The translations under genes were made by a program, and so were the position numbers. DNA of 64,000 nt from Planctomicrobium piriforme (lineage in GTDB: Bacteria; Planctomycetota; Planctomycetia; Planctomycetales; Planctomycetaceae). Positions 1 to 64,000 of this stretch are shown here, piece by piece (the first letter of the stretch is position 1; each line of letters starts with the position of its first letter). The notes below the pieces were generated by a model, which was not told where the DNA came from, did not search any database, and worked only from the letters and a program-made list of their open reading frames with translations. The stretch covers positions 1-64,000 of the forward strand of contig CAMATH010000019.1 in NCBI GenBank assembly GCA_945860955.1, in the 5' to 3' direction.

Positions 1-1685
1 TCTTTTGGATGTTCGCGCCCCCTCCTCCACCGGGGAAAGCGACGGACGGCCAGCAGGCAACGCATTCCAAGTCGGAAGGTACCTCGATAAAAGATCGAGG
101 CGCGGATCTCAAAACGCTTGGCGACTCACCTGTCGGCGACAAGGAAACCGCAATCGGGAAGGAATCCGCGACTGGGGCGATGGCCGAAAAGTCGTCGGAT
201 ACCGAATCGAAAGACGCGACACAGACGCCGCAAGCGGTTGAAGAGCCCGTCGCCCCACCCGCAGTCAAACCGCTGCTGGCGGGCTGGGACAATCCCGCCG
301 CCGTCGTCGTCTTCTCGGGGGAGCAGCATGGGTACGTTGAACCGTGCGGTTGCAGTCTGAAGCAGTTGGGTGGTGTCTCGCGGCGGGCCGACTTTTTCCG
401 CCAGCTCGAAGATCGCGAATACCCGCTGGCGGCGTTCGATTTGGGAGGATTGGTCAATCGCCCCACCCGTCGGCAGGGGAAGCTCAAACTGCAAATGTCG
501 CTCCACGCGTTACGCGACATGCGCTATGGTGGAGTCGCCTTGGGGGCGGAGGAGCTGCGGAATGGAATTGAACTGATCACCTATGAAGACCGTCCCCCAT
601 TCCTTGCGTGCAATATCGTCATCGCCGGGGATCCCGATCTGGGGCTGGTCATCCCCAAGCTCGTCCTGACGGTCGGCGGGAAGAAACTGGGGGTGACCTC
701 GGTTTTTGGAAAGTCGATGGCTGCCGAAATTCTGTCACAAACCGACGCGGCGGAGGTCGAAGTCCGTGACCCTCTGGAGTCACTGAAAAAGTCGATCGCT
801 GAATTGGAGGCGGAACAACCGGATCTGTTGATTCTGCTGGCTCATGCCCGGCCCGAGGAGACGAAAGCTCTGGCGGCGGAATTTCCACAGCTCGACATCG
901 TGGCGGCGACTGGGGGACCGGAAGATCCCAATCCACGCCCGACGTTCGAAGGGAAAACGCTGTGGGTCTGGCCCGGCCAGAAGGGAAAGTTTCTGGGGGT
1001 TGTGGGCGTTTTTCCGGAAGAAGGGGCGAACCGGCTGAAATTCGAAGCGGTCGCGCTGGATGAGGACCGGTTCAACGAGATGCCGCACATGCGTGAACAC
1101 ATGCGGCACTACCAGGAAATGCTGGAATTGCAGAAACTGGTGTCGACGGAACAAACGATCGACTATCCGAGGAATGCCGCCGAGTCGGATACAAATGAAT
1201 TCTTGGGGGCCGAAACGTGCGGCGAGTGCCACCCCAAAGCCTACAAGCACTGGAAGACCACGGGACACGCCCGCGGGTCGATCTCGCTGAAGCAGGGACG
1301 CCCCGGTCAGGAAGCGACGTACATCAGCCGGCTGCACGATCCTGAGTGCGTCGCCTGCCATGTGACCGGCTGGGATCCGAAGGAATTTGTCCGGTACCGA
1401 TCCGGATGGTCGGATGAAGTCTCGGGTGCGCATCTGGCGGGACAACAGTGTGAGAACTGCCATGGACCCGGCAGCCGGCATGTCGAGTTGGAAAGGCTGT
1501 TGGCGCAGGGGGCTGACAAAGCCGACTCGACACAGGTCGACCACTGGCGGGACTTCCTCCATCTGGAAGTTGATAAAGCGTTCGATCTGTGCGCGAAGTG
1601 CCACGACGGCGACAACGATCCCCACTTTCATACTCCCACCTTTTCCGAATACTGGGACAAGGTCAAGCACCCCTGGCGCGACTGA
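1..1685 (+). CDS. Metallophosphatase-like multihaem cytochrome c (cytochrome c554 type), 5' end outside window
   Basis: At least 558 aa. The frame is open to the window edge. The first in-frame ATG (position 9) opens a Pro/Ser-rich linker with no signal peptide, so the true start is probably upstream. Residues about 95-380 resemble the 5'-nucleotidase/UshA-type metallophosphatase fold (FSGEQHGYVEPCGC, then LLILLAHARPEE), though the usual metal ligands are incomplete. The C-terminal 160 residues hold four CxxCH haem sites (CGECH, CVACH, CENCH, CAKCH), as in cytochrome c554 proteins. It is probably a periplasmic or anchored electron-transfer protein. Its stop overlaps the next start (ATGA), so the two are co-translated. 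The electron partner is unknown. Confidence 0.8.
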   Translation, partial: FWMFAPPPPPGKATDGQQATHSKSEGTSIKDRGADLKTLGDSPVGDKETAIGKESATGAMAEKSSDTESKDATQTPQAVEEPVAPPAVKPLLAGWDNPAAVVVFSGEQHGYVEPCGCSLKQLGGVSRRADFFRQLEDREYPLAAFDLGGLVNRPTRRQGKLKLQMSLHALRDMRYGGVALGAEELRNGIELITYEDRPPFLACNIVIAGDPDLGLVIPKLVLTVGGKKLGVTSVFGKSMAAEILSQTDAAEVEVRDPLESLKKSIAELEAEQPDLLILLAHARPEETKALAAEFPQLDIVAATGGPEDPNPRPTFEGKTLWVWPGQKGKFLGVVGVFPEEGANRLKFEAVALDEDRFNEMPHMREHMRHYQEMLELQKLVSTEQTIDYPRNAAESDTNEFLGAETCGECHPKAYKHWKTTGHARGSISLKQGRPGQEATYISRLHDPECVACHVTGWDPKEFVRYRSGWSDEVSGAHLAGQQCENCHGPGSRHVELERLLAQGADKADSTQVDHWRDFLHLEVDKAFDLCAKCHDGDNDPHFHTPTFSEYWDKVKHPWRD

Positions 1686-2881
1686 TGAATTCGCTAACGA
1701 CTCGAAGACTGATTCTGGCGCTGGGACTGTCAGCGATTTTCGGAGGCGCTTTTTATCTCCTGTCGCTGTTTCGTGGCGGACCCATTCTGCGGGACGCGAC
1801 CGAAGAGCTGTACCCGGATCCGTATGCCGACATGGCTCCCTCCGCGAAAGGACCATGGCCACGCGTTGGAATCGACTCCGAGCTCATCGACTTCGGCAAT
1901 GGACTCGAAGGGGACGAGTTGATTCGTAAGGTCGTATTGCGCAATGACGGCGAAGCTCCACTGCGGGTCAGATCGGGCAGTGTCGCCTGTGACTGCGAAC
2001 TGGAAGGACTGCCCACCGAGCCGATCGCGCCTGGCGATTCCGTGGAGTTGAAGTACATCTGGAGGCCGATACTGGTCGCCAACGAACTCCGACAACCCTA
2101 CGAGATCGTCACCAACGATCCCCAAAAACCACGGATCCGGCTGACGATCCAGGGTGAAACCGTGGAAGTGTACCGCATCCTGCCCGACAAGGTCTGGAAA
2201 CTGCCGCTGCTGAGCGAAGCGGGGCCGAATGTGTTTTTGGGACGCGTGGTGAGTCAGGCCAAACCCGACTTTCGTGTGACCTCGGTCGATGTGGGGGGAG
2301 CCCCCATTGATGTGACGGTCCGGCCGCCGAATGCGGAAGACGCTGCCGCGACCTCTCGTCAAGACCTGGTTTGGGAGGTTCAAGTCGTCGTCCGACCGGA
2401 AATGCCTGTCGGTACGTTTGACTTTCCGATCATACTCCACACCGACATCCCCGAGGTGAAAAAACGGGAGAGTGTGGCTGAGACCACGGGGTTGGAATTG
2501 ACGGTGAATGTCACTGGACGCCGCAAGGGACCGTTCCGCATCATCGGGAAAGGCTGGTACGAGGAGAAAGAACTGTTGTCGCTGGGGACATTTCCCGCAG
2601 CGACCGGGCGATCTCAAAAGTATTTGTTCATTTGTGAAGACGCGGCGCATCCTGAGATTCAGATTCAGAACATTGAATCCGATGCCGCCCCATTGAAATT
2701 CGAGTTGCGAAAAGACGTCGACTTTAAGGGACGCGGGGCCAAATTCGAACTGGTGATCACGTTTCCCCCCGGAGAGAGTCCCGCCAGTCGACGGGAGTCC
2801 AGCGCGGCGACGGTGCGGATTCAGACAGATCATCCCACTTGTCCTGAAATCGCGTTCTCCTGCGAATACACCGCAAGCTGA
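1685..2881 (+). CDS. DUF1573 domain protein, membrane-anchored
   Basis: 398 aa from the ATG that overlaps the preceding stop (ATGA). The frame is open further upstream, but that part lies inside the cytochrome gene. Residues about 8-28 form one hydrophobic segment (ALGLSAIFGGAFYLLSLF), a signal anchor. The DUF1573 Ig-like module follows at about 60-140 (IDFGNGLEGDELIRKVVLRN, then CDCELEGL and IAPGDSVEL), and the rest looks beta-rich. DUF1573 proteins are common exported planctomycete proteins of unknown role. Coupling to the cytochrome suggests both act at the same envelope site. Confidence 0.8.
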   Translation: MNSLTTRRLILALGLSAIFGGAFYLLSLFRGGPILRDATEELYPDPYADMAPSAKGPWPRVGIDSELIDFGNGLEGDELIRKVVLRNDGEAPLRVRSGSVACDCELEGLPTEPIAPGDSVELKYIWRPILVANELRQPYEIVTNDPQKPRIRLTIQGETVEVYRILPDKVWKLPLLSEAGPNVFLGRVVSQAKPDFRVTSVDVGGAPIDVTVRPPNAEDAAATSRQDLVWEVQVVVRPEMPVGTFDFPIILHTDIPEVKKRESVAETTGLELTVNVTGRRKGPFRIIGKGWYEEKELLSLGTFPAATGRSQKYLFICEDAAHPEIQIQNIESDAAPLKFELRKDVDFKGRGAKFELVITFPPGESPASRRESSAATVRIQTDHPTCPEIAFSCEYTAS

Positions 2882-2933
2882 CCCAGTACCTGTTCGGCAA
2901 TCCGAGGCACGACGCGCCACCCGCGAGTCCATC

Positions 2934-4310
2934 ATGAAACGCATTCGTGTGGGGAACGCCGCCGGCTTCTGGGGAGACAATCTCGACGCGCCGCGACGTT
3001 TGGTCGAGCGTGGGGAACTCGATTTCCTCACGCTGGAGTATCTCGCTGAGTTGACGTTGTCGATTCTCGCGGGGCAGCGTCGACGGAATCCCGCGCTGGG
3101 ATTCGTTCCCGATACCGTCAGTTCCCTGGCGAGTCTGGCCCCCGCGTTGCGATCTCAGTCTCAACTGCACGTGGTGACCAATGGAGGGGGCATGAATCCC
3201 ACGGGATGCGCGCAGGCGGCAGGCAATGCGCTTGTGGACGCCGGTCTCGCGGACCTGAAAATCGCCGCCGTGGCGGGGGACGATTTGTTGCCCCGTCTGG
3301 TGGAACTGACTGCTGGCGGCGAGAGGTTTGCGCACTTTGATTCCGACGCCCCGTTGGGTGAACTCGAAAGTCAGGTCGCAAGTGCCAACGCCTATCTGGG
3401 AGCCGAGGGGATCGTCGCGGCGCTGGCGCTGGGGGCGCGGGTCGTGTTGACCGGACGGGTGGCGGACGCTTCGTTGACCGTCGGGCCGGCGATCCATGCG
3501 TTGGGATGGAGTCCGACCGACTGGAACCGCCTGGCCGCCGCGACCGTGGCTGGGCACCTGATTGAATGCGGCGCACAGGTGACCGGAGGAATGTTCAGTG
3601 GCTGGGCTCCCGACCTGGTGTTGCGGAATCTGGGGTATCCGATCGCCGAGATCGCCGACTCGGGAGAAGTGTGGATCACGAAACCCCCAGGCACCGGCGG
3701 CCGAATCGATGAAGCGACGGTCGCGGAGCAGTTGGTCTACGAAATCGGCGACCCGGCACACTACCTGACTCCGGATGTCGACGCCAACTTTTCTCAGGTG
3801 ACACTGACCATGGTGGGGCCAGATCGCGTCGAAGTGGCGAACGCGACGGGCGGACCTCCCCCGGCGACTTTCAAAGTGTCAATGACGTATCCGGCGGGAT
3901 TTCGAGCGACGGGAACGCTGGTGATTTGCGGACAAAACGCCGTCCTGAAAGCGCGGACGTGCGGCGAGTTGATTCGCTCGCGCTTGGCGGAAGCGGGCGA
4001 AGTTCCGCAACGACTGGACGTCGAAATCCTGGGTTCGGGGGACGCCTTGGGGGGCGTGCTGCCGCGTGCGGACGACGCGCGGGAAGTGGTATTGCGGGTG
4101 AGCGCCGCCGATCCGTCGCGCGAACGGCTCGAGCGATTTGTCCGTGAGTTTTCGCCGTTGGTCGGTTCGGGACCACCTGGCGTCACCGGATACACCGGTC
4201 CCCGTCCTGCGCCGTATCCGTTGTTCGCCTACTGGCCGACGCGTATCGCGCGAGAGCGGGTGGAGCCTGTTGTCGAGATTCGAACGGCGAGGGAATGGGC
4301 GGGGAGTTAG
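2934..4310 (+). CDS. AtuA-family (DUF1446) acyclic terpene utilisation protein
   Basis: 458 aa. The N-terminus (VRIGNAAGF-like RVGNAAGFWGDN, then DFLTLEYLAELTLSIL) and the internal VLTGRVADASL are typical of the AtuA/DUF1446 core. In pseudomonads AtuA belongs to the citronellol/geraniol degradation cluster; its chemistry is not firmly known. Full-length AtuA proteins carry about 100 more residues, a small C-terminal domain that is absent here. A separate gene for such a domain lies at 30133-30495, next to an enoyl-CoA hydratase. Start ATG at 2934, 52 nt after the DUF1573 stop, with no strong ribosome site. Confidence 0.85.
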   Translation: MKRIRVGNAAGFWGDNLDAPRRLVERGELDFLTLEYLAELTLSILAGQRRRNPALGFVPDTVSSLASLAPALRSQSQLHVVTNGGGMNPTGCAQAAGNALVDAGLADLKIAAVAGDDLLPRLVELTAGGERFAHFDSDAPLGELESQVASANAYLGAEGIVAALALGARVVLTGRVADASLTVGPAIHALGWSPTDWNRLAAATVAGHLIECGAQVTGGMFSGWAPDLVLRNLGYPIAEIADSGEVWITKPPGTGGRIDEATVAEQLVYEIGDPAHYLTPDVDANFSQVTLTMVGPDRVEVANATGGPPPATFKVSMTYPAGFRATGTLVICGQNAVLKARTCGELIRSRLAEAGEVPQRLDVEILGSGDALGGVLPRADDAREVVLRVSAADPSRERLERFVREFSPLVGSGPPGVTGYTGPRPAPYPLFAYWPTRIARERVEPVVEIRTAREWAGS

Positions 4311-4382
4311 TACCCGTCCAAGATCAAGTCCGTCGCCAATCCTCCAAGAGAACTGGCTCGCGTGAAACTCTTGAGGGAAATC

Positions 4383-4402
4383 GCGTGGAACAAATTCCAC
4401 GC
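4383..4402. repeat. Short perfect hairpin GCGTGGAA-N4-TTCCACGC
   Basis: Eight-base perfect arms around CAAA in the 285-nt gap between the AtuA gene and the sigma factor gene. A related hairpin (GTGGATT-GA-AATCCAC) lies at 34830-34845. It has no T-run, so it is not a standard intrinsic terminator. Nothing else in this gap could be identified. Confidence 0.5.
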
Positions 4403-4595
4403 TACGGACACTTTTGATCGCATGGAGAATCGTTGTGGTTGAGTTGCCGTCGCCCCTTCCCCGGACCCCGGGGTTTTCGCAATAATCGCACCCCACTGGG
4501 ATCGCGGTGTGATCCGAATCCGCCGGGCCGCCGTTTCCCAACTGGCCAGATCCTGACTTGACCTTTCCGCCGTCTCACAACACTTCGCGATACTC

Positions 4596-5240
4596 ATGCC
4601 CGCTGATGAAGCCGATCGATTGCTGGTGGCCCGGATCCGGTCTGGGGACCAGACCGCATGGTCGGAGTGCATTGCGCGGTTTGAAGGTCGGCTGATCGCG
4701 TTTGTCGACAGTCGATTGCGAAACCGGGCGCAAAGTGAGGATGTGGTCCAGGAAACGTTTTTGGGGTTTGTGATTGGGCTACCGAATTACAATGACCAGA
4801 CTCCGTTGGAGAGTTTCCTGTTTTCCATCGCCGCCCATAAACTGACCGACGTTCTCCGCCGGCAGGGGCGTCGACCGACCGTGCCGCTGCTGTTTGAAGA
4901 CTCCGACTCCGACGCGTCGCAACCGCGGGCCAATGTCCGGATGGCGTCGAGCCTGGCACGCAGTCAGGAACGTCGCTTCGCGGAAGAGCGGGTGTTGCAG
5001 GACGCGTTGCAGTCGCTCATCCGGCAATGGATAGAAAAAGGGGAATTCGAAAGGCTGAAGTGCATTGAGCTTTTGTTCGTGCTGGGTTGGCCGAACAAAG
5101 ATGTCGCCCAGCGGCTGGGAATCTCGGAGCAGGCGGTGGCGAACCACAAGCATTTTGTGGTGGCGAAAATCAAGGATTTCATCGCGAAATCGCACCTCCG
5201 CGAGACCCGGTTGGAGGATCTGGGGATTCAGGAGTTGTAG
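4596..5240 (+). CDS. RNA polymerase sigma factor, sigma-70/ECF type
   Basis: 214 aa. Region 2 lies at about 10-90 (DQTAWSECIARFEGRLIAFV, then RAQSEDVVQETFLGF, then FLFSIAAHKLTDVLRRQ). Region 4 lies near 150-200 (VLGWPNKDVAQRLGISEQAV, an HTH). The length and two-domain plan fit planctomycete ECF sigma factors, which often work with Ser/Thr kinases; no anti-sigma gene is adjacent. Start ATG at 4596. A dispersed repeat begins at its stop codon. Confidence 0.85.
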   Translation: MPADEADRLLVARIRSGDQTAWSECIARFEGRLIAFVDSRLRNRAQSEDVVQETFLGFVIGLPNYNDQTPLESFLFSIAAHKLTDVLRRQGRRPTVPLLFEDSDSDASQPRANVRMASSLARSQERRFAEERVLQDALQSLIRQWIEKGEFERLKCIELLFVLGWPNKDVAQRLGISEQAVANHKHFVVAKIKDFIAKSHLRETRLEDLGIQEL

Positions 5241-5310
5241 CCCGCACTCTCCGAGTGCGCGGCCCACTGTGCGATTTCCGTCGCTCGACGCATTCGGGGC
5301 TGGCGCAACC
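5238..5310 (+). repeat. Dispersed intergenic repeat, family A, copy 1
   Basis: A 73-nt element that starts on the TAG stop of the sigma factor gene. It contains a hairpin (CGCACTC-TCC-GAGTGCG) and then a conserved tract around TTTCCGTCGCTC and GGCGCAACC. A copy in inverted orientation is at 23936-24008, identical at roughly five of six positions by eye. The remaining sequence to 5519 holds no gene. Confidence 0.75.
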
Positions 5311-5519
5311 TTACAAGAAAGCCGGCCGTCGCTCGATGAATCCGACGCCGCGCGGTCCCAGCGGGGGAGTGAACCGATGGTCGAAATCGGGGGCTTTGTT
5401 GACTGATGCGGGGGCCTTGATGTGAGTCTTGGGGCAGCCCTCAGTGCGTCGTCTTGCCTGTGGAAGCACAGCGGAGCCATTCTTGCGGAGAAAGACGGCT
5501 CCACGACGCTGTCAGCGAC

Positions 5520-5960
5520 TTAAAGGGAACTGTCGAGTTTTCCCCTGGCGTCGCGCGAGGAACTCTGCATTCCCTTGCGGATTCCCAACAACGCCGCGAG
5601 CGGAAGCCCGACCTCGATGAGGATCGGAAACCACATCGCATACGGGAGCATCGCCATATTCGCCGCCGCCATCGCTTGCAGCGCTCCCCAGACGATTCCG
5701 CCATGCGCCGGATGCCGGCCCGTTCCCACGCGTGTCGCCAGCCAGGAACCCGCAAAGGACGCAGCGCACCAGCCGGCCGCGGCGCATGCCAGCAGCCAGG
5801 TGGGGTAGCGGGCGACTTGAGCCTTGCACACCTCCAAATCGGACTGATCGACTCCCGGCGGAAAGGGGTGAAAGATCGCGCTAATAATCTCCACTCCGAC
5901 AACTATCGCGGCGGTGACAACCAGACCCGCGACGATGGCACCGACGCTGCGCAGAACCAT
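5520..5960 (-). CDS. Four-helix integral membrane protein, unknown function
   Basis: 146 aa from ATG at 5960. A TTG at 5975 would overlap the epmB stop and has a GAGG just upstream, so it is also possible. Hydrophobic segments lie near the N-terminus (VGAIVAGLVVTAAIVVGVEI), at about 50-72 (WLLACAAAGWCAASFAGSWL) and in the C-terminal third (ALQAMAAANMAMLPYAMWF, then ILIEVGLPLAALLGI). I recognise no family. It is translationally linked or nearly so to epmB, but nothing in it points to EF-P modification. Confidence 0.6.
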   Translation of the reverse strand: MVLRSVGAIVAGLVVTAAIVVGVEIISAIFHPFPPGVDQSDLEVCKAQVARYPTWLLACAAAGWCAASFAGSWLATRVGTGRHPAHGGIVWGALQAMAAANMAMLPYAMWFPILIEVGLPLAALLGIRKGMQSSSRDARGKLDSSL

Positions 5961-5971
5961 GCGGACCACAA

Positions 5972-7039
5972 TCAAATGTCCTCGATTTCAATGGGAATTT
6001 TGGACGACGCTTCTGGAACTTCCCGGACGTATTTCGGGATCGCATATCCCGGGAGTCGACCAGCAAGCTGTGCCACCAGCGCGAGCCCGACTCTTTCCGG
6101 AACTTCGAAATGGGCCGCGCCGGCGACTCGGTCGAGCTGGTGCAGGTAATAAGGGATCACTCCCAGGTCGACTAATCGCTCAGACAACAGCGCCAGCGTG
6201 TCCACCGAGTCATTCACTCCTGCCAGGAGGACAGACTGATTGAGAGTGGTGATCCCTGACCGGACGAGTCGGCGCAACGCGTCGGCACAGTCGCGGACAA
6301 TCTCGTTCGGATGATTGGCGTGGATCACAACAACGGGAGTGGTTCGCGCGGCTGTCAGGATGTGAATCAACCGGTCACTGACTCGCGCGGGCAGGACCAC
6401 GGGCAGCCGGGTGTGGATTCGCAGCCGGTTCACGTGCGGAATCGCATCAATATGTTCCACCAGGTCCGACAGCCGGCTGTCGCTGAGAACCAGCGGATCT
6501 CCCCCGCTCAGAATGACTTCGTGGATCGAAGAATCCGCCTGGATCTGATCCAGAGCGGGTCGCCAGTCCTCCCGGCGACGGGGCGCGGCGTCGTACGGAT
6601 AATGCCGGCGGAAACAATACCGGCAGTGGACCGCGCACGCCCCGGCGGCGATTAGCAGAACACGTCCCTGGTACTTGTGGAGCAATCCGGGGGCGATTTC
6701 GGCGGCGGTGTCACCGACCGGATCATTCGAAAAACCCGTGACACCGTCCGCTTCTGCGTCCAGCGGAAGCACTTGACGAAGCAATGGGTCGCCGGGATCC
6801 CCGATTCGCATTCGTGCGAGAAAGCTGCGGGGAACAACCACCGGGAAGAGACTCGCGGCGCGTCGGGCCGCTTCCCTGACGGCAGTCGACAGCTCCAGGG
6901 CGTCACAGAGTACATCGGGATCCCGAATCGCGGCCGCGAGCTCGGTGGGCCAATGCGCGGTACCTGCCGAGAGATCGGTGACCTTTGATGGGACGACCTG
7001 TGGAAGGAGAGTCGCAGTCGGGGGAATGGGGTGTGGCAA
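5972..7039 (-). CDS. epmB: EF-P beta-lysylation protein EpmB (KamA-type lysine 2,3-aminomutase)
   Basis: 355 aa. Radical SAM motif CAVHCRYC (CX3CX2C) followed by FRRHYPY, then IHEVILSGGDPLVLSD, as in the KamA/EpmB family. It lacks the longer C-terminal oligomerisation part of clostridial lysine 2,3-aminomutases, which fits EpmB. EpmB makes (R)-beta-lysine, which is attached to a conserved lysine of EF-P. The efp gene starts 136 nt away on the other strand and its product has that lysine. The only plausible start is TTG at 7039: upstream the frame closes without ATG or GTG. No epmA is in the window. Confidence 0.88.
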   Translation of the reverse strand: MPHPIPPTATLLPQVVPSKVTDLSAGTAHWPTELAAAIRDPDVLCDALELSTAVREAARRAASLFPVVVPRSFLARMRIGDPGDPLLRQVLPLDAEADGVTGFSNDPVGDTAAEIAPGLLHKYQGRVLLIAAGACAVHCRYCFRRHYPYDAAPRRREDWRPALDQIQADSSIHEVILSGGDPLVLSDSRLSDLVEHIDAIPHVNRLRIHTRLPVVLPARVSDRLIHILTAARTTPVVVIHANHPNEIVRDCADALRRLVRSGITTLNQSVLLAGVNDSVDTLALLSERLVDLGVIPYYLHQLDRVAGAAHFEVPERVGLALVAQLAGRLPGYAIPKYVREVPEASSKIPIEIEDI

Positions 7040-7067
7040 CCGGAAATCCGCTCTGTTATCTTGAAGT

Positions 7068-7083
7068 GCAGTTCACAAACTGC
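7068..7083. promoter_or_regulatory. Inverted repeat GCAGTT-CACA-AACTGC between epmB and efp
   Basis: A perfect 6-bp palindrome around CACA in the divergent intergenic region. It overlaps the possible -35 of efp, so it could be an operator for either gene. No regulator is known; this rests on symmetry and position only. Confidence 0.35.
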
Positions 7084-7099
7084 GTGAAATGAATAAGAT
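7072..7099 (+). promoter_or_regulatory. Possible sigma70 promoter of efp
   Basis: TTCACA, 16-nt spacer, TAAGAT, each one base from consensus. It ends 76 nt before the efp start and is the best match in this gap. Confidence 0.4.
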
Positions 7100-7175
7100 C
7101 CGCATCTGAATTCACTTTTCAGAGGCGATTCTTCAGGATTGCTGTACTCAAGGAACGGAAGCGGGAACCAGACTG

Positions 7176-7745
7176 ATGCCGAACATCAACGCGGGTGAGT
7201 TTCGTAAGGGAATCAAGGTCGTACTCGAAGGCGATCCCTACGACATGCTCGAAGTCAATTTCGTGAAGCCGGGGAAGGGGCAGGCGCTCTACAAGTGCCG
7301 GCTCCGAAACCTGCTCAAGAATACCATCATCGACCGCACGTTCAAGAGCGGCGATGGACTCGATTCGGCCGACGTGCGGAAGGGGGACGGGCAGTTCCTT
7401 TACGTTGAAAAAAATGGCCTGGTGTTCATGGATCAGGAGTCGTTTGAGCAGTACACGGTCAAGAAAGACCTGATGGAAGGCCGGGACGTCTGGCTCCAGG
7501 ACGGTATGATTTGCGCGTTGACCTACTACAACGATGCCGTGATCGAGGTCGAACCTCCCCCGCACGTCAACATGAAGATCACCTACACCGAGCCCGCCGT
7601 CCGTGGCAATAGCTCGGGCAACATCACCAAGGCCGCAACGGTCGAGTCGGGAGCTGAGATTCAGGTTCCCTCGTTCATCGACGTCGGTGAGACCGTGCGC
7701 ATCGATACACGAACCGGTTCCTACGTCGAACGGGTGAAGGTGTAA
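7176..7745 (+). CDS. efp: Translation elongation factor P
   Basis: 189 aa, the usual length. Three-domain EF-P: KOW-like N-terminal domain with the modifiable lysine at residue 34 in the loop KPGKGQA, then two OB domains. The C-terminal signature SFIDVGETVRIDTRTGSYVE is intact. EF-P relieves ribosome stalling at polyproline. Lys34 and the adjacent epmB predict beta-lysylation rather than rhamnosylation (Arg) or 5-aminopentanol modification. Start ATG at 7176. Confidence 0.96.
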   Translation: MPNINAGEFRKGIKVVLEGDPYDMLEVNFVKPGKGQALYKCRLRNLLKNTIIDRTFKSGDGLDSADVRKGDGQFLYVEKNGLVFMDQESFEQYTVKKDLMEGRDVWLQDGMICALTYYNDAVIEVEPPPHVNMKITYTEPAVRGNSSGNITKAATVESGAEIQVPSFIDVGETVRIDTRTGSYVERVKV

Positions 7746-7846
7746 CTTGCGGGTGGCGCGCGAATCGCGTTTCCCTGTCTTCTGAAGTCTTTCCGTTTCC
7801 CGCTGTGAATCGTCCCGGCGGGGAGAACACCCGGCAGTGAACCGCC

Positions 7847-9343
7847 ATGAAGCCTGATCAGGCCGCGCACAATTACCGTCTCTACATCGAAACTGTCGGC
7901 TGCCAGATGAACATGCTGGACAGTGAACTGGTTGTGGCCGCTCTGCGCAAACAGGGATACCAGTTGACCGCCGACATCGCCGAGGCGGATACGATTCTGT
8001 TCAATACCTGCAGCGTACGGGAACACGCCGAACACAAGATCTACAGCGCCCTCGGCCGGCTGAAGCACAGCAGATCGCGGCGGCCGGATCAGGTGATCGG
8101 CGTGATTGGCTGCATGGCGCAGAAAGATCAGCAGTTGATCTTTCAAAAAGCGCCGCACGTCGACCTGGTTGTGGGAACGGGGCAATTGGCGCAGATACCG
8201 GAACTCGTCGCGCAGTCGCGGGCGGACCGCGAAAAACGCGTCGCGGTCAGTCTCGACCGACGCGACGCCACGAGGCAGCAGGTCTCCGACAGTTTCCAAA
8301 GCTACGATCCGCTGCGCGATCCGGAAATGCGTCCGTCGCCGTTTCAAGCCTTCGTGCGGATCATGATCGGATGCGACAAGTTCTGCACCTACTGCGTCGT
8401 TCCGATGACGCGCGGTCCCGAGCAGAGCCGGCCGCCGAAAGACGTGCTGCAGGAGGCGACTCGACTCGCCGGTGAAGGGGTTCGAGAAATCACTCTGCTG
8501 GGCCAGACGGTCAACAGTTACAAGTACACGGTGGATGGTCGGATCTGGCGGCTGTCGGATCTGCTGGAGTCGCTCAGTGGTGTCGCGGGAATCGAGCGGA
8601 TCAAGTTCGTCACGAATTTCCCGCGAGATATGACCGACGACCTGCTTCAGGCGGTGCGTGACTTGCCGAAGGTCGCCCGTTATCTGCATGTGCCCGTGCA
8701 GTCGGGCTGCAACGACCAGCTCAAGCGGATGAAGCGGGGCTACACGGTCGAGGAGTATCGCGAGATGATGGCGCGGATTCGCGCGACGGTTCCGGGCTGC
8801 GCCGTTTCCAGCGATTTCATTGTCGGGTTTTGTGGCGAATCGGACGAGTCGTTCCAGAAGTCGGCGGATCTGCTGCGGGAATGCCGTTTCAAGAACAGCT
8901 TTATTTTCAAGTACAGCCCCAGGCCCGGGACCAAGGCCGACGAACTTTTCGCCGACGATGTGCCAGAAGAGGTGAAGCGCCGCCGCAATAATGAACTCCT
9001 CGCCATTCAAAACGCGATCAGTGAAGAAGACAACGTCGCGTTGATCGGACGTGAATTTGAAATTCTCGTCGAGGGCTTGAGCAAGACCGCCAAGAAGGAA
9101 CAGCTTGACGATCCGCGAGTCGGCGGCACGATTCAGGAAAACACCGGTACGTGCGACGACCATCCGCAACTCGTCGGGCGGACCCGGTGCGATCGAATCG
9201 TCGTCTTCGAAGGAAATCCCCGGCTGGTCGGATCGCTGGTCGACGTTCACGTCACCGACTGCACGCAAACGACATTGATTGGTTCGATTGTGACGCGTGA
9301 ATTTCAACACACGGGGTCGGATCTGTTGCCGATTCTGGCTTGA
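7847..9343 (+). CDS. miaB: tRNA-2-methylthio-N6-dimethylallyladenosine synthase MiaB
   Basis: 498 aa. The N-terminal UPF0004 domain has the three cluster cysteines (VGCQMNMLDSE, FNTCSVREHAE, VIGCMAQ). The radical SAM core has GCDKFCTYCVVPMTRG (CX3CX2C), with CAVSSDFIVGFCGE further on. A C-terminal TRAM domain ends the protein. MiaB adds a methylthio group to i6A37 of tRNAs reading UNN codons. It is 101 nt downstream of efp on the same strand and may be co-transcribed with it. Start ATG at 7847. Confidence 0.93.
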   Translation: MKPDQAAHNYRLYIETVGCQMNMLDSELVVAALRKQGYQLTADIAEADTILFNTCSVREHAEHKIYSALGRLKHSRSRRPDQVIGVIGCMAQKDQQLIFQKAPHVDLVVGTGQLAQIPELVAQSRADREKRVAVSLDRRDATRQQVSDSFQSYDPLRDPEMRPSPFQAFVRIMIGCDKFCTYCVVPMTRGPEQSRPPKDVLQEATRLAGEGVREITLLGQTVNSYKYTVDGRIWRLSDLLESLSGVAGIERIKFVTNFPRDMTDDLLQAVRDLPKVARYLHVPVQSGCNDQLKRMKRGYTVEEYREMMARIRATVPGCAVSSDFIVGFCGESDESFQKSADLLRECRFKNSFIFKYSPRPGTKADELFADDVPEEVKRRRNNELLAIQNAISEEDNVALIGREFEILVEGLSKTAKKEQLDDPRVGGTIQENTGTCDDHPQLVGRTRCDRIVVFEGNPRLVGSLVDVHVTDCTQTTLIGSIVTREFQHTGSDLLPILA

Positions 9344-9481
9344 ATTCATCTGAGCTTCAACGTTTCGCAATAGACGCTTGTTATGGTTCGTCATCCGATT
9401 GACAATCCACGACTGCCGTCGCCCGTCGTCGGGAAGGATTCCGGCGGCTGAGTCTGACACATTGGTCGAGCGATTGCGAAG

Positions 9482-10597
9482 ATGCGAATACTCTACGGCG
9501 TGCATGGATACGGACGGGGGCATGCGACGCGGTCACTGGCGATCCTGGCCGAGTTGCGACAGTCGCACCAGGTTCTGGTTCTCGCGGGAGGCGATGCCTA
9601 TGCGGCAATGGCGGCCGACCACCATGTGGTGCGGATTCCGACGCTGGGCTTCGCCTACGGCCAGCGGACCGGAAAACGGTCCAATTGGCTGACCTTCACT
9701 CGGAACATCTCCGCCGCCCTCGACTTGTGGTGGCGCGGACCGGTGTGTGACATGGTCGCCGACCAGTTCGCTGAATTCGGCCCGGACGTTGTCATTTCCG
9801 ACGCCGAGGCTTTCACACACCACGTCGCGGCGCGTCTTAAAATTCCGCGAATCGGCATCGACCACATTGGGATCATGGCGCATTGCCGGCCGGCGGTCCC
9901 CAGGTTCGACCGGCTGAAAGCGTGGATCGACACGATCACATACCGGCAACTGATTGGCGATCCCGAACGTGTGATTGTCTCGAGCTTCTTCGACGCGCCG
10001 CCTCGCAGACCCGGCGTGCGCGTCGTGGGAACGATGCCGCGCCGCGAATTGTTTGAACTCGAATCCCGGGATGCCGGGCACCTGTTGGTCTATTTTAATA
10101 AAGGTGAGCATCAACTGAATCCACAGATGTTGGATACGCTGGCAACCTGCGGACTGCGTGTGCGTGTCTATGGAACGCGTTCGATCGGCCGACAAGGTGC
10201 GATTGAATTCCTTCCCTTGAGCAATTTACCATTTCTCGAAGACCTGGCAGGTTGTCGCGCCGTGATTTCGACCGCGGGAAACCAATTGATGGGAGAGGCG
10301 CTGCTGTTGGGGAAGCCGGTCCTGGTGATTCCCGAACAGTGCGTCGAACAACGAATGAACGCGCTGGCTGTCGAGCGAATGGGGATCGGCGAACAGATGT
10401 CGTCAAAGCAATTCACGCCCAACGCGCTCCGGTCGTTCCTCGATCGATCCCCCCAGTACTCGGCGAATACGGTTGGGAAATTCCGTGACGGCCGCAGTGA
10501 AGCCCTGGCGGCGATTCATCGATTCCTCTTGGAACTTGTCCCCGCGTCGGCGAACTGTACGGATACCGCGGCCGAACTCCGGCAGGTTCCACGCTGA
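9482..10597 (+). CDS. MurG-like (GT28-type) glycosyltransferase
   Basis: 371 aa. The N-terminal glycine loop (VHGYGRGHATRSLAIL) and the C-terminal donor-binding stretch (AVISTAGNQLMGEALLLGKP) are those of GT-B enzymes related to MurG and UDP-glucuronosyltransferases. No membrane segment is obvious. Acceptor and donor cannot be read from sequence. A radical SAM gene follows after 38 nt on the same strand, so the two probably form a unit. Start ATG at 9482. Confidence 0.8.
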   Translation: MRILYGVHGYGRGHATRSLAILAELRQSHQVLVLAGGDAYAAMAADHHVVRIPTLGFAYGQRTGKRSNWLTFTRNISAALDLWWRGPVCDMVADQFAEFGPDVVISDAEAFTHHVAARLKIPRIGIDHIGIMAHCRPAVPRFDRLKAWIDTITYRQLIGDPERVIVSSFFDAPPRRPGVRVVGTMPRRELFELESRDAGHLLVYFNKGEHQLNPQMLDTLATCGLRVRVYGTRSIGRQGAIEFLPLSNLPFLEDLAGCRAVISTAGNQLMGEALLLGKPVLVIPEQCVEQRMNALAVERMGIGEQMSSKQFTPNALRSFLDRSPQYSANTVGKFRDGRSEALAAIHRFLLELVPASANCTDTAAELRQVPR

Positions 10598-10635
10598 TCG
10601 CGTCCCCATTCCTGGTTCGTGAAGACGATTCCCTA

Positions 10636-11709
10636 ATGCGCGTACTGAATCTTGCCTCGTCGATCCTCCGCAATCGTATCGGGGCGGTGCCCCGGCCGAG
10701 TTGGTGCACCTACCTCGTCTGCTACCGCTGCAATGCCCGCTGTCAGATGTGCGATTCCTGGCGACTGAAACCAGGTTCAGAATTGACCGCCGACCAGGTT
10801 GACGAAGTCTTCGCCAAAGTCGGTCGACTCGACGTGATCCGCCTCACGGGGGGAGAACCGTTTCTTCGAGACGACATGTCTCAGGTGGCCAAGGCCGTTG
10901 AGACACGGTCGCGTCCGTCTGTCTTGCACATCACCACAAATGGTTCGTTTCCCGAGAAGATCGACGAATTCGTGCGGAACTTCTCCAGTCCCGCGAAACT
11001 GCGATTTCTCGTGTCATTTGATGGAGGCCCCGCCGAACATGACGCCAATCGTGGGGCCCAAGTCACATTTCAGACCGCCTGTGAGAGCGTCGATCGACTG
11101 GTTGCATTGCGGGAATCGCATGGAATTCAAGTCTCGGTGAATCACACCGTCATTTCTCGCACGTCGTTGCGAAGTCACGTCGAGTTGCGCGCCCGATTCG
11201 CCCCGCAGCGGGTCGACGTGCAATCGGTACTGGCCTATGAAGACTCCAGCATGTATGGTCTCAAACGCCAGGGGAAAAAGTCGACCGATCTGATTGTCGC
11301 CGCCGGTTATCCGCTGCACCCTGACCTCGATCTGGCGGAGTCGATTGACTTCGCCGAACGGCAACTCGCCGAGGTCGACTTGATCCGTGACCGTTGGGTC
11401 CGCCGTGGAAAGCGATACTATCTCCGGGGGTTGCTCGCACGTCTCAAGAACGCCCAAGACGCGCGGCCAAGACCAAAATGCGTGGCATTGCGGAGTCATC
11501 TGAGAATCCTGCCGGACGGCGCAGTCACCGTCTGTCAATTCAATTCCGAACGGCTGGGGAATCTGCTCACGCAGTCGTTTGACGATCTCTGGAATTCGCA
11601 GCCAACGCGCGATGCACGGGCCTGGGTGGACGCCTGTCCCGGCTGCTGGGCGGAATGTGAAGTCATGCCCAGCTCGATCTATTCGGGTGATATTTTGATT
11701 CATGGCTAA
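10636..11709 (+). CDS. Radical SAM protein with SPASM-like C-terminus
   Basis: 357 aa. Radical SAM cluster motif CNARCQMC (CX3CX2C) near residue 34, then GGEPFLRDD and ITTNGSFPEKI. The C-terminal 80 residues hold a cysteine set (KCVALRSHLRILPDGAVTVC, then CPGCWAEC) like SPASM/twitch auxiliary cluster domains. The substrate is unknown. It follows a GT28-like gene and is convergent with the ubiquitin-like operon, 110 nt from its last gene. Related proteins modify peptides or lipids; no precursor peptide is seen nearby. Start ATG at 10636. Confidence 0.8.
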   Translation: MRVLNLASSILRNRIGAVPRPSWCTYLVCYRCNARCQMCDSWRLKPGSELTADQVDEVFAKVGRLDVIRLTGGEPFLRDDMSQVAKAVETRSRPSVLHITTNGSFPEKIDEFVRNFSSPAKLRFLVSFDGGPAEHDANRGAQVTFQTACESVDRLVALRESHGIQVSVNHTVISRTSLRSHVELRARFAPQRVDVQSVLAYEDSSMYGLKRQGKKSTDLIVAAGYPLHPDLDLAESIDFAERQLAEVDLIRDRWVRRGKRYYLRGLLARLKNAQDARPRPKCVALRSHLRILPDGAVTVCQFNSERLGNLLTQSFDDLWNSQPTRDARAWVDACPGCWAECEVMPSSIYSGDILIHG

Positions 11710-11819
11710 CGCCGTGGCCGTGCGTCAAGCTCGCCCGTTCGAACAAATCACGGAATCGATTCCCGACAGAACCTGAATTCTACTTGCGGTGGGCACTTGG
11801 TGTTCAATCCAGGGAACAG

Positions 11820-12266
11820 CTATCGGCCAATCTGGAACAATCGCACCAGGGACCGTACAGTCACAACTGGCACGATCAACACAACGCCGATAAGGGTCAA
11901 TACCGACAGGTACAAGACAGACAGCACCGAGACAACCGACGGCTTTCCCGTCGCGAAAATAATTGGGTCGGCCAGCAGACGCTTGCAAGTCGAGTACCCC
12001 GTTCGACTCGACCGGGACCATGCCGCGAGCAGTGGACCGTAGTACTTGTACAGACACCAGCCAATTGCCAGCAGCGGATTCCACACAAACGTGCGACGAC
12101 ATCGGGCATGAACTTGTCGAGATTGTCGACTGTTCATGCCGTAGGTGGCTGTAACCACGAAACATGACGCACTGCCGCCGGCATTTGGGGGCTGGGCCGA
12201 GCCCGTCGACGGTGGTGGCGGATTTCCGTCGCGAATAATCTGTCCATGCTTGTCGATGCGCGCCAT
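11820..12266 (-). CDS. CFI-box membrane protein, last gene of ubiquitin-like operon
   Basis: 148 aa. Residues 35-43 are CFVVTATYG, matching the CFI box (CFIATAAYG) of CFI-box-CTERM proteins; WNPLLAIGWCLYKYYGPLLA downstream also fits that family. A Pro/Gly/Ser-rich tail precedes the box, and a hydrophobic segment lies near residues 110-135 (VLSVLYLSVLTLIGVVLIVP), so it is probably membrane-bound. It lies 48 nt after the E1 gene on the same strand. Start ATG at 12266 with GGAAG nine bases upstream. The biochemical role of the CFI box is not known to me. Confidence 0.7.
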   Translation of the reverse strand: MARIDKHGQIIRDGNPPPPSTGSAQPPNAGGSASCFVVTATYGMNSRQSRQVHARCRRTFVWNPLLAIGWCLYKYYGPLLAAWSRSSRTGYSTCKRLLADPIIFATGKPSVVSVLSVLYLSVLTLIGVVLIVPVVTVRSLVRLFQIGR

Positions 12267-12314
12267 TTCAGCGAACTTCCAGGTGGGGTTGGTGAGTGAA
12301 CCGTTCGTGAGTTG

Positions 12315-13472
12315 TCAAATTGTGACAAGTCGGCAGTGAGGGCAGTCGTCGCGTCTCCGGACCTCGATCGAACGGGTGATCTGCAGCGCGTGGTCAAACA
12401 GCTCACTTCGTTCGCCGCCGATGGATCTGCTGTTGGTATTGCACACCAGCGTGAACTGACGGAGATCTCTGAGCAGTCGCGGCTGGTATTCCGCCGGGTT
12501 CCCAAAACTCAATAGGTCCAGCGCGATCTTGGATCCGATCGTCGTTACGAAACCAATATCGACTGCGATTCCCGGCTCGAATTGCACTTCGGCCGGATTC
12601 AATTCGCCGATGTAGTGCTGTCGATTCGCTGACACTCGACCCGACAGTGCGTGTTCCGCGCCCCCAAAAACGCAGTAGTAGCACGGGGTGCTTCCCGGAA
12701 GGCTCCAGAACAATTCGCCGGCAAACGCGCGTTCCCACAATCCAATGGACAGAAACGGAATCCTCGCGATGCAGGAGATCTGGTTGGCGTACACGTCTCC
12801 CTCGCGGTTGTCGGCACAGCCGACGATGATGCTGCGGTCGTCGCACCACTCCTGGAATACGGCCGGCGGGACCATCTGCAATGTGGAATTCAGTGTGAGA
12901 ATCCTGGCTTGCGGATGAATTTCGAGTATGCGGTCACGCAGCGCTTCGACCTTCCAGCGGCCAACATCGGTGATGCCGCACTGGTGACGACAGATGTTGT
13001 GGTACGCCAATACGTCATTGTCGACGAGAACAAATCGACCAACTCCGGAACGGGCCAGGTCGAGTGCCAGTTGACTGCCGACGGATCCACAACCCGAGAT
13101 GATCGCACAACATCCCAACAATCGGGAACTCTCGAGAATTCCAGTGTTCCGAGAGAAAACATCCTGCGTCAGGGAGTACGACTGCGCCCGACAATTGGCG
13201 GTGCCGACTGTGAACTGAATCCCGTCGTGCGTATAACGGCCGACGAGACGCCCATGCTCCACGGGCGACACCTGCTGATCACCGGGCGCAAGAGTTCCGA
13301 GTTCCACGGGGGGACGAATCATGGGGGGGCGCGACGGGGGCGCTCCACACGCGAGGAGATTGTAGACACCGGTTCCCTCGTGCGCATATCCGAACAGTGG
13401 TCCGGACACGCGCGGCTGCGCTTCCATCCACTCCGAGGGAAACAATACTGTGGGAGTTGTTTGCGAATTCAT
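12315..13472 (-). CDS. E1-like ThiF/MoeB-family adenylyltransferase with extra N-terminal domain
   Basis: 385 aa. The ThiF/E1 core starts near residue 120: nucleotide loop GCGSVG (127-132), VDNDVL (150-155), the activating pattern CRHQCGITDVGRWKVEAL and the VGCADNREG segment. Two zinc-type CxxC pairs lie at 264-267 (CYYC) and 377-380 (CPHC). E1 enzymes adenylate the C-terminus of a ubiquitin-like protein. About 120 residues precede the core; LFGYAHEGTGVYNLLACG there could be a degraded JAB-like fold (inference). The start overlaps the JAMM gene stop (ATGA). The E2 and JAMM neighbours argue against thiamine or molybdopterin sulfur transfer. Confidence 0.88.
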   Translation of the reverse strand: MNSQTTPTVLFPSEWMEAQPRVSGPLFGYAHEGTGVYNLLACGAPPSRPPMIRPPVELGTLAPGDQQVSPVEHGRLVGRYTHDGIQFTVGTANCRAQSYSLTQDVFSRNTGILESSRLLGCCAIISGCGSVGSQLALDLARSGVGRFVLVDNDVLAYHNICRHQCGITDVGRWKVEALRDRILEIHPQARILTLNSTLQMVPPAVFQEWCDDRSIIVGCADNREGDVYANQISCIARIPFLSIGLWERAFAGELFWSLPGSTPCYYCVFGGAEHALSGRVSANRQHYIGELNPAEVQFEPGIAVDIGFVTTIGSKIALDLLSFGNPAEYQPRLLRDLRQFTLVCNTNSRSIGGERSELFDHALQITRSIEVRRRDDCPHCRLVTI

Positions 13473-14686
13473 GAGTGGGGCTCCTGCGGATAGAGAGGTC
13501 GAGGTTCGGAGTTGGGAACGGAAACGTCTTCCTGCGGTTCGTCGTGGTCGCTGGATTCCTGACGTTCTTCAAGCGAATTTGCTTGGTTCTGACTCGGGCT
13601 GACGAAATCAGGATCAAGCCACTGCGCGTAGAATGTCCGCAGGAAATCCGGCTGATACGCGACCTGTACGCCATCGACCGCGACGACTGGTTGCCCGTCG
13701 ACTTGGTAAATGACCAGGTCGACTGTGGGGTGACCGCTGGTCTCGTTGGAAGCTGTCACCGCGACCCTGTAGCCCGGTTCCTGGGGCGAAACCAGGTACC
13801 GGGGGCGCGGTCGGAGTGAATCCACCCAGTCGAGTTCCGTTTCGATGAGGTCAAGAATCAATACCTGCTTGGGTGAACCCGGCCCAACATTCGGTTCCTG
13901 GTGAACTGCCCGGGCGACGTCTCGCGAATGCGTTCCGCCTGGATGCAGCACGCTCGGTTGGCGCGGCCCGGCATCGATTCCCAGAAAGCTCCACATACGA
14001 TCGAAAAAACCGCCCGGGGGATCGGTTGACGGTTCGACAGAACGCGTTCGATCGGGTTCGCCGTCTGGCAATTCGTTTCGCCAGCGGACGCGAGTCTCCA
14101 TTTCGCGAACATCGTTGTGTTCGGCGGCCTGTTGAAATCGACGTATCGCCTCTGGATTCCGCGGCTTGCGAGTCAGGCTCGACGCGATTTCGGTGGCGAT
14201 CCGCTTCCGGACAAGGGTCTCCGGAAAATGCTGAATTCCAATCTCTACGGGCACCCGGGCATTTTGGCGCGGGGAGTCGATGCGATAAAAGGTCAATCGA
14301 AAAGTCGGATCGATATTGACCAGTCCAGAGACGATGGAATGACCGCACAATCGCAGGTATTCGCCATGGGTCTGATCGTCGGTGCGCGAAAATGTGTCCA
14401 GACTTCCCGGGTGCCGATGCCACAGTCCGATGAGCTGCAACGGAGTTTCGTAACGACGCGCCACTTTGTTTGCCAGGTGCGTCGCATATTCCGAATTGTA
14501 TTCAAAGTAGGCAGGTTGCAGAATCGAACGGGGACCGGGATCGAGGACTTCGACAACGTAGTACGAACCGCTGATACACCGCCCGAGCAGAATCCCGCCG
14601 GTTTCCGTGTTGGGATGTTCCGCTGTCTCGAGCACCAGGTCGCGGAAGGAATCTTCAGTGAAATAGACTTTGGTCGTGAGATTCAT
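13469..14686 (-). CDS. JAMM/MPN+ metalloprotease (JAB domain) with long C-terminal extension
   Basis: 405 aa from ATG at 14686. An upstream in-frame start at 14737 adds 17 residues without a ribosome site. The JAMM signature is complete: Glu28 (TETGG), His90-x-His92, Ser100, Asp103 (WHRHPGSLDTFSRTD), so a zinc isopeptidase is expected. Residues about 175-270 are polar and low-complexity. A further conserved-looking part lies at about 275-375 (VLILDLIETELDWVDSL, then VIYQVDGQPVVAVDG). The tail is acidic, Ser/Gln/Pro-rich. In E1/E2 operons such enzymes process or remove the modifier. Its stop overlaps the E1 start. Confidence 0.88.
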   Translation of the reverse strand: MNLTTKVYFTEDSFRDLVLETAEHPNTETGGILLGRCISGSYYVVEVLDPGPRSILQPAYFEYNSEYATHLANKVARRYETPLQLIGLWHRHPGSLDTFSRTDDQTHGEYLRLCGHSIVSGLVNIDPTFRLTFYRIDSPRQNARVPVEIGIQHFPETLVRKRIATEIASSLTRKPRNPEAIRRFQQAAEHNDVREMETRVRWRNELPDGEPDRTRSVEPSTDPPGGFFDRMWSFLGIDAGPRQPSVLHPGGTHSRDVARAVHQEPNVGPGSPKQVLILDLIETELDWVDSLRPRPRYLVSPQEPGYRVAVTASNETSGHPTVDLVIYQVDGQPVVAVDGVQVAYQPDFLRTFYAQWLDPDFVSPSQNQANSLEERQESSDHDEPQEDVSVPNSEPRPLYPQEPHS

Positions 14687-14767
14687 GTGTGTCACCAATA
14701 GCAGGAGCCGAGTAATCGGTTGAAACATCCGCCGCATTGTCAGTGGCGCTCGGCCAGCGGCACCGAG

Positions 14768-15313
14768 TCACACGTGTTGCGAGAATTCGTCGAACGTGAT
14801 TTCGTCGCTGAGGTACAGTTCGAACAACCCAATCCACTTGGCCGCCCACCCGAGCGCTGAAACCGCTGACGTCGTCACACGTCCGGTTTTGAAGTCCTCG
14901 CGTCTCGCGGTGCAGAGATAGACCGATCCTGCGCCGTCCCGCAACAGGTGCGGAATTGGAATTTGTTTCATCAATTCGTCAAGATCGGGATCAATCATAT
15001 AGATCTTGACCGAGCCACCGTAGGTGTCGTTACTCGGATGATTGTGATCGTACACCGCATGCAGCGTGAAGGTCGGCCGGCCCCCGTCCATCAGCCCGGG
15101 GGCGATCTGACCGAACCAGGACAGGCGACCATCCGATTCCTTGCGAAGTGTGAAATTCCTGAATGGCGATTCTGGGCGAGTCATCGCATGACACTCAAGT
15201 CGAAACAACTCGGGGTCATTCTCGTACCAGTAGAAAGACGCCGCAAATCGCCCTGGGGGAACGCTAATCGTGGGGCGCTCAATCTCGCGAAGGGCGCGGT
15301 CGTCAGTATGCAT
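14768..15313 (-). CDS. E2-like (UBC-fold) conjugating protein
   Basis: 181 aa from ATG at 15313, chosen for GGAG eight bases upstream; an upstream ATG at 15373 adds 20 residues. The central part has the E2 order: strands DGRLSWFGQI and TFTLHAVYDHNHPS, then SVKIYMIDPD, then HLLRDGAGSVYLC with Cys134 where an E2 catalytic cysteine would be and His122 twelve residues earlier. Cys41 is the only other cysteine. The fold call rests on this pattern and on the JAMM and E1 genes next to it, not on strong similarity. Its N-terminus (ERPTISVPPGRFA, 12-24) resembles the C-terminus of the upstream 70-aa protein. Confidence 0.7.
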   Translation of the reverse strand: MHTDDRALREIERPTISVPPGRFAASFYWYENDPELFRLECHAMTRPESPFRNFTLRKESDGRLSWFGQIAPGLMDGGRPTFTLHAVYDHNHPSNDTYGGSVKIYMIDPDLDELMKQIPIPHLLRDGAGSVYLCTARREDFKTGRVTTSAVSALGWAAKWIGLFELYLSDEITFDEFSQHV

Positions 15314-15453
15314 GTGATCCACTCCGGGTTGATCGATTGGGGGGGGCGCACCAGGCGACCCATGGTGAAGCAATCAGACACAATTTATGTGGGGCGGTTG
15401 ACGAAACGGCCAACGCCAACACGCACCGCCGCACGGCCGACAAAAAATTGACC

Positions 15454-15666
15454 TCAGGTGGCCAACTTTCCCTGAGGAACGACAATTGTCGGCCGTTCGG
15501 CTGTTGGGGATTCGCTGGCCTCATTTGGCAGCGTGAGGTGTCCCCCACTGGATACCACAACCGATTCACCGCGCAGCAATGCCTGACGCATCGATTTCCT
15601 GGCATTCTTCAGTGATTCGTCGTCCGACGGGGCGGCCAGAACGGAGTGAAGAATTCGAATCCGCAT
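15454..15666 (-). CDS. Small 70-aa protein opening the E1/E2/JAMM operon; possible modifier or truncated gene
   Basis: 70 aa. The start ATG at 15666 has a strong ribosome site (AAGGAG, six-base spacing), unusual for this genome. No ubiquitin beta-grasp or C-terminal di-Gly is visible; it ends GKLAT. The N-terminal part MRIRILHSVLAAP precedes a charged helix-like segment. The C-terminal ERPTIVVPQGKLA matches ERPTISVPPGRFA near the E2-like N-terminus. It occupies the place of the ubiquitin-like gene in Bil-type operons, so it could be the modifier, a leader, or the remnant of a longer gene. No identity is claimed. Confidence 0.6.
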   Translation of the reverse strand: MRIRILHSVLAAPSDDESLKNARKSMRQALLRGESVVVSSGGHLTLPNEASESPTAERPTIVVPQGKLAT

Positions 15667-16235
15667 GTGTGACTCCTTTTTTACGATGGGTGTGGGAACA
15701 CGTTGGAACGCGTCGGCCTTTGGCGAGTTGCGTTGTTCGATGCGAGTCGAGATCGCCGACGTACGACTCGATCGTTGTGTGAAGCAACGCTGAAACCTGC
15801 ACAGATAGAAAGACGCGCGCGAGGAGATAAATTCAAATAAATCTGAATGGATTTCGAGTTCAGAGGAAACCAGCACTGCAGTAGGGTCTGCATGTCCACT
15901 TGTTGGGGGATGGTTCCGAGCACGGTTGTAGAACGCGAAATCCAGACGAAAATGTTCCAGCCAGTCACTTCGTGGCGGACGGGTCAATTGAGGCGTTGCG
16001 AAAGCCCCGCGCGCGTTGCGTGTCCGAAGTCATGCGGCGGGCCACGCTTTCAGGGAACGCAGGCGACGTGGCGCATCCAGCGGATTGGCAACCCCCGGGT
16101 GCTATCGGGTATGCTCAGGGTGTGTAAGCCGAGGGATTCTCGGTTCACGTCCTTCCGCTGGAACACCGCGCTGGAAGTTCGGATTTGCCACTGTTGCCAT
16201 TGACTGACCCGCCTGATGCAGGGCTGCGGCCGGAA
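15667..16235. other. Divergent intergenic region upstream of the ubiquitin-like operon
   Basis: About 570 nt with no convincing gene. An A+T-rich patch at about 15825-15858 stands out from G+C-rich surroundings and is the likeliest place for the minus-strand operon promoter. I could not define a good -35/-10 pair. The CHAD gene lies beyond on the other strand; an in-frame TTG at 16185 could extend it into this region. Confidence 0.35.
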
Positions 16236-17201
16236 ATGCCGCTGCCGGAAGCGGTCGCGCGCATGGTTCGGGGACGTCTTGCCGGCGTGGAATCATCGTT
16301 TAAAACGGCGGTGGAGTCGACCGATGGCGACCCGCAGCCGATCCACAAGTTGCGCGTCGCGACGCGTCGGCTGGCGACGACGCTCCAGGCCTTTTCCGAC
16401 GAACTCCCCGCCCGAACCGCGAGCAAGCTCGATTCGGTTCTCGATGAGATCCGGCGGGAATGCGGAGCCGCGCGCGATCTCGATGTTCAACGTCTGTTTC
16501 TGGAGCGGTTGTTGTCCGAAGCCGATTCCACGGAATTGGCTGTGGTGGACCTGCTGTACGAGCGGGCGACGATTCGGCGTGAAGAGCTGGTGCCGAAACT
16601 CAGCCGTCGACTAGAGCGGTTTCAGCCCCGTCTGGCCAAGGTGGGGGGCGCTCTCGTAAAACGCTGCGAAGCGCGGCGGGATCGCACCGATGTCGATCGT
16701 GGTACGTTCGGGGAAGCCGCCCGACGGATGCTGATCCCGGCGTTGTCCGGTCTGACTTCCGATCGGGATTTGAACGGGGCGTCGTCACGGGAATTGCACG
16801 AATTGCGGCTGGCGGGGAAACGCCTGCGATACGCCTGTGAGCTGTTCGAACCGATTCTGGGTGCGGATTTCGATTCGCGGTTTGGGGTGCAAATGGCGCA
16901 TCTCCAGGATCTTTTGGGGGAAGTCCACGACGCGGAAGTGGCCCAACTGCGGTATTGGGCGTTGCGTCAAAAATGGAACCGTGACCGACACAAACGGAGC
17001 TGGGATCGCAAACCCCAGGGACTGTTTTCGTGGAGGGACCTCCGTACCGGATTGAAATTCGTCGTGCGGGCGTATCGGCGCAAGGGAAAGAACTCGAAAC
17101 AAGAGTTTCAAGAAATGTGGCCTGGATTTATCGGAGATGAGTTCCAGCTCCCGTTGGAGCGATTGTTACGAGACCTGTCCGATCTGCGAGATTCCGCCTG
17201 A
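16236..17201 (+). CDS. CHAD domain protein
   Basis: 321 aa from ATG at 16236; an in-frame TTG at 16185 would add 17 residues. The CHAD helical domain covers most of the protein, with the conserved basic/His pattern PIHKLRVATRRLATTLQAF and a second half-repeat ELHELRLAGKRLRYACELF, then LQDLLGEVHDAEV. CHAD domains bind polyphosphate through these basic helices. No CYTH/triphosphatase domain or polyphosphate gene is adjacent. The C-terminal stretch is rich in Arg and Lys. Confidence 0.88.
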   Translation: MPLPEAVARMVRGRLAGVESSFKTAVESTDGDPQPIHKLRVATRRLATTLQAFSDELPARTASKLDSVLDEIRRECGAARDLDVQRLFLERLLSEADSTELAVVDLLYERATIRREELVPKLSRRLERFQPRLAKVGGALVKRCEARRDRTDVDRGTFGEAARRMLIPALSGLTSDRDLNGASSRELHELRLAGKRLRYACELFEPILGADFDSRFGVQMAHLQDLLGEVHDAEVAQLRYWALRQKWNRDRHKRSWDRKPQGLFSWRDLRTGLKFVVRAYRRKGKNSKQEFQEMWPGFIGDEFQLPLERLLRDLSDLRDSA

Positions 17202-17273
17202 CGTCAGGCCCGGGCGGAACCGCCGCCAGTACCACTTCGCAATTCATTGACTGGATCCACTGAGACAAGCGAC

Positions 17274-17480
17274 ATGAGCATTTTTTGTCGAATTGACGAC
17301 AAGCACGTTCCACTGTACCGGGTGCTTTGGGTGTCGGCGACGCCTCACTTTTGCGGCGAGGCTGACTGCCAGTGCGAAGGCCGGCATGAGATCGCGCTCG
17401 AAGGGGGAGAGTCGGTCTGGGCCAATTTCGAAGAGAAGGAGCGGTTGCTTCAGATGATTGAGGAATGGCAGCAGAACTAA
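17274..17480 (+). CDS. Small Cys-rich conserved-type protein, unknown
   Basis: 68 aa from ATG at 17274 (a TTG at 17247 is a weaker alternative). It has a cysteine cluster HFCGEADCQCEG in mid-protein that could bind metal, and an acidic C-terminal helix (FEEKERLLQMIEEWQQ). Its stop TAA overlaps the next gene's ATG by one base, which suggests coupling and supports it as a real gene. I do not recognise the family. Confidence 0.6.
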   Translation: MSIFCRIDDKHVPLYRVLWVSATPHFCGEADCQCEGRHEIALEGGESVWANFEEKERLLQMIEEWQQN

Positions 17481-20400
17481 TGCAACCCTGGGAATTCTGG
17501 ATCGATGTGGGCGGCACGTTCACCGACTGCATCGCCCGCAGTCCGGCGGGCGATCTCGTTCAATGCAAGGTTCTCAGCTCGGGGGTGACCAAAGGGCAAG
17601 TGGTCGAAACCCAGGGGACCAATCGTATCCTCGATCCGGGAAGAATCGGCGATCCTCCCGGGTTCTGGGTCGGATACGAACTCCGGCTGCTCGACCGCGA
17701 GGGATCCCCCGTGCTGGTGACTCGGGTCACCGGGTTCGACAGCCGGACCGGTTCGCTGACCTGTGCCGCGCTTCCGCCCGAGATGCCGCTCCCGGCTGCG
17801 TACGAACTCGCCTCGGGCGAGGAAGCGCCGACACTGGCGATCCGCAGGGTTCTGGGGATTCCGCTGGCGATGGCGCTTCCTGCGGTGTCCGTCCGACTGG
17901 GGACGACCCGGGGAACGAACGCGCTGTTGACCCGCCGCGGCGCGCGAACTGCGTTCATCACGACGCGCGGTTTCGCCGACGTGCTGCTGATCGCCAATCA
18001 GGATCGGCCCCGCCTGTTCGATCTGGAGATCCGCAAGCCGGAACCGGTGTTCGAACGTGTCGTGGAGATCGACGAACGGCTCGACGCGGAGGGGCATGTG
18101 CTGCGGGCACCCGACGCGGCGACCGTGGCGGAACAGATGCGGCAGCTCAAGTCGACCGGAGTCGAATCCGTTGGAATCTGTCTGTTGCACGCGTTCGCCA
18201 ATCCCGCGCATGAAGAACTGGTCGAGCGACTGGCGCGAGAGACGGGATTCACCGAGGTCAGCACGTCAAGCCGCCTCGCGCCGTTGATAAAGATCGTCTC
18301 GCGGGGAGACACGACCGTGGTCGATGCGTACCTGAACCCGATTCTGCGGCGGTATGTGCAAACGCTGCGCGGGTCACTTCCCGGGAGTTCCTTGCGGTTG
18401 ATGACATCGGCCGGTGGCTTGGTTGAAGCAGATCGATTTGTCGGAAAAGACAGTATTCTGTCGGGACCGGCAGGCGGGGTCATTGGATTCTCGCGCGTTG
18501 CGCAGCGAGCTGGCTTTGAGCGGTCGATCGGCTTCGACATGGGGGGCACGAGTACCGATGTCTCCCGGTTTGATGGCCGATATGACCTGGAGTACGAGAC
18601 GAAGAAAGCGGGGGTGCGGGTGGTCGCGCCGATGCTGGCGATTGAAACGGTCGCCGCTGGCGGCGGCAGCGTTTGTGAATTCGATGGAGTGAAGTTGACC
18701 GTTGGCCCCGACAGCGCGGGGGCGAATCCAGGACCGGCCTGTTATGGACGGGGCGGTCCATTGACGGTGACCGATGTCAATTTGTTTCTCGGACGGATCA
18801 TTACCGAGCGATTTCCGTTCCCGCTCGATTTGGCCGCTGTGGAGCGTCGACTGACGACGCTGTGCGATCGCATCGCCGTTGCGGGGGCGACGCGCTATTC
18901 GCCGGCGGAACTCGCGGACGGGTTTGTCCGGGTGGCGAACGCGAACATGATTCGCGCGATCCGGAATATCTCGGTCGCGAAGGGGTACGATCCGCGGGAT
19001 TACGTGCTGGTCACGTTTGGCGGAGCCGGCGCGCAACATGCGTGCGCGATCGCGCGGGAGCTGGGGATCGCCCGGGTGTTGTCGCACCCGCTCTCGGGGT
19101 TGTTGAGCGCGTATGGAATCGGCCTCGCCGACGTGCGGCGGTTTGGCGAACGGTCGGTGCTACGACCGTGGTCGGTCGAAGAATGCGACCGATTGGAATC
19201 GCTGTTTTTGGAACTCGAGGCGAAGGCCCGGGCCGAGATTCTCGCGGAGGGGATCGCCGAATCCGAGATCCAGCCGGTCCGCCGATCGCTGGATTTGCGG
19301 TACCAGGGGGTGGAAGCGACGATCAATGTGGCGTGTCCACTGATCGCCGACGGTTCCCCCCATGGGGGACACCCACAAACCGATTTCGATTTCGCGGCCC
19401 GGTACCAGGAACTGCATCAGCAGACCTATGGCTATCGCCATCAGACGCGGGGTGTGGAAATCGTCGCGGCCCGGGTCGAATTGACGGGCCGGACTCCGGA
19501 ACCGGTCGACACGTTCCGGGAGGCCGTGGACCGCCAGCTCGCTCCCGAGCGGATGGTCGAGACGTGGTTTGACGGTCGGCTGCTAGCGACCGGAGTCTTC
19601 ACACGCGATCAGCTCGCCCCGGGTGACCGCATCACCGGTCCCGCCATCCTGTGCGAACCGACCTCCACTGTCGTTGTCGAGCCGGGTTTCATCGCGCGCA
19701 TTCTTTCACGCGGGGAAATCCTGCTGGAAGACACCGGAACCGTCGGGCGGAACACGGTGTCGACCGAGGCCGACCCGGTGCAACTGGAGATCTTCAACAA
19801 TCTGTTCGCGTCGATCGCCGAGCAGATGGGCATCACCCTGCAACGGACTTCGTTTTCGACGAACGTCAAAGAGCGGCTCGATTTCAGTTGTGCCGTGTTC
19901 GACGCGCAGGGAAACCTGGTGGTCAACGCCCCGCACATTCCGGTCCATCTGGGTGCGATGGGGGAGACGGTGAAGCGGATCATCGCCGACAATCCGGAAA
20001 TCGCCCCGGGGGATGTGTTTGTCACCAACGATCCATACCGCGGCGGATCGCACCTGCCCGATGTCACCTTGATCACCCCGGTGCATCATGAGGCGACCGG
20101 CCGGCTGTTGTTTTTCACCGCCAGCCGGGCTCATCATGCCGAGATTGGCGGGATTGTCCCGGGGAGCATGCCCCCGTTCTCGAAGACTCTGGCGGAAGAA
20201 GGGGTACTGATCCGCAATTTTAAGCTAGTCGACCGGGGAGTCTCTCGCGAAGCCGATCTCCAAGCGCTGCTGCAGTCGGGCCCGTATCCGACGCGTTCAG
20301 TCCGCGACAACCTCGCCGACGTGTCGGCGGAGGCGGCGGCCAATCACAACGGCGTGCAGCAACTGCGGCAACTGGTCGATCGCTACACGTTGCCTGTTGT

Positions 20401-21370
20401 GGAAGCGTACATGGGGCACATCCAGCTTGTCGCCGAGCGTAAAATGCGACTGGCGCTGGCGGCGATCCCCGACGGGTTGTACGAGTTTCGCGATCACCTC
20501 GACCAGGGATCGGCGATTCAGGTGGCGATCACCATTGAAGGGGACTCGGCGGTGGTCGACTTCACCGGAACCGGGCCGGTCATTCAACTGGCGGCCGGCT
20601 CCGTGAATTCGGGGGGACTCAATCTCAACGCGAATCGGGCGATTGTGACGGCGGCGGTGCTGTATGTGTTCCGTTGTCTCATCAACGAAGACATTCCACT
20701 CAACAGCGGGGTTTTGGCACCGGTGAAACTGATTTTGCCGCCGTGCCTGCTGAATCCGCCCGAGCATGAGGATCCCGCGCAGTGCGCGGCGATCGTGGGG
20801 GGGAATGTGGAGACGTCGCAGCGGGTGGTAGACGTTTTGTTGGGGGCGCTGGGTGTCGCCGCCGCCAGTCAAGGAACGATGAACAACCTGACGTTCGGTG
20901 ACGGGACGTTCGGATACTACGAGACGATTTGCGGTGGTTCGGGCGCGACGCGTCATGCCGACGGAGCCGACGCCGTCCACACGCACATGACCAATACGCG
21001 GTTGACCGATCCGGAGGTGATTGAGCGCCGATACCCGGTGAGGGTCTGGGAATTCGCGATCCGGCGTGGTTCGGGGGGACGAAATCCCAGCGGTGAGCCG
21101 GCCGGTCAGGTCGGACACCGTGGGGGAGATGGAGTTCGGCGAACGCTGGAATTCCTGAAGCCGTTGCGAGTGTCGATTCTGTCGGAACGGCGCGGGCCGT
21201 ATGTTCCTTTTGGACTCGATGGCGGAAGCCCCGGAACATTGGGGGTCAACACGCTACGACGGGTGCAAACGGGTGAGACAGTGGATTTGGGGGGCAAGGT
21301 TCAGTTGGAGGTCGTCGCTGGAGATATTCTGACCCTTGAGACTCCCGGCGGTGGCGCGTGTGGCGTTTGA
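17480..21370 (+). CDS. Hydantoinase/5-oxoprolinase family protein, HyuA-HyuB fusion
   Basis: 1296 aa from ATG at 17480 (an ATG at 17465 is possible). The HyuA N-terminal domain opens with [11 protein letters not shown]; the HyuA core follows with [17 protein letters not shown] and, near 345-360, [18 protein letters not shown]. After about residue 770 the HyuB part begins ([17 protein letters not shown], then [10 protein letters not shown]). The single chain and length match eukaryotic-type 5-oxoprolinases and bacterial fused hydantoinases. These enzymes use ATP to open a cyclic imide or lactam. The exact substrate (5-oxoproline, hydantoin or related) cannot be told from sequence. Confidence 0.9.
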
Positions 21371-21423
21371 AATCGCCGATGAACGCGATTTTGTCGCGAC
21401 GACACTCCGCGGCTTCGCTTCGG

Positions 21424-21452
21424 TTGCGCAAACAGCGGTGAACCGATATACT
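21424..21452 (+). promoter_or_regulatory. sigma70 promoter of tRNA-Leu
   Basis: TTGCGC, 17-nt spacer, TATACT. The -10 ends 25 nt before the mature tRNA 5' end. A good match for a stable-RNA promoter. Confidence 0.65.
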
Positions 21453-21477
21453 CGTTCTCATCCCACTGCCGGGGACT

Positions 21478-21559
21478 GCGAGAGTGGCGGAATTGGCATA
21501 CGCGCCAGACTTAGGATCTGGTCCCGAAAGGGTTGAGGGTTCAAGTCCCTCCTCTCGCA
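21478..21559 (+). tRNA. tRNA-Leu (anticodon TAG)
   Basis: 82 nt. The acceptor GCGAGAG pairs fully with CTCTCGC, with A as discriminator. The anticodon stem is CCAGA/TCTGG with loop CTTAGGA, giving anticodon TAG. The variable arm is long, as in class II tRNAs, and GGTTCAAGTCC forms the T arm region. The CCA end is not encoded. Confidence 0.95.
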
Positions 21560-21608
21560 CTGTTTTCCGTTGAACGCTGATCGAAACGTTTCTCCGAGAG
21601 ACCGCCTC

Positions 21609-22976
21609 ATGTCCCTCCACGCGACCCGCCGCCAGTTCCTCAAGACCTCCACCGCTTTGGGAGTCGGGGCGTTTATCACCGGCCCCGATCTATTCGCGGT
21701 CGAACGATCTCCCCTGGAGCGACTCAACGTCGCGTCGATTGGTGTCGGTGGGAAGGGAGCGAGTGACTGCGACCACATCGCGTCGTTCGGCAATCTGGTG
21801 GCGATTTGCGACATCGACGACCAGCGGCTGCAAGCCAAAGGGCAGTCGCACCCGAAAGCACAGAAGTTCCACGACTTTCGCGAGATGCTCGACAAACTGG
21901 GCAAAGACATCGACGCGATCACCGTCAGCACCCCCGACCACACCCACGCGGTCGCCGCGATGGCGGGATTGCGGGCCGGCAAACACGTCTACTGTCAGAA
22001 GCCGCTGACCTGGTCGGTTCGAGAGGCTCGGGCATTGGCTCAGGTCGCGCGGGAGAAAAAGGTCTGCACCCAGATGGGGAACCAAGGGACCGCGCTGGAC
22101 GGATTCCGAACGTCGATTGAAGTGATTCGGGCGGGGACGATCGGCCAGGTGACCGAGGTGCATGTCTGGACCGACCGGTGCGGCCCGTACTGGAAGCAGG
22201 CTCCCGATGTCGTCGCCCGGCCCGCCGACGCTCCCGCCGTTCCCGCGCACGTCAAATGGGATCTGTTCCTCGGTCCCGCACCCGAGCGGCCGTATCATCC
22301 CGCGTATCACCCGTTCGCCTGGCGTGGGTGGCGGGATTTTGGGACGGGGGCGCTGGGGGATATGGCGTGTCATACGGCGAATATGGCGTTCATGGCACTG
22401 CGGCTGGGATCTCCGACCTCGATTTCGGCGGAACATTCGCCGGTGAATTCGGAAACGTTCCAGCAGTGGGCGACAATCACCTACGAATTCCCCGCCCGGG
22501 GAAGCCTGGGTCCGTGCAAGCTGGTGTGGTGGGAAGGGATGCGCGACGGGAAGCGCAACCTCCCTTCGCCCGAATTGATGTTCGGTGAAAAGCCCTCAAA
22601 TAGTGGTTTGCTGCTCAAGGGAACGCAGGGGACGCTCTTTTCCCCCAGTGACTACGGCCAGAGTTACGTGTTGTTTCCCAAGAAGGATTTCGAGGGATTT
22701 GTCGAGCCGACCAAAGTGCTGTCTCGGAATGGCAACGACAACAACGACTACAACCAGAAGAAGGAGTTTGTGGCCGCGATCAAGTTGGGCCGACCGGAAA
22801 TCTCGCTGGCGAATTTCGATTACGCGGGCCCGTTCACCGAGGCGATGCTGCTGGGGAACATCTCCATCGTCACCGGCAAAAAGCTCGAATTCGACGGTGC
22901 CGGCCTGAAGTTCACCAACGCCCCCGAGGCGGACAAACTGCTGCACCGCGAATACCGCAAGGGATGGACGCTGTAA
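21609..22976 (+). CDS. Gfo/Idh/MocA-family oxidoreductase, Tat-exported
   Basis: 455 aa from ATG at 21609. A Tat signal opens it (TRRQFLKTSTALGVGAF). The NAD-binding part follows (VASIGVGGKGASDCDHI, LVAICDIDDQRL), then VSTPDHTHAVAAMAG and KHVYCQKPLTWSVREA. The C-terminal domain has PVNSETFQQWATITYEFPAR. Planctomycetes have many such exported paralogues, thought to act on sugars or their derivatives; the substrate is unknown. A strong terminator follows 45 nt after the stop. Confidence 0.9.
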   Translation: MSLHATRRQFLKTSTALGVGAFITGPDLFAVERSPLERLNVASIGVGGKGASDCDHIASFGNLVAICDIDDQRLQAKGQSHPKAQKFHDFREMLDKLGKDIDAITVSTPDHTHAVAAMAGLRAGKHVYCQKPLTWSVREARALAQVAREKKVCTQMGNQGTALDGFRTSIEVIRAGTIGQVTEVHVWTDRCGPYWKQAPDVVARPADAPAVPAHVKWDLFLGPAPERPYHPAYHPFAWRGWRDFGTGALGDMACHTANMAFMALRLGSPTSISAEHSPVNSETFQQWATITYEFPARGSLGPCKLVWWEGMRDGKRNLPSPELMFGEKPSNSGLLLKGTQGTLFSPSDYGQSYVLFPKKDFEGFVEPTKVLSRNGNDNNDYNQKKEFVAAIKLGRPEISLANFDYAGPFTEAMLLGNISIVTGKKLEFDGAGLKFTNAPEADKLLHREYRKGWTL

Positions 22977-23021
22977 GGCGGTTTGCGATCGAGTCGATCG
23001 CGAACCTGCGGAGTTGAGATA

Positions 23022-23064
23022 CAAGACCGGCGAGACGCGCAGCGTTTCGCCGGTCTTGCTTTTT
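23022..23064 (+). terminator. Intrinsic terminator after the oxidoreductase gene
   Basis: 12-bp perfect stem (CAAGACCGGCGA with TCGCCGGTCTTG), 13-nt loop, then CTTTTT. Confidence 0.88.
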
Positions 23065-23077
23065 GGTCGTTTCGCAA

Positions 23078-23107
23078 TTGACTCTCATCCGTAGTTACGG
23101 GTAGTGT
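23078..23107 (+). promoter_or_regulatory. Possible promoter of the PEP-CTERM gene
   Basis: TTGACT, 18-nt spacer, TAGTGT, about 80 nt before the start codon and just after the preceding terminator. Confidence 0.4.
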
Positions 23108-23188
23108 CCGCCTGCGAAATCCCTCGGTGGCGATGTTGAGATCGCGTCGGTGGATATCTTTGTGTCACCCCCCACAGGAGTTCTGATC

Positions 23189-23797
23189 ATGCGTCGCAGT
23201 GTCTTGGCGCTGTTCGCGGTTGCGTTGACGATGAGTGTGATGGGGCCAACTGTCGGTCGCGCCTCGGTGGTCACCTACAACATCGACGTGACAGTCACCA
23301 GCGCTCCCAACGCCCCCGGATTGGTGACTCCCTGGACGTTCGGGGCACTCCCCCAGGTGTTTCACGGGACGTTCGACGCGGATGATACTGTCGCCGGCAA
23401 TATCAGTAATCTGCAGTTGGTTGTCGGCGGCGTCGATGTCGCGGCCAGCCATCCCACGCCATTGCTGTTTCCGTTCAATCCAACGACTCTCGATTTACGG
23501 TTCACGCTGCTGAAACTCGGTCCGGGCTTCGTTGTTCAGTCGGGACTGTTTTTTGGTGATTTCACTCCCGGTGGCCCCAACGCTCCGTCAAATTATGTGC
23601 TGGCGTTCGACGACTCGACTTCGGGGCCTTTGGATCCGTACTACAACTCGCACTACAACTGGTCCGGAACTTTTGTGGTGAGCGCGCCGGGCGGAGCGGC
23701 CATTCCGGAACCTTCCACCTGGATTCTGTCGCTCATCGGAATCATGGGGCTGACCGCGTATGGCCGACGAAAGATCCGGCGGGTGTCGGTGGCGTAG
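23189..23797 (+). CDS. PEP-CTERM sorting domain protein
   Basis: 202 aa from ATG at 23189, with GGAG nine bases upstream. It has an N-terminal signal peptide (SVLALFAVALTMSVMGPTVG) and a beta-rich middle with no known domain. The C-terminus is a classic PEP-CTERM: IPEPSTWILSLIGIMGL, then a short basic tail (YGRRKIRR). PEP-CTERM proteins are exported and processed by exosortase, which is not in the window. The middle (VTYNIDVTVTSAPN, VFHGTFDADDTVAGN) resembles generic planctomycete PEP-CTERM proteins. Confidence 0.88.
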   Translation: MRRSVLALFAVALTMSVMGPTVGRASVVTYNIDVTVTSAPNAPGLVTPWTFGALPQVFHGTFDADDTVAGNISNLQLVVGGVDVAASHPTPLLFPFNPTTLDLRFTLLKLGPGFVVQSGLFFGDFTPGGPNAPSNYVLAFDDSTSGPLDPYYNSHYNWSGTFVVSAPGGAAIPEPSTWILSLIGIMGLTAYGRRKIRRVSVA

Positions 23798-23935
23798 TAT
23801 TCTGCGATATTCACGCGAGTTTCGTTAGGTTGAAGTTCAAACGACGAGGGGCGTCGCCGAGTGGCGAGAGGCGCGGAGAAGATGCGAGCCTCAGACGGCG
23901 TCTCACTCATCACGGGACAAACGGGTCGCTTGAGC

Positions 23936-24008
23936 GGTTGCGCCAACCCCGAGTGCGTTGAGCGACGGAAACTGCACAGCGGGCCGCGTATTCTGAGAAT
24001 GCGGGCTA
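23936..24008 (-). repeat. Dispersed intergenic repeat, family A, copy 2 (inverted)
   Basis: On the minus strand it matches the 5238-5310 element along its full 73 nt, including the end hairpin and the GGCGCAACC end. It lies in the 574-nt gap between the PEP-CTERM gene and recA. Apart from the recA promoter at 24282, nothing else was recognised in that gap. Confidence 0.75.
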
Positions 24009-24281
24009 CGGGACCACGACGCACTGGGGACTGCCCCAGGACGCCGCGCGAAACAACGCGAATGGCGGATTAGGAGCGGTTCGGCGACAATCGGGCAAAG
24101 CTGACGGGTAGTTGAACTTTTCTCAGCACGGGGGGGGAAATCCGATTTTTCGCCGGTGCCAAGCCTGCCACGAGGCCGTGGTCGACGACCGGTTCCGGAT
24201 CGTAGCGGCTCAAAGGCATCCCCTGGTTTTCGGTCGTGCGGAAAAAATCTGGACGTCGGAAAAAAAAACGAAATTTTACCC

Positions 24282-24311
24282 TTGCAGGTTACCGATCCCA
24301 TTGTGTAGTAT
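24282..24311 (+). promoter_or_regulatory. Likely recA promoter
   Basis: TTGCAG, 18-nt spacer, TAGTAT, 60 nt before the recA start, downstream of an A-rich tract at 24260-24276. No clear LexA box of E. coli or Bacillus type was found. Confidence 0.5.
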
Positions 24312-24371
24312 CCAGATGTTCAAACTGTTCGCAAAGTCATGAATGCCGCACGAGGCAAGGAGACTGATTCG

Positions 24372-25466
<1,095 letters not shown>

Positions 25467-25506
25467 CGCTGACACGCCACAAAGGCGGAAAAAACGTGAT
25501 GACGCA

Positions 25507-25552
25507 GAGCCGCGCCCGCCAGGAAGCGGCAGCCATAAAACCGCTTCCTGTC
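25507..25552. repeat. Dispersed inverted repeat, family B, copy 1
   Basis: Left arm 25507-25529 (starts GAGCCGCGCCCG, ends AGGAAGCGG); right arm from 25541 (CCGCTTCCTGTCGG), shortened compared with the other two copies at 31594 and 52438. It lies between recA and the protease gene. Confidence 0.7.
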
Positions 25553-25735
25553 GGTACTGATTCGATGTCGCATGGTCCGCAGTCGAAACGAGATCGTCGG
25601 CCCGTGCGCATGAGTTCGATTGACAATCCGTTCGGTGCCGGTCGACAATCAACCGGCATCCGAACCACGACTGCCGCCTGAATTGTGATTCACAGCGCGG
25701 TTCACGCTTCTCACCACATTTTGCAGCGCCCCGGC

Positions 25736-27358
25736 ATGAAGACCGTGATGTCTCGCGATACCACGTTGGGCGGATTGGCGAAGGTCGTCCTGCGACCGTT
25801 CGCCGTGGTGATGATTTGGGTGTGTTGCGGGTTCGCGACCGTCGCGCCGGCGGCGGATGGTTTGGAGGCCGCAGCCGCCATTGAGGATGCCTTCGTTTCC
25901 ATCATCGAAAAAGTGGAACCGTCGGTTGTGGCGATCTCTCGGGAGCGTGTCCCCGCGAATCAGCCCGAGGTACTTCGCGGCCCCTGGAATCCCCGTCGGG
26001 GCCGACTGCCGTTTATGGAGGAGCGGGCCGCCGAGAGCTTGGACCCAGTCGACCCGATGTTCGCCCCCAACGAGTTTGGAGCGGGGGTGATTATCGACGA
26101 GGCCGGTCTGATTCTCACGAATTATCATTTGGTTCAAGGATCGCGAATTGCCGGACGTGGTGAGAACCGGGGTGATCAGCGGTTGTTTGTGCGACTTTTC
26201 GACCGAAGGGTCTTTGAGGCGGAAATCAAAGCGGCCGACGCCCGCAGCGACCTGGCAGTACTCCAATTGATCTCCACCGGCCAGCCACCGGTGGCGGGGC
26301 TTCCGGTGGTCAAATTCGGGCCCACCACTCCAATGAAAAAGGGGCAGTTCGTGATCGCGCTCGGGAATCCCTATGCGATCGCGCGGGACGGGTCAGCGAG
26401 TGCCAGTTGGGGAATCATCAGCAATATCTCCCGCAGGCTGCCGCAGGAGCGGGATACCTCTCCTCTCGAACGCCAGCAGAAAGAGATGCTGTACCACCTG
26501 GGGGTGTTGTTGCAGGTCGACACACGATTGGAATTGGGCACGAGCGGTGGTGCCCTGTTGAATCTCAAGGGGGAACTGATCGGCCTGACCACGTCGCTCG
26601 CCGCCCTTTCGGGCTACGAAAAGTCAGCCGGTTTCGCGATTCGGCTCGATGAACCGATGTTACGGGTGATTGAGTCACTGCGTCAGGGGAAAGAGGTTGA
26701 ATACGGGTTGCTGGGAGTGATGCCCGAAGATGTTCAGGTGGCGCTGGATCCCCAGTTGAGGAATCAGTCGAACCGAATCGCTCAGGGAGGGGCCGCTCGT
26801 GTGAAGAACGAACCCGAACATTTCCTGCCCGCGTACAATCGTCTGTCGGCAGGAGACTTAATCCTACGGATCAATGGTCAGCCGATATTGTCACGGACCG
26901 ATTTGATGCGGGTGATTGGATTGGCCGGTCCGATGGCGAAAGTCCATGTTGATGTGTTTCGTCCCAGCGAACAGCGCGAAATCAAGACGGAAATCACTTT
27001 GGGAAAATGGCCGGTGGTCGACGAGGAGGGGGTCATCGCGAGCCGTCCCACCTGGGAGCCGTGGCGCGGCATGACGTTTGACTATTCGTCGGCCCGTTGG
27101 CGGGCGTTCGAGCGTATCAAACAGAAGAAACAGTTGTTTGAATCGATTCTGGTGCGGGATGTGCGCCCCGACAGCCCCACCGATCGGGCGAAACTCCAAA
27201 AGGAGGACCACATCACGCATGTCGCCGGAGCGGCTGTGAAGAATCCTCAGGAATTCCTGGAGCGTGTTCGCGGTCTGGACGGACCGGTGCAGCTTCAGGT
27301 CTGGTCAGAGTCCACCGGTCGCGGGGTGTCCCGCGAGATCACCATTCCGGCCCGCTGA
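25736..27358 (+). CDS. Secreted trypsin-like serine protease with PDZ domains (DegP/HtrA-like)
   Basis: 540 aa from ATG at 25736; GTG at 25685 and ATG at 25748 are alternatives, and no clear ribosome site separates them. A signal peptide ends near AAD (VCCGFATVAPAADGL). Catalytic triad candidates are His in ILTNYHLVQGS, Asp in ARSDLAVLQL and Ser in LGTSGGALLNLKG. Two PDZ-like regions follow (GLLGVMPEDVQVAL with LSAGDLILRINGQPI; VRDVRPDSPTDRAKL). It is probably an envelope quality-control protease. An insert between the His and Asp motifs, and between the Asp and Ser motifs, makes it longer than DegP. Confidence 0.85.
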   Translation: MKTVMSRDTTLGGLAKVVLRPFAVVMIWVCCGFATVAPAADGLEAAAAIEDAFVSIIEKVEPSVVAISRERVPANQPEVLRGPWNPRRGRLPFMEERAAESLDPVDPMFAPNEFGAGVIIDEAGLILTNYHLVQGSRIAGRGENRGDQRLFVRLFDRRVFEAEIKAADARSDLAVLQLISTGQPPVAGLPVVKFGPTTPMKKGQFVIALGNPYAIARDGSASASWGIISNISRRLPQERDTSPLERQQKEMLYHLGVLLQVDTRLELGTSGGALLNLKGELIGLTTSLAALSGYEKSAGFAIRLDEPMLRVIESLRQGKEVEYGLLGVMPEDVQVALDPQLRNQSNRIAQGGAARVKNEPEHFLPAYNRLSAGDLILRINGQPILSRTDLMRVIGLAGPMAKVHVDVFRPSEQREIKTEITLGKWPVVDEEGVIASRPTWEPWRGMTFDYSSARWRAFERIKQKKQLFESILVRDVRPDSPTDRAKLQKEDHITHVAGAAVKNPQEFLERVRGLDGPVQLQVWSESTGRGVSREITIPAR

Positions 27359-27479
27359 ATTCACGATACCGTCGCAAAGTGTGCTTCTCATGCCGCGCCG
27401 GGAAGACTAGAATCCGGCCCCAACCGTTCACAGGAAAATAGCCCGCGCCTGCCGCGCGGCTGCCACGGATTCAGGATCG

Positions 27480-30104
27480 ATGAAGACCGACGAACTGCGC
27501 GAGAAGTACCTTTCTTTCTTTGAGTCCAAGGGCTGCGTCCGGAAACCGAGCGATGTTCTCGTCCCGCGCTGGGATCCGACGGTGTTGTTCACCCCCGCAG
27601 GAATGAACCAGTTCAAAAACCAGTTCCTGGGAATCGGGAAGCTGGAATTCACCCGCGCGACCACCTGCCAAAAGTGTCTGCGGACCGGCGATATCGAGAA
27701 CGTGGGGGTGACGGCGTACCATCACACGTTCTTCGAAATGCTCGGCAACTTCTCGTTTGGCGACTACTTCAAGAATGAAGCGATCCACTGGGCGTTTGAG
27801 TTTCTGACGTCGCCGAAGTGGCTGGGACTGGCGAAAGATCGCCTGCAATACACCGTCTACCTTGATGACGACGAAGCGTACAACATCTGGCACAACGAAG
27901 TGGGGGTTCCCGCCTCGCAGATCCGCAGGGAAGGGGAGAGCGAGAATTTCTGGCCGGCAAGCGCCCCGTCGAACGGTCCCGACGGAGTTTGCGGACCGTG
28001 CAGCGAGATTTACTACCAGGCTCCGCACGCCAAGAGCAGCGTCGAAATCTGGAACCTGGTGTTCACGCAGTTCAATCGTGTGGGAAATCCCCCCGACAAT
28101 CTTCGCCCGCTTCCCAAGAACAATATCGACACCGGGATGGGACTCGAGCGGACCGCCGCCGTTCTCCAGGGAGTCGACAGCAATTTCGAGAACGACCTCT
28201 TGCGTCCTTTGTGCGTCGCCGCGGGAGAGATTGTCGGCCGGGATTACAGCTACGCCGCCCCGCATGGTCGTCCGTTGCGGAGGATTGCCGACCATGTCCG
28301 CGCGGTCACCTTCAGCATTCACGAAGAGTGCGGCCCGGGGAACGAGAAGCAAGGTTATGTCGTGCGGCAGTTGCTGCGTCGCGCTGTGCTGGAGGGCTAC
28401 CTGTTGGGGCAGCGGGCTCCGTTCCTGTACAAGCTGGTTCCGTCCGTCGCGACCGCGATGAGCGTTGGATATCCCGATCTCGCCGAAACTGTCGGACGGG
28501 TTCAAATGACGATTCGGGCCGAGGAGGAGCAATTCCTCGGGACGATCGATCGCGGCTACCGGAAGCTGGAAAAATGCGTTGAAACGGCCCGCAGCCAGAA
28601 CAGCGACCTGATTTCCGGTGACGACGCGTTTGATCTGCATCAGACCGACGGGTTCCTGATTGAGCTGACCGAGGCGTTCGCAGCCCAGCACAACTTGCGG
28701 GTCGATCGGGGGGGCTACCGAACCCGGATGAAGCTCCACCAGGAGATCAGCGGCAGCGGCGCGTTCGCTGACTCGGTGATGAAGGCGGGACCGCTCGACA
28801 CGCTGCGTGAAGCGTGTTCGCCTACGACGTTTCTTGGTTATGACGTGACCGAGGCGCAGGGAGAGGTGATTGGCGTGGTTGCCGAAGATCGGCTGGTCGA
28901 TCAGTTGCACGAAGTCGGTCACGAGCATCCTGTCGTTGTCGTCCTCGATCGCACCCCGTTCTACGGTGAGGCAGGGGGGCAGGTGGGGGACATGGGAATT
29001 CTGGAGTCACCGGAGTGTCAGTTCCAGGTTCTGGACACCCAACGGCAGGCCGGCTTTTTTGTCCACATCGGCCATTTGCGGCGCGGTGTGTTGCGGCCGG
29101 GCATGAAGTTGACCGCCAAAGTCGACGGCGAGCGGCGCGCGGGAATTCGTCGGGCGCACTCGGCGACTCATCTTCTGCATCACGCGCTGCAAAAAGAACT
29201 GGGAAGCCACGCGACGCAGCGCGGTTCACGCGTCGAGTGCGACAACCTGCGATTCGACTTCACGCAACCGAGAGCGATTCCTCGCGAGACGCTGGACGCG
29301 ATTGAACGGGAAGTCAACGCGCGAATCGCCGAAGGGGCGACCGTGACCACCAAGGTCATGAATCTGGACGAGGCGAAGAAATCAGGGGCGACGGCATTGT
29401 TTGGCGAGAAATACGCCGACGAAGTGCGTGTCGTCACGATGGGGGATTTCAGTCGTGAGCTGTGTGGGGGCACCCACCTGTCCAATACCGGACAGGTCGG
29501 GCTGTGCAAAATCGTCAGCGAGGAGTCGGTGTCGGCGGGAACCCGCCGGATCACCGCACTCACCGGGGTGAGAGCGCTGCAGAAGACACGCGCTGATGAG
29601 GCGCTGTTGCTCCAACTCGCCCAGCTTGTGAAAGCGACCCGGGTCGACGATCTGCCTCAACGGGTGGAATCGCTTATGGAGGAAGTCAAGACGCTGAAAC
29701 GCGAACTGTCCAAGTGGACCACACAGGCGGCGGCAGGGCAGGTTGACGATCTGATCGCGGGTGCTGTCGAAATCGGCGGGGTGAAGGTGATCACCTACCG
29801 GTGCGACGATTGGGATGCTGACTCGATGCGCGCTCAGATCGACCAGTTGCGTCGCAAGGCTTCCCCCTTGGCGGTCCTGCTGGTCGCGGGAGGAGAAGGC
29901 AAAGTGCTGCTCGTCGCGGCGGTCGATAAAGAGCTGATCGAGCGGGGGGTGACCGCTGTCGACTGGGTGAAGGTGGCCGCGAAGCCGGTCGGCGGTGGCG
30001 GCGGAGGTCGCCCCGATCTCGCTCAGGCCGGTGGCAAGAAGCCCGAGAACATTGAGCAAGGATTGGCCGACGCGGTCGCCTTTTTGAAGGACAAGCTCAA
30101 GTAG
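27480..30104 (+). CDS. alaS: Alanyl-tRNA synthetase
   Basis: 874 aa, the normal length. The N-terminus ([17 protein letters not shown], then [11 protein letters not shown] and [15 protein letters not shown]) is the class II catalytic core. The editing domain has the metal-binding [13 protein letters not shown] and [13 protein letters not shown]. The C-terminal DHHA1 domain includes [14 protein letters not shown]. It attaches alanine to tRNA-Ala and clears mischarged serine or glycine. Start ATG at 27480. A TAGAAT box about 70 nt upstream has only a poor -35, so the promoter is not called. Confidence 0.97.
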
Positions 30105-30132
30105 AAGTCGGATTCTGGAGATGATTCCTCCC

Positions 30133-30495
30133 ATGGAATCGATTCGCCTTGAGGACATCGCCCACGCCCGTTCGGGGGACAAGGGGAATCACGCCAATAT
30201 CGGCGTGATCGCCTGGACCCCCGAGGGGTATGCGTTTTTGTGTCGTTGGCTATCGGAAGCGAAAGTCGCGCAGTTCCTGTTGCCGTTGCGTCCGCGCGGG
30301 GTGGAACGATTCGAGCTGCCCGGGATCCGCGCGCTGAACTTTTTGGTGCGCGACGTACTGGCGGGTGGCGCAAGCCTTTCGTCCCGTTCCGACTGTCAGG
30401 GAAAGGCGCTCGCCTCGGCGATTTTGGAGATGCCAATTCCCAAGCCTGCCAATCTCAACCAAATGTTGCGTCCCGTCGCAAGTTCCGCATCATGA
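30133..30495 (+). CDS. AtuA C-terminal-like (ferredoxin-fold) small protein
   Basis: 120 aa from ATG at 30133, with GGAG twelve bases upstream; the ATG at 30121 has no room for one. ARSGDKGNHANIGVIAWTPE near the start and the later FELPGIRALNFLVRDVLAGG are the hallmarks of the small domain that ends full-length AtuA proteins. Here it is a separate gene, 26 kb from the AtuA core at 2934-4310. It overlaps the enoyl-CoA hydratase start (ATGA), so the two are co-translated. Role inferred: partner in an acyl-CoA pathway like terpenoid or leucine breakdown. Confidence 0.8.
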   Translation: MESIRLEDIAHARSGDKGNHANIGVIAWTPEGYAFLCRWLSEAKVAQFLLPLRPRGVERFELPGIRALNFLVRDVLAGGASLSSRSDCQGKALASAILEMPIPKPANLNQMLRPVASSAS

Positions 30496-31280
30496 ACAGA
30501 CCCGTCGCCTACGAAGTGGAATCGGGCATCGCCCGGCTGCGGTTGGCGCGTTCTTCCCGCAGAAATGCGCTCACACGCGAGATGCTCGATTTCGTCCTGC
30601 GGTCACTGCGCTCGGCCGCGGACGATCCATCACTGACGGTGTTGATCATCGAAGCCGAGGGGCCGGTGTTTTGCGCGGGAATGGACTTGGCGGAGATGGA
30701 AGAGACTGCGTCGCTGATTGATGCGGAAGAAGTCTGGCTAAACGACGCGCAGTTGTATCGGGATGTCGTGGGGGCACTGTTCGAGTTTCCCCTGCCAACG
30801 GTGGCCGTCGTCGCCGGTCCGGCCGTCGCCGGTGGAGTGGGGCTCGTCGCCGCCTGCGATATGGCTGTCGCGACGACCGCAGCGAAGTTTGCATTGCCCG
30901 AGCCACAGCGCGGGATCTCGGCGGCGATTGTGACCCCGATGTTGTTCCATCGCGTCGGAGCGAGCGCCGCCGCGCATTTGCTGCTGTCGGGAGAATCGTG
31001 GTCCGCCGAGGACGCGCGGCACTGGGGACTGGTTCATCGCGTGGTGGAACCCACCGAATTGGGCCAGGCCGTCACCGACTTGTGTCGATCGGTCACTCGC
31101 GGAGCGCCCATGGTGCTTCGTGAGACGAAGCGGTTTCTGCACCGCTGTTCCGCGAAAAAACTCAAGGAACAGCTCAACGAAGCGGCGCTGGTCTCGGGAA
31201 GAGCCCGGTCGACGCACGACGCTCGCGAAGGTCTCCGTGCATTCCAGGAAAAACGGCAGGCCCATTGGGACAGTCATTAA
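30492..31280 (+). CDS. Enoyl-CoA hydratase/isomerase family protein
   Basis: 262 aa from ATG at 30492, overlapping the previous stop. Crotonase fold: ARLRLARSSRRNALTREML, oxyanion-hole stretch FCAGMDLAEM, then AGPAVAGGVGLVAACDMAVA and FALPEPQRGISAAIVTP. Family members hydrate or isomerise enoyl-CoA thioesters. Pairing with the AtuA-like domain suggests a methylglutaconyl-CoA or isohexenylglutaconyl-CoA type substrate (AtuE/LiuC-like), which is inference. No biotin carboxylase subunits of such pathways are in the window. Confidence 0.88.
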   Translation: MNRPVAYEVESGIARLRLARSSRRNALTREMLDFVLRSLRSAADDPSLTVLIIEAEGPVFCAGMDLAEMEETASLIDAEEVWLNDAQLYRDVVGALFEFPLPTVAVVAGPAVAGGVGLVAACDMAVATTAAKFALPEPQRGISAAIVTPMLFHRVGASAAAHLLLSGESWSAEDARHWGLVHRVVEPTELGQAVTDLCRSVTRGAPMVLRETKRFLHRCSAKKLKEQLNEAALVSGRARSTHDAREGLRAFQEKRQAHWDSH

Positions 31281-31388
31281 GTACCCCGGCGATGGTAGCC
31301 CCGAAGGGGGCCGATGTAAAAATTCTGACCGAACTGCGGAATGGGGTTGTGCGGCTCAAAGAGTGCGATCGACCGACGGAAAGAATTT

Positions 31389-31540
31389 GACAGGATGAAA
31401 GGGATGAACAGGACGGACTGGCTCGCCATTCCAGTTCTCTGGATAAGTGACTGAAATCGAAAAACTCCCAATCCACACGATCGACAGCCCCTTCAGCAAT
31501 CCTGTCCATCCTCTTCATCCCTTTCATCCTGGCGAAAATT
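31389..31540. repeat. Dispersed repeat, family C: two inverted copies flanking about 85 nt
   Basis: 31389-31413 reads GACAGGATGAAAGGGATG and onward to CAGGA. 31500-31540 reads the reverse-complement type, TCCTGTCCATCC then TTCATCCCTTTCATCCTG, with a GCGAAAATTTC tail. A third copy (54238-54272) matches the second, including the AAAATCTC-like tail. Similar tracts are common in intergenic regions of some planctomycetes. Confidence 0.75.
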
Positions 31541-31593
31541 TCACGGCTCGCTTGGCGGCTATACCTCGCACTGTCGAAAACGAGACATTTTCG

Positions 31594-31651
31594 GGAGCCG
31601 CGCCCGTCAGGACGCGGTATCAGGCTCCCGCTTCCTGTCGGGCGCGGCTCC
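31594..31651. repeat. Dispersed inverted repeat, family B, copy 2
   Basis: 24-nt arms (31594-31617 and 31628-31651) that pair at 22 of 24 positions around a 10-nt loop. It begins GGAGCCGCGCCCG and ends CGGGCGCGGCTCC. It is the most symmetric of the three copies. Confidence 0.8.
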
Positions 31652-31779
31652 ATCAAAATGCTTCAACGCGGACCGGGCGGAGTGTATGCAGCGCCTTGTG
31701 CTGGTGACCGGCGCGTGGTATCGGGGTATGATTCAGCGCGTACCCGCCGTGCGTTTCTCAACAGAGACTTCCCGAATTC

Positions 31780-32070
31780 ATGTGCCTCGCGCTCCCCGGT
31801 CGACTCATGCGATGGATTGATCGCGATCCGCTCTTTGCGCGGGCTGAGGTGGAGTTTGACGGCATCCGTCGGATCTGCCACATGGCTTGTGTGCTGGAGG
31901 CGAACGAGGGGGACTATGTAATCGTCCATGCGGGGGTCGCTATCAGCCGCGTGGACGAGGCGGCGGCGCGAAAGACCCTCGCCGAACTCGACGCGTTTGG
32001 CACCGACCCGCACGAAGAATTGCGGGAAGAACTCCACGGTCATTGGGGCGGCGGTCCGTCAGTTCCATGA
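31780..32070 (+). CDS. hypC: Hydrogenase maturation chaperone HypC
   Basis: 96 aa. The family signature MCLALPGRLM at the start includes the essential Cys2. GDYVIVHAGVAISRVDE follows, also typical. HypC with HypD holds the iron while the CN and CO ligands of the [NiFe] centre are added. Its stop overlaps the hypD start (ATGA). HypA, HypB, HypF and hydrogenase subunits are not in the window. Confidence 0.95.
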   Translation: MCLALPGRLMRWIDRDPLFARAEVEFDGIRRICHMACVLEANEGDYVIVHAGVAISRVDEAAARKTLAELDAFGTDPHEELREELHGHWGGGPSVP

Positions 32071-33203
32071 AATACCTGGACGAATTCCGTGATCCGGCTC
32101 TGGCGCAAGGGATTCTCGGCCGCATCCGTCACACGGCGACACGCCCATGGGCCATCATGGAAGTCTGTGGCGGTCAGACGCATAGTCTGCTGCGTCACGG
32201 AATCGAGCAGGAGCTGACAGGCGTTGTCGAATTGCTGCATGGTCCCGGTTGCCCGGTTTGTGTCACGCCCGCGGCGCAGATTGACATCGCGTGCCAATTG
32301 GCGCTTCGTCCGGGTGTCATCCTGGCCAGTTTCGGCGACATGTTGCGTGTTCCGGGCAACCGGGGATCGTTGCTGAACGCGAAAGGGCAGGGGGGGCGGG
32401 TACGACTGGTCTATTCGCCGCTCGACGCCGTCGAATTGGCAAAGCAGAATCCCACGGACGAGGTTGTGTTCTTCGCGGTCGGTTTTGAAACGACTGTGCC
32501 GACAACGGCGTTGGCGGTGTTGCAGGCAGACCGGTTGGGACTGACGAACTTCTGTGTGCTGACGGCCCATGTCCGCGTGCAACCAGCGATGGAAGCGATC
32601 GCCAGTGACCCGGCGTGCCGAGTCAATGGATTCCTCGCGGCCGGGCATGTCTGCACGGTGGCTGGTTTCGAGACGTACGACGAGTTCACGGCACGTTACA
32701 ACATGCCGGTCGTGGTGACCGGATTCGAACCGGTCGATCTCCTGGAAGGGATTCACGAGTGCGTTCGACTGTTGGAGGCGGGATCGAATGTCGTCGTCAA
32801 TCAATACGAACGCAGCGTCCGATCGGCGGGCAACGAGACGGCGCGTCAACTGATTGATCGGGTGTACCAGATTGCGGATCGTCCGTGGCGGGGACTCGGA
32901 GTGATTCCGCGTGGGGGACTGGTGATGAGGCCCGAATGGAGCCGATTTGACGCTACGACAAGGTTCGGGGAATTCGCCGATTGCGTTGGCGGGGAACATG
33001 ACTGTCGCAGCGGCGATGTGCTTTCGGGTCGGATTCGCCCACCCGAGTGCGCCCAGTTTGGAATCGGGTGTACTCCCGAGACTCCGATGGGGGCCCCCAT
33101 GGTCTCCAGTGAAGGAGCCTGCGCGGCGTATTACCGCTACGCGCGACAACCTGCGGGACTCGAATCCGGGACAGTAGCGGAATCGAGACTCGGGGGCTTG
33201 TGA
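32067..33203 (+). CDS. hypD: Hydrogenase maturation protein HypD
   Basis: 378 aa from ATG at 32067, overlapping hypC. Motifs MEVCGGQTHSLLRHGIEQ and LLHGPGCPVCVTP hold the redox and iron-binding cysteines. The C-terminal cysteine set (DCVGGEHDCRSGDVLSG, then CAQFGIGCTPETPMGA) is that of the [4Fe-4S] cluster. HypD is the scaffold for Fe(CN)2CO assembly. Its stop overlaps the hypE start (TGATG). Confidence 0.95.
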   Translation: MKYLDEFRDPALAQGILGRIRHTATRPWAIMEVCGGQTHSLLRHGIEQELTGVVELLHGPGCPVCVTPAAQIDIACQLALRPGVILASFGDMLRVPGNRGSLLNAKGQGGRVRLVYSPLDAVELAKQNPTDEVVFFAVGFETTVPTTALAVLQADRLGLTNFCVLTAHVRVQPAMEAIASDPACRVNGFLAAGHVCTVAGFETYDEFTARYNMPVVVTGFEPVDLLEGIHECVRLLEAGSNVVVNQYERSVRSAGNETARQLIDRVYQIADRPWRGLGVIPRGGLVMRPEWSRFDATTRFGEFADCVGGEHDCRSGDVLSGRIRPPECAQFGIGCTPETPMGAPMVSSEGACAAYYRYARQPAGLESGTVAESRLGGL

Positions 33204-34309
33204 TGTCAGATTCCACCGACCGTTCGTTCCCACCGTTCGTCTTGTCTTGTCCGACACCGTTGACGGCTGGAGCGTCGCGAATCACGCTCGCCCATGGGGA
33301 AGGGGGGAGGCAGATGCGGCGACTGGTTCAGGAACGGATCGTGAAGCGATTGGCCGGCTCGAATCGGGGCGCGAGCCCCCCTTCCACAACAGGGATTCTT
33401 GCAAGGCTGGCCGACGCGGCGCAGTTACCACGTCCTGCTGGTTTGATCGCCTATACAACCGACAGTTTTGTGGTGACGCCCCTGTTCTTTCCAGGAGGCG
33501 ATATCGGCGAACTCGCGGTCTACGGGACGGTCAACGATCTGGCAGTGAGCGGGGCGGTGCCGCGCTGGATGACGCTGTCACTCATCATCGAAGAAGGGTT
33601 ATCCCTGGACATCCTCGACCGTGTTCTCGACAGCGTCGCCCGGGCAGCGAGTCTGGCCAATGTCGAGATTGTCTCCGGGGATACCAAAGTGGTTCCGCGC
33701 GGAGCGGCGGACGGGTTGTTTGTGAACACTTCGGGAATCGGCGATCTGATCGAACCGATTCCCGTCGGACCTCACTCGCTGGAACCCGGGGATGTGTTGC
33801 TGGTGTCGGGACCGATCGGGCGACACGGTCTGGCGATTCTGGCGGCGCGGGAGAATTTGGGCTTCGAGCCGGCTCCCACCAGTGATTGCGCTCCATTGAC
33901 CGATGTGATGGCTGCACTGCGCGCGGGGGGAGTCACCATTCGAGCCGCGCGGGACGCGACACGCGGTGGCGTGGCCGCTGTCTGTCAAGAATGGGCCGAG
34001 GCGTCTGGCCACACGCTGACACTGGAAGAGCGACTGTTGCCCACGACTCCCGAAGTGCGCGGGGCGTGCGAACTGCTGGGATTGGATCCACTGTTTCTGG
34101 CGAATGAAGGCACGCTGGTGGTCGCGGTGCCCGCCAGATTCGCAGAGCGCGCGCTCGCGGCGATGAGAGCCGTCGCGAACTCAGCGGGAGCGACCCGACT
34201 GGGTACTGTGGTTCCGCGTGGCATCGCGGCGGTCACGGTGCGGGGGCTGCTGGGAAGTGAACGGCCATTGGATGAGCCGCAGGGGGGGATGCTCCCGCGG
34301 ATTTGTTGA
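33203..34309 (+). CDS. hypE: Hydrogenase maturation protein HypE
   Basis: 368 aa from ATG at 33203, which overlaps the hypD stop; a GTG at 33200 is possible. PurM-like ATPase with ITLAHGEGGRQMRRLV, TDSFVVTPLFFPGGDIGELA and RDATRGGVAAVCQEWAE. The C-terminus is LPRIC, the conserved PRIC tail whose cysteine carries the thiocarboxamide that becomes the cyanide ligand. The tail is intact, so the gene is probably functional. HypF, which supplies the carbamoyl group, is not in the window. Confidence 0.95.
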   Translation: MSDSTDRSFPPFVLSCPTPLTAGASRITLAHGEGGRQMRRLVQERIVKRLAGSNRGASPPSTTGILARLADAAQLPRPAGLIAYTTDSFVVTPLFFPGGDIGELAVYGTVNDLAVSGAVPRWMTLSLIIEEGLSLDILDRVLDSVARAASLANVEIVSGDTKVVPRGAADGLFVNTSGIGDLIEPIPVGPHSLEPGDVLLVSGPIGRHGLAILAARENLGFEPAPTSDCAPLTDVMAALRAGGVTIRAARDATRGGVAAVCQEWAEASGHTLTLEERLLPTTPEVRGACELLGLDPLFLANEGTLVVAVPARFAERALAAMRAVANSAGATRLGTVVPRGIAAVTVRGLLGSERPLDEPQGGMLPRIC

Positions 34310-34322
34310 ACCCGTCTCGGGC

Positions 34323-34357
34323 TTGATAAATCGAAAGTCCGACTTTAGATTTATCAA
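34323..34357. promoter_or_regulatory. 35-bp near-perfect palindrome just before the AAA/DUF4143 gene
   Basis: The arms TTGATAAATC-x-AAAGTC and GACTTT-x-GATTTATCAA pair throughout except for one position, around a single central base. It ends two bases before the ATG at 34360. In RNA it would fold into a long hairpin over the ribosome site; in DNA it could be an operator or a recombination target. It is far more A+T-rich than its surroundings. Confidence 0.75.
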
Positions 34358-34359
34358 TC

Positions 34360-34803
34360 ATGCGCTACGTCACCCGCGAGTTGGAAACTGAGGTTCAGCG
34401 AGCCGCCAGGGCGTTTCCCGCGCTCATTCTTACCGGACCCCGGCGATCTGGGAAAACGAGCCTGTTGCGGCACGTGTTTCCCGACGCTTCCTATTTTCTG
34501 ATGGAGGATCCCGATATCGTTTCCCGGTTACGCGACGCCCAGGGGCTGGAAGTTGACTTTCTGGTCCCCGGCAAGTCGGGACGGTTGACTCTGGTGGAAT
34601 GCAAAGCGGCACGTAGCGTCCGGCCAAGCGACAGCTCGTCCCTCGCACGCGTCGCCGCCGCGATTCGCCTGGACCACACGTCCGCGACGCCTCCGGCAAT
34701 GTACGTTGTTCACCAACCTGCCGCCGCGCTGCCGCATTTTGAGGTATTGGCACCGGAAGCCAAGGCGGTCTCGGTCGTGCGGCTGTTGGAAGAGATAAGT
34801 TAA
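34360..34803 (+). CDS. AAA ATPase/DUF4143 protein with large internal deletion (probable remnant)
   Basis: 147 aa. The N-terminus is the P-loop start of AAA_14/DUF4143 ATPases (FPALILTGPRRSGKTSLLRH, then FLMEDPDIVSRL). After about residue 62 it jumps to the nuclease-like C-terminal part of DUF4143 proteins (GLEVDFLVPGKSGRLTLVEC). Normal members have about 380-450 aa, so some 250-300 residues, including Walker B and sensor regions, are missing in frame. ATPase activity is unlikely. It may be a remnant or a short derivative. Confidence 0.7.
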   Translation: MRYVTRELETEVQRAARAFPALILTGPRRSGKTSLLRHVFPDASYFLMEDPDIVSRLRDAQGLEVDFLVPGKSGRLTLVECKAARSVRPSDSSSLARVAAAIRLDHTSATPPAMYVVHQPAAALPHFEVLAPEAKAVSVVRLLEEIS

Positions 34804-34829
34804 CACCTGTCCTATGCCCGAAGGGCAAT

Positions 34830-34845
34830 GTGGATTGAAATCCAC
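34830..34845. repeat. Small hairpin between convergent genes
   Basis: GTGGATT-GA-AATCCAC, preceded at 34816-34826 by GCCC-GAA-GGGC. It resembles the hairpin at 4383-4402. There is no T-run. Either could slow convergent transcription from the flanking genes. Confidence 0.4.
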
Positions 34846-34917
34846 GTGAGCTTCCGCCAATCGCACTTGAAGCGCAGGTCTCCCGCGATCGGTTGAATTC
34901 GACGGATCACGAACCAA

Positions 34918-35688
34918 TCACACCTCGCGCGTCTTCAGCAATTCCTGCAACCGATTGTCGTGCGGATAGGGGTGCCCGCTGTGCTGCGTGAACGCTTCTC
35001 CGAAGCTGACGCCGATTTGCGCCCCCCGGCGACCGCTCCATTTGCGACAGCTTTCGAGGTACTCGTCAATTCCATGCTGCTTCAGCAGCCAATTCCGCTG
35101 ACTGGCATGGCAGGCGAGCATCTTGAGTTTGAGTTCAAACACCGGGGAAATGTCGATGACAAAACCGGAAGGAATCGGATTCCCGAAATAGTCGATTCCT
35201 TCGATCGGATCGACATAGTAGAGGTGCGGGATTTTCGCGGTTGGAGGGGAGGGATCCCACTGATGGGTCGCGTAATTGGGAACCGAAGCGCAGAAACAGG
35301 CGTCGCGGACCAGTCGACTGGTCGATTCATGGTCACACATGTAATCCACGGGAGGCGCAGTCAAGACGATGTCAGGGCGCGAACGACGCAGAAGTTCAGT
35401 CACCCGCCGACGCCCTTCATTGTCGTGGCAAATCTGCAGATCCAGGAATTCCAGGCAATGATAATCGGCCCCGATCAGTCCGGCAGCGGCCCGGGCCTCG
35501 CCTCGGCGAATGGCGGCGATTTCGAGCGGCCCCAGCTCGGCGCTGCCGCAGTCGCCCGCCGTCATCGTCGCGATGGTGATGTGGCAGCCCCGATCTTTGA
35601 GCAAAGCCAATGTTCCCGCGCACTGGAATTCGATGTCGTCGGGGTGGGCGTGTATGGCGAGAATTCGGGGTTGTTCGCTTGTGTTCAT
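34918..35688 (-). CDS. PIG-L/LmbE-family deacetylase
   Basis: 256 aa from ATG at 35688; upstream open frame runs into the divergent gene and is not used. The zinc site [14 protein letters not shown] is near the start, with [18 protein letters not shown] giving the third ligand region. PIG-L enzymes remove N-acetyl groups from amino-sugar glycoconjugates. The gene is divergent from a NagB-PIG-L fusion with 126 nt between them, which suggests a shared promoter region and related amino-sugar substrates. The exact substrate is unknown. Confidence 0.88.
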
Positions 35689-35814
35689 GAAAATGGTGCG
35701 TCCACTATGGTCTGTCGGGTCCACACGCTCTAGAATTTCCGACTGCTTTCCCTGGCTCGTCGGGCGCTCTGGGCTCGACCTCCAAGCAACCAGCATACCT
35801 CCCCTGCCTCCTGT

Positions 35815-37716
35815 ATGACCACCTCGCGCACCCCTCCCCGGCACAAAGCGACCCAGACTTCGCAGTACCTTCGTAACACCAAGATTCCGACGTTGCTGTT
35901 CAACCACGTTTCGGAAGTGGACCGGCACGTGGCGTTGGTGGTGGAAGGGTTGATCCGCGAAAACAACTCGGCGGGGACGCCGACGGTCCTGGGGCTGCCC
36001 ACCGGTTCCACGCCGATCGGCGTGTATCGCGAACTGATCCGGCTGCGGAAGGATGAGGGGCTCGATTTCTCGAACGTCGTCACGTTCAATCTCGACGAAT
36101 ACTACCCGATGGATCCCACGTCGATCCACAGCTACAACCGCTGGATGCGGGCGAACTTCTTCGACCACGTCAACATTCCCGAAGAGAACATTCACATTCC
36201 CCGGGGCGATTTGCCGCTCGACGAGGTCGAGAGTTTCTGCGAGGAATATGAGCGGGAAATTTCACGGTTGGGGGGAATCCAGTTGCAGCTCCTGGGAATC
36301 GGACGGACAGGGCATGTCGGATTCAACGAGCCGGGAAGTTCGCGGCACTCGCTCACGCGACTGGTGACGCTCGATCCTCAGACCCGCGCCGACGCCGCCA
36401 GCAGTTTTTTCAGCGCAGAGAGTGTGCCGTTGCAGGCGATCACGATGGGGATTTCAACGATTCTCAACGCGAAAAAAATCATCATCATGGCGCTGGGGGA
36501 ACACAAGTCGGCGATCGTTCGGAAGACGGTTGAAGGGGATCCGACGTCGTCGGTCCCCGCGACGTTTCTCCAGGAACACGCCCACGCGGTGTTTGTGATC
36601 GACAGCGCGGCCGCCAGCCAGCTCACTTCGATTCAAACCCCGTGGATGGTCGGGCGCATCCAATGGACGCCACAACTGGAACGCAAAGCGGTGATCGGAC
36701 TGGCCCGTCAAGTCGGGAAGCCACTGCAAAAACTCTGCGAAGCCGACTTCGTCGAGAATCACCTGCACGATCTGCTGCGTCAGCGAGGACCGATCAGCGC
36801 GGTGCGAGAACGGGTTTTTGAGGGGCTTCTGAGCGGAATCTTCACCAAGCCGGCCGGTGACTCCCGCCAGACCGTGCTGGTTTTCAGTCCGCATCCCGAC
36901 GACGACGTGATTTCCATGGGGGGGACGCTGATCACGTTGGCCGACCAGGGACATGGCGTCCACATCGCCTATCAGACCAGCGGCAATATCGCGGTTCACG
37001 ACTACGACGCGCTGCGCCATATCGACTTTGTTCGCGAACACAACGCGATGTTCGGACTGGAAAACCCGGCGACGCTGGAACTGGACCGCCGGATGCGCGA
37101 CGCGATCTTCGCCAAGGCCCCGGGCGCTCCCGATTCCAAAGAAGTCCAGGCGATCAAGGGACTCATTCGTCAAACGGAGGCGACCCGGGCGGCGGCGACC
37201 GCAGGCGTCCCTTTGGAGCGACTGCACTTTCTCAACTTGCCCTTCTATCAGACTGGCAAGGTTGAGAAAGCACCCATTGGGGAGGCGGACGTCACGATCA
37301 TCGCCGACCTGCTGCGTAAGCTGAAACCGTACCAGATTTACGTCGCGGGGGATTTGTCGGATCCCCACGGGACACACCGGATGTGCGCCCAGGCGATTCT
37401 CAAATCGCTACAGGTTGTCGCGGCCGAGGGAATCATTCCCGAGGTCTGGCTCTACCGCGGGGCGTGGCATGAATATGAACCGCATGAGATCGAGCGGGTG
37501 GTCCCCCTCTCGCCCGAACTGGTCGATCGCAAGAAGCAGGCGATTTTTCGACACGAGTCTCAGAAAGACGCGCCGCTGTTTCCGGGTGCTGACAAGCGGG
37601 AATTTTGGGTTCGGGCCGAGGAACGGACCAAGCGGACGGCCGCCTTGTACAACCAGCTTGGATTGCCCGAATACTACGCGCTTGAAGCGTTTGTGCGGTA
37701 CAACGGGCAACTGTAG
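35815..37716 (+). CDS. Glucosamine-6-phosphate deaminase fused to PIG-L/LmbE deacetylase
   Basis: 633 aa. Residues about 25-290 are NagB-like: [28 protein letters not shown] with the proton-transfer Asp, [16 protein letters not shown]. coli NagB has Asp where this protein has Thr (NDGH versus RTGH), a change seen in this long NagB class as I recall. From about 350 a PIG-L domain begins ([16 protein letters not shown]). The pair would deacetylate and deaminate an amino sugar in one chain. Start ATG at 35815, no Shine-Dalgarno. Confidence 0.87.
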
Positions 37717-37820
37717 TTGGCAGCGGAAGATGGCCGTCGAGTTGAGCTCGACGAAACAGCGGCTCAATCGCGATTTGTGATTGGAGCGTTGTTCGATGTG
37801 GCGTGGTGCCTTCTCCGCCG

Positions 37821-39215
37821 TCACACCTCGTACGGCTTTCCCCGGACCGGAACGATCGGCTCTTCATCACAATAATCGCGCAGCACCTGCGAAAGTCCCA
37901 ACAGCGAGTCGGGCTCGCCGTGAACGAGATAGGCCCGCCCGATCCCCGTTGTTTGCGCCATGTGATCGAACCACCATCGAAAGTCGTTCACGTCGGCGTG
38001 ACCCGACAGCCCCTCCAGCAGCTCGACCTGTGCCTTGAGTTTGTACTCGCGGTCCAGAATTTTGAGAAACGGCTGCTTGTCGCGAATCCTGCGACCCAGG
38101 GTATGTTCCGCCTGGAACCCCAAAATCACGATCGTGTTTTTGGGATCTTCCACACCATGTTTCAAATGGTGCAGCACACGGCCACTCTCGCACATCCCGC
38201 TGGCGGCGATCACCACAAACGGCCCTGGGCGCTGGTTGAGTGCTTTGCTCTCGTCGGGAGTCAACACGTACGTCAACGAGGGAAAATCAAACGGATCCTT
38301 GTCGGTTTTGAGTGTGTGTTGCACCTCTTCATCAAACACATCCGGGTGATCGCGGAAGACTTGGGTCAACCGGTTTGAAAGCGGACTGTCGACAAAGACT
38401 GGTATGGTGGGAATCGTACCAGCGTTCGACATTTCGTTGAGAAAATAGACCAGTTGCTGCGTTCGCCCGAGACTGAAGGCGGGAATGATGATCTTCCCCT
38501 GGGTCGCCGCCGCCCGCTTGATCAACCGTTCGAGATCTCCTTTGATGTCGACCGCGGGGGCATGCACTTTGTTGCCGTAGGTCGATTCGGTAATCAGAAT
38601 GTCGCACCCATTCACGAGTTCCGGATCGCGGAGCAATGGCATGGAACGCCGCCCCAGATCGCCGGTGAAGACCAGCCGCCGCGTCTCCCCCTTTTCCTGG
38701 AACTCAAGTTCCGTGATCGCCGACCCCAGAATGTGTCCCGCCTCGCGAAATCGAATCCGCAGGTCCGGGAAAATCTGCCGCCAGACGTCATACTTCAATC
38801 CCTCAAACAGCCGCACGGTCGCCTGAGCTTCCTTGCGGGTGTACAGCGGCTGGATCTGAGGTTCTCCCTTGCCCTTGCGTTTGTTCAGGTGGGCCGCGTC
38901 TTCCTCCTGGATCTTGGCGCTGTCATCCAGCATCACGGCGGCGATATCGGCTGTCGCATTCGTGCAGAAGATTGGACCACGAAATCCCTCGCCATACAGG
39001 CTCGGGAGATTCCCGCAATGGTCGATGTGCGCGTGGGACAGAATCACCGCGTCGAGCGCCCCCGGCTTGTGCAGGAACTGCTGGTTCTTCACCCGCGATT
39101 CCGCCCGACGTCCCTGGAACAGCCCGCAGTCCAGCAGAATTTTCAGTTCGCCACATTCAATCAGGTGCTGGCTTCCCGTGACTTCACCCGCCGCTCCACA
39201 GAACGTGATCTTCAT
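37821..39215 (-). CDS. Metallo-beta-lactamase/beta-CASP nuclease (RNase J/CPSF-like)
   Basis: 464 aa from ATG at 39215; the longer open frame has no support. The metal motif HAHIDHCG is at 61-68. Beta-CASP follows (LVFTGDLGRRSMPLLRDPEL, then DILITESTYGNKVH), then IIPAFSLGRTQQLVYFLNEM and VVIAASGMCESGRVLHHLKH. The C-terminal RMMBL part has AYLVHGEPDSL. Such proteins process RNA in archaea and eukaryotes; bacterial members are less studied. It is convergent with the NagB fusion gene. Confidence 0.87.
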   Translation of the reverse strand: MKITFCGAAGEVTGSQHLIECGELKILLDCGLFQGRRAESRVKNQQFLHKPGALDAVILSHAHIDHCGNLPSLYGEGFRGPIFCTNATADIAAVMLDDSAKIQEEDAAHLNKRKGKGEPQIQPLYTRKEAQATVRLFEGLKYDVWRQIFPDLRIRFREAGHILGSAITELEFQEKGETRRLVFTGDLGRRSMPLLRDPELVNGCDILITESTYGNKVHAPAVDIKGDLERLIKRAAATQGKIIIPAFSLGRTQQLVYFLNEMSNAGTIPTIPVFVDSPLSNRLTQVFRDHPDVFDEEVQHTLKTDKDPFDFPSLTYVLTPDESKALNQRPGPFVVIAASGMCESGRVLHHLKHGVEDPKNTIVILGFQAEHTLGRRIRDKQPFLKILDREYKLKAQVELLEGLSGHADVNDFRWWFDHMAQTTGIGRAYLVHGEPDSLLGLSQVLRDYCDEEPIVPVRGKPYEV

Positions 39216-39443
39216 TGTCGTCAGTCCGAATCGAGATGGCACCGTCGAGTTGTTCGCGCGGCACCAGTTCAGAATACGCTCGCCCTCGTGTCGCCGAAAG
39301 CGAGTCGGAGAAATTCCAAGCCGAAGCGCCATGCCGGCCGATTCGCCGCCTGTCGGCGTCAGGCGTTTCGTCGAGGGAGTGTCGATACAACCGGGGTGAG
39401 GAACCGTTGCAAATCGGTCTGATCGCCGACATGATCGGCGACC

Positions 39444-40688
39444 ATGCACACTTCACTCACCTGCGCCGCGTGCGGCGAATCGTTCGACCTCGCTCAGCTC
39501 CAGAATCTCTGCGTCCGTTGCCATCGCCCGCTGGTCGCTGGGTACGATTTGGCCGCTCTGCGGGGAAAATTCACCCCCGAATTGGTTCGGGCCCGATCCG
39601 AGCGGTCGCTGTGGAAATTCTGGGAGGTACTTCCCGTTGATCGTCCTTCCGAGGCGGTTTCGCTGGGCGAAGGGGGGACTCCGTTGCTCAAGTGCGTGCC
39701 ACGTGGACCGTTCTCGCGGTTCCCACGCATGTACATCAAGGATGAATCGTCGAATCCCACGGCGAGTTTCAAGGCGCGCGGAATGTCGACTGCGGTCACC
39801 CGCGCAGCGGCGCTGGGAGTGAAAACAATTGCGCTTCCCTCGGCGGGGAACGCTGCGGGGGCCGCCGCCTACTATGCGGCACGGGCGGGAATGCGATGCA
39901 TCCTCTTCATGCCACAGGACACCCCTCCCGCGAACATCATCGAGTCGGTGGTCGCCGGTGCCGAGGTCTACCTGGTGAACGGACTCATCAGCGACTGCGG
40001 AAAACTCGTGCGCCAGGGGTGCGCGAAGAACGGCTGGTTCGACCTGTCAACGCTGAAGGAGCCGTTTCGATTGGAAGGGAAGAAGACGATGGGGTATGAA
40101 ATCGCCTTCGACATGGCCGACGCGAATGGAACGCGAAGCCTGAAGTTGCCCGATGTGATCTTCTATCCCGCCGGGGGGGGAACGGGACTCGTGGGAATGT
40201 GGAAGGCGTTCGACGAAATGCAGCAATTGGGCTGGATTGGCCCCGAACGTCCGAAGATGGTCCTTGTGCAGGCGGCCGGCTGTGCGCCGATTGTGCGGGC
40301 GTTCGAGCAGAACGCGAACCATGCCGAACTATTTCCCAACGCTGCCACGGTCGCGAGTGGGCTGAGGGTCCCGGTCGCGGTGGGAGATTTCATGATGTTG
40401 AAAGCTGTGCGAGAGAGTCACGGCACAGCTCTGACGGTTACGGATGCCGAGTTGCTGGCAGGAGTCAATGACATCGCCCGGCACCAGGGAATCTTCGCCT
40501 GTCCGGAAGGGGGAGCGGTGTGGCGGGCGGCGTGTCACCTGGCGGACACGGGATGGATGTCACCCGATGCCGAGATTGTGCTGTTCAATACCGGAAGTGG
40601 CCTGAAGTACAACCACCTGTTCGAACCACAGGGCCTCCCCGTCCTCGACCACACGAGCGCCACCTGCCTCGACCAGGTCCGGGCTTGA
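39444..40688 (+). CDS. Threonine synthase-like PLP enzyme with zinc ribbon
   Basis: 414 aa. An N-terminal zinc ribbon (Cys7, Cys10, Cys23, Cys26) precedes the fold type II PLP domain. The PLP lysine is Lys110 in NPTASFKARGMS. IALPSAGNAAGAAAYYAA and IFYPAGGGTGLVGMWKAFDE are further cofactor-binding loops. Length and domain order fit the ThrC class that turns O-phosphohomoserine into threonine. Related threonine dehydratases are possible but normally lack the ribbon. Start ATG at 39444. Confidence 0.85.
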   Translation: MHTSLTCAACGESFDLAQLQNLCVRCHRPLVAGYDLAALRGKFTPELVRARSERSLWKFWEVLPVDRPSEAVSLGEGGTPLLKCVPRGPFSRFPRMYIKDESSNPTASFKARGMSTAVTRAAALGVKTIALPSAGNAAGAAAYYAARAGMRCILFMPQDTPPANIIESVVAGAEVYLVNGLISDCGKLVRQGCAKNGWFDLSTLKEPFRLEGKKTMGYEIAFDMADANGTRSLKLPDVIFYPAGGGTGLVGMWKAFDEMQQLGWIGPERPKMVLVQAAGCAPIVRAFEQNANHAELFPNAATVASGLRVPVAVGDFMMLKAVRESHGTALTVTDAELLAGVNDIARHQGIFACPEGGAVWRAACHLADTGWMSPDAEIVLFNTGSGLKYNHLFEPQGLPVLDHTSATCLDQVRA

Positions 40689-40900
40689 CCCAGGCGAGCG
40701 GACTGGCGTCAGCCCCCTGCCGCCAGTCCCTTGTGTACGCACACACAGTCCCTGGATTCGAAAAGTTCAAGACCCACAACTTCGCGAACAGCTCTAGTCC
40801 GACGATGGGAATGCCGATACTTTGTGGCACCCCGATAACGATCGCGATCGAAAAAAAGTTGAAACCGCGCGAACCGGGAGAATTTCCCTGTGTCCTACGA

Positions 40901-40929
40901 TTGACACAACTGTTACGACTGAATAGGAT
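40901..40929 (+). promoter_or_regulatory. sigma70 promoter of tRNA-Ala
   Basis: TTGACA, 17-nt spacer, TAGGAT. The -35 is perfect consensus. The mature tRNA begins 13 nt after the -10. Confidence 0.85.
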
Positions 40930-40942
40930 GTGCGTACCCAGT

Positions 40943-41018
40943 GGGGGGTTAGCTCAGCTGGGAGAGCGACAGGCTGGCAGTCTGTAGGTCAGGGGTTCGA
41001 TCCCCCTACCCTCCACCA
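40943..41018 (+). tRNA. tRNA-Ala (anticodon GGC)
   Basis: 76 nt with encoded CCA. The acceptor GGGGGGT pairs with ACCCTCC (one G-U). The anticodon stem ACAGG/TCTGT holds loop CTGGCAG, anticodon GGC. The T arm is AGGGG-TTCGATC-CCCCT. A terminator lies directly after it. Confidence 0.95.
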
Positions 41019-41020
41019 TA

Positions 41021-41058
41021 GGCCGCCACACGAGAAATCGTGTGGCGGCCTTTTTTTT
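41021..41058 (+). terminator. Intrinsic terminator of tRNA-Ala
   Basis: 12-bp perfect stem (GGCCGCCACACG with CGTGTGGCGGCC), 6-nt loop, eight T. Confidence 0.95.
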
Positions 41059-41443
41059 GTTACGACCCGCGCGAAGTGGAGTGATTGACCGTATTGCACC
41101 TTCTGAAATCGTAAAAACACGCGGCAGGAGTCGGTAAGCACTCTCTTCCCTTAATCGCAGTCTAGCCCATTTGCGAAAACCCATTGGCGAGCAGTACGGC
41201 GTCAGTCGCCTGAATTTTCGCATTCTGCGACGTGCGATGAACCCATCCAGGATGAAGACCGACATCTTTGTCATGCCGCGGCTCCAGTGTCGGAATGCGA
41301 TTGCTTGGACTGAATCGATGTCGCATTCACCACCAGGATGAGCGTAAAATCGCCCCTTCCGGATTTGCCGAACTCACCATGGTGACCGTATCCTAAGCCC
41401 AGCGAATCAGACCAAAACAGAACCTGACTGGAAATCGATATCC
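41059..41443 (+). other. Intergenic region upstream of the DUF1549/DUF1553 gene
   Basis: 385 nt, no gene recognised. A possible promoter is TTGCCG, 18-nt spacer, TATCCT (41365-41394), about 50 nt before the next start. Confidence 0.35.
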
Positions 41444-44374
41444 ATGTCGTGCGTCATTCCGTTCCGCCGGGGAATCTGGCTTCTGTTGTGCTTGGCCAGT
41501 TTGGCACGGGAAGGTGCTGTTGCGCGCGCCGAGGTCCGGGTCGAAATCTGCGAAAGCGGTCTGGACGACAAAGACGCCTGGCCCGAAATGGCCCCAGTCG
41601 CAACAGAATTCTTTTCTGTCCCGGCGTTCGCGATCGATCAGATTCCGCCGAAGTACGTCGACGACGGAATCCGGGGGACACGTCCCAGTCCTTCACTGGT
41701 TCGCCTGACGGGGACTGTCGATTTTCCCTCGGGAAAGCACCGAATTCTGATTCGCGCCCGCAGCGCGGCACGACTCACTCTGAATGGAACTCTGCTTGTC
41801 GAGACCCCGTTCGCCCCGAAAAACGGGGGTGATGGTTCGCAGGCCGACACCGAACGACTAGTTCCACTCGATCTTGGGCGCGGTTACCGCTTCGCGCCGA
41901 ACGGCGAATACGAACGGATCGCCGAATTCGAAACGACAGGCGGTCCGGTCGATGTGAAATTCGAAGTGTTCGCAGGGGGAAGAGAGGGAAAAACTCCGCG
42001 GCGGGTCGAAGTGGGGGAAACGGTTGTCGCGATCGCGAAATCGGAGAATGACGTCTGGGAGTTGCTGACCCCCGGCCCCCACGGAGTGCGGTACACCGAT
42101 GCCGACTGGGCGCACTACCGCGACGGTCTGGAGAAATCCCTTGCCGAGCGGAACGCGGCGACCCGTGCGAGACTGCGGGAGAACAGCGCCGATTATTGGA
42201 CGCCAAGGCGGAAAGAGGCTGAGTCATGGCTGGCGGCTACACCCGAAGTGACGGTTCCCGTTCCGCCAGCGGGCTTCCCGATTCAAACACCGATCGACAA
42301 TTTCATCGCCGACCGGTATGCGACTGTAAAAAACCAAAACCGTCAGAGATCGCCAGACAAAATCGACTTTTTCCGTGATGTCAGTCCCCTGCTGGAAAGC
42401 CGTTGCGTCGATTGCCACCGTGGCGCGAACGCGAAGGGGGGCTTTCGACTGGACCGGGCGGAGGCCGCGCGGCGTGGTGGGGAGAGCGGGCCGGCGTTTC
42501 AGGCGGGAGTCGCCGAGAGTGAGCTGATGCGACGCGTGACGAGCCATGATCCGGGCGAAAAGATGCCCCCCAAAGGCGAGCGTCTCACGTCCGCCGAGAT
42601 TTTGGTGTTGGATCGATGGATTTCCGAAGGTGCCAGTTGGCCCGATTTGCCCCTGCTGAGAGATTCCTTCACCGGGCCGGTCGATGACGCCGGTTTCTTG
42701 CGTCGGCTCATGCTGGATACCGTCGGAGTCCCGCCAACAATGGGAGAACTGGGCGAGTTTCTCGCCGATACCCGGCCCGACAAGCGAGCAACTTGGATCG
42801 ATCGCTTGCTGGACGACCCGCGCTGGGCCGACCACTGGATGCCGCTCTGGCAGGATATGCTCGCGGAAAACCCCAACATCCTGAACCCAACACTCAACAA
42901 CACCGGCCCATTCCGCTGGTGGCTGTATGAATCGTTGCGGGACGACTTGCCCCTCGATCGGATGGTGACGCAACTGGTGTTGCAGCGTGGCGGAGATCGC
43001 GAAGGGGGACCGGCGGGATTTGGGGAAGCCTCGCAAAACGACGTTCCCTATGCGGCCAAAGGGGCGATTCTGAGTGCCGCCTTTTTGGGGGTCGACTTGA
43101 AATGCGCTCGCTGTCATGACTCTCCCACCGGAGCATTCCAGCAAGAGCAGTTGTTCCAGATCGGGGCGTTGCTCGCCGCGAAACCGTTGGACGTGCCGGC
43201 GACCAGCAGCGTCGATCCCGCGAAACTCCAGACTCTCGGACGAACACCGTTGATCCGTGTGACGCTTGCCCCCGGCAGTCACGTTGAACCCAAATGGCCC
43301 TTTCCTCTGTTTGCGAATCCCGAAGTGTTGACTCCACTTGTGAGGAATCCGGAAGATCACCGCGAGCGACTTGCCGCCCTGCTGACGGCTCCACACAACG
43401 AGCGTTTCGCTCAGGTGTTGGCGAACCATATCTGGCGACACTTCATGGGACGCGGAATTGTTGAGCCGGTGGAGGATTGGGAGCAGGGAATTCCGACGCA
43501 TCCGGAACTGCTGCGCTGGTTGGGGCGTGAGCTGGTGCGCGGTGGATATCGGGTCAAATCGCTCTCCCGGCTGATTCTGAATTCCGCCGCTTATCAGCGT
43601 GCCGTCGATCCCCTGCTCCGCACTTCCGATCCACTCTATGCTGCCCCCGAGCCACGACGACTCAGTGCGGAACAGATCGTCGATTCCCTGTTTGCCGTCT
43701 CGGGAAAGCCGTTTCGGACGGAGGCACTGTGTCTTGATTTGAATGGTCGCCGGGTTACGTCGAATTCGATCGATCTGGGAACGCCCCGGCGCGCCTGGAT
43801 GCTCGCGTCGCTTTCGAATGAGCGGGACCGTCCGAGCCTGTCGCTCCCCCGATTGCAGGCGGTGGCGGACGTGCTGACCGCTTTGGGATGGCGGGGGGCT
43901 CGACAGGATCCGAGTTTCTCGCGAGACGCGTCTCCCAACGCCCTGCAGCCGGCGATTCTCGCGAACGGCGTCATGATGCAGTGGATCACCCGATTGAGTG
44001 ATGACCACGGGCTGACCGAGTTCGCGCTACGGGAACAGCCGGTGGAGACGCTGGTGGATAACCTCTTTCTGCGTCTTCTCTCCCGCGTCCCGACGCCACC
44101 GGAGCGGACTCGCTACACGCAGTGGCTGTCCGACGGTTTTGCGACCCGCCGGGTGGCCAATCCGGTCTATGAAACGCCAGCCCACGTCGCGCCAAAATTC
44201 ATCACCTGGACCAATCATCTGCAGCCCGAGTCGGATCCAGCGGCGCAGGAGCGTATCGCGGCGGCGCAGCGGGGCGATTCACCGACCCCGCGAATCGAAC
44301 CGAACTGGCGCGCCCACTGCGAAGATGCGATCTGGGCGATTCTCAATTCTCCCGAGATGTTGTTTCGACCATGA
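41444..44374 (+). CDS. DUF1549/DUF1553 protein with cytochrome c (PSCyt1) domain
   Basis: 976 aa. A signal peptide ([20 protein letters not shown]) opens it. A PA14-like beta region follows ([20 protein letters not shown]). A haem site SRCVDCHRG sits near residue 322 in the planctomycete cytochrome c domain. DUF1549 follows ([20 protein letters not shown], then [10 protein letters not shown]). DUF1553 forms the C-terminal third ([20 protein letters not shown], then [13 protein letters not shown]-like [17 protein letters not shown]). It is an exported redox protein of unknown substrate, thought to serve polysaccharide use. Its stop overlaps the DUF1501 start. Confidence 0.92.
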
Positions 44375-45657
44375 CCAGTCCCCTCGCGCGACGTGACCTC
44401 CTCAAGTTCAGCCTGGCCGCCGCTGCTAACGCACTGGCCCGGCCAGCTTGGGGCGAACCCTCGAACACACCGCCGTTGGGAAAGGCCGAACATTGCATCC
44501 TGTTCTGGCTGGGAGGCGGGATGGCACAGGTTGATACGTTCGATCCCAAACGCCTGGGAGACGCGCATTCCAAACCGTCTCGCTCCGGAAGCTATTACAA
44601 CTCGATTGAGACGGCCGTCCCCGGGGTGCGCGTCACCGAACATCTGGCGCAGACGGCGAAGGTCATGGATCGCGTGACTGTGGTGCGCACAGTCAACCAT
44701 CGCGTCGTCGACGAGCACGCATTCGCCACGAATCTGGTTCACACCGGCCGGACAATCAGCGGCAGCACGGTGTATCCCTCGATCGGCAGCATCGTCGCGC
44801 AGCAGCGCGGTCCGGTCGATCCCGCGGTCCCGGCCTACATGCTGATTGGGATCCCCAATGTCAGCCGAGGTCCGGGGTTTCTGGGGGCGAAACACGGATT
44901 TGTGTACCTCACCGACACCAACAGTGGGCCCGCCGGCTTTTCCCGACCGATCGATGTCGACTCGCAGCGGGTCGCCAACCGACTGGCGTTGCTTGAGCCG
45001 ACTCAACAGCGGTTTCCAAGCGACTCGCTTCCCGCCGACTACCGGTCCGCCCAGGCGGAAGCGTTGCGTCTGTCTGGCCCGGAATTCATGCGACACTTTG
45101 ATTTGACGCAGGAGAGTGGTTCCATTCGGCAGCGTTATGGCGGGGAGTTCGGCCAGCGCTGCCTGCTCTCCCGCAGACTGGTTCAAGCCGGTGTGCGATT
45201 CATCGAAGTGTCTCACAACCTCAATTTCATCAATGGAACCGGGTGGGACAGCCACAGGAGCGGCCAGCAACAACTCCACGGACTAATTCAAGAACTCGAC
45301 ACCGCGCTCTCCGCATTGATCGAAGATCTGGAACGACAAAAACTACTGGACAAGACCCTGATCGTCGTCGCAACCGAATTCGGACGTCCCGCCGCTTTCG
45401 ACGACGGAGGCGGGCGTGGCCATCAGGGGTCAACCTTCTCGCTGGTGCTGGCCGGTGGAGGACTGCGTCATCAAGGAGCCTACGGCGTGACCGACGACGA
45501 TTGCAAAGAGATCCTCGAAAATCCGGTCAGCATTCCCGATTTTCACGCGACCATCCACGCGGCCCTCGGAATCGATCCCCGACACGAATTGCGCGACGGT
45601 GCCCGACCCGTGTCGATCACTGACGGCGGAATCCCGATCGCAAAGCTCCTGAGTTGA
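44371..45657 (+). CDS. DUF1501 protein, Tat-exported
   Basis: 428 aa. The N-terminus [20 protein letters not shown] is a Tat-like signal. [18 protein letters not shown] and the later [19 protein letters not shown] are the usual DUF1501 blocks, followed by [12 protein letters not shown] and [19 protein letters not shown]. The fold is related to alkaline phosphatases and sulfatases. Its start overlaps the DUF1549/DUF1553 gene by 4 nt, the standard pairing in planctomycetes. Its reaction is unknown. Confidence 0.92.
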
Positions 45658-45739
45658 CGTGGCGGCGGCCGTCACAAAGGCGTTTGTTTGAGACATCGTC
45701 GTCGCTGCCACGCCGGGGTCGATGGACTTCCCCGATTGC

Positions 45740-45768
45740 GGGCGAACCCATAGGTTCCGGGTTCGCCC
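45740..45768. terminator. Hairpin between convergent genes, possible two-way terminator
   Basis: Perfect 10-bp stem (GGGCGAACCC with GGGTTCGCCC), 9-nt loop, midway between two convergent stops. There is no T-run on either side, so termination is uncertain. Confidence 0.45.
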
Positions 45769-45796
45769 GTCGGAGATGACCGGACGGACGCGGAAT

Positions 45797-48700
45797 TCAT
45801 CGTCGGATTTCGACTGATCGTCCCTCCGACATACGGTCACCAAACAGCAGCGTTCCGTTGGCATCGGTCAGCGAGATCCGGACCGAGTCTTCGCAATCAT
45901 CGTCTCCGAGTTTTAACTGCAACTGCAGGCCGATATCGGCGACGGTGACGGGGTGTAGCGGGTCGGTGATGTCGACCAGAATCGCTCCCGAAACCAGCCG
46001 TGCCCGGCTTTCATCGTCGTCCGACGAGGTCAGTTTCAGCAACGTCAACGTGGTTGATCGAATCTCGTAGACCTTGGCTCCCGATCGAAAGACAACGGTT
46101 ACTCCGCCGTCCAGATTGGAAACACCGGGTCCAAATTTGACCCCGATTCCAAAATCAACGCGCGAACCCGGATTCGCGGCGTAGATTCCCGCCGCGACCT
46201 CGCTGGCAAAACTCCCTCCCCCATGAATCGAATGTGCCACCGGCTTCGACACCGTCACCAGGATGTCGTCCGCCGACTGATTGCGGGCGTACGCGCCACT
46301 CACAATCACGCCGACCCGCACCGTTCGGGATTGCGCGCTGCCTAGATTGAACAGCCAGTCGAAGGTCGCGACGCCATTGGTTCGATCGGTCAGAGTTCTC
46401 ACCGGGACATTGCTCGCGATCACCTGATTCGTCTCACGATCGACAAACGTGACGGTCGCATTGTGAACGTCGCCGGCAAACCGGTCGTAGTCCGCCGAGC
46501 GCGGGAAATTCGCGATGTCACTGACCCGAGCCGAGAGTCGTACCGTCGTCGAACTCTGACTGGCCGACGCAGTGAGCTTTTCAATCGTGCCGAGGTACCG
46601 GACGCGAGCGTCCTCCGGGATGATTTCCAGTTGTCCGTTGAGGAACATGAAAACGTAATTCGTCGCCGACAGTGATCCCGGGGCGGTGTAGATCACCGCA
46701 TTACCCGGCAGAGTCGAACGAGTTGCCGACGTCGTGACGACCGGATATCCGTGGACGCCACTGGTCACCAGCGTCTCTCCTCCGACAAAACCACTGATCG
46801 TCACAGACAGCGCGGGATTCGGATCGGAATATTGGCGGGTCGCGTTGTTCGCGGAGACTGTCAGGACGGCTGGCAGAATGCGGGCGGTTGTCTGTGCCGT
46901 CGTGTTGACGGTGTAGTTGGCGGCGTTCGGGCCTGTCAGCGACAGAGTTGCCACCACTGACTGGATCCCGACCCCCGGATCGACGAAGTGGGGATTGGAG
47001 ACAACCAGATCGACCTGGTCACCATTGAGGATTCCCGAGACGCTTCCAACAACTGTCGCGACGGTGCTTCCGTCGTAGATTTTGTCTTGAGCCGAGATTG
47101 TCCCCACGAGCGCCGTGACTCCCAGCGGGGTGATAGTCGCCAGATCGAATGCGACTCCGTTCACGGTGTAATTGCTGGTGTCGGAACCGACGAGTGAAAG
47201 GTTTGCGGAAACCTGCCATGTACCGACCGCCGAGCTGGCAAACTGGGGTGAACTCAGAACGACCGAGACATCGTCACCGATAACCACGCCAATCAATGTG
47301 GCCGAGGCCGTTGCGATGTTTGTGCCATCGTAGACTTTGTCGTTCGCCGAGATCGCACCGACGAGAGACTTCGCTGAGATGGTCGCGGTGTCGCTGGCGG
47401 TCGCGTTCACGACATAGTTGCCGGCGTCAGCCCCAGTCAAAGCCAGATCCGCCGACACCGTCCAGGTCCCCACGCTCCGGTCCGCAAACGTCGCATTGCT
47501 GACAGAGACCGACACATCATCGCCGAGCACCACCCCCGACAATTCGCCGATCGCGGTCGCGGTCGTCGTGCCGTCGTAAACGCGGTCGTCCGCATCGATC
47601 GTTCCGACGAGAGGCTTTGCCGAGATGGTCGCGGTGTCGCTGGCGGTTGCGTTGACGATGTAGTTGCCGGCGTCAGCCCCAGTCAAAGCCAGATCCGCCG
47701 ACACCGTCCAAGTCCCCACGCTCCGGTCCGCAAACGTCGCGTTGCTAACAGAGACCGACACATCATCGCCGAACACCACTCCCGACAGACCGCCAATCGC
47801 GGTCGCGGTCGTTGCTCCGTCGTAAACGCGGTCGTCCGCCGCGATCGTACTGACCAGAGACTTTGCCGAGATGGTCGCGGTGTTGCTCGCGGTCGCATTC
47901 ACGACATAGTTGCCGGCGTCAGCCCCAGTCAAAGCCAGGTCCGCCGACACCGTCCAGGTTCCCACGCTCCGGTCCGCAAACGTCGCGTTGCTGGCAGTGA
48001 CCGACACATCATCGCCGAGCACCACCCCCGACAATTCGCCGATCGCGGTCGCGTCCGTCGTGCCGTCGTAGACGCGGTCGTCTGCCGAGATCGTTCCCAA
48101 CAGTGATTTCGCCGAGATCGTCGCGGTATCGCTGGCGGTCGAGTTGACGATGTAGTTGCCGGCGTCCGTCCCAGTCAAAGCCAGATCCGCCGACATCGTC
48201 CAGGTCCCCACGCTCCGGTCCGCAAACGTCGCGTTGCTGACAGAGACCGACACATCATCGCCGAACACCACTCCCGACAGACCGCCAATCGCGGTCGCGG
48301 TCGTTGTTCCGTCGTAAACGCGGTCGTCCGCCGCGATCGTACCGACGAGAGACTTCGTTGAGATCGTCGCGGTGTCACTCGCGGTCGCATTCACGACATA
48401 GTTCCCGGCGTCGGCACCAGCCAACGCCAAGTCAGCCGACACAGTCCAAGTTCCCACGCGCCGGTCGGCGAATTGCGCGTTGCTCGCTCCAATCGAAACG
48501 TCGTCTCCCGCCAGAACGCCCGCGACGGCGCTGACGAACGTCGCCGTCGTTGTTCCGTCGTAGACTCGGCTCACCGCCGCGATCGTCCCGACCACGACCC
48601 TCCGCTCGATATTCGCCGTCGGATTCGCAACAGCGGCCAATGTGTAATTCGCCACTTCCGTGCCAGACAGCGTGAAACCCGATCCCGTGACTGAGACCCC

Positions 48701-49975
48701 GCTGCCCGCATTTCGAGAGTTGAAAACCGCGCTCCCTCCCACGAGAGAAATGCCGGCATGGTCGGCTGCGGGGACTGCCAGCAGATCTCGGCTGGTGATC
48801 AGCGCTGCGGTCGACCCGTCGTAGACTTTGTCGGCGACGCTGTACATTCCGGTCACCGCCAGTCGGCTGATGCTGGCCAGACTCGTCGCCGACGTTGTCG
48901 ACAGCACATAATTGCTGGCCGCTGTTCCCGACAGTGCGATCCCCGACGCCGTCACCAGTTTGTTCACTGCGACATTCTTGTTGGCGAACGCAATACTGCT
49001 CGCCACAAAGTCAACTTGGCCCACATCCGCCGGAATGATCCCTGCCAATGATTGCGCGGAGACAGTCGCGACAGTGGTGGCGTCATACACCCGACTGTTC
49101 GCCACAATCGACGGAGAGACCGTTTTTCGAGCGATTGTGAATGTGATCGGTGACGAAGTGACGGAATTCGCACCGGTCGCCGTCACGGTGAACGTGTAGG
49201 TTCCCGCGGGTGTGGTTGTGGACGTCGCCAGAAACAGTGTCGCGCCAGGGGAATTGTTCGCCGTCCCGGGGCCGAAGGTGAGAGTTGACGGAATCAACGT
49301 CGCGGTGAGGCCTGCCGGGAGCGGTCCATCCAGGCTGAGTGTGGCTGTCTCCTGGCCGGACGAGAGCCGATTGGTCGTCACAGAAAACGGGCTGCTGGAG
49401 GCGGTGCCATAAACCGGGGAAGTGATCTGCGAGGTCACACTGATCGAGCTGAGTGTGGCCGGCACGGCGTCGGTAAAGTCGGTTGTGGCCACCACCCCAG
49501 AAAAGAGTCCCACGGCGGTCAACCGCAAGGACGCACCGCCATATTGCGGGTCGACGAACCAGGTTGTCCCGATCACCCCATTCACGGTGCCGTCGGTATC
49601 GGGATAGTTCCAGATCTGGTTGTCACCCAGATAGGGTTCGAACCCGCCGACACCGTCTGTCACAACCCACGGCAGATTGCCGGGGGGCGAACTGGAAACT
49701 CCGTCGGTTCTCTCGACCTGGAATTGGACCGATTCTCCTGGGGAAAAATCGTCGACAGGATTCCCGTCGGAGGTGGCCGTAAAATGTGCAATCGATCCGG
49801 GGGAATAGTCCGGAAGATCTGTCGTCACGATCGCCGAGAGCAAAAGGCGCGATTCGAGTTCCTGGATCCGTCGCCCGTCCAGACGACGCTTCCGCAGCGT
49901 CCGGGATGAATTCTGGATCCGTCCAGCCAACCAAAGTGTCCAGCGATACATGTCGCGACGCGTCCACAAGCTCAT
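45797..49975 (-). CDS. Giant exported protein with LEPR-XLL-like N-terminus and MBG/YDG repeats
   Basis: 1392 aa from ATG at 49975 with GGAG six bases upstream; an upstream in-frame ATG at 49999 is less likely. The N-terminus has a basic stretch, then IQELESRLLLSA, a form of the LEPR-XLL motif of planctomycete exported proteins. A beta-rich head (DYSPGSIAHFTATSDGNPVD) follows, with an Ig-like module. From about residue 290 to 1100 it carries about ten repeats near 80 aa (DDRVYDGTTTATAIG, FADRSVGTWTVSADLALTG, NYVVNATASDTATIS) of the YDG/MBG type. The C-terminal 250 residues differ. It is probably a cell-surface or adhesive protein. Confidence 0.88.
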   Translation of the reverse strand: MSLWTRRDMYRWTLWLAGRIQNSSRTLRKRRLDGRRIQELESRLLLSAIVTTDLPDYSPGSIAHFTATSDGNPVDDFSPGESVQFQVERTDGVSSSPPGNLPWVVTDGVGGFEPYLGDNQIWNYPDTDGTVNGVIGTTWFVDPQYGGASLRLTAVGLFSGVVATTDFTDAVPATLSSISVTSQITSPVYGTASSSPFSVTTNRLSSGQETATLSLDGPLPAGLTATLIPSTLTFGPGTANNSPGATLFLATSTTTPAGTYTFTVTATGANSVTSSPITFTIARKTVSPSIVANSRVYDATTVATVSAQSLAGIIPADVGQVDFVASSIAFANKNVAVNKLVTASGIALSGTAASNYVLSTTSATSLASISRLAVTGMYSVADKVYDGSTAALITSRDLLAVPAADHAGISLVGGSAVFNSRNAGSGVSVTGSGFTLSGTEVANYTLAAVANPTANIERRVVVGTIAAVSRVYDGTTTATFVSAVAGVLAGDDVSIGASNAQFADRRVGTWTVSADLALAGADAGNYVVNATASDTATISTKSLVGTIAADDRVYDGTTTATAIGGLSGVVFGDDVSVSVSNATFADRSVGTWTMSADLALTGTDAGNYIVNSTASDTATISAKSLLGTISADDRVYDGTTDATAIGELSGVVLGDDVSVTASNATFADRSVGTWTVSADLALTGADAGNYVVNATASNTATISAKSLVSTIAADDRVYDGATTATAIGGLSGVVFGDDVSVSVSNATFADRSVGTWTVSADLALTGADAGNYIVNATASDTATISAKPLVGTIDADDRVYDGTTTATAIGELSGVVLGDDVSVSVSNATFADRSVGTWTVSADLALTGADAGNYVVNATASDTATISAKSLVGAISANDKVYDGTNIATASATLIGVVIGDDVSVVLSSPQFASSAVGTWQVSANLSLVGSDTSNYTVNGVAFDLATITPLGVTALVGTISAQDKIYDGSTVATVVGSVSGILNGDQVDLVVSNPHFVDPGVGIQSVVATLSLTGPNAANYTVNTTAQTTARILPAVLTVSANNATRQYSDPNPALSVTISGFVGGETLVTSGVHGYPVVTTSATRSTLPGNAVIYTAPGSLSATNYVFMFLNGQLEIIPEDARVRYLGTIEKLTASASQSSTTVRLSARVSDIANFPRSADYDRFAGDVHNATVTFVDRETNQVIASNVPVRTLTDRTNGVATFDWLFNLGSAQSRTVRVGVIVSGAYARNQSADDILVTVSKPVAHSIHGGGSFASEVAAGIYAANPGSRVDFGIGVKFGPGVSNLDGGVTVVFRSGAKVYEIRSTTLTLLKLTSSDDDESRARLVSGAILVDITDPLHPVTVADIGLQLQLKLGDDDCEDSVRISLTDANGTLLFGDRMSEGRSVEIRR
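47091..48812 (-). repeat. Tandem 246-nt coding repeats in the MBG/YDG protein
   Basis: Units of 246 nt (82 codons) in phase at 47091, 47337, 47583, 47829, 48075, 48321 and 48567. The inner four or five are nearly identical at DNA level; the outer ones have diverged. This is the pattern of recent unit duplication with length change by recombination or slippage. Confidence 0.85.
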
Positions 49976-50028
49976 CGTCCACTCCACGAAAAAGGACACA
50001 AATCTAGAGAACCAAAAATACGAAGTGG

Positions 50029-50057
50029 AGAATACCGATGCGTTTTGGTTTTCACAA
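50029..50057 (-). promoter_or_regulatory. Likely promoter of the MBG/YDG protein gene
   Basis: On the minus strand: TTGTGA, 17-nt spacer, TATTCT. The -10 ends 53 nt before the start codon. Confidence 0.55.
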
Positions 50058-50207
50058 GGATTGGTCTAGGATGGGTTCTAAGTCGCAAAGTCGATACCTG
50101 TGATCAAGCTTGTTGTTCCAATCGACGAGTGCCGATATAGAGATTGTCAGAGATCAGCGGACTTGTGGTGGAATCACCTTAAATCCACCACGCTGACCCG
50201 GCAGAGG

Positions 50208-50236
50208 TTGACTTCCAAGCGGTCGATTTCTATACA
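50208..50236 (+). promoter_or_regulatory. Strong sigma70-type promoter 450 nt upstream of the HlyD gene
   Basis: TTGACT, 17-nt spacer, TATACA. Each hexamer has five of six consensus bases and the spacing is ideal. The transcript would have a long leader before the GTG at 50693. Confidence 0.6.
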
Positions 50237-50692
50237 TACGAATAGATGGTGGGTCGGTTTCCGCTTGCCTCAACCGACGCCGATCACCTAAAATGAATCA
50301 ATCGACGTTTGTTTGAACACCTTTTCCCCCCCCTCCAACACCAACCGGTTTCGTTTGCGTTTCAGCGATTTTCCCCACGAAAGCTCAACAGCCATCCGCA
50401 GCAATCGCTCGATTGCCCCCAGGGATCGGCTTCCAGTCCCCAGCAGCTTTCCGTTGACCGCGACGATTCCTCCCAACCTGTAACTCAACGACAACACACC
50501 CTGGATTCCTGACCGCACGGCCCAAGATTTTTCCCAGAAATCCTGGCCGGTCCGTCGCCGACTTCCGCCCCTCCAAGGGCTCACCGGCTTCAGATCCGTG
50601 GTTTCGGCTCCAACTGCGAACAAGAACTCCGCCAAGGATTGGTGATCAGGTTCGTCTCGTGGGGGTGCGGTGGTCCACAGAGGAGACGAACC

Positions 50693-52360
50693 GTGAGTAC
50701 ACTCACACTGAACACTCCCGAAACCGAACTCGGTCTTCGGACACGTGTGGATTCCCCCGCGATGGGGCCACGAACTGTCCCCGCCCCCCGGCGATGGTTG
50801 ATCACGCGGCGGGCCGCTTTTGCCGGCCTCGCGTTTGCCGCCCTGGCGGGTGGAAGTGCCTGGTCGTGGCAGAACCACGGGCACCATTCCTCGATCGGCG
50901 ATTCCGCGGCGCTCGAGGTGACGGACAAACTGGTCTACCACACGGTTCAACGGCACGCGCTGCCGATCACCATTACGGAACGCGGCACCCTGTCGAGCCA
51001 GAAGGAAACCAAGATCCTGTGCGATCTGGAGACCGTCCCCGGCCAGTCGGGAACTCGCATTCTGTGGATTGTTCCGAACGGAACCGCCATCAAGCAGGGA
51101 GATCTGCTGGTGGAATTTGACTCGGCTCCGCTGAAAGATCGGCTCAATACCCAATCGGTCGTTTTCGAGCAGTCTCGCGCCGCCCAGATTCAGGCGACCG
51201 TCCGGGTCGATAACCAGAAGACACAAAACGAGACGAACTTGGCGGCGGCGACGTTGAAGGTCGAAATGGCAAAGCTCGCCCTCAAGATGTACGAGGACGA
51301 ATCGGGGGGGACGTTCAAAATCTCGGTTGGAGATCTCGAATCGAAGATCCAGGAAGCCAAGAACCAGATCAAAGAAGCCCAAGCCGCCCTGAAGATGAAA
51401 GCGGGACGGCGGACCGGTGTCGAGACCCTGTTCAAACTGGGGTATCGCGGCAAGGGGGATCTCGATCAGGCGATGCACGAACACCTCTCTGCTGACTTCG
51501 CCTTGGTCCGTTCCACCAATGCCCTGGTAACCGCCGAAGCGAACAAGCAGAAGCTGAAACAGTACGAATACCCAATGCGGGTTTTGGAACTGAAGGGTGC
51601 GATCGCGACGGCCGAGCGGGCTTTGACGCAGGTCGCCCGGGATAACGAAGCCCTTGTGGCGCAAGTCACGGCGGCGAAAAACGCGGCCGACCGCGCATTT
51701 ATCACTGAGGAAGAGAAGCTGAGGCGATTCAAAGAACAATTGGAGAAGAGCAAGGTCTATGCCCCGCACGACGGGCTGGTGGCGCATTCTCCCGATCGCA
51801 CCCCCTGGGGGCGACTGGTCGCCGACGGCGAACTGGTGACCGAGCGATTCAAGATCCTGTCGCTCCCCGACCTCAATCGGATGCAGGTGAAGCTGGGGAT
51901 CCATGAATCGGTGGTGGATCGCGTGAAAATGGCCCTCCCCGCCACGGTGCGGATCGACGCGTTTCCCGACGCCTCCTACCAGGGCTCGGTGAACTCCGTT
52001 GCCGTTTTGCCGACGCAGGACAGCAGCCTGAGTTCCGATGTGAAGGTTTACGATGTGGTCGTCACGATCGACGAAGACGTCGAACACTTGAAACCGGGGA
52101 TGACCGCGGTCGTCGACATTCACGTCCAGAAACTGGAAGACGTCGTCACAATTCCCGTGCAGGCGGTGATGCAGGAAGAGGATGAAACCTGGTGTTACGT
52201 CGCCGGACCGGACGGTGTGGAACGCCGGAACCTAAAGCTCGGCGTTTCGAACAGCGCGATGGTTCAGGTTTTGGAGGGAGTGGAGGCCGACGATCGCGTC
52301 GTACTCAATCCCCAGGCGATCACTGCACAGCCGACAGAACCGACGGGCCCGCCAGCCTGA
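50693..52360 (+). CDS. HlyD-type membrane fusion (periplasmic adaptor) protein
   Basis: 555 aa from GTG at 50693, chosen for GAGGAG seven bases upstream; longer in-frame starts lack one. One N-terminal membrane segment (AFAGLAFAALAGGSAWSW). Then a barrel/lipoyl part (TITERGTLSSQKETKI, then GDLLVEFDSAPLKDRL). A long coiled-coil hairpin rich in Ala, Lys and Glu spans about 160-350. The C-terminus has a second lipoyl half and beta-barrel (VYAPHDGLVAHSPDRTPWG, LKPGMTAVVDIHVQKLEDVV). With the downstream MacB-like permease it would form an envelope exporter. Neither an ATPase nor an outer-membrane channel is next to it. Confidence 0.88.
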   Translation: MSTLTLNTPETELGLRTRVDSPAMGPRTVPAPRRWLITRRAAFAGLAFAALAGGSAWSWQNHGHHSSIGDSAALEVTDKLVYHTVQRHALPITITERGTLSSQKETKILCDLETVPGQSGTRILWIVPNGTAIKQGDLLVEFDSAPLKDRLNTQSVVFEQSRAAQIQATVRVDNQKTQNETNLAAATLKVEMAKLALKMYEDESGGTFKISVGDLESKIQEAKNQIKEAQAALKMKAGRRTGVETLFKLGYRGKGDLDQAMHEHLSADFALVRSTNALVTAEANKQKLKQYEYPMRVLELKGAIATAERALTQVARDNEALVAQVTAAKNAADRAFITEEEKLRRFKEQLEKSKVYAPHDGLVAHSPDRTPWGRLVADGELVTERFKILSLPDLNRMQVKLGIHESVVDRVKMALPATVRIDAFPDASYQGSVNSVAVLPTQDSSLSSDVKVYDVVVTIDEDVEHLKPGMTAVVDIHVQKLEDVVTIPVQAVMQEEDETWCYVAGPDGVERRNLKLGVSNSAMVQVLEGVEADDRVVLNPQAITAQPTEPTGPPA

Positions 52361-52437
52361 GGTTCGCGTTCCGTTCCGCGTTCGGTTGCCAATGACGGAA
52401 CGATTCCCGACACAACGGGGAATGCGATGTCGTCACC

Positions 52438-52493
52438 GAGCCGCGACGGTCAGTTTGCGGCCAACGGCTTCCGCTTCCTGACGGGCGCGGCTC
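52438..52493. repeat. Dispersed inverted repeat, family B, copy 3
   Basis: Arms 52438-52460 and 52471-52493 (GAGCCGCGACGG... with ...CGGGCGCGGCTC) around a 10-nt loop. The left arm has diverged in its inner half. It lies in the 270-nt gap between the HlyD gene and the permease gene, where nothing else was recognised. Confidence 0.75.
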
Positions 52494-52630
52494 TGTTAAG
52501 AACTTTTGTTTACGACCGCTCGGGGTATTGCGCTCCGAGCGTGTTGCATTGCCAACAGGAGTTACGCCGACTCTTCGCGACACGGGTTTTTGTCCTTACC
52601 CTCCCCCCAGGCATTGTTCACCCCGACCTC

Positions 52631-53908
52631 ATGCTTTCCTGGTCCTACTGGTCCATAGCGGTCTGGACGGCGATGAAGAACCTGAGATTGCGCAAAATGC
52701 GCAGCGGGTTGGCGCTGTTGGGGGTGATCCTGGGGGTCGGTTCCGTTATCGCCATGTTGGCGATCGGCGAAGGTTCTAAAACCCAGGCGATCGCGCAAAT
52801 CCGCGAATTGGGGGCGACCAACGTCATTGTCCGGAGCGTCAAACCCGGTTCCCGTGCGTCATCCGACGGCGAAAACACGGGGGGGCAGCAGAAGGTCAGT
52901 CGCATTGTCGAATACGGTCTGAAGTACGCCGACCTCAAACGATTTCGCGAGGCGCTGCCGACGGTTGAGCGGGCGATTCCGGTTTCACTGGTCCGCAAAG
53001 ACGCTCACAACGGAGCGAAACGGCTCCGCAACGCCCGAATTCGCGGCGTCACTCCCGAATACCCAAAAGTGAAACCCCTAAAGCTCGGTCGAGGACGGTT
53101 TCTTGTCTCCACCGACCAGACGGCGGCGGCGAATGTCGCAGTCCTGGGGGCCGACGCGGCGACCGAACTCTTCGGATACGAAGACCCGCTGGGGAAAGAC
53201 CTGCTGTTGGGAACCATGGCGTTCAAGGTCGTCGGGGTGTTGAAGTCGCCTCGCGGAACGCTGGACGCGCAGGAAATCTTTGTCCCGCTGGAAACCACGC
53301 GACGCCGGTTCGGTGAACTCCAGATCGTGCGGACCGCCGGCAGCGTCGATTACGAAAAGACGCAGCTCAACGAGATCATTCTCAGCACAAAATCGATTGA
53401 CGATGTCGCCGCGACGGCCGACATGGCGCGCAAGCTGCTCGATGCGGGGCATGCCAAGAAGGACGATTTTGAGATTCAGGTTCCGCTCGAATTGCTCGAG
53501 CGGGCCGAGGAACAGCAATATCTGTGGAATCTGGTCCTCGGATCGATCGCGGGGATTTCGCTGGTTGTGGGGGGGATTGGCATCATGAACATCATGCTCG
53601 CCAACGTCACGGAACAGACACGGGAAATCGGAATCCGGCGGGCGATTGGCGCACGCCGCTCTGATATCGTCGCACAGTTCCTTACCGAGTCGGTCGTGCT
53701 GTGCAGCGTGGGGGGATTACTGGGAATTGTGGTCGGCGTCACGATTCCGCAGATCGTGCAGCATTTCGCTGGGATCGAGGCGGTGGTGCGACTCTGGTCC
53801 GTCCTGCTGGCGTTCTCCATCTCGACGATCATGGGACTGATCTTCGGAATCTACCCGGCGGCCCGAGCCGCGCGTATGGACCCGATTCAGGCGCTACGGA
53901 ATATGTAG
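52631..53908 (+). CDS. MacB/FtsX-type ABC transporter permease
   Basis: 425 aa from ATG at 52631; the frame is open back to 52427, but that part covers the repeat. The first membrane segment is at about 22-42 (LALLGVILGVGSVIAMLAIG), followed by the MacB periplasmic core. Three more segments lie at the C-terminus (LVLGSIAGISLVVGGIGIMN, GGLLGIVVGVTIPQIV, LLAFSISTIMGLIFGIYPA). The EIGIRRAIGARRSDIVAQFL motif contacts the ATPase. The MacB ATPase, usually between adaptor and permease genes, is absent here. Confidence 0.88.
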   Translation: MLSWSYWSIAVWTAMKNLRLRKMRSGLALLGVILGVGSVIAMLAIGEGSKTQAIAQIRELGATNVIVRSVKPGSRASSDGENTGGQQKVSRIVEYGLKYADLKRFREALPTVERAIPVSLVRKDAHNGAKRLRNARIRGVTPEYPKVKPLKLGRGRFLVSTDQTAAANVAVLGADAATELFGYEDPLGKDLLLGTMAFKVVGVLKSPRGTLDAQEIFVPLETTRRRFGELQIVRTAGSVDYEKTQLNEIILSTKSIDDVAATADMARKLLDAGHAKKDDFEIQVPLELLERAEEQQYLWNLVLGSIAGISLVVGGIGIMNIMLANVTEQTREIGIRRAIGARRSDIVAQFLTESVVLCSVGGLLGIVVGVTIPQIVQHFAGIEAVVRLWSVLLAFSISTIMGLIFGIYPAARAARMDPIQALRNM

Positions 53909-54317
53909 CGGTGTCCGCGACTTATTCGCTACAGTTCATCCACGGGTTCGTCGTCATCCACAACCAGCATCGCATCGAATGTCGCTTGTGTTGTGTGCCT
54001 GCTGAAAAACTCCACCGCACGTCAACGCGCAGCACAAAAAAACCCTGGCAATGTGTACTCGACGGAACAAGCCGCGTCGGCGACAACATCATCCGGTTTC
54101 ACGGCAGCTCCCCCCTCTCTCTGCGAGGGATGTCATCAGGCACATCCAACACGACTGAGGGGAGGGTGGCCAGGTGTGAGCGGGCCAGCGATCGGGCAGA
54201 CTGATCCCAAACACTAGATTCGACACTCATGGAATCAATCCTGTTCATCCCTTTCATCCTGTCCAAAATCTCCTCAGTTGATCAGATCAACGGGATCATC
54301 CCGCGATGCGGACCGCG
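53909..54317. other. Intergenic region between convergent transporter genes
   Basis: 409 nt, no gene recognised. It contains a family C repeat near its end. No T-run terminator was seen for either flanking gene. Confidence 0.5.
54238..54272. repeat. Dispersed repeat, family C, copy 3
   Basis: Reads ATCCTGTTCATCC then CTTTCATCCTGTCC and a AAAATCTC tail; the same element and tail as at 31500-31540. Confidence 0.7.
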
Positions 54318-55631
54318 TCAAACCCCAACAAACGCCCACTTCAGCAAATCGACGAGCTTTGGGGCCTTCCCCTGACTGAGCATTCCGATCCGGAAAATCC
54401 GGCCCGCCACAACCACACACAACACGGTGAAGGCGATCGTCAGCGCCACCCCCAATAGAATCTGCCACAATGGGACCGCCGAACTGGCGGCGATCCGCAA
54501 GACCATGGTGAGCGGCGTCACCGGCGGGATCAGCGAGAACCAGGTCGCGAACGAACCATTGGGATTCTGAACGATACTCAACCAGACAAACATCGGCACA
54601 ATCAACGGCATCCAGACCAGCATCATGTACCCTTGCGCCTCCTGAAGGTTGTTCGACGCCGACGCGAACGCCATCGTGATGCCGCTGAACATCAAGACGG
54701 CACAGACATGAAACAGCAGGAACCACGGAACGACGCGCCACGGAACTTTGTCGAGCACGTCGTTGAACCACGCGATTCCGAATCCCGCCGACGCGTAGAT
54801 CACGAAGACCGTCAGTGAGCCGGCGACATTCCCCAACAGCTTGCCCCCCATCAGTTGCGTTGAGTTCACACTTCCCAGCAGCACCTCGCCGACGCGTTGC
54901 TGCTTCTCTTCCAGCACGCATTCCAGCATGGGCTGCAAGGCCATGAAGATCAACATGAACATCAGCATCATGCAGCCCATCGGGACGAACAACGTCTCCA
55001 TGGCGTTTGATTTGGCGGCTGGCTGAACCGGACCGGTCCCCGACGAATTCCGTGTGAGCAACCCCCGTCCGTCGACGACGACCTGTGAAGTGACGCCGTT
55101 GACCAAATCGGCGTCCAGCCCCGACTCGGCGATTCGCGCCCGGCGCACCTCGCCGTTGATCACACTGTCCAGCCAGCGTTTGGTATCGGACATCGCCGAG
55201 TTTTCCGAGTGATACGTCACGGGGGGTTCCGTGAGTCGCATCTCAAATACCGCCGGCGCGATGTCGGCGAACGCGTGCAGTTTCCGCTGACGGACGCGAT
55301 CAGAGAGGTCGAGCTTCAACTCGTCGGACGCTCCTTCGATGGGGATCGATTCCAGAACGATCTTCGGTCCGATCTGCTTCTTCGTCGTCGAATCGAACAC
55401 CACCGTCGTGTTGTATTGAAGGGCGGCCTGTTCCAGCACGGGATACAGCCTCCCTGATCGATCAATGACGGCGAGCTTCTTGTCGTCCAGGTCGAGTGAC
55501 TTCCCAATCAGCTGAGGAATGATCGCCCCCCCCAGAAACATGATCGGGACAATCGCCAGTCCAATCAGGAAGCCCTTGGTGACGATCATCGCGCGGTATT
55601 CGCGGATGGCGATGGTCAGTATTTTGTGCAT
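54318..55631 (-). CDS. ABC-2 type permease (NatB-like)
   Basis: 437 aa from ATG at 55631. One membrane segment near residues 15-40 (GFLIGLAIVPIMFLGGAI), a large extracytoplasmic part to about 230, then five or six segments (LFVPMGCMMLMFMLIFMALQ, VAGSLTVFVIYASAGFGIAW, VVPWFLLFHVCAVLMFSGIT and others). ECVLEEKQQRVGEVLLGSV marks the ABC-2/NatB family. It starts 7 nt after the ATPase gene, so the two form one transporter. The substrate (sodium, drug or lipid) is unknown. Confidence 0.88.
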   Translation of the reverse strand: MHKILTIAIREYRAMIVTKGFLIGLAIVPIMFLGGAIIPQLIGKSLDLDDKKLAVIDRSGRLYPVLEQAALQYNTTVVFDSTTKKQIGPKIVLESIPIEGASDELKLDLSDRVRQRKLHAFADIAPAVFEMRLTEPPVTYHSENSAMSDTKRWLDSVINGEVRRARIAESGLDADLVNGVTSQVVVDGRGLLTRNSSGTGPVQPAAKSNAMETLFVPMGCMMLMFMLIFMALQPMLECVLEEKQQRVGEVLLGSVNSTQLMGGKLLGNVAGSLTVFVIYASAGFGIAWFNDVLDKVPWRVVPWFLLFHVCAVLMFSGITMAFASASNNLQEAQGYMMLVWMPLIVPMFVWLSIVQNPNGSFATWFSLIPPVTPLTMVLRIAASSAVPLWQILLGVALTIAFTVLCVVVAGRIFRIGMLSQGKAPKLVDLLKWAFVGV

Positions 55632-55638
55632 GATGGAT

Positions 55639-56529
55639 TCAGGCGGCCCCGGCGATTCGTACGAAGATGTCGTGCAGCGACGGGGAAGTCCGTTCAAAGT
55701 GATCGAGTGTGGTGTGGGACAGAACCTGCTTCAGGACCGCCTGGGAATCCCCGTTCGATTCGAGACGCAACTCCTGGTATTGCCCGTAATCATTGACCTG
55801 GACGACACCTTGCAGGTTTCGCAGACAGGTGGCATCGCCGACCCGGATTCGCAGCGTGTCGAGGCCGTATTGCCCCTTGATCTCTGCGAGAGTGCCATCC
55901 AGAACTTTGTTCCCTTTGTAGATCATGCAGACCCGATCACACATTTTTTCGGCGACGTGCATGTCATGAGTCGAGAAGAGAACGGTCGTCCCCTGTTTGC
56001 GCAGGTCGAGTATCGTGTCCTTCAGCAGTTCCATGTTCACCGGATCGAGTCCGCTGAATGGCTCATCCAGGATCAGCAGTTTCGGTCGCGCGATGACGGC
56101 GGAAATGAACTGCACTTTCTGCGACATTCCCTTCGACAGGCCGTCGACCCGCTTCTTCGCCGAGTCGGCCAGCCCCAACCGCGCGAGCCACTCCTCCGCC
56201 TCGCGACGACAATTGCGCAGTCCCTTGAGCTTGCCGAAGAACTCGATGACGTCGCGAACGATCATCTTGCGGTACAACCCCCGTTCTTCGGGGAGATAAC
56301 CGAGCCGGTCGTCGGCAGCCGACCCCTGGTCGGCTCCCAGTACCGAAACTCGACCGGAATCCGGGAAAAAGATCCGCAGTATCATCCGGATTGTCGTGGT
56401 CTTGCCCGACCCGTTCGGACCGATGAAACCGTACACGGTCCCCTCGGGAATCGACAGATCGAGCCGATTGACCGCGACCTGCGGGCCAAACGTCTTCGTC
56501 ACCTGGTCCAACTCAACGACGTTCGACAT
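55639..56529 (-). CDS. ABC transporter ATPase (NatA-like)
   Basis: 296 aa from ATG at 56529. Walker A GPNGSGKTTTIRM, signature LSKGMSQKVQF, Walker B LLILDEPFSGLDP, switch His in VLFSTHDMHVAE. The sequence groups with DrrA/NatA-type exporters of ABC-2 systems. It is upstream of the permease gene and overlaps nothing. It is not a MacB-type ATPase, so it probably does not serve the 50.7-53.9 kb adaptor/permease pair. Confidence 0.9.
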   Translation of the reverse strand: MSNVVELDQVTKTFGPQVAVNRLDLSIPEGTVYGFIGPNGSGKTTTIRMILRIFFPDSGRVSVLGADQGSAADDRLGYLPEERGLYRKMIVRDVIEFFGKLKGLRNCRREAEEWLARLGLADSAKKRVDGLSKGMSQKVQFISAVIARPKLLILDEPFSGLDPVNMELLKDTILDLRKQGTTVLFSTHDMHVAEKMCDRVCMIYKGNKVLDGTLAEIKGQYGLDTLRIRVGDATCLRNLQGVVQVNDYGQYQELRLESNGDSQAVLKQVLSHTTLDHFERTSPSLHDIFVRIAGAA

Positions 56530-56631
56530 GACACCAATCGCCAGAATCCGGGAATCAAAACACATTCGGGAACTGGCCGCTGGTCCGGCCAGCGACCAGT
56601 TCCACGATCGTTGTCTCACAAGAACGGCGAA

Positions 56632-57552
56632 TTACTTGCCGCGGATCATTTTGGATTCGATGGTGAGATCCAGCTCGGCGGGCAGCGGGTTGTTGTTGAC
56701 CTCAAACGCGATCGTTCCGACGATGTGCAGTTTGCCGGACTCTTCCGCGACATTTCCCTGCTCGCGGTCAAAATAGAGGACGCCCCCCGACTTGTCCGCC
56801 TTCAGATTGCTCCCTTTCACCTGGAGCGGCAGTGGCGAATCTTCCAGCGCGAAGGTCACGGTCACGACTTCGTAGGTGATCTTGTCGAGCGTTTTTCCAT
56901 CCTTTTTTTCAGTCCCGACGTACTTGTACTTCGAATTGAAGGTCATGACCTGTCCCGCACCCAGATTCACCGAACTGGTACGGTCCCAGACGTCCCCCTC
57001 GGATACCGGATTGGTGGGAATCTGGGTGGCCTGCTCTTTGAACTGCTTCTTGATCGATTCGGGATTCAGTTGACCTTTGACCTGCTGTTGAATGGCCGCG
57101 TCCAGCGTGTTGAGAAACTGCTGGTCGAATTCGACTTCCTCCAGGACGTTGTCTTTGTCATGAATAAAGGTCATCGACTGCTGCGAAATGGCCTTGTGGA
57201 TCGGACGAGCCGCCTCTTGCGGCGAAGTTCCCTTGGCATCGGGATTCTTCGAGTCAAAAACGTACTCGCTACCGGCCACATTGATGCTGATGTAGAACTC
57301 TTCAGGCTTCTCTTCGACCCGCAATCGTCCCAGGCCATCCCGTTTGCCCGAAGTCGATTTGACTTTGCGCCGATTCTCAACTGAGGAGTCCTGGTTCATC
57401 CCCGCGATCTTCAGGTTCTGCTCGATCTTGGTTGTCGTTTCGGCGGTCGTGGTTGAGTTCTCTCGCATCTTGAACTCGAACTTGACCTGGGCCTGTGCCG
57501 ACGCGGCGCAGAACGACAAAGCGCACAACAACAAAAAGGAACGACGCAACAT
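56632..57552 (-). CDS. Secreted DUF6263-like protein
   Basis: 306 aa from ATG at 57552, with AGGAG six bases upstream. A clear signal peptide (SFLLLCALSFCAASAQAQ) is followed by a beta-rich body with no catalytic motif (VKFEFKMRENSTTTAETTTK, PTNPVSEGDVWDRTSSVNLG, GVLYFDREQGNVAEESG). The pattern fits DUF6263-type exported proteins common in planctomycetes. Its function is unknown. It lies 102 nt upstream of the NatAB-type genes on the same strand. Confidence 0.75.
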   Translation of the reverse strand: MLRRSFLLLCALSFCAASAQAQVKFEFKMRENSTTTAETTTKIEQNLKIAGMNQDSSVENRRKVKSTSGKRDGLGRLRVEEKPEEFYISINVAGSEYVFDSKNPDAKGTSPQEAARPIHKAISQQSMTFIHDKDNVLEEVEFDQQFLNTLDAAIQQQVKGQLNPESIKKQFKEQATQIPTNPVSEGDVWDRTSSVNLGAGQVMTFNSKYKYVGTEKKDGKTLDKITYEVVTVTFALEDSPLPLQVKGSNLKADKSGGVLYFDREQGNVAEESGKLHIVGTIAFEVNNNPLPAELDLTIESKMIRGK

Positions 57553-57625
57553 GGTGGAACTCCTGAGATTGAGAAACGGAAACTAGACGACGCGAAGCGG
57601 CGGAACGCCGCACGAACGCGAATGG

Positions 57626-60367
57626 TTAATGGCCTTGGGACTCGACCGCTGTGACAGTCCGCAGCGCTTCCTTGAGAATCTCGCCAGCGTCCGCAGGAAT
57701 CGAGGTTTTCCACTGATCGCGCACAACCGTCAGTGAATCCAGCGAAGCCATGGCTGCGGGGCGATCTCCCGTGCGGAACTGCGCCAGCGCTCGGAACGAC
57801 GCATACTCGATGAACTTTCCCGCGGCTTCTGAGTCACCATTCGCGGCTGGCGGCATCCGCTCGGGCAGCGCGGCCAATGCCAATGCGAAATCCCCCTGCC
57901 GATATCGAACCATCGCCATCAGTTCACGAGCTGTTTCCACGTACTCCGGCTCCTCTCGCAACACTTCCGCTCCCTGTTGAGCGAGACCGTAGTTCTCTGG
58001 CGGGAGATTGGGCGTGATCACCACCCGCCGCGTCGCCCGCGCCAGCAATTCCAGTTGCGACGCGACCGACTTCGCAACCGCATCCCCCGATTCCCTCTGG
58101 CGCTGGATCCGAATCGCCTCGATCACGAACGGAATCATCTCGGCCCATTTGCGTCTCTGTTCCAGCAGCCGTGAAAATCCAACGAACTGCTGTGCCAGCA
58201 TCAAATTGTCGGGACCGTATAAACTTCCCATCTCGGTCATGCACTGTCGGAACAGCTCAATCGATTCGTCGATCGACTCTTCGCGCTTCACCAGAATCTG
58301 AAACAGTCCGTCGAGCGCCAAAAGGTGATATTCACGGGATGGATGAGGCGTCGCCCGATAGATGCGAATCGCTTCACGCAGATACGGCTCGGCTTCGGCG
58401 TTTCTGCCGCGCTGCCGCAACCAGAGTGCGTACGCCACCTGGTGATACCCCACCGTCGGGTGATCGGCCGGGAGCAACGCTCGCCAGGCGTCAATCATTT
58501 CCAAAAACATCGGCTCGGCTTCGGCGTCGCGTCCCGCGAGAATCAACGCGTTGGCGAGTTTCCCTAACAATTCGGCTTTGCGGAATTTCTGGGGTGCCGA
58601 CGTCCCCGAGAGCAGTTCCAGCGCCTCGCGCAAATGATCGATGCCCCCCCGCGAATCCCCGTTGAGCTTTTCGCACTCGGCCAATTCGACAAAGCTGTCG
58701 TACAACTCCAGCCGGGACGCGGGAGGCAGTTCTCTCGCGATCGCCACCGACTCCGCCAGCACCGGCAGCGCGTCGAGCGCGTCCCCCTGACGAAGCTGCA
58801 TGCTGCCGAGATGCCCGAGGGCTCGCGCCAGCATCATTCGATTGCCCCGGTCCCGCCAGATGGCAATCGCCCGCTGGTACAACGGTTTCGCTTTGGCGAA
58901 ATCCCCCCCGTGATCAAGCTGCCATGCCAAACTTCCCAAAGCGGTCGCCACCGTTGTGTGGTCGTTCCCAAACAGCCGCTGCGCCTGGTCGGTGGCCCGT
59001 TCGACGTCGACCACCCGCGCGGTCGCTCCGGACTGGTCCGACGCCATCAGAATCTCTTCCAGGAACCCGGCGATCTCCCGGGCCCGCGCCGCTTCACTGC
59101 GGGCCTTGAGAAACCCCACACTCGCCAGTCCCAGCCCCATCAGCAGCGCCAGCAGGATCGATGCGCTCAACCCCGCCACCACACGATGACGCCGCGCGAA
59201 TTTCCACGCGGAATACCACAAGGTGGGTGGCCCCGCCTTCACCGGTTGGTGCGTCAGATGTCGCTCGAGGTCATCGGCCAGTTCCCCGGCCGTCGCGTAC
59301 CGTCGGGTCCGGTCTTTTTCCAGCGACTTCATCACAATCCAGTCGAGGTCGCCACGAATCAACCGGCAAAGCGACGCCGGCTCGACTCCCCGGTGCTTCG
59401 CGATATCGGTCGCCTCGTTCTTCAGCGTGCTGACACGCTGCGACGGTTCGGGAGGGTCCTCCTCACGAATCAGCCGCTGCATCTCGACGTAGCCGGCCGT
59501 ACTCAGTCGCTCGGCGGAGATCGGTGTCGAACCCGTCAGAAGTTCATACAGCATCACCCCCAGCGAATAGACATCCGACCGAGTGTCGACATCCAGTCCC
59601 GACATCTCAGCCTGTTCGGGACTCATGTATTGCGGAGTGCCGATGATCTGCCGAAACTCGGTGAACAGCGTCTTTTCGGTGAGCCGCTGATTGGTCGCTT
59701 TCGCGATGCCGAAGTCAATCACTTTGGGAACCGGGCGCCCGTCGTGCGAGGTGACCAGCACGTTGGCGGGCTTCAGATCGCGGTGGATGACCCCTTTCTG
59801 ATGCGCATGCTGCACAGCCCGGCAGACATCGACAAACAGCCGGATCCTCTCGTGCGCCGGGAGATTGTTTTGGTCGCAGTACGCATTGATCGGAATCCCG
59901 CGCACCAGTTCCATGACGAAATACGGCCGTCCCGTCGCCGTCGCGCCAGCGTCAAACACCCGCGCGATATTCGGGTGGTCCATCAGCGCGAGCGCCTGCC
60001 GCTCGGATTCAAACCGGGCGATCACCTGCCGAGTGTCCATCCCCAGCTTGATGATCTTGAGAGCGACCTTTCTGCGGATCGGCTCGACCTGCTCGGCCAT
60101 GTAGACAACCCCAAAACCCCCTTCGCCGATCTGCTGCAGAAGCCGATACCGATCGATCGAACTCCCCGCCCCTTCCTCCAGAACCGTCGGTGCGATCGTC
60201 GGTGCCAGAAACCGCCCGGCGTCGTCGTGGGCCCGCAATAGCGTATCCACACGCCCGCGCAGGTCGGCGTCCCGCCCGCACGCCCCGTCGAGGTAGGCGG
60301 CGCGTTCAGCCGGAGAATGACGCTCTCGGGCGGCGTTGAAGATCGATTCGAGGTGAGGATCGGGCAT
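57626..60367 (-). CDS. Membrane Ser/Thr protein kinase with C-terminal TPR repeats
   Basis: 913 aa. The Hanks-type kinase spans about 73-350: glycine loop GEGGFGVV (81-88), Lys104 in VALKIIK, HRDLKP (195-200), DFG (218-220), then [20 protein letters not shown]. One membrane helix lies at about 395-420 ([19 protein letters not shown]). After it come many TPR-like helices to the end. The N-terminal 70 residues resemble the helical leader of planctomycete kinases. The kinase is inside and the TPR part probably outside. ECF sigma factors are often partnered with such kinases, but none is adjacent. Confidence 0.92.
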
Positions 60368-60450
60368 GGTGGAATTCTCTCACCCCTTCATGCGTAACGG
60401 AAGCCGATTGCGCCTCACGAAAAATGTACGGATTAGAAAAAAGTCAAAAA

Positions 60451-60500
60451 GAAGGAACCACGGAAGGCACGGAATACACGAACACGGACGGAAACGAAAC
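60451..60500 (-). repeat. Dispersed-type repeat, family D (ACCACGGAAGGCACGGAA type)
   Basis: A run of short ACCACGG/CACGGA/ACACGAA units in the 247-nt gap between the WD40 gene and the kinase gene. The same kind of tract (accacgaaagacacgaaa-like) is common in intergenic regions of some planctomycetes and other bacteria; there is one copy here. No promoter for the kinase gene was recognised. Confidence 0.5.
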
Positions 60501-60614
60501 AACCAAACTCCCGACTGGCATTCCATTGAAGACTCGCCTGAATACCAGACGTAATCGCTGCACGACACACAAATTTTTCCATTGGACGATCCTGCCATCA
60601 ATCCGCACGTGAAA

Positions 60615-63600
60615 TCAGTTTGGCTCGGGAACACCCAGCGCCCGGCGGGCCTCTCGTACCAGAAGCTGGTACTCCAGGCGGTCGTAAAGGGTGTCCGGGT
60701 TGTCCTTTTCCAACGAATTGAAGATCTCTTCCGACTGACGAAGCAGGGCGCGGGCCTCTTGGGATTGATTGAGCTGATGCTGCGCCAGGGAAATCATTGC
60801 CAGATGCTTCGCCCGAATGGTCTGCAACTCCTGCGGCCCCATCATCGCCCCGACCTCCTTCGTGCTTTGCAGTGGTTCCTTCAGATCTGAACTGTCGACA
60901 GGTGCCATCAAAATGCACTTCGCCGAATTCTGCTGATGTTCGAGCGCCATTTTGGCTTCCCCCTGTCGCAGGGCCAGCATCGCCCGGGTCCAGAGCGTCG
61001 CGGAACGCAGGATCGGGTTCTCTGGGGTTTTCTTCATGACGTCGGATTGGGAGAGCGTGTTTTGAGCGAGCTGTGTCAGTTCGCCGTCCTGGCCAAGCAG
61101 GCACGCCGCGCAAACCATCCAACGGGGGAGCTCGTCGGGGGAATTGGCGAATTGCTGGTTCATTCGCCGGCAGTGATCACGATAGCCCGCGCGGTCTTCC
61201 GACAGTGCCAACAGGATGGCCAGCCGGTACCACGTGTAAGGGTTGTCTGGTGTTTCCTGGACCAACTCCCGTCCGAGTTCGATGGCATCATCCAACCGGC
61301 CGACCATCGCGAACGCGTCGAGAATGGAATCTCGCAGATTACGCAGGCGGGCCAAACCGCCAGTGTCCACATAGGACCCAATCCCCGACCGGTCCGGAGT
61401 GAATGTGAGTGCTGCCTGGTAGGCGCCGATGGCCCCCGCGAAATCGTGAATCCTGGTCAGCGACAGGACCCATTGCACCGACACATTGTAATCCTCCAGC
61501 GCGTAGGTCTCGACGGCATTGCGCCAAACCTCCGTCACCCCTCGCCAATCTCCCGCCTGCTCAAACCGCAGCGCTTCCGCCTCAAATCGGTGAACGACGG
61601 GAGCGCCATCAACAGTCACACGTTTCAGTCGCATCTCCCGCAGTGGAGTGAGATCAACGACCTGGGTGAAATCCAAGTTCAGCGTTTCCAGAGGCATTCC
61701 CGCCAAGGGAGACAAGTCGGATACGGGGCATTTCATGAGGTTCAATCGAATCAATCGCATCCCCCGCAGCGAGCTCAGATCCGAAACCCGGGTTGCGAGG
61801 AGATTCAAATCGTCAAGCGGCATTCCAACCAGGGGTGCCAGGTCGGAAACGGCACAATGGGCAATGTTCAATTGCTTCAGTGGCAGTCCCATCAGCGACG
61901 CAAGATCGACAGGCTCCGGCGTGGCGAGGTCAGCCGACCGTTGGAGTTCCAAAGATCGCAACCGTGTCAGGGAGCGAAGAGGAGAAATGTCGGTTACGTG
62001 TTCCATCGGCACGACCAGGTGGATGACCCAATCGTTCTCCATCGTGGGCAGAATCTCTCCATCAAACTCCGGGTTGCGCTTCTGCAATTCCGCTTGAATC
62101 TCGGCAATTTGTGCGGTCGCGGAGAGTCCGGAAATGCGCTCAATGTCAGCTTCCGTGAGTGGTTGTGCGGTCACTGCGACTTCGCGCCGGCGCGCGCGTT
62201 CGATTTCCTCATTCACGGCCAGTAGACATTGCGAGAAGTACTCCCGTTGCGCGGTGTCGGCCGACTGTTCGACGAGAGTCTGAAACTCACGTTGGGCGTC
62301 GGCGAATTGCCCAAGGTTCCAGTAGCAGCGGGCCAGCGTCGCCGCTGTGTCACTCACTCCACGGTCACGTGCCCGGATCAGAAATTCCATTCCCCACTGA
62401 TCCAGGCCACGGAACGCATACCACTCTCCCAATGACGCCTCGGCGTGTGGGTCGCTGGTATCCTTCAACAGCGCCGCCTGAGCGGCCACGACGCGCCGCT
62501 CAAGCTCCCGATTCGCCGTGGCTCGCGAGACGTCCCACAGCCAGACATTTCCATCGATGTCGCCCGAGAGCGCAGTCCGGTCGTCGGGTGAAATCCCGAG
62601 GCTGACGATGGGGTCGGTGTGGTCGCGAAATGTTCGAAGTTCCTTTCCGCTTGCCAGATCCCACAGCCGCACGGTCTTATCATACCCTGTCGATAGGGCG
62701 AACCGACCGTCGTTCGTCATTTTGGCAGCGTAGACTGGCTCCGTATGTCCGCTCATCGTACGGAGCAATTCACCGCTTTCCAGATTCCCGAGCTTTACGG
62801 TATTGTCAGCGCCAGCGAAGAGAGCCGTGACGCCGTCGGCCGCGATCGAGACACTGAGAACGCCCGCGTTCCCGTCGAATGACCTCAGTGTCTTTCCGCT
62901 TACCAGATCCCAAAGTCTTAATGTTTTGTCGTCGCTCCCCGAGATGGCGGCCCGGCCGTCAGGAGACAATGCGACGCATCTCACCGGCCCGGAATGACCA
63001 ACGAAGGTGCGCAATTCGCTCCCGCTGGCCAGATCCCAGAGCTTGAGAGTCGCATCTTCGCTCCCCGACAATGCGGTGCGCCCGTCTCTCGAAAGTGTGG
63101 CGCACGACACCTGGTCGGTATGTCCCGACAGACTCTGCGCGATTTCCCCGGTCGTCAGATCGAGAACAAACAGGGTTTTCTCGCCGAAATTCTTTGCCAG
63201 AGCGGATTGACTGTCGGCATCGAACAAGAACCAGGCCCTCTCGGATTGGTCCCGGGGAACGGTTTTTAAGACGTGTCCACTGGCCAGGTCGCGAGACTTC
63301 ATTGTCGTCCCCCAACCATCGGAAATCGCGCTCCGGCCGTCGGGAGCGAATACGATGTTGCTGACAGGTATCCGTCCCCCCTTCCAATGGCGCCGCTCCT
63401 TTCCCTCTGCGAGGTTCCAAAGCGTCAACGCAAAATTCCGAGGCTGGCCGTGACTTCCGGAAAGTGCGACGCGACCATCGGGCGAGATCCCGGCACTCGT
63501 GACCCGGTTGACGTCGCCGAAAGTTCGCAGGCTTTTTCCGCTTTCCAGATCCCAGAGTCTCAGCGTTCCGTCATGGCTGCCCGAGAACGCCGCATGGCCG

Positions 63601-64000
63601 TCTGGAGTGAAGACCACACGAGTCACGAAGTCCGTATGCCCCAGGAATGTGCGCCGCTCGATTCTCCGTTCCAGATCCCAGAGCTTCATGGTTCCGTCAG
63701 AACTTCCCGAAAGTGCCAGTTGGCCGTCGGATGAGATTGCGACCCCGGTCACACCGGCGGCGAGTCCAGCAAACGTATGGCGGAGTTCGCCAGTCGCCAG
63801 ATCCCACAGCCTCAATGTCTTATCTGCACTTCCGGAAACGGCGGTCAGTCCGTCGGGCGAGATCGCGACGCAAAGGACGTCTTCGGAGTGCCCGGTGAAG
63901 GACCGCAATTCTTGGCCTTCACGCAGATTCCAGAGCTTCAGAGTTTTATCCCGGCTGGCCGAGAGTGCGGTCTTGCCATCGGGAGAGAGTGCGACGTCGG
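60615..64000 (-). CDS. WD40/LRR/TPR repeat protein, 5' end outside window
   Basis: At least 1127 aa. The frame is open to the window edge and begins inside a WD40 repeat, so the true start is upstream. The visible part has ten or more WD40 repeats (SPDGRTALSGSDDKTLRLWD-type units with GH and WD). After about residue 490 follows a helical part, then leucine-rich short repeats (LNIAHCAVSDLAPLVGMPLD, LNLMKCPVSDLSPLAGMPLE) and a TPR-like C-terminus. Upstream parts of such proteins are often Ser/Thr kinases, which cannot be checked here. It lies just upstream of a kinase gene on the same strand. Confidence 0.88.
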   Translation of the reverse strand, partial: DVALSPDGKTALSASRDKTLKLWNLREGQELRSFTGHSEDVLCVAISPDGLTAVSGSADKTLRLWDLATGELRHTFAGLAAGVTGVAISSDGQLALSGSSDGTMKLWDLERRIERRTFLGHTDFVTRVVFTPDGHAAFSGSHDGTLRLWDLESGKSLRTFGDVNRVTSAGISPDGRVALSGSHGQPRNFALTLWNLAEGKERRHWKGGRIPVSNIVFAPDGRSAISDGWGTTMKSRDLASGHVLKTVPRDQSERAWFLFDADSQSALAKNFGEKTLFVLDLTTGEIAQSLSGHTDQVSCATLSRDGRTALSGSEDATLKLWDLASGSELRTFVGHSGPVRCVALSPDGRAAISGSDDKTLRLWDLVSGKTLRSFDGNAGVLSVSIAADGVTALFAGADNTVKLGNLESGELLRTMSGHTEPVYAAKMTNDGRFALSTGYDKTVRLWDLASGKELRTFRDHTDPIVSLGISPDDRTALSGDIDGNVWLWDVSRATANRELERRVVAAQAALLKDTSDPHAEASLGEWYAFRGLDQWGMEFLIRARDRGVSDTAATLARCYWNLGQFADAQREFQTLVEQSADTAQREYFSQCLLAVNEEIERARRREVAVTAQPLTEADIERISGLSATAQIAEIQAELQKRNPEFDGEILPTMENDWVIHLVVPMEHVTDISPLRSLTRLRSLELQRSADLATPEPVDLASLMGLPLKQLNIAHCAVSDLAPLVGMPLDDLNLLATRVSDLSSLRGMRLIRLNLMKCPVSDLSPLAGMPLETLNLDFTQVVDLTPLREMRLKRVTVDGAPVVHRFEAEALRFEQAGDWRGVTEVWRNAVETYALEDYNVSVQWVLSLTRIHDFAGAIGAYQAALTFTPDRSGIGSYVDTGGLARLRNLRDSILDAFAMVGRLDDAIELGRELVQETPDNPYTWYRLAILLALSEDRAGYRDHCRRMNQQFANSPDELPRWMVCAACLLGQDGELTQLAQNTLSQSDVMKKTPENPILRSATLWTRAMLALRQGEAKMALEHQQNSAKCILMAPVDSSDLKEPLQSTKEVGAMMGPQELQTIRAKHLAMISLAQHQLNQSQEARALLRQSEEIFNSLEKDNPDTLYDRLEYQLLVREARRALGVPEPN

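Follow-up and report, generated by a model that had tools for sequence, protein, structure and literature searches.

A predicted ubiquitin-style conjugation operon in Planctomicrobium piriforme with a candidate GKLA peptide modifier

The DNA analyzed here (the window) is a 64,000 nt stretch of Planctomicrobium piriforme, corresponding to positions 1-64,000 of the forward strand of contig CAMATH010000019.1 (assembly GCA_945860955.1). Five ORFs lie head to tail on its minus strand, spanning 15666-11820, and all five ORFs described in a first-pass annotation of this DNA are present. That annotation had also reported an ATGA overlap between the JAMM and E1 genes, which is seen in the sequence, and an AAGGAG ribosome-binding site lies immediately 5' of gene 1 (15454-15666). 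The genes and the features discussed below are as follows:

15454-15666, minus strand: gene 1, the candidate modifier, 70 aa
15460-15471, minus strand: GKLA end of the modifier, a putative processing site before an extra C-terminal Thr; conservation stops at GKLA
14768-15313, minus strand: E2-like (UBC-fold) enzyme, 181 aa
15242-15313, minus strand: apparent leftover modifier tail before the E2 (...PTISVPPGRFA/ASFYWYE), its position matching the fused modifier ends of relatives
14912-14914, minus strand: codon of E2 Cys134, the candidate catalytic cysteine, invariant in 59/59 sequences
13469-14737, minus strand: JAMM/JAB metalloprotease, 422 aa, with a long C-terminal extension
12315-13472, minus strand: E1-like adenylating enzyme, 385 aa, with an N-terminal beta domain of ~100 aa and a ThiF domain
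13077-13094, minus strand: GCGSVG nucleotide loop of the E1 (residues 127-132), invariant or nearly so in relatives
11820-12266, minus strand: gene 5, a membrane protein, 148 aa
12231-12260, minus strand: RIDKHGQIIR motif of gene 5, near its N-terminus (motif scan)

The operon has ordinary flanks: genes for a glycosyltransferase and a radical SAM/SPASM protein adjoin it at one end, and a gene for a CHAD-domain protein at the other. The window also contains a plus-strand ORF at 17465-21370 (1301 aa), whose sequence suggests a fused hydantoinase/oxoprolinase.

The E2-like protein has no Pfam or NCBIfam match. It matches several PADLOC E2 profiles (best 1.2e-8), and the E2 of a Thiomargarita relative (L002), which is 49% identical to it, is confidently predicted by AlphaFold2 to adopt a UBC fold. 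This model, made for the L002 modifier-E2 fusion from 72 sequences, reaches a pLDDT of about 85-97 in most E2 blocks; its nearest structure is the Serratia CBASS E2 8yjy_B (VIA Z 9.4), with UFC1 at a Z of about 9. Both the earlier E2-like call for 14768-15313 and the UBC-fold check proposed for it are thus borne out through a close relative. Cys134, which had been picked out as the candidate E2 cysteine, is the residue kept in every sequence compared, the window included.

The JAMM protein matches Prok-JAB (Pfam) at 8.9e-9, and the five ligands already recognized in it (E45, H107, H109, S117 and D120) are invariant in 60/60 sequences, counting that of the window. Its true start may be an inner ATG (MNLTTKVYF). 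In several related loci (L003, at 6798-7988, L004, L006, L007, L008 and L010), the JAMM protein carries a C-terminal E2-like domain that has no Cys (UEV-like); our search for a hidden domain of this kind in the C-terminal extension of the window JAMM gave no match.

The E1 matches the ThiF/E1 family of Pfam at 1.8e-25. Its GCGSVG loop is intact and its two CxxC pairs are present, both as previously noted; the pairs, which are of zinc type, are retained in about half of the relatives and lost in the rest. AlphaFold2 predicts an E1 fold for the window protein (58 sequences, mean pLDDT 82), and comparison of this model with UBA5 gives a VIA Z of 24.1. The nearest solved E1-fold protein by sequence is MccB (1.7e-16), which is also ranked first by Foldseek. 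Cys128, Cys161 and Cys165 are invariant and Cys344 nearly so. We expected residues 271-343 (the crossover loop) to carry the catalytic cysteine of canonical E1s. This stretch contains no conserved cysteine, and 53/58 sequences have no Cys there at all. This E1 therefore has the adenylation fold and the GxGxxG loop and lacks the canonical thioester cysteine, which makes a full thioester relay uncertain. It is possible that the peptide passes directly from the adenylate to the E2, or that another E1 cysteine is used.

Scanning 84,980 species genomes for the E1 yielded 61 related loci, nearly all 40-55% identical, from one archaeon and six bacterial phyla. Most belong to gut Bacteroidales, Clostridia and Coriobacteria; others come from Thiomargarita, Methanosarcina, a spirochaete and two planctomycetes. 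The order E2-JAMM-E1 is kept in 57 of the 58 loci in which all three enzymes were found, far more often than chance would produce. Of the three with no E2 match, two are truncated at a contig end, and in L039 the JAMM and E1 are joined in one protein. Thus, within this E1 subfamily, E1 and JAMM do not occur apart from the E2 in most genomes, the outcome that the first-pass annotation had named as fatal to the system call. Phylogenetically, the window E1 clusters with those of Thiomargarita, Methanosarcina and a Chitinophagaceae bacterium, apart from the other planctomycetes, in a tree whose long branches make its exact place unsure. Among 59 genomes of the host and its kin, an E2 of this kind occurs only in the host, and across 392 genomes of the phylum the other E2 matches are weak. 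Together, the tree position and the confinement of the E2 to the host among its kin point to horizontal transfer of the operon. We also looked for plasmid carriage and found none.

We now turn to gene 1, which had been listed simply as a small protein, with the remark that no beta-grasp modifier was visible. The ORF exists and we found no beta-grasp either, but gene 1 sits in the modifier position, which had been overlooked, and is itself conserved and central to these loci. Neither Pfam nor NCBIfam has a family for its product, and profile searches gave no match to any Ubl family. The relationship first emerged from a search with the five window proteins, which in many loci matched short ORFs immediately 5' of the E2 and also the N-terminal ends of E2 fusions. 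A profile made from 56 modifier units, with the window gene outside the training set, matches gene 1 at 2.5e-11, and finds the family in 56/61 related loci as well as in the window. Three of the five loci that gave no match (L054, L060 and L061) begin at a contig end near or inside these genes.

The candidate modifier has a core of about 45-50 aa and is encoded either as a separate gene of ~55 aa immediately 5' of the E2, or as near-identical copies fused to the front of the E2. The separate form is found in Clostridia (about 54-60 aa, with endings GKLA, GKLAR, GKLAKED and similar), in Coriobacteria and in the window, where the product ends ...TIVVPQGKLAT. In Bacteroidales, Thiomargarita and other relatives, the E2 carries the fused form, with one unit or two (three in L005). 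Every unit ends in (P/Q)xGKLA or a near variant, and an IPxGRLA stretch resembling this end is often found at the extreme N-terminus. Relatives end at GKLA, continue for 1-3 residues, or run on into a fused E2. The window has both a separate modifier (GKLAT) and a VPPGRFA stub before the E2, a layout that is identical in Methanosarcina. Where they could be aligned in register, tandem units share 94-100% identity in protein and 81-97% in DNA; in the two-copy proteins of L028, L033 and L035 the units are 100% identical in protein, with DNA differing by up to 14%. For the separate copies, pN/pS is 0.06-0.23. The modifier homologues are under purifying selection, and near-identical tandem units together with low pN/pS are what a constrained protein shows when, like polyubiquitin, it is produced from a multi-copy precursor.

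In the AlphaFold2 model of the L002 fusion, the modifier part is predicted to consist of one helix and a short hairpin, followed by a flexible tail, at a pLDDT of about 52-75. With this fold and a GKLA C-terminus, it differs from a beta-grasp modifier ending in Gly, and we conclude with moderate confidence that the modifier is not a beta-grasp. Its fold may need a partner, since the model is of an E2-fused homologue and has low pLDDT. When the fused model was used for a fold search, the E2 domain filled the match list. No convincing second copy of the modifier was found elsewhere in the host genome (best E 0.33). Gene 1 is likely to be the modifier, and the attached tag is most likely a short peptide that lacks the ubiquitin fold and ends in Gly-Lys-Leu-Ala. 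To our knowledge, the known modifiers of E1/E2 type end in glycine, and a C-terminal alanine is unusual.

The same architecture could be read differently: the small protein might be a pro-segment that regulates or inhibits the E2, with the real modifier a beta-grasp protein of, for example, ThiS/MoaD type encoded elsewhere. Its fusion to the N-terminus of the E2 in Bacteroidales and Thiomargarita, and the stub retained on the window and Methanosarcina E2s, would be in line with this. However, a pro-segment is hard to square with the separate genes of Clostridia, Coriobacteria and the window, and with conservation that stops sharply at GKLA, and identical tandem copies with a conserved GKLA end fit a tag precursor better than an inhibitor. 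We consider the pro-segment explanation unlikely.

Given a peptide modifier, we compared the operon with known systems. The first-pass annotation had likened its gene order to that of Bil operons, and this is correct: as in BilABCD, the order is modifier-E2-JAMM-E1, with a JAMM and a dedicated E2. The proteins themselves differ. BilA has two ubiquitin-like domains and resembles ISG15 (PMC11354881), whereas the modifier here is about 50-70 aa and has no beta-grasp. BilB carries a CEHH motif (C, E at +6, H at +8, H at +13; PMC11354881), while the window E2 has D, K and T at +6, +8 and +13 after Cys134. BilD comprises an inactive and an active adenylation domain and a Cys domain (PMC11354881), in contrast to the single 385-aa E1 with one ThiF domain and no Cys domain found here. 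Lacking an ISG15-like BilA, a CEHH motif and a two-part E1 with a Cys domain, the operon is not a Bil system. CBASS type II (Cap2/Cap3) and the short CBASS systems with an E2 resemble it in their E2, through the Serratia structure 8yjy, and in having a JAB deconjugase; however, this operon has no nucleotide cyclase and its E1 and E2 are separate genes, unlike the E2-E1 fusion of Cap2. No CD-NTase was found among the five operon genes and the three flanking genes profiled. The UBA5-UFC1 pair of the UFM1 pathway also has a minimal E1 of the same fold and an E2 that the L002 model resembles, but UFM1 is a beta-grasp protein and the UBA5 catalytic cysteine is missing from the equivalent stretch of the window E1. 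Pup and UBact are likewise small tags that are not stable beta-grasps. Pup ends in Gly-Glu/Gln and is attached by the ligase PafA rather than by an E1 and E2; no PafA-type ligase gene is present in the operon.

MccB activates the heptapeptide of microcin C7. It is therefore like the E1 described here in activating a short peptide, as well as in sequence, but it works without an E2 or a JAMM, its product is an antibiotic, and no match to it was established for the N-terminal domain of the window E1. E1, E2-like and JAB genes also occur together in operon types 6a-6e (Iyer et al. 2006, PMC1779556). Those types that have a modifier use beta-grasp proteins, and a GKLA peptide, whether on its own or joined to an active E2, is absent from the descriptions of all of them (PMC1779556). 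In the literature we could search, which excluded subscription-only papers, we found no description of this arrangement. E1-E2-JAMM conjugation is already known; what appears new within that literature is that the tag is not a beta-grasp and that it can be fused to the E2.

Gene 5 had been described as a membrane gene with a CFI box. A membrane protein does belong with the system, but the conserved feature is not the CFI box, for which a motif scan of the ORFs in related loci turned up zero cases. Gene 5 has no match in Pfam (E<=1) or NCBIfam (E<=10), CFI box included. Its resemblance to relatives lies in an IDxxGxIxR motif at the N-terminus, with a membrane segment after it. The gene directly 3' of the E1 has a similar N-terminal motif in L002, L004, L009, L021, L025, L048 and others, and in Clostridia a B-box-like membrane protein bears the motif at its C-terminal end. 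A terminal D/E/N-x-x-G-x-I-x-R motif was counted 48 times in neighbour genes against 5.7 in shuffles, a contrast whose independence is overstated by the counting of related proteins; the opposite-strand control gave 3/192. Proximity leads us to guess that motif-bearing membrane proteins such as gene 5 might be the conjugation targets.

Other neighbours recur in the relatives. In 33/61 loci, an FtsK/SpoIIIE-type ATPase is encoded near the E1, together with WXG100-like and coiled-coil proteins. This cassette, which resembles a type VII-like secretion locus, is not in the window operon. The host genome carries an unlinked one (L075; G000 contig C65:10320-15719) with a 1364-aa FtsK/SpoIIIE-type ATPase, two small helical proteins, one of them a WXG100 (4.2e-8), and a coiled-coil-like gene. 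Among the 59 genomes of the host and its kin, 42 have the ATPase (E<=1e-60) and the host alone has the E2. In the 24 genomes with no adjacent cassette, it was not found in 16, and the weak matches in the other 8 resemble ordinary FtsK. Because kin have the ATPase without the E2 and these 24 genomes contain no clear relative, the cassette is an optional partner and not an obligate one. PrsW or M48 membrane proteases also recur beside the relatives, and in three loci a PrsW intramembrane protease fused to a Cys-less E2-like domain is encoded near the JAMM and E1 (L004:6760-7977, L009:6795-7943 and L010:2057-3262). Such Cys-less E2-like domains, fused to JAMM or PrsW, are accessory domains of the sort one would expect where a tag is read or removed, and they count in favor of a tagging system.

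An E1 closest in sequence to MccB, found so often near an FtsK-type ATPase and WXG100-like genes, could instead belong to a peptide natural-product pathway, in which an MccB-like enzyme activates the precursor, the JAMM is a leader peptidase and the FtsK/WXG100 cassette is the exporter. We know of no such pathway with conserved E2s or Cys-less E2 relatives, and here the E2 has an invariant Cys and Cys-less relatives. The peptide sequence is strongly conserved, and 24 genomes offer no clear exporter. We regard a natural-product pathway as quite improbable.

The first-pass annotation had also suggested a role in defence, and this received no positive support: around the window the genes are ordinary, and relatives adjoin the FtsK/WXG100 cassette or PrsW/M48 proteases. 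A Bil- or CBASS-type antiphage system would account for the Bil-like gene order, the weak kinship of the E2 to a CBASS E2, the patchy distribution suggesting horizontal movement, and the copy next to a recombinase and a methyltransferase described below. It is difficult to reconcile with the lack of a Ubl, a CD-NTase or defence genes among the profiled flanking genes, and with matches to defence profiles only at the broad level of the E1, E2 and JAB families. A defence role is thus possible but unsupported, and we rate an antiphage system as the least probable explanation considered here. The related copy just mentioned lies on an IMG/VR contig (L080:1160-13050) with E2, JAMM, E1, FtsK-type ATPase and WXG-like genes. 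These genes directly follow a putative serine recombinase, with a predicted DNA cytosine methyltransferase upstream, and this is the clearest mobile context seen among the relatives.

We favor, at a probability of roughly 70%, the interpretation that the operon is a self-contained system for ubiquitin-style conjugation whose modifier is not a beta-grasp. The genes, their linkage, their catalytic residues and the conservation and architecture of the small protein are observed, and the E1 fold and, through the relative, the E2 fold are supported by predicted models; from these we infer the reaction steps, cleavage site, substrates and purpose. The most economical reading of the sequences would be a ubiquitin-style cycle that uses a GKLA peptide tag and acts at the membrane. 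In our model, the GKLA protein would be translated with a C-terminal extension of a few residues, or, in relatives, as part of an E2 fusion that holds one or two copies of it, and the JAMM protease would trim it after ...GKLA. The MccB/UBA5-like E1 would then adenylate the exposed C-terminal alanine, and the peptide would pass to Cys134 of the E2, possibly straight from the adenylate; this direct transfer is considered in view of the missing cysteine at the canonical E1 position. The E2 would place the peptide on targets, probably membrane proteins with IDxxGxIxR such as gene 5, and the JAMM protease would take it off again. The broader proposal is that bacteria and an archaeon have in common an E1-E2-JAMM cascade with a short, largely unfolded GKLA tag, made in relatives from tandem E2-fused precursors, and that the cascade works on membrane proteins or the FtsK/WXG100 secretion machinery. 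We give this proposal about an even chance.

E1-E2 conjugation is taught as the chemistry of a single fold, the ubiquitin beta-grasp. If our model is right, machinery and tag would be separable, with the E1, E2 and JAMM kept and the tag swapped for a short peptide, and the system would offer a simple model for how an E1 recognizes its tag. It could also connect the tagging of proteins with secretion and membrane proteolysis in bacteria. The kinship to MccB makes it possible to test for a link between the activation of peptide antibiotics and ubiquitin-type tagging, and relatives in culturable Bacteroides open the system to testing.

Two further sequences are worth recording. One locus (L037:4237-5703) encodes a 488-aa protein composed of an E2-like N-terminus, a modifier-like helix and a further region. 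An unverified 'Bacteriophage sp.' scaffold (L081, MT836827.1:605-1711), which may be a bacterial fragment, encodes a 44%-identical E1.
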